Shown one piece after another: positions 1 through 11,923 of a stretch of 11,923 bases of DNA. The stretch is from the NCBI GenBank assembly GCA_005884605.1, contig VBBE01000084.1:1-11923 (forward strand). The letters are read 5' to 3'. Source of the DNA: Candidatus Bathyarchaeota archaeon. Lineage in GTDB: Archaea; Thermoproteota; Bathyarchaeia; 40CM-2-53-6. A model generated the notes under the pieces. It was not told the DNA's origin. It made no database searches and saw nothing but the letters and a program-made list of their open reading frames with translations. The position numbers and the translations under genes were made by a program. The first letter of the stretch is position 1. Every line of letters begins with the position of its first letter.

Positions 1-420
1 CTCTACCGTAGGGGTAACGGTCAGGGTAGAAAGTATCGTGGCAGAATGAACGGGTGGAGTTTCGGCGAGGCCCAGCGACAGATAGAGTACAAGGCAAGAT
101 GGGTAGGCCTTCCGGGTATCCGTCTGTCTAGACGTGAGACCAGAGCTACCAGCATAACTTGTCCGAGATGCGGGGAGAGACTCCAATCGGACAAACGACT
201 GACCCGCAAGCTCTGGTGCGGAAAATGTAGAATTGTAATGGACCGGGACAGGGTAGCAGGGATCAACCTGGCCTGGCGGGGACGGGTGAGGTTCGCACGT
301 TCCCGGCCTCCCATAACTGAGGCGCAAGGCGGAGCAGATGAAGCGATGAAGGGGAACCCGACGCCTATGGTAATCCCTGGAGTCGATGCCCCGAAGCTAA
401 CTCAACCAACAAAGAGTTAA
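1..420 (+). CDS. tnpB: TnpB, RNA-guided nuclease of IS200/IS605 family, C-terminal part (5' end outside window)
   Basis: The frame is open from base 1, so 139 C-terminal residues are visible and the rest lies to the left. TnpB proteins are RuvC-type nucleases guided by an RNA made from the element's own right end. Visible are the helix preceding the zinc finger (motif FGEAQRQIEYKA, residues 21-32), a four-cysteine zinc ribbon (C54, C57, C73, C76; CPRC and CGKC), and the last RuvC motif DRDRVAGINL at 81-90. By family alignment D83 would be the third catalytic aspartate; the usual following Asn is Val here, a change I recall from other archaeal copies. The first two acidic catalytic residues lie outside the window. 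The tail after residue 100 (GGADEAMKGNPTP) is typical of archaeal IS1341-type TnpB and overlaps the likely guide-RNA scaffold. No tnpA is visible. Whether the gene is intact cannot be judged. Confidence 0.9.
   Translation, partial: LYRRGNGQGRKYRGRMNGWSFGEAQRQIEYKARWVGLPGIRLSRRETRATSITCPRCGERLQSDKRLTRKLWCGKCRIVMDRDRVAGINLAWRGRVRFARSRPPITEAQGGADEAMKGNPTPMVIPGVDAPKLTQPTKS
398..419 (+). repeat. Hairpin across tnpB stop, probable IS right-end/omega-RNA structure
   Basis: A perfect 6-bp inverted repeat, TAACTC (398-403) and GAGTTA (414-419), with a 10-base loop, covers the last tnpB codons and runs into the stop codon. IS200/IS605 elements carry subterminal hairpins at their ends, and the end of tnpB doubles as the guide-RNA scaffold. 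The position fits that role, but the actual element boundary and guide are not determined here. Confidence 0.45.
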
Positions 421-479
421 CAGAACCCCCGATAGTCATATAGCAGGTTCGCTCATCCTAGAGGGCTGTTGGTTTTACG

Positions 480-743
480 ATGGCTTATGGTTTGGCCGAG
501 GGTTTCAGGAAGACAGCAATTAGGCTCGGTGGTAAGAAGAAGAACCGTGCAGTTATTGTCGCGACTTTTGGAAACCATTTCACCCTGAACGATGCCCTAG
601 AGAAGTTTCGAAAGGAAGGTTTGCGCTTCGAGACCGAGAAAGGCCATATCGTCAAGATTTTCCTGGACAAGAATACAGAGGAGAGAGCTGAGAAAGTGCG
701 CAAGATCATACGTGAAGGCTTCGGCTACGTAGAACCCCTCTAG
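480..743 (+). CDS. Small basic protein of unknown function (87 aa)
   Basis: I do not recognise this protein. The ATG at 480 is the first usable start after an in-frame stop at 459-461. The N-terminus is very basic (FRKTAIRLGGKKKNR, residues 9-23), followed by a strand-like stretch (AVIVATFG), an amphipathic helix (NDALEKFRKEG), a strand pair (LRFETEKGHIVKIFLD) and a second charged helix (EERAEKVRKIIREGFGY). This suggests a compact single-domain alpha/beta fold with a positive surface, possibly nucleic-acid binding. There are no cysteines, membrane segments or signal peptide. Codon use resembles the neighbouring genes. No strong Shine-Dalgarno is seen; an AT-rich CATATAG at 437-443 could serve as a TATA-like element for a short-leader transcript. 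It lies 60 bases after tnpB and is probably a resident gene beside the insertion, not cargo. Confidence 0.6.
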   Translation: MAYGLAEGFRKTAIRLGGKKKNRAVIVATFGNHFTLNDALEKFRKEGLRFETEKGHIVKIFLDKNTEERAEKVRKIIREGFGYVEPL

Positions 744-756
744 ACCTTTCGTAGGA

Positions 757-813
757 TCTAGAAACTCGCCCAATTCAAGCCCAGATTAGGAATCCAAGCC
801 CACGATTTCTAGA
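757..813. repeat. Inverted repeat enclosing a short direct repeat in the 744-1015 spacer
   Basis: TCTAGAAA at 757-764 and TTTCTAGA at 806-813 are perfect inverted arms. Between them AATTCAAGCCCA (772-783) is repeated as AATCCAAGCCCA (791-802), 11 of 12 bases, with a 19-base period. The hexamer TCTAGA occurs three times in 75 bases (739-744, 757-762, 808-813), the first overlapping the stop of the upstream gene. Role unknown; it may be a transcript-end structure or a protein-binding array. Confidence 0.4.
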
Positions 814-830
814 ACGCTACTTTCCACGTT

Positions 831-846
831 TATCCCTAGGGGAATA
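831..846. promoter_or_regulatory. Third operator-like palindrome, TATCCCTAGGGGAATA
   Basis: This 16-mer matches the two palindromes in the regulator/met spacer (3302-3317 and 3329-3344) at every conserved position except the fourth, where C replaces T. Arm length, 4-base spacing and the TA after the left arm are the same. It lies about 170 bases upstream of the small gene at 1016, in a spacer with no convincing gene. It is probably a further site for the HTH-CBS regulator encoded at 2714-3286; that link is an inference from sequence match alone. Confidence 0.5.
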
Positions 847-943
847 CACGGGGGACCAAACGAACCAGACAAGCTGATTACAAACCCGTCTTGAGCAAAG
901 AAGCCCAGAATCACACCCAGACAGAAACCAACTCGCAAGAAAA

Positions 944-1009
944 ATGGATCCCTTTGGCATCTCGTCGCATGAGTTGGTGCCCGCGGAACTGTGCGAAAGT
1001 CCAAGTTAG
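944..1009 (+). other. Possible 21-codon leader ORF, in frame with the next gene across a TAG
   Basis: ATG at 944 opens a short frame (MDPFGISSHELVPAELCESPS) ending at TAG 1007-1009. Two codons (GGT TTT) then lead to the ATG at 1016 in the same frame. It could be a leader peptide, an N-terminal extension cut by a nonsense change, or chance. No clear ribosome site is seen ahead of it, only an A-rich run. Low confidence that it is translated. Confidence 0.15.
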
Positions 1010-1015
1010 GGTTTT

Positions 1016-1237
1016 ATGATAGCCCAGCCCAGCTCCCCGTTCGCCTCCGTCATGTCTCTTCCCAAGCCCGGCGACAACGTCAAAGTGACACTGATGAGCG
1101 GGGAGACAATCGAGGGCGCCGTCGAATGGATCGATGGAGCGGGCGCCTGGGTCAAAGGTATCCAGAAGAGCAGATGGGTGCCCCTGGAAGCATTCCAGCC
1201 GCAAACGCGGGGGGCCGATCCAAAAGACGACGAGTAA
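1016..1237 (+). CDS. Small protein with LSm/Sm-like sequence pattern (73 aa, or 61 aa from ATG 1052)
   Basis: The core, PGDNVKVTLMSGETIEG followed by EWIDGAGAWVKG and WVPLEAF, has the order of features of a small beta-barrel: a strand with alternating hydrophobics, a Gly turn, an Asp-Gly turn, then a final short strand. This resembles the Sm1 motif of LSm proteins, but a clear Sm2 motif is missing, so the family call is tentative; another small SH3-like barrel is equally possible. The start is uncertain. ATG 1016 gives a Pro/Ser-rich, low-complexity head. ATG 1052 gives a protein starting MSLPKPGD, right at the fold, and TTTTATGA at 1012-1019 would then sit at about the right distance for an archaeal TATA box. 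The C-terminus is short and acidic (DPKDDE). It converges with the ATPase gene on the other strand, 39 bases away. Confidence 0.55.
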   Translation: MIAQPSSPFASVMSLPKPGDNVKVTLMSGETIEGAVEWIDGAGAWVKGIQKSRWVPLEAFQPQTRGADPKDDE

Positions 1238-1285
1238 AATAGTCCTTTCAATTCTTCGTCGATGTAAGGACGGGGCTTATTTTAC
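1234..1285. terminator. Inverted repeat spanning two convergent stop codons, possible two-way transcript end
   Basis: GTAAAATA (1234-1241) and TATTTTAC (1278-1285) are perfect 8-base inverted arms. They sit over the stop codons of the plus-strand gene ending at 1237 and the minus-strand gene ending at 1277. A second pair, CGACGA (1228-1233) and TCGTCG (1256-1261), lies partly inside. The 36-base loop is long for a hairpin terminator, so the role is uncertain. Confidence 0.3.
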
Positions 1286-2563
1286 GAAGACAAGTCCTTT
1301 GCTGGAGTCTAGCTCGAAAGTCTCAGGGTCAAGCTTTGACGCGGACCCGTTCAGCTTCCGAACCTTCAATTCTCGCCCGTTCGGATCTGAATCGTCCTTG
1401 TCCAGATCGATAACACAGGACGCAGTATCCTCCAACCACTTCACCACATCCTTGGGTGCTTTCGAGAGATCCACTGTGAGGACCAGTGTCACGTTCGAGT
1501 CTCTCAGCTTGTTCAAGGTCTCACCTAATCGCTTGACAAGATCCTTGGAGGAAACCTTCGCAACAACCGGATCGATGGAGTCAAAGAGAATCTTTGTCTT
1601 CTCGCCGATAAACATGGAACTGTTCTTGACGAGGGCGTCTTGTATCGAATCAAAGTCAAAAGCCTTCTCAACATAGTAAGGCTCAAAACTGAACGAGTCG
1701 GACTGGGACGAAAACCCGTCCACCAGTAAGAACCTGTATTGGGACTCGGCGTCTGAAGGATCCGCGCCCATCTTCTTCATTTGCTCCCTGAGCGTAGTCG
1801 GCGCCTTATCGTAGGTTACGAACATGCACGGGTTTCCCTGCTTCAGAAAACTGCTCGCGAGCCCGGAGCACAGAGTCGTCTTCCCAGAACCTGGACTGCC
1901 ATTCACAACCACGAGACCGGGAGATTCGAGGCTTCCTTGCGTAAGCTCAAAGATATGGTCGAAGCTCTGAGAGACTTTCGGAGCGCTGGGGCGCCTCAGA
2001 ACTTCCTCTCGAGCCTGTTTCTCCGGTTTGTCCGTTGATGGCGGTGGATAGAATTTTGGTTGGATTGTTTCCTTTCCAGGATGCTCCGCAGAATCAGGAG
2101 GTTTTGTCGGGCGAACAAGAGGCGCTGGCGGTGAAGGGGCTATGCTTGGCTTGTCTGGCTCTGGGCCTTTCTTTCCACCCGGAGCTATCGTCATCGGCCT
2201 GCTTGTAGGAGTCGATCTCGGCGGAACCCATTCTGGACTGCTCTGCATAGTGAACCCTCTAGGCTGTTCCCCAGAAAACGAGCTCGCGTCGGGGGGCAAG
2301 TCTTTGAGTAATGATTGCAGAAGTCTACTAAGCGAACTATCTTCGTCCACTTGAGTAGAAGGGGGTGCACTTCTCGGAGGCTGATACGAACTGGTAGCAC
2401 TCACGGGTGGAAAGTTGGTAGGCGTAGGTGAGCCAGCTGGAACGGAAGGGGCTTGAATCGGAGTCGACATAGCAGGAAGAATGCCAGTCGATGCGGACGC
2501 TGATGCCGATACATCTTCAGTTGTATCGCCTTCTTTCTCGTCTTTCTTCTTGCGTCCAAACAT
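1277..2563 (-). CDS. RAD55/KaiC-like RecA-fold ATPase with long disordered N-terminal tail (428 aa)
   Basis: Residues 1-195 are a low-complexity tail rich in Pro, Ser, Thr and Lys, starting with a basic patch (FGRKKKDEKEG). It is interrupted by one predicted amphipathic helix (SLSRLLQSLLKDL, residues 77-89). Residues 200-428 form a single RecA/KaiC-type domain: Walker A GSPGSGKT at 222-229, a strand then Asp (FLLVDGFS, 278-285), and Walker B ILFDSID at 325-331, with D328 as the likely Mg-binding acid. Circadian KaiC has two such domains; this has one, as in the archaeal RAD55/KaiC-like group, whose members act in signalling, motility or DNA repair. The start at 2563 is set by a Shine-Dalgarno seven bases away and by the basic N-terminus; a TTG at 2662 would add 33 unconvincing residues. 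It lies 150 bases downstream of the HTH-CBS regulator on the same strand. The exact role is unknown. Confidence 0.8.
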   Translation of the reverse strand: MFGRKKKDEKEGDTTEDVSASASASTGILPAMSTPIQAPSVPAGSPTPTNFPPVSATSSYQPPRSAPPSTQVDEDSSLSRLLQSLLKDLPPDASSFSGEQPRGFTMQSSPEWVPPRSTPTSRPMTIAPGGKKGPEPDKPSIAPSPPAPLVRPTKPPDSAEHPGKETIQPKFYPPPSTDKPEKQAREEVLRRPSAPKVSQSFDHIFELTQGSLESPGLVVVNGSPGSGKTTLCSGLASSFLKQGNPCMFVTYDKAPTTLREQMKKMGADPSDAESQYRFLLVDGFSSQSDSFSFEPYYVEKAFDFDSIQDALVKNSSMFIGEKTKILFDSIDPVVAKVSSKDLVKRLGETLNKLRDSNVTLVLTVDLSKAPKDVVKWLEDTASCVIDLDKDDSDPNGRELKVRKLNGSASKLDPETFELDSSKGLVFVK

Positions 2564-2570
2564 GGTGAGT

Positions 2571-2576
2571 ACTCCT
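2571..2576 (-). promoter_or_regulatory. Ribosome binding site deciding the ATPase start
   Basis: Minus-strand AGGAGT ends seven bases before the ATG at 2563. It is the only good site in the region and rules in favour of this start over the upstream in-frame TTG at 2662. Confidence 0.7.
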
Positions 2577-2713
2577 AAGCTATTAATTCGAACAGGAGAA
2601 CACAGCATGAGTTGTTCTTGAATAGGAATGATGTTACCTAAGCGAATAGTCACCGGAAACAACCTGAAGGCTTCCGTTCACCAATAGACAATGCAATCCT
2701 TCTCTTGGGAGAA

Positions 2714-3286
2714 CTACCTCTTAGTCTTCAGAATGTCTGACTTTGTCAGGATCCCAACAAGGTTCTCGCCCTTCGAAACGAGCACGCCATAGTTGGTCTG
2801 CAACAATCCAAGAACCAGATCGAGCGGAGTATCACTATTGACCACAGGCAACGGCGAATCCATGATCTCGCGAACCTTGAGGGTGAGAACTGACTCTAGA
2901 GACTCGCCCCGAGCGGCCCGATCAAGAATAGTCTTCTCCGAAATACTTCCAACACATCGTCCACCTTCGAAGACCGGAAGCTGCGAATAGCCCCTACGCC
3001 TCATCAAGTCAACAGCATCCCGGACAAGTTGTGTTCTCGCCACGGAAACGACTGGGCGACTAATGAGCTCGTCCACTCGACGTGCAGGGCTCTCGACCCC
3101 CGCCCTCTCCAAAGCGCTGAATAGTCTCTGGACGACCGTATAAGATGGGTCCACGGAACCCGCCTCAATCTTTGCGATTATCGATTGACTTACTCCAGCG
3201 GACAGAGCGAGTCTCGACTGCGTAAGTCCGAGTTCTTTCCTCTTCTTGGGAATCTCCCCCAACGAGGGTAACATATCCACAGACAT
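2714..3286 (-). CDS. XRE-type HTH transcriptional regulator with two CBS domains (190 aa)
   Basis: Residues 10-60 are a Cro/C1-type helix-turn-helix (IPKKRKELGLTQ, then GVSQSIIAKIEAG as the recognition region). Residues 72-125 are a first CBS domain (ELISRPVVSV, GYSQLPVFEGGRCVGSIS). Residues 138-189 are a second (VREIMDSPLPVV, GVLVSKGENLVGILTKSDIL). CBS pairs bind adenosyl ligands such as AMP, ATP or SAM and pass the state to a partner domain; SAM and methylthioadenosine binding is known for the archaeal CBS protein MJ0100. The divergent methionine operon makes SAM the natural guess here, but that is inference. Two palindromes lie in the spacer just upstream, one over its own putative promoter, which suggests autoregulation. 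M1 is preferred; M5 is possible. A dimer is expected. Confidence 0.88.
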   Translation of the reverse strand: MSVDMLPSLGEIPKKRKELGLTQSRLALSAGVSQSIIAKIEAGSVDPSYTVVQRLFSALERAGVESPARRVDELISRPVVSVARTQLVRDAVDLMRRRGYSQLPVFEGGRCVGSISEKTILDRAARGESLESVLTLKVREIMDSPLPVVNSDTPLDLVLGLLQTNYGVLVSKGENLVGILTKSDILKTKR

Positions 3287-3301
3287 GTCGGTCGGTACTC
3301 T

Positions 3302-3317
3302 TATTCCTATCGGAATA
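3302..3317. promoter_or_regulatory. Operator 1, palindrome TATTCCTATCGGAATA
   Basis: Perfect 6-base arms (TATTCC and GGAATA) with a 4-base centre. It lies 15 bases upstream of the regulator's ATG and overlaps the edge of its putative TATA element, so binding there should block the regulator's own transcription. Confidence 0.75.
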
Positions 3318-3323
3318 CATTAA
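3316..3323 (-). promoter_or_regulatory. Putative TATA element of the HTH-CBS gene
   Basis: Minus-strand TTAATGTA is centred about 33 bases before the ATG at 3286, giving a predicted start of transcription near 3293 and a leader of a few bases. It is a weak match, chosen for spacing and AT content. Confidence 0.35.
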
Positions 3324-3328
3324 GACCC

Positions 3329-3344
3329 TATTCCTAAAGGAATA
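3329..3344. promoter_or_regulatory. Operator 2, palindrome TATTCCTAAAGGAATA
   Basis: Identical arms to operator 1, starting 27 bases from it. It ends 15 bases before the met TATA box, outside the expected TBP/TFB footprint. That position is more typical of an archaeal activator site than of simple promoter blocking, though DNA looping or cooperative filling with operator 1 could repress. Confidence 0.75.
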
Positions 3345-3359
3345 TGAGTACGACAGAAC

Positions 3360-3367
3360 TTATATAA
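3360..3367 (+). promoter_or_regulatory. TATA box of the methionine operon
   Basis: TTATATAA is a near-ideal archaeal TATA box. Its centre is about 32 bases before the ATG at 3396, so transcription should start around 3390 with almost no leader, in line with the lack of a Shine-Dalgarno before that ATG. Confidence 0.7.
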
Positions 3368-3395
3368 TCAGAATAAATCAAAAGACAGCGAAAAC

Positions 3396-4376
3396 ATGTC
3401 CCCGGAAATCCAGCTTGCGGGAATTCACCCACGGTCAGAGAGACTAATTGATCTCACCCGCTCGTACGAGCGGGCAAAGGCCAGCTGGAGCCAGGTAGAG
3501 GTCCAACTTGAGCAGGAGACAAAGGAAGTTATCAAACTTCAAGAGAGTCTCGGCTTCGGACATTTTTCCGACGGTTCATTAGCGTGGCAAGATCAACTAA
3601 GACCTGTCACCCGATCCCTCAAAGGAGTGGAGTCTGGCACCCGATATTCAAGATGGTTTGACACTAATACGTTCTACCAAAAACCCATCATCGTAGGGAA
3701 GACTTCCGCCAGCGACATTGATCCCAAGAACTTTCTTCGAGCCGAACTCTTGACTGGAAAAAGAGAGCGAAAAATCACTCTCCCGGGACCCTACACGTTC
3801 TCTCAGCTGTCGGAAAACAAGCACTACAAGAATTATGCTGATCTCCTCGTCGACATTGCGCTTGCCGAACGAGAGATTGTCCAGAAACTCTGGAATGAAG
3901 GCGTTACACTATTCCAACTATCCGAGCCTTGTTTGGTCTATCAACCGTATAGAGAGAGCTTCAGAGATCAGTCCGAGGTTGACCTGGCTCTAGGAGCAAT
4001 TCGCTCAGTGGTCAAGGATAGTCCCGGAGAGTTTGTGGTCCAGACCTACTTTGGGGACTCTGCCCTGCTACTCCCGGACCTTTTAGATCTACCGATCTCC
4101 GGCGTTGGAATCGACCTTTTCGAAACCGACATTTCCTCGCTCAGAGAGCAGGAAAAAACCCCAAAAAAGCTCGTCCTGGGCGTTGTTGACTCGCGGGAGT
4201 CCTTCGTCGAGAATCCAAGCTGGATCGCCGATACAGCGCGGAAATTCTCAGAGAAAGTAGGTGCCCACAATCTGGTTTTTGCCTCCAATTCGGACTTGAA
4301 ATTTGTACCGCAAGAAATTGCAAATCAAAAGTTAGAGGCACTGTCTAAGGCATCCAAACTGTTCGAGAGGACTTAA
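3396..4376 (+). CDS. MetE N-terminal-domain-like protein, partner of the catalytic MetE core (326 aa)
   Basis: This resembles the N-terminal barrel of cobalamin-independent methionine synthase. Visible hallmarks are RWFDTNTFYQKP (86-97; MetE has WFDTNYHY), LPGPYTFSQLS (129-139), LSEPCL (175-180) where catalytic MetE has DEPAL, VVQTYFGD (214-221), and LVLGVVDSRESF (259-270). The zinc ligands of the catalytic half are absent: TYF stands where His-x-Cys would be, and the last Cys region reads ASNSD. It should therefore not catalyse the transfer alone; in full-length MetE this half helps hold the polyglutamyl folate donor and supports the catalytic half. It is first in a three-gene operon, three bases ahead of the core gene. 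Together the two total 727 residues, close to one bacterial MetE (about 750). Confidence 0.82.
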   Translation: MSPEIQLAGIHPRSERLIDLTRSYERAKASWSQVEVQLEQETKEVIKLQESLGFGHFSDGSLAWQDQLRPVTRSLKGVESGTRYSRWFDTNTFYQKPIIVGKTSASDIDPKNFLRAELLTGKRERKITLPGPYTFSQLSENKHYKNYADLLVDIALAEREIVQKLWNEGVTLFQLSEPCLVYQPYRESFRDQSEVDLALGAIRSVVKDSPGEFVVQTYFGDSALLLPDLLDLPISGVGIDLFETDISSLREQEKTPKKLVLGVVDSRESFVENPSWIADTARKFSEKVGAHNLVFASNSDLKFVPQEIANQKLEALSKASKLFERT

Positions 4377-4379
4377 CAG

Positions 4380-5585
4380 ATGACCAAGCTCTTTCCTGTT
4401 CAAGAAATCGGAAGCCTCGCTAAGCCCAAATGGAGAACCAAAGGGCTTCGACAACGACTTTCCTCGCAAGACCTCTTCGAGGCTGAAGAATGGGCTGAGA
4501 AGCTGGGCATTCAGGACTTTCACGATCGAGCTAAGAGCCTTCTCAATACTGGTGATGACAAGGAACGAGTCAAAGCGGTCCTTGAGCTCTCGACCTTGTA
4601 TGGCCTCCGCCTATTCGAAACCACAGGCGTAGACAACGACGGCGTAGGCGGAGAGCAACAGCGAGTCGAAATGTACGAGCACGTGATCAAAGCCGTGCAG
4701 GGGATGAACCTCCTGGGCCACGTTCACTCCTTTGACAACAAGTACTTCAACAAAGGAGTCGCAGAATCGAGAATCTCTAGAAAACACTCCGTCTACGTTC
4801 CAGAATTTCTGGATGTAAAGAAATACGCCCACCGTGCTGTGAAGGTCCCGATTACTGGACCTTACACCCTCGTGGATTGGTCCTTTAGCGGATACTACAT
4901 CCAGAAGCAACATGCCTCCTCTCCCAAGACACGGAAGATCGACGCAAAGCGCGAATTCCTCCTCGACATCGTGGAGCAAATCATACGGCCTGAGATCCGC
5001 GACCTGGTCAACGCGGGAGCAACTTGGATACAGATCGACGAACCAGCAGTGACCACTCACCCAGAACCCCAAGAAATGGAGCTCTTCGTAGAGGCGTGGA
5101 ACGAAACAGTCAAAGGATTCAATTGCAAGTTTAGCGACCACACGTGCTACCCATCCGAGATAGGATACAAAGTTCTCGCAGAATACGCACCAAAGCTGGA
5201 CAAGTGCGACCAACTCGCGCTAGAATTCGCCAACCGAGACACGTCACGTCTCGGACTCGATGAGGATTCCCGAGAAGGCTACAGCGACCTCAATCACTTC
5301 GTCAATGCTGGTTACAAGGGAGAATTCGGTCTTGGCGTCGCACACGTTCATGACTTTACAGGAAACGTGTCCTCCGGGGCAGGTCAATCCGTGGGACGAG
5401 ACCTGATTGAATCTCCAGAGCTGGTACGAGACCGACTTCTGTTCGCCACCAAGATTGTAGGGGACCCGGGGAAAATCTGGGCGAACCCAGACTGTGGACT
5501 GCGTACCAGAACGTGGGATGTAGCTTTCGCGAAGCTCGCAAACATCACGAAGGGAGCCGAACTAGCAAGGGAGGCATACCAATGA
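4380..5585 (+). CDS. metE: Cobalamin-independent methionine synthase, catalytic core (401 aa)
   Basis: It transfers a methyl group to homocysteine to give methionine. The zinc site of MetE is complete: H254 and C256 (DHTCY), E282 (ALEFANRD) and C372 (NPDCGLRTR). Other core motifs are VPITGPYTLVDWSF at 156-169 and QIDEPAV at 218-224. The protein starts directly on a core-like sequence (FPVQEIGSLAKP) and lacks the long N-terminal domain, which is instead encoded by the preceding gene. Core-only methionine synthases are known in archaea and some bacteria, where the methyl donor may be a folate, a pterin or a methylcorrinoid. A reductase of the MetF family overlapping by four bases (ATGA) favours a folate-type donor here. 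Likely co-transcribed and under the divergent HTH-CBS regulator. The substrate of any given core MetE is not settled by sequence. Confidence 0.9.
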   Translation: MTKLFPVQEIGSLAKPKWRTKGLRQRLSSQDLFEAEEWAEKLGIQDFHDRAKSLLNTGDDKERVKAVLELSTLYGLRLFETTGVDNDGVGGEQQRVEMYEHVIKAVQGMNLLGHVHSFDNKYFNKGVAESRISRKHSVYVPEFLDVKKYAHRAVKVPITGPYTLVDWSFSGYYIQKQHASSPKTRKIDAKREFLLDIVEQIIRPEIRDLVNAGATWIQIDEPAVTTHPEPQEMELFVEAWNETVKGFNCKFSDHTCYPSEIGYKVLAEYAPKLDKCDQLALEFANRDTSRLGLDEDSREGYSDLNHFVNAGYKGEFGLGVAHVHDFTGNVSSGAGQSVGRDLIESPELVRDRLLFATKIVGDPGKIWANPDCGLRTRTWDVAFAKLANITKGAELAREAYQ

Positions 5586-6487
5586 GACTGAGTGATCGGG
5601 CGAGGCACCACAACCTCGTAACGGTCGAACTCATTCCAGACAGAGTCGTTCCCAGCGATTTGTCCCTCCTAAGAGGAAGAGTTGACGCTATCACGGTTCC
5701 GGCCTTAAGGAATGGCCACGATGACCCAAGCTATCCAAAATCTTTCTCGATAACGCCCCAACGCAGAAGTCTTGCTTCCGCCTCGATTATCAATAGGGCC
5801 GGAATAACCGCCGTCCCCTCGCTAACATGTCGCGATTGCAACACGTCTGACTTGTCAGCTATCGCCAACCACGTGGTTCAAGGGCTTAGAAATGTGCTGA
5901 TCGTTTACGGAGACCCTTTTCCACAGCCCCATCCAGGGTCCTACCAGTTTGCCAAAACGAACGAGCTAATTCGGGAGATCTCCTCGCTAAACGGTGGGAA
6001 CGACCCATGTATTGGGGCAGTGACCAACCAGCACGCGGACAACAGGGAAAGCGAGATCTCCCGAACGATATCACGAGTCGATGCTGGTGCCGACTTCATC
6101 GTTACAAACGTCGCTTTCGACTCGGAGAGTGTGCTTGAGCACCGAGATGCTCTGCTTGAAGCAGGGCTAAACGTACCGCTGTTCATTCAAGTTTCTATTC
6201 CACTCAGCTTGGACAACGTGTTATTTGTGAGCCAGAAATTCGACATACCTGTCCCAGTTCACATCAGGAAAAAACTGTTAGACGATCCAACTGGAGGCAG
6301 TCTCGCAGTTGCCGCGGAGGCCTACGAGGCTCTACGTGATGAGGCGAATGGTATTCACTTCTCATATCTTTTCCGACGACGAAATCCGATTCCAACTTAT
6401 TGCCATTTGTTAGAGACAATTGGAATAGAGGGACCGACGTTGGCGCCGCTAGCAACATCTGCCGTGAAAACATATCCCGTCGCTTAG
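5582..6487 (+). CDS. metF: MetF-type 5,10-methylenetetrahydrofolate reductase-like protein (301 aa)
   Basis: A TIM-barrel flavoprotein family that reduces methylene-tetrahydrofolate to the methyl donor used by methionine synthase. Family features in order: E16 in VTVELIP (counterpart of E. coli Glu28), TCRDCN (82-87), GLRNVLIVYGDP (101-112) with D111 matching Asp120, VDAGADFIVTN (166-176), FIQVSIPLS (201-209), and GIHFSYLFRR near the C-terminus. The TQ of the family (E. coli Gln183, folate contact) is TN here, N176, and the neighbouring FFF is VAF, so pterin recognition may differ. ATG 5582 overlaps the metE stop as ATGA, which implies translational coupling; a longer in-frame start inside metE is not needed. 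It closes the operon, ending 34 bases before the convergent scpB. Length matches bacterial MetF. A related pterin-dependent reductase remains possible. Confidence 0.8.
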   Translation: MRLSDRARHHNLVTVELIPDRVVPSDLSLLRGRVDAITVPALRNGHDDPSYPKSFSITPQRRSLASASIINRAGITAVPSLTCRDCNTSDLSAIANHVVQGLRNVLIVYGDPFPQPHPGSYQFAKTNELIREISSLNGGNDPCIGAVTNQHADNRESEISRTISRVDAGADFIVTNVAFDSESVLEHRDALLEAGLNVPLFIQVSIPLSLDNVLFVSQKFDIPVPVHIRKKLLDDPTGGSLAVAAEAYEALRDEANGIHFSYLFRRRNPIPTYCHLLETIGIEGPTLAPLATSAVKTYPVA

Positions 6488-6510
6488 TGCTCTTCGGAGA
6501 GTCATAGTGC

Positions 6511-6523
6511 GACTGGAACAGTC
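6511..6523. terminator. Short hairpin between convergent metF and scpB
   Basis: GACTG (6511-6515), three bases, CAGTC (6519-6523), overlapping the scpB stop. A second small element, CTC-TTCG-GAG (6490-6499), lies just after the metF stop. There is no long T-run, so they may be end-processing or pause structures and not true terminators. Confidence 0.25.
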
Positions 6524-7115
6524 AAGTGTCAGGTTTTGTTGGTTGGACCGATGCTGGAGTGTCTTCTCCGAGCTGGAGAACTTTCTTCAATTCCTTTTTC
6601 ATGAGTGACGGGTCATGATTGAGGTTGAAATAATCTGCAAATGTTGTAGTTGTCCTTAGCATCCTGGTTCTCCCGATCCTCTCGTCATTAATCAGATCCA
6701 TGTCCTTTAGCTGTTTCACATGAACGTAGGCCAGTTTTCCACGGACCCGCACGACGTAGGACTGGGTGACTGGCTGCTTCAAGGCTATGAACGATAGAGT
6801 TCGTAGAGGACCTGGTGTCAGAAGTGGTCTGTTCGCCAGTTTTCGAACATGCTTGGCGAATTCCCCCTTTAGTTGCATGACAAAACGTCCGTCGGGAAGT
6901 TCCACGACCTGAATTGGACTCTCCGCTATCTTGTAACGCTCCGAAACTGCCATCGCGATTCCGCGTATCTTGTCCTCTGATCTAGCGCCAATGACGGACC
7001 CGATCATCTTTAGGTCGAGAGGCCTTCCAGAGACGTAAAGCGCGGCCTCGCAAAGTTGCTGCTGTAGGTCAGCAGTTTTCGGTTGAGCGGAATTAGTCGA
7101 AACTTGTGCTTCCAT
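6522..7115 (-). CDS. scpB: Segregation and condensation protein B (197 aa)
   Basis: ScpB dimers bind ScpA, the kleisin that bridges SMC heads, and are needed for chromosome compaction and segregation. Two winged-helix domains are visible: the first about residues 16-92 (LCEAALYVSGRPLDL, matching the family's EAxLFxSGxPL), the second about 93-165 with the family signature LRTLSFIALKQPVTQ (104-118), the RVRG turn (123-126), and TTTTFADYFNL (155-165). The N-terminal 15 and C-terminal 25 residues look disordered. It is last in the minus-strand operon. Its ATG overlaps the end of scpA by 23 bases, so translation is probably coupled. The product is acidic to neutral with no membrane segment. Confidence 0.9.
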   Translation of the reverse strand: MEAQVSTNSAQPKTADLQQQLCEAALYVSGRPLDLKMIGSVIGARSEDKIRGIAMAVSERYKIAESPIQVVELPDGRFVMQLKGEFAKHVRKLANRPLLTPGPLRTLSFIALKQPVTQSYVVRVRGKLAYVHVKQLKDMDLINDERIGRTRMLRTTTTFADYFNLNHDPSLMKKELKKVLQLGEDTPASVQPTKPDT

Positions 7116-7770
7116 CGTATTTCAGCTCGATTTCAATATCACCGAACTCTAATGGCTGAGCGAGGCCGACCCTTCCCTCTACTGCTAAGAATAGCAACAT
7201 GATGAACATTCTGACTGCTTCGAGAGGGTCCCCTTTTCCTAGAAGGGTTAGGAAGGAGAGCTTCTTCGGTCCAAGGCCTGCTTCTTTGAGAAGTCTTCGG
7301 AGGAAGGCTTTGATATTTTCTTCTATCTTGACAAGAAAATCGTCGACTTGTTCGAACACTTCTGGCGTTCTGAGGACCATTTGTGCGCTTGCCGGAAGCA
7401 TTCTCTCCGCCGTTAACACCTCCAGTAATCCTTTGATGACCTCCTCAACGGAAGTGGTTGTCGATTCGTAGCGTAGCGGAAAAGACAGGGGTGGTGGGAC
7501 GAAATCTGTAGGCCTCTCGAGCGGAGGCTTCGGAGGTTCTTCCATCTTGAGGATGAGCTCTGATTTCATACGTAGTAGAATGGCAGAGGAGAGGAGGGCG
7601 GTGCCGGAGACGGAGAAGTCTATGAATCCTCTACTTCTCATCTCATGGAGGAGCTCATCGAGCAGATATGCTAGGTTTACGTCCCACGGTTTTACGCGGT
7701 GAAGGTGGATCAGGTCAAAGAGGACAGCATAGGGTTCCTTCAGCCAGTATGCTTGTTCCTGAACTGTCAG
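7093..7770 (-). CDS. scpA: Segregation and condensation protein A, kleisin, with probable CTG start (225 aa)
   Basis: ScpA bridges the two heads of the SMC dimer and carries ScpB. The N-terminal SMC-neck-binding region is clear in sequence: YAVLFDLIHLHRVKPWDVNL (14-33), then SGTALLSSAILLRMKSEL, the family's AAxLLxxKS helix. A C-terminal winged-helix part follows (AVRMFIMLLFLAVEGRV, then FGDIEIEL). No ATG, GTG or TTG exists in frame upstream of M44 (ATG 7641), and starting there would delete the PWDVN region. The codon at 7770-7768 is CTG; it overlaps the smc stop as CTGA and has GAGGAG seven bases upstream, so I take it as the start. Length then equals that of other archaeal ScpA proteins. 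The middle (residues 75-100) is a proline-rich linker. A frameshift from smc is the main alternative. Confidence 0.85.
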   Translation of the reverse strand: MTVQEQAYWLKEPYAVLFDLIHLHRVKPWDVNLAYLLDELLHEMRSRGFIDFSVSGTALLSSAILLRMKSELILKMEEPPKPPLERPTDFVPPPLSFPLRYESTTTSVEEVIKGLLEVLTAERMLPASAQMVLRTPEVFEQVDDFLVKIEENIKAFLRRLLKEAGLGPKKLSFLTLLGKGDPLEAVRMFIMLLFLAVEGRVGLAQPLEFGDIEIELKYDGSTSFD

Positions 7771-10700
7771 TTGTTCTCTCCTCTTGAGGGCAGGGATACT
7801 ATCTGGCTGCTGCCTTTGTCGATGAAGACGCCGAACACTCTCTCTGCTCTCGATATTGTAGTGTCTTTGAGCGAGATCACGATGAACTGAGACATGCTAC
7901 TCCTCGACCTTAGAAGGGTGGCTAGGCGTTTTGCGTTTAGCACATCCAAGTGTGCGTCGATCTCGTCCATTACGTAGAACGGCATTGGATGGATTTGTTG
8001 GAGTGCGAGGAGGTAGCAGACTGTTGAGACCGACTTCTCTCCTCCGCTTGCGCTTCCGATTGTGAGCTCTGTTTTTCCGGGGAACTGGAGAAGGACATCG
8101 AGTCCGCCCTCAAAGGGGTTTTCCGGATTATCCAGAACCATTCTTCCATTTCCTTCGCCGGTCATTTCGCGAAAGATGCTCTGGAATGTCTCGTTGACCT
8201 TGTTATAGGCGCTCATGAAGGTGTCATGTTTCTTTCTCTCGAGTTCGTTCATGAAGTCTAGGATGGCTAGTTTCTCCCTTTCGAGTTCTCCGATCCTGAC
8301 TGAGAGGTGTTTGTATCCTTCTTTCTGCGATTCGTATTGTTGCGCAGCGAGCTGGTTGATAGCACCTATCTCGTCCCGTTCCTGTTCGAGTACGCGTTTC
8401 ATATCTTCGGCCTCCTTGATGAGGTCCGGGTGAGTCTCGAGTGGCGTCTCGAATCCGAGGGTCCTGAGTTGTCCTTTGAAGATTGTCAGTTGAGCGTCAA
8501 CTTCTCTAAGACCCGCCTTTAGATCAGTAATGCCTGCATTGAGTGGATCCATCATCTGTAGAAGCTTTCGAGTTGCCTTTTCGATCTCCACAAACTGTTC
8601 TTCGTACTTCTTCCTCTCCGCCCCAACACTGTCCAAGTTTCCAACCAACCGCTGCTTCTCCTCGTAGAACTGTTTCATCTCTTTCTCAAGCGTTTCGAGC
8701 CGCTGATGCGCTTCGCTGGCTCGTGTCTCTTCGCGATGAATTTCAGAGTCAAGCGAGCGCAGTTGTATTCGGATCTGGTCGATTCCGGGCCTGAGGGTCT
8801 CGAGCGAAGACTGATGGGAAGAGAGACGCGTTTCTAGCTCTAGCTTCTCCCGAAGAATGACCTGGTTCTCGGCGGTAGCTTGGTCTCGTTCCGTTTCGAG
8901 TTGAGAAAGCGCTGATCTTCTGGAATCTATTCTGAGTCTTGTTCTCTCCTCTTCTATAATTGCTAGCCGCCTCTTCATCTCCGCCTGTTTCTCCGCTGTT
9001 TCATCCAAGAGGACTTTTTCTTTCGTCATGGAGTTCTGTAGACTGTCAATGCGTCTGGTTGTCTGTTGCAGGAAGGTTCTTGTTCTCTCGAAACTCTTCT
9101 TGGCAAGTTCTACATCCCTTGCCAAGGCCTCTCGGGTCTTGCTAGCGGACACTCGGTCTTCCAGAAGCTCGCCTAGTTCGGTCTCGATACGGTCAACGTC
9201 TGACCGAGATCGTTGGACGACTGTCTCTAGCGATTTTACGGTTTTTTCAAGGCTCTCAAGCGCGGTGGATCGGGGAACTAGGTTCGAGATCTCGAGGGGG
9301 GCTCTGTAGTAGCCGCTCTCGAGACCTCCGCCCGGCTCGTAAAGGTCCCCGCTGGTTACGACGCATCTTTGTCCCCTGGACGCAGTCAGGAAGGCTGCTC
9401 TTTGTGTTGTGGCTAGGATGGTGTCCCCGAAAACGAATCGGACAGCGGGAGTAATGGATTTGTCAGACCGAATTACTTTGGATAGAGGACCGATTATTCC
9501 AGAGACGTTGTCGGAGTCTATTTCCAAATCTGAAAGTTCGAGATCTTCTATGGGAACGATCTTGACGCGTCCAAGCTTGGTACGTTTCAGACTTTCAACA
9601 CAACGGATTGCAACTTCGAGGTTCTTGACGACGAGCGCTTTCATCCAACCGGCGCTAGCGGCTTGAATTGCCTTGCGGTATTCTTCGGGGAACTTGACGA
9701 GATCTTCTAGACGGCCGTAGACGCCTTTTAGAGCGCCTTCATCGGCCATCTCTTCGATCTTCTCGATGGCCTTGTCTTCAGCTCCCATATTGTCTGCTAA
9801 GTTCTTTTGGGTGTTGAATTCGACTACGGTGACTCTTGCCTTCTTTGCGATGTCGAGAGCCTCGTCAATCTCTTTTCTGCGCTGGTCCTTGAGTTCGCCG
9901 TACTCCTTTGTTTTCTGCTCGATCGATTCGAGCCGTTTTTCTTCTTCCTTCTGAAGCTTCTCCATTTCGCGGATTCTAGTCTTCAGCTCCTCTGAGAGCT
10001 GGACGAACTCTTTCTGACGGGCTTCCAAGGTTTGCAGATGGCTGGCGGTGAGATCGAGTTTTGTCGAACTGCCTTTGCTCTGGGCGGTTAGGTTTGAGAG
10101 TTCCTTTCCTAGGCCGTCGATCTCGTCCTGGACTTCGCGGAGCTTCTTACTGTCCTGGTCGATAGATGATCTGGCCGCGGTGAGCTTCTGGCTGATCTTT
10201 TCGACCTTGGAGTTGGAATCGTCTATCTTCTCCTCAAGGACTTTCTTATGTGACTGGAGGCTTTTGATCGAACTGGATAAGGGTTTGATGGAGGTTTCCA
10301 ACTCTTCCGCCTGTTTCGTGAAAGCTTCGCGTTGTCTTGTCCGGGTCGCAACAAGGTTCTTCGCTGTTTCTGCGGCGGACTTTGCTTCGACGATGCCCTT
10401 GCTAGCTTCCGCGATGCGTCTTTCGAGATCGAAGAGTTCTTGGTTTCCTTGGGTGACTGTCTTCTCCTCGAAGCTACGTCGGTCCTGTTCGATCTTCGCT
10501 CTCTGCTGCGTTAAGTCTTCTCTTTCATGTCTCACTTGATCGAGTTTAATCTGTTCCTGTTCGAGGGTCTGTGACATTTCCTGATGGCGGTTTTCGAGTG
10601 CTAGTATTTGGGCGGAGAGGATGCGCGCTTGTTGACTGTTTATCTCGGTCTTGAGAAGATTGGACCGGAGAAGGTCGTTTCTCTCTCTTTCCAATTGCTC

Positions 10701-11303
10701 TATTCTCTGTCTAACCTCGTCAACTCTCGCGGCGGCGACCTTGAGGTTTAGATCTGCCTCTTGGAGCTGCACTCTTGCTTCGGCTTTCTTGGTCTCGAAG
10801 GTTCCGATTCCGATTAGGCTTTCCAAAATCCTTCTTCGTTCTTCTGTGCTGATCTCGGCGAGACGAGTGACCGCGTGTTGTGAGATGAGGTTGAAACCGG
10901 TAACCTGGATGTCTGCTGAGCTCATTATGTCCTGGACTTGTTTTCTAGAGAGGCGTCGCCCGTTGAGCCGGTAGATTCCTTCGCCGCCCTTCGAGAATTC
11001 CCTAGATATTGTTACTAGGTCAGAGTCTACGGGTAGCTTTCGGTCACTGTTGTCGAACTGTACCGCTACGTAGGCAGATCGTGCTCCTTCGCCCTGTGAC
11101 TTGTGGACTAGGTCGGATAGGCTTCTGCCTCGGAGTTCTCTAGGGCTTAGCTCGCCGAGCGCGAACTTCAGAGCATCGAGAATGTTGGACTTGCCCGAGC
11201 CGTTGGGCCCAGTTATGACCGTGAATCCTGTCCCGAGGTTGACGGAGACCTTCCTGTTGAAAGTCTTGAATCCTCGCAGGTCGATTCTCTTGATGAACAC
11301 CAA
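7767..11303 (-). CDS. smc: Chromosome segregation ATPase SMC (1178 aa)
   Basis: Full-length SMC, the ring-forming ATPase of prokaryotic condensin. N-terminal head: Walker A GPNGSGKS at 32-39 and Q-loop ISQHAV with Q142. Long coiled coil about 165-515. Hinge about 520-680, opening GVYGRLEDLVKFPEEYRKAI, with Gly-rich YEPGGGLESGYY near its end. Returning coil about 690-1040. C-terminal head: ABC signature SGGEK at 1086-1090, Walker B FYVMDEID ending at 1116 with the catalytic Glu at 1114, D-loop AHLD. All ATPase motifs are intact and length is normal. The start could be TTG 11303 (MVFIKRID) or GTG 11300; both give the standard N-terminus and neither has a strong ribosome site. It lies 41 bases after uppS, and its stop overlaps the scpA start by four bases. 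Encoded next to its kleisin and ScpB, it should work as SMC-ScpAB. Confidence 0.96.
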   Translation of the reverse strand: MVFIKRIDLRGFKTFNRKVSVNLGTGFTVITGPNGSGKSNILDALKFALGELSPRELRGRSLSDLVHKSQGEGARSAYVAVQFDNSDRKLPVDSDLVTISREFSKGGEGIYRLNGRRLSRKQVQDIMSSADIQVTGFNLISQHAVTRLAEISTEERRRILESLIGIGTFETKKAEARVQLQEADLNLKVAAARVDEVRQRIEQLERERNDLLRSNLLKTEINSQQARILSAQILALENRHQEMSQTLEQEQIKLDQVRHEREDLTQQRAKIEQDRRSFEEKTVTQGNQELFDLERRIAEASKGIVEAKSAAETAKNLVATRTRQREAFTKQAEELETSIKPLSSSIKSLQSHKKVLEEKIDDSNSKVEKISQKLTAARSSIDQDSKKLREVQDEIDGLGKELSNLTAQSKGSSTKLDLTASHLQTLEARQKEFVQLSEELKTRIREMEKLQKEEEKRLESIEQKTKEYGELKDQRRKEIDEALDIAKKARVTVVEFNTQKNLADNMGAEDKAIEKIEEMADEGALKGVYGRLEDLVKFPEEYRKAIQAASAGWMKALVVKNLEVAIRCVESLKRTKLGRVKIVPIEDLELSDLEIDSDNVSGIIGPLSKVIRSDKSITPAVRFVFGDTILATTQRAAFLTASRGQRCVVTSGDLYEPGGGLESGYYRAPLEISNLVPRSTALESLEKTVKSLETVVQRSRSDVDRIETELGELLEDRVSASKTREALARDVELAKKSFERTRTFLQQTTRRIDSLQNSMTKEKVLLDETAEKQAEMKRRLAIIEEERTRLRIDSRRSALSQLETERDQATAENQVILREKLELETRLSSHQSSLETLRPGIDQIRIQLRSLDSEIHREETRASEAHQRLETLEKEMKQFYEEKQRLVGNLDSVGAERKKYEEQFVEIEKATRKLLQMMDPLNAGITDLKAGLREVDAQLTIFKGQLRTLGFETPLETHPDLIKEAEDMKRVLEQERDEIGAINQLAAQQYESQKEGYKHLSVRIGELEREKLAILDFMNELERKKHDTFMSAYNKVNETFQSIFREMTGEGNGRMVLDNPENPFEGGLDVLLQFPGKTELTIGSASGGEKSVSTVCYLLALQQIHPMPFYVMDEIDAHLDVLNAKRLATLLRSRSSMSQFIVISLKDTTISRAERVFGVFIDKGSSQIVSLPSRGENN
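7778..7783 (-). promoter_or_regulatory. Ribosome binding site for the CTG start of scpA
   Basis: Minus-strand GAGGAG lies inside the last codons of smc, seven bases before the CTG at 7770. It is well placed for that codon and far too distant (over 130 bases) for the ATG at 7641. Confidence 0.65.
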
Positions 11304-11344
11304 GGCTAGGGCCCTGGACTCTCACTCGGAATCGTGGCGTGCTC

Positions 11345-11923
11345 TCATCGGCCGTATCTTCTGTAGCGCCTCTGGTAGAGTCTGATGGCCCTTAAGAAAT
11401 CGATTCTTCGAAACTCGGGCCAATAAACGTCTACGAAGACCAGTTCGCTGTATGCGGATTGCCAGAGAAGGAAGCCGCTTAGACGCTCTTCACCTGACGT
11501 CCGTATTACCAAGTCCGGGTTTGGGTTGGGGAGGTGTGCAGTGTATAGGTATTTGTGGAATATTCCCTCATCAATGTCTTGGGGTCTTAGGTTTCCTTGG
11601 TAGACGTCGTCAACGATCTTTTTGGTGGCATCGACGATTTCTGCTCGTCCGGTGTATGCGATTGCGATGTTTAGGAAGTGTCCCGTGTACTCGCTTGTGT
11701 CGTCTTCAAGTTTCTTCAGTGCGTCTTGGAGGCTTTCCGGGAGGAGATCTGTTCTGCCGAGAGCTTTGACTCGGACCTTCTGGGTGTGGAGACGATTGTC
11801 TCGTCCGAGTTTTCGTGCTTCTTCCTCAACGAGTTTGAGGACGGCGTTCACCTCCTCGGCGGGCCGGTCGAAGTTCTCTGTCGAGAACGTGTAGAGGGTT
11901 AGTGTTTTGATTCCGTATTCGAG
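11345..11923 (-). CDS. uppS: cis-prenyltransferase (undecaprenyl diphosphate synthase family), N-terminus outside window
   Basis: The frame is open to the right edge, so 192 C-terminal residues are visible. The enzyme extends farnesyl- or geranylgeranyl-diphosphate with isopentenyl units to give the lipid carrier used for glycan export and protein glycosylation; archaea use it for dolichol-type lipids. Motifs seen: GIKTLTLYTFSTENFDRP, LNIAIAYTGRAEI (family IxxxYGGRxEI, with Thr for the first Gly), PDLVIRTSGEERLSGFLLWQ, and SELVFVDVYWPEF. The catalytic DGNxR loop lies outside the window. It is upstream of smc with a 41-base gap and is probably in the same transcript. It is a peripheral membrane or soluble enzyme with no membrane segment seen. 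The exact chain length cannot be told. Confidence 0.93.
   Translation of the reverse strand, partial: LEYGIKTLTLYTFSTENFDRPAEEVNAVLKLVEEEARKLGRDNRLHTQKVRVKALGRTDLLPESLQDALKKLEDDTSEYTGHFLNIAIAYTGRAEIVDATKKIVDDVYQGNLRPQDIDEGIFHKYLYTAHLPNPNPDLVIRTSGEERLSGFLLWQSAYSELVFVDVYWPEFRRIDFLRAIRLYQRRYRRYGR

Follow-up and report, generated by a model that had tools for sequence, protein, structure and literature searches.

In our study, the two palindromes lying between a CBS-domain regulator gene and a methionine (met) operon of a Candidatus Bathyarchaeota archaeon were, with a probability of about 85%, operators of the divergently encoded XRE-CBS protein, which would then be a regulator of methionine and S-adenosylmethionine (SAM) synthesis; its binding, its ligand and the sign of its action are deduced from comparisons of sequences and of a structure model. 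A specific operator of this protein had been proposed in the original prediction, and the proposal was strengthened by the presence of both sites in 17/17 relatives with the same gene pair, of the core motif before 28/33 distant regulator genes and of a SAM-synthetase site in 0/19 genomes without a regulator orthologue. Putative operators were found before several methionine and SAM genes, namely the met operon (18/18 sequences), SAM synthetase (14/14 close and 12/27 distant genomes) and a rhodanese (11/14).

The window, which is the whole stretch of DNA analysed (11,923 nucleotides, contig VBBE01000084.1), contained the gene of the XRE-HTH and CBS-pair regulator at 2714..3274 on the minus strand (Pfam HTH_3, 4e-11; CBS, 9e-23). 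The family alignment placed its start codon at an internal ATG, position 3274 (MLPSL...), instead of at 3286, the same methionine being aligned in all 18 spacers, and the divergent spacer, previously given as 109 bp, was lengthened to 121 bp (3275-3395). The plus strand contained a MetE-like protein of the N-terminal type (3396..4376; Meth_synt_1 and Meth_synt_2), a MetE-like protein of the catalytic type (4380..5585; Meth_synt_2) and a methylenetetrahydrofolate-reductase-like protein (5576..6487; MTHFR, 5e-19). A KaiC-like ATPase, whose long N-terminus looks disordered, was found directly downstream of the regulator (1277-2662), with matches in 17/17 syntenic loci. An open frame at 46-420, in which Pfam recognised a Cas12f1-like TNB domain (PF07282), was probably an IS605-type TnpB remnant.

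The palindromes were present exactly where they had been reported, pal1 (TATTCCTATCGGAATA) at 3302-3317 and pal2 (TATTCCTAAAGGAATA) at 3329-3344, with their starts 27 bp apart. The full motif was TATTCCN4GGAATA and its core ATTCN6GAAT; the half-sites of each palindrome lay one helical turn apart. At up to three mismatches, the window contained 6 strand-counted matches against 0.55 expected, and 0/200 shuffles reached 6. Pal1, centred about 35 bp upstream of the regulator's start codon (3274), is the putative operator at the regulator's own promoter, and pal2 is the putative operator of the met operon, whose predicted TATA box TTATATAAT was found at 3361..3369 on the plus strand. The spacer formed a larger dyad (3290-3357), with GTACTC on the outer flank of pal1 and its complement GAGTAC flanking pal2; the pal1-side GTACTC was lost in L010-L016, and GTAC beside pal2 was kept in 17/18 sequences. 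The intergenic near-palindrome at 831-846 (TATCCCTAGGGGAATA, core CCCTAGGGG) was rejected as a part of the system and is probably unrelated, its core being found in 1 of the 17 close loci as fetched (L003), some of which stop short of that place; one further copy of the core was found elsewhere in G002.

A contig scan with a 19-sequence regulator alignment gave 52 loci, of which 51 were full homologues and one (L052, Blautia) was an HTH hit only. The close set (L001-L017) comprised soil Bathyarchaeia with regulators 70-96% identical to that of the window, and with the window added it gave 18 sequences; the 17 close loci are mutually related and do not form 17 independent tests. The regulator was divergent from both MetE genes in 17/17 of these loci, followed by the MTHFR gene in 16/17 (the contig of L004 stops before it). 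Both palindromes were kept in every one of the 17, which answered the concern that the motif might be absent from relatives with the same gene pair. The arms of pal1 were conserved at 12/12 bases in 18/18 sequences, and those of pal2 at 12/12 in 10, 11/12 in 4 and 10/12 in 4. Mean column identity over the 18 sequences was 97% in the arms, 71% in the four-base centres, 51% between the palindromes, 57% on the regulator side, 88% from pal2 to the TATA box and 97% in the TATA box itself.

The distance from the end of pal2 to the TTATATAA box was exactly 15 bp in 18/18 sequences, whereas the distance between the starts of pal1 and pal2 was 25-28 bp in 11 sequences and 34-36 bp in 7. The 27-bp spacing and the shared TA after the left arm, both pointed out originally, were true of the window and were not conserved in relatives, where the centres varied more than the arms; given the range of 25-36 bp, a fixed-spacing twin arrangement acting as a cooperative unit was rejected as unsupported. 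Conservation concerned the position of the individual palindromes with respect to a gene start or a TATA box. Since the gap between pal2 and the TATA box was fixed while the distance between the palindromes varied, each of the two appears to be tied to a promoter of its own.

The exact full motif was found 41 times in the genomes of the close relatives, with at least one site in 17/17, and the reversed control pattern 0 times. At up to one mismatch, the 17 genomes contained 5-16 sites each against 0-4 for the control, part of these sites being placed. The exact matches were confined to five locus classes, so the motif was not randomly scattered: 26 lay in the regulator/met spacer (assigned by position), 6 before S-adenosylmethionine synthetase (PF01941), 4 before the rhodanese, 4 before a membrane protein and 1 before a class-V aminotransferase. 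Clustering ahead of methionine, SAM or sulfur genes, which the original prediction had suggested checking, was thus found at the regulator/met spacer, SAM synthetase and rhodanese, and the membrane protein and aminotransferase fall outside known methionine genes.

The rhodanese was a two-domain protein, for which the nearest NCBIfam model was 3-mercaptopyruvate sulfurtransferase, below its cut-off. Among its 14 orthologues (L105-L118; the second copy in G001, L122, and paralogues of about 30% identity were left out), a site with up to one mismatch was found in 10 and one with two mismatches in 1 more, and none in 3; where a site was present (11 orthologues), 11-14 bp separated it from a TATA-like box. 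The membrane protein ranged from 540 to 624 amino acids; three copies were without a Pfam match, and the one checked was without an NCBIfam match. Its gene was preceded by one palindrome or by two abutting ones (L070, L074, L075, L078, L085, L238), the abutting pair being found in G002, G003, G004 and G008 at up to two mismatches; the family is possibly a transporter of methionine or a sulfur compound. The class-V aminotransferase was set aside as a conserved target, its site occurring in one genome only (L083), and the similar one-mismatch site in G003 lay inside a long reading frame.

Before SAM synthetase, a site with up to one mismatch was found in all 14 close genomes with the 5' end of the gene, and in each of them a conserved TTAATA box lay 12-13 bp further on. 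In this count, L104 and L143 were dropped (gene without 5' end), and G011 and G012 gave no SAM-synthetase match. Among the distant genomes bearing the regulator, the SAM-synthetase site (up to two mismatches) was present in 12/27 and absent in 15/27. The first distant set (the 30 genomes behind L018-L051, leaving out those of L032, L046, L049 and L050) contained it in 8/13, including four Thermoplasmata with an enzyme 39-41% identical to the query; the second contained it in 4/14, and in 3 of those 4 the operator was common to a divergent regulator gene. Shuffles gave about 0.1 expected sites per set.

In the distant loci (L018-L051), the regulator was 37-50% identical to that of the window, and no match to the met genes of the window was found. 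Of these, 24/34 adjoined a methionine, SAM or threonine-synthase gene, with Pfam and NCBIfam checks made on representatives. MetY with MetX was the divergent neighbour in 8 loci (MetW seen in 4), and an HcyBio gene, together with NIL/ferredoxin and PRK04334-like genes, took this place in 5. Threonine synthase did so in 7, a ThiS-like carrier being seen in 6 of them; the others were a bacterial-type SAM synthetase in 2, an archaeal SAM synthetase in 1 and TiaS in 3. L024, L033, L042, L043, L046 (contig end), L047 and L049 were without such a divergent neighbour, and in L048 the threonine synthase and ThiS-like carrier followed the regulator instead. Wherever threonine synthase lay beside the regulator (L022, L037-L041, L044, L048), it was accompanied by a small ThiS/MoaD-like sulfur carrier, except in L041 (contig end), and L048 added an E1-like gene; the pair could represent a thiocarboxylate-dependent route from phosphohomoserine to homocysteine. 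In the Aenigmarchaeota MAG of L030, the bacterial-type SAM synthetase (5399-7918) contained an inserted LAGLIDADG domain, probably an intein.

Of the 33 distant loci with usable upstream DNA, which leave out L046 (regulator at the contig end) and L052, 28 had the exact core in the 120 bp preceding the regulator gene; it was missing in L031, L032, L034, L049 and L050. In 23 of the 28, it was centred 33-38 bp before the start codon, the same distance as that of pal1 in the window. Sites within two mismatches of the full motif preceded the regulator in 26/33 loci against 0.31 expected from shuffles. In the 8 MetY-linked loci, the distance from the start of a GTTATA box to the start of the operator was exactly 22 bp, which places the operator over the expected start site. 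The MetY/regulator spacer (L018, L020, L021, L025-L029) also contained a second conserved inverted repeat, ATAACNNNGTTAT, overlapping the TATA box of the regulator, which may be a two-way TATA element. In 17 distant genomes, the exact motif occurred 10 times against 1 for the control. Three of these sites were at the regulator and 2 at SAM synthetase, 4 fell within reading frames, and 1 was in an intergenic region without an evident target. With 5 of the 10 away from both genes, an exact match alone is weak evidence outside the clade of the window.

The regulator contained HTH_3 at its N-terminus (43.1 bits, Pfam cut-off 23) and CBS in two stretches (80.8 bits), corresponding to two CBS repeats. 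The AlphaFold model (mean pLDDT 88.5, pTM 0.61) showed a CBS-pair fold. In Foldseek, the best matches of this half were AcuB with AMP, ADP, ATP or Ap4A, and the first 50 included the regulatory domain of human cystathionine beta-synthase with SAM (4uuu) and MJ0100 with SAM or MTA (3kpb, 3kpd); MJ0100 also matched the regulator by sequence profile. The T-x-x-D of the second repeat (T177, D180), which we take to be a ribose-contacting motif, was invariant in 32/32 sequences. The structural matches suggest that the CBS pair likely binds an adenosyl ligand, SAM being preferred from the pathway and not from the fold. An NCBIfam match to an anti-phage CBS protein (48.9 bits against a cut-off of 260) was discarded, only the CBS domains being shared.

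In the proposed mechanism, a dimer of the regulator would bind each palindrome through its HTH domains, and the CBS pair would sense the pathway, most likely via an adenosyl ligand such as SAM. Pal1, at the regulator's own start site, would give autorepression, and pal2, ending 15 bp ahead of the met TATA box, would set met expression, probably through activation by contact with TBP/TFB. In relatives, the same protein would also control SAM synthetase and the rhodanese, as at met from just upstream of the TATA box; in other lineages its gene lies next to SAM synthetase, threonine synthase or an enzyme that forms homocysteine. No TATA box of the regulator itself was evident in the clade of the window; its place under the 22-bp rule would coincide in part with pal2, which may then dampen the regulator as well.

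The same protein and the same operators could also act with the opposite sign at met. By a MetJ-like logic, the ligand-bound regulator would be a pure repressor, blocking TFB/TBP at pal2 and its own start site at pal1; SAM feedback would then be simple, pal2 is near enough to the TATA box to make contact on its BRE side, and the 88% conservation between them could be a shared footprint. The met, SAM-synthetase and rhodanese sites stay 11-15 bp clear of the TATA box, however, and for the archaeal TrmBL1/Tgr regulators the excerpted text of PMC4158304 associates sites upstream of BRE/TATA with activation and sites over the start or downstream with repression. Because of this site-position rule, activation is favored over blockage at met by about three to two, an estimate made by analogy, and pure repression keeps a real, though minority, chance of being the correct account.

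A transcription factor encoded near an operator is not always its ligand, and another protein might bind the palindromes, with the XRE-CBS gene as a passenger or a target. The link to the XRE-CBS protein was drawn from co-occurrence: the core stood before the regulator gene in those 28 of 33 distant loci despite their differing neighbors, and the SAM-synthetase site was absent from all 19 enzymes found among 30 genomes without an orthologue. These 30 were picked for their lower scores from the 300-genome search described next; 20 of them had a paralogue at E 1e-57 to 1e-39, and the other 10 had E >1e-17. Genome-wide they contained 6 exact motif matches against 4 for the control, compared with 41 against 0 in the close relatives. 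Among the matches listed for 300 genomes of one phylum, the best 30 loci and 20 chosen lower-scoring ones were analysed. Ten of the best 30 lay in genomes already seen; the exact core preceded the regulator in 23/30 (14/20 in the new genomes) and was absent in 7. Their divergent neighbors included SAM synthetase (L170, L173, L174), Cys/Met PLP enzymes (L176-L183, two of them Pfam-checked), MetY, HcyBio and a threonine-synthase-like gene. The chosen lower-scoring paralogues (L184-L203) contained the exact core in 0/20, even L197, which was divergent from SAM synthetase. In a quick tree of 81 regulators, the own-site label needed 8 changes against 24.6 in shuffles; 4 of the 8 were forced by well-supported branches, and the long branches leave the details unsure. 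A different binding protein has a slim chance.

SAM riboswitches control such genes in bacteria, a precedent for an RNA element, yet this was rejected, with 0 Rfam matches at gathering score in the window and with the position of pal2 upstream of the met TATA box, where it should not be transcribed with met, and chance inverted repeats were excluded by the conservation and genome enrichment, so that an RNA element, a terminator or chance together are negligible.

The regulator-operator pair was found in Bathyarchaeia and other Thermoproteota, Culexarchaeota, Thermoplasmatota and Aenigmarchaeota. It may form an ancient SAM-sensing switch, a fixed pair in which the guarded enzyme (methionine synthase, acetylhomoserine sulfhydrylase, HcyBio, SAM synthetase or threonine synthase) has been swapped by lineage, activating from upstream of TATA and repressing itself at the start site; we hold this full reading tentatively, at somewhat below even odds. 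Horizontal transfer, rather than descent, may account for the distribution of the pair.

To our knowledge, no regulator of methionine or SAM synthesis has been described in archaea, and full-text searches of open-licence PMC papers listed neither a methionine regulator of archaea nor an archaeal XRE-CBS protein with a link to methionine. Bacterial MetR has a divergent arrangement and autoregulation. In the excerpt of PMC4239095, this LysR-family protein has a conserved core regulon of metE and its own gene, the motif ATGAA-N5-TTCAT and homocysteine as effector, which makes MetR-metE the nearest functional case, a regulator tied to metE and its own gene through a palindromic operator. Unlike MetR, the present protein combines an XRE-HTH with a CBS pair and faces archaeal promoters; its Pfam scan gave HTH_3 and CBS only, and no LysR-type HTH or substrate-binding domain, and its putative operator was TATTCC-N4-GGAATA, not the MetR motif. 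Bacterial MetJ, with SAM as co-repressor (PMC1282579, as excerpted), and SahR/SamR likewise control methionine/SAM genes by DNA binding, but MetJ is a ribbon-helix-helix protein, a fold not found in the HTH_3 and CBS regulator, and SahR proteins belong to the ArsR type; these are proteobacterial and lack CBS domains. The archaeal TrmBL1/Tgr regulators share palindromic sites, whose place decides the sign in the excerpt of PMC4158304; they differ in being sugar-responsive members of the TrmB family with the motif TATCAC-N5-GTGATA, and are not homologous. The SAM-bound CBS pairs of MJ0100 and human cystathionine beta-synthase resemble the regulator in the sensor fold and the T-x-x-D of the second repeat, but they carry no HTH, and the top structural matches of the regulator were to nucleotide-bound AcuB. 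What appears to be new here is an archaeal DNA-binding regulator of methionine/SAM genes with a different protein build and an unusually stable operator, the binding being predicted from the sequence patterns.

With the protein family, the putative operator and the target list named together, binding, ligand and sign become directly testable. The system would clearly exemplify a regulator for which operator and pathway are retained and the enzyme under control is exchanged. The motif could also serve in the search for unknown methionine genes, such as the Pfam-less membrane protein family, and the threonine-synthase/sulfur-carrier pairs, also reached through it, may be an unrecognised route to homocysteine.
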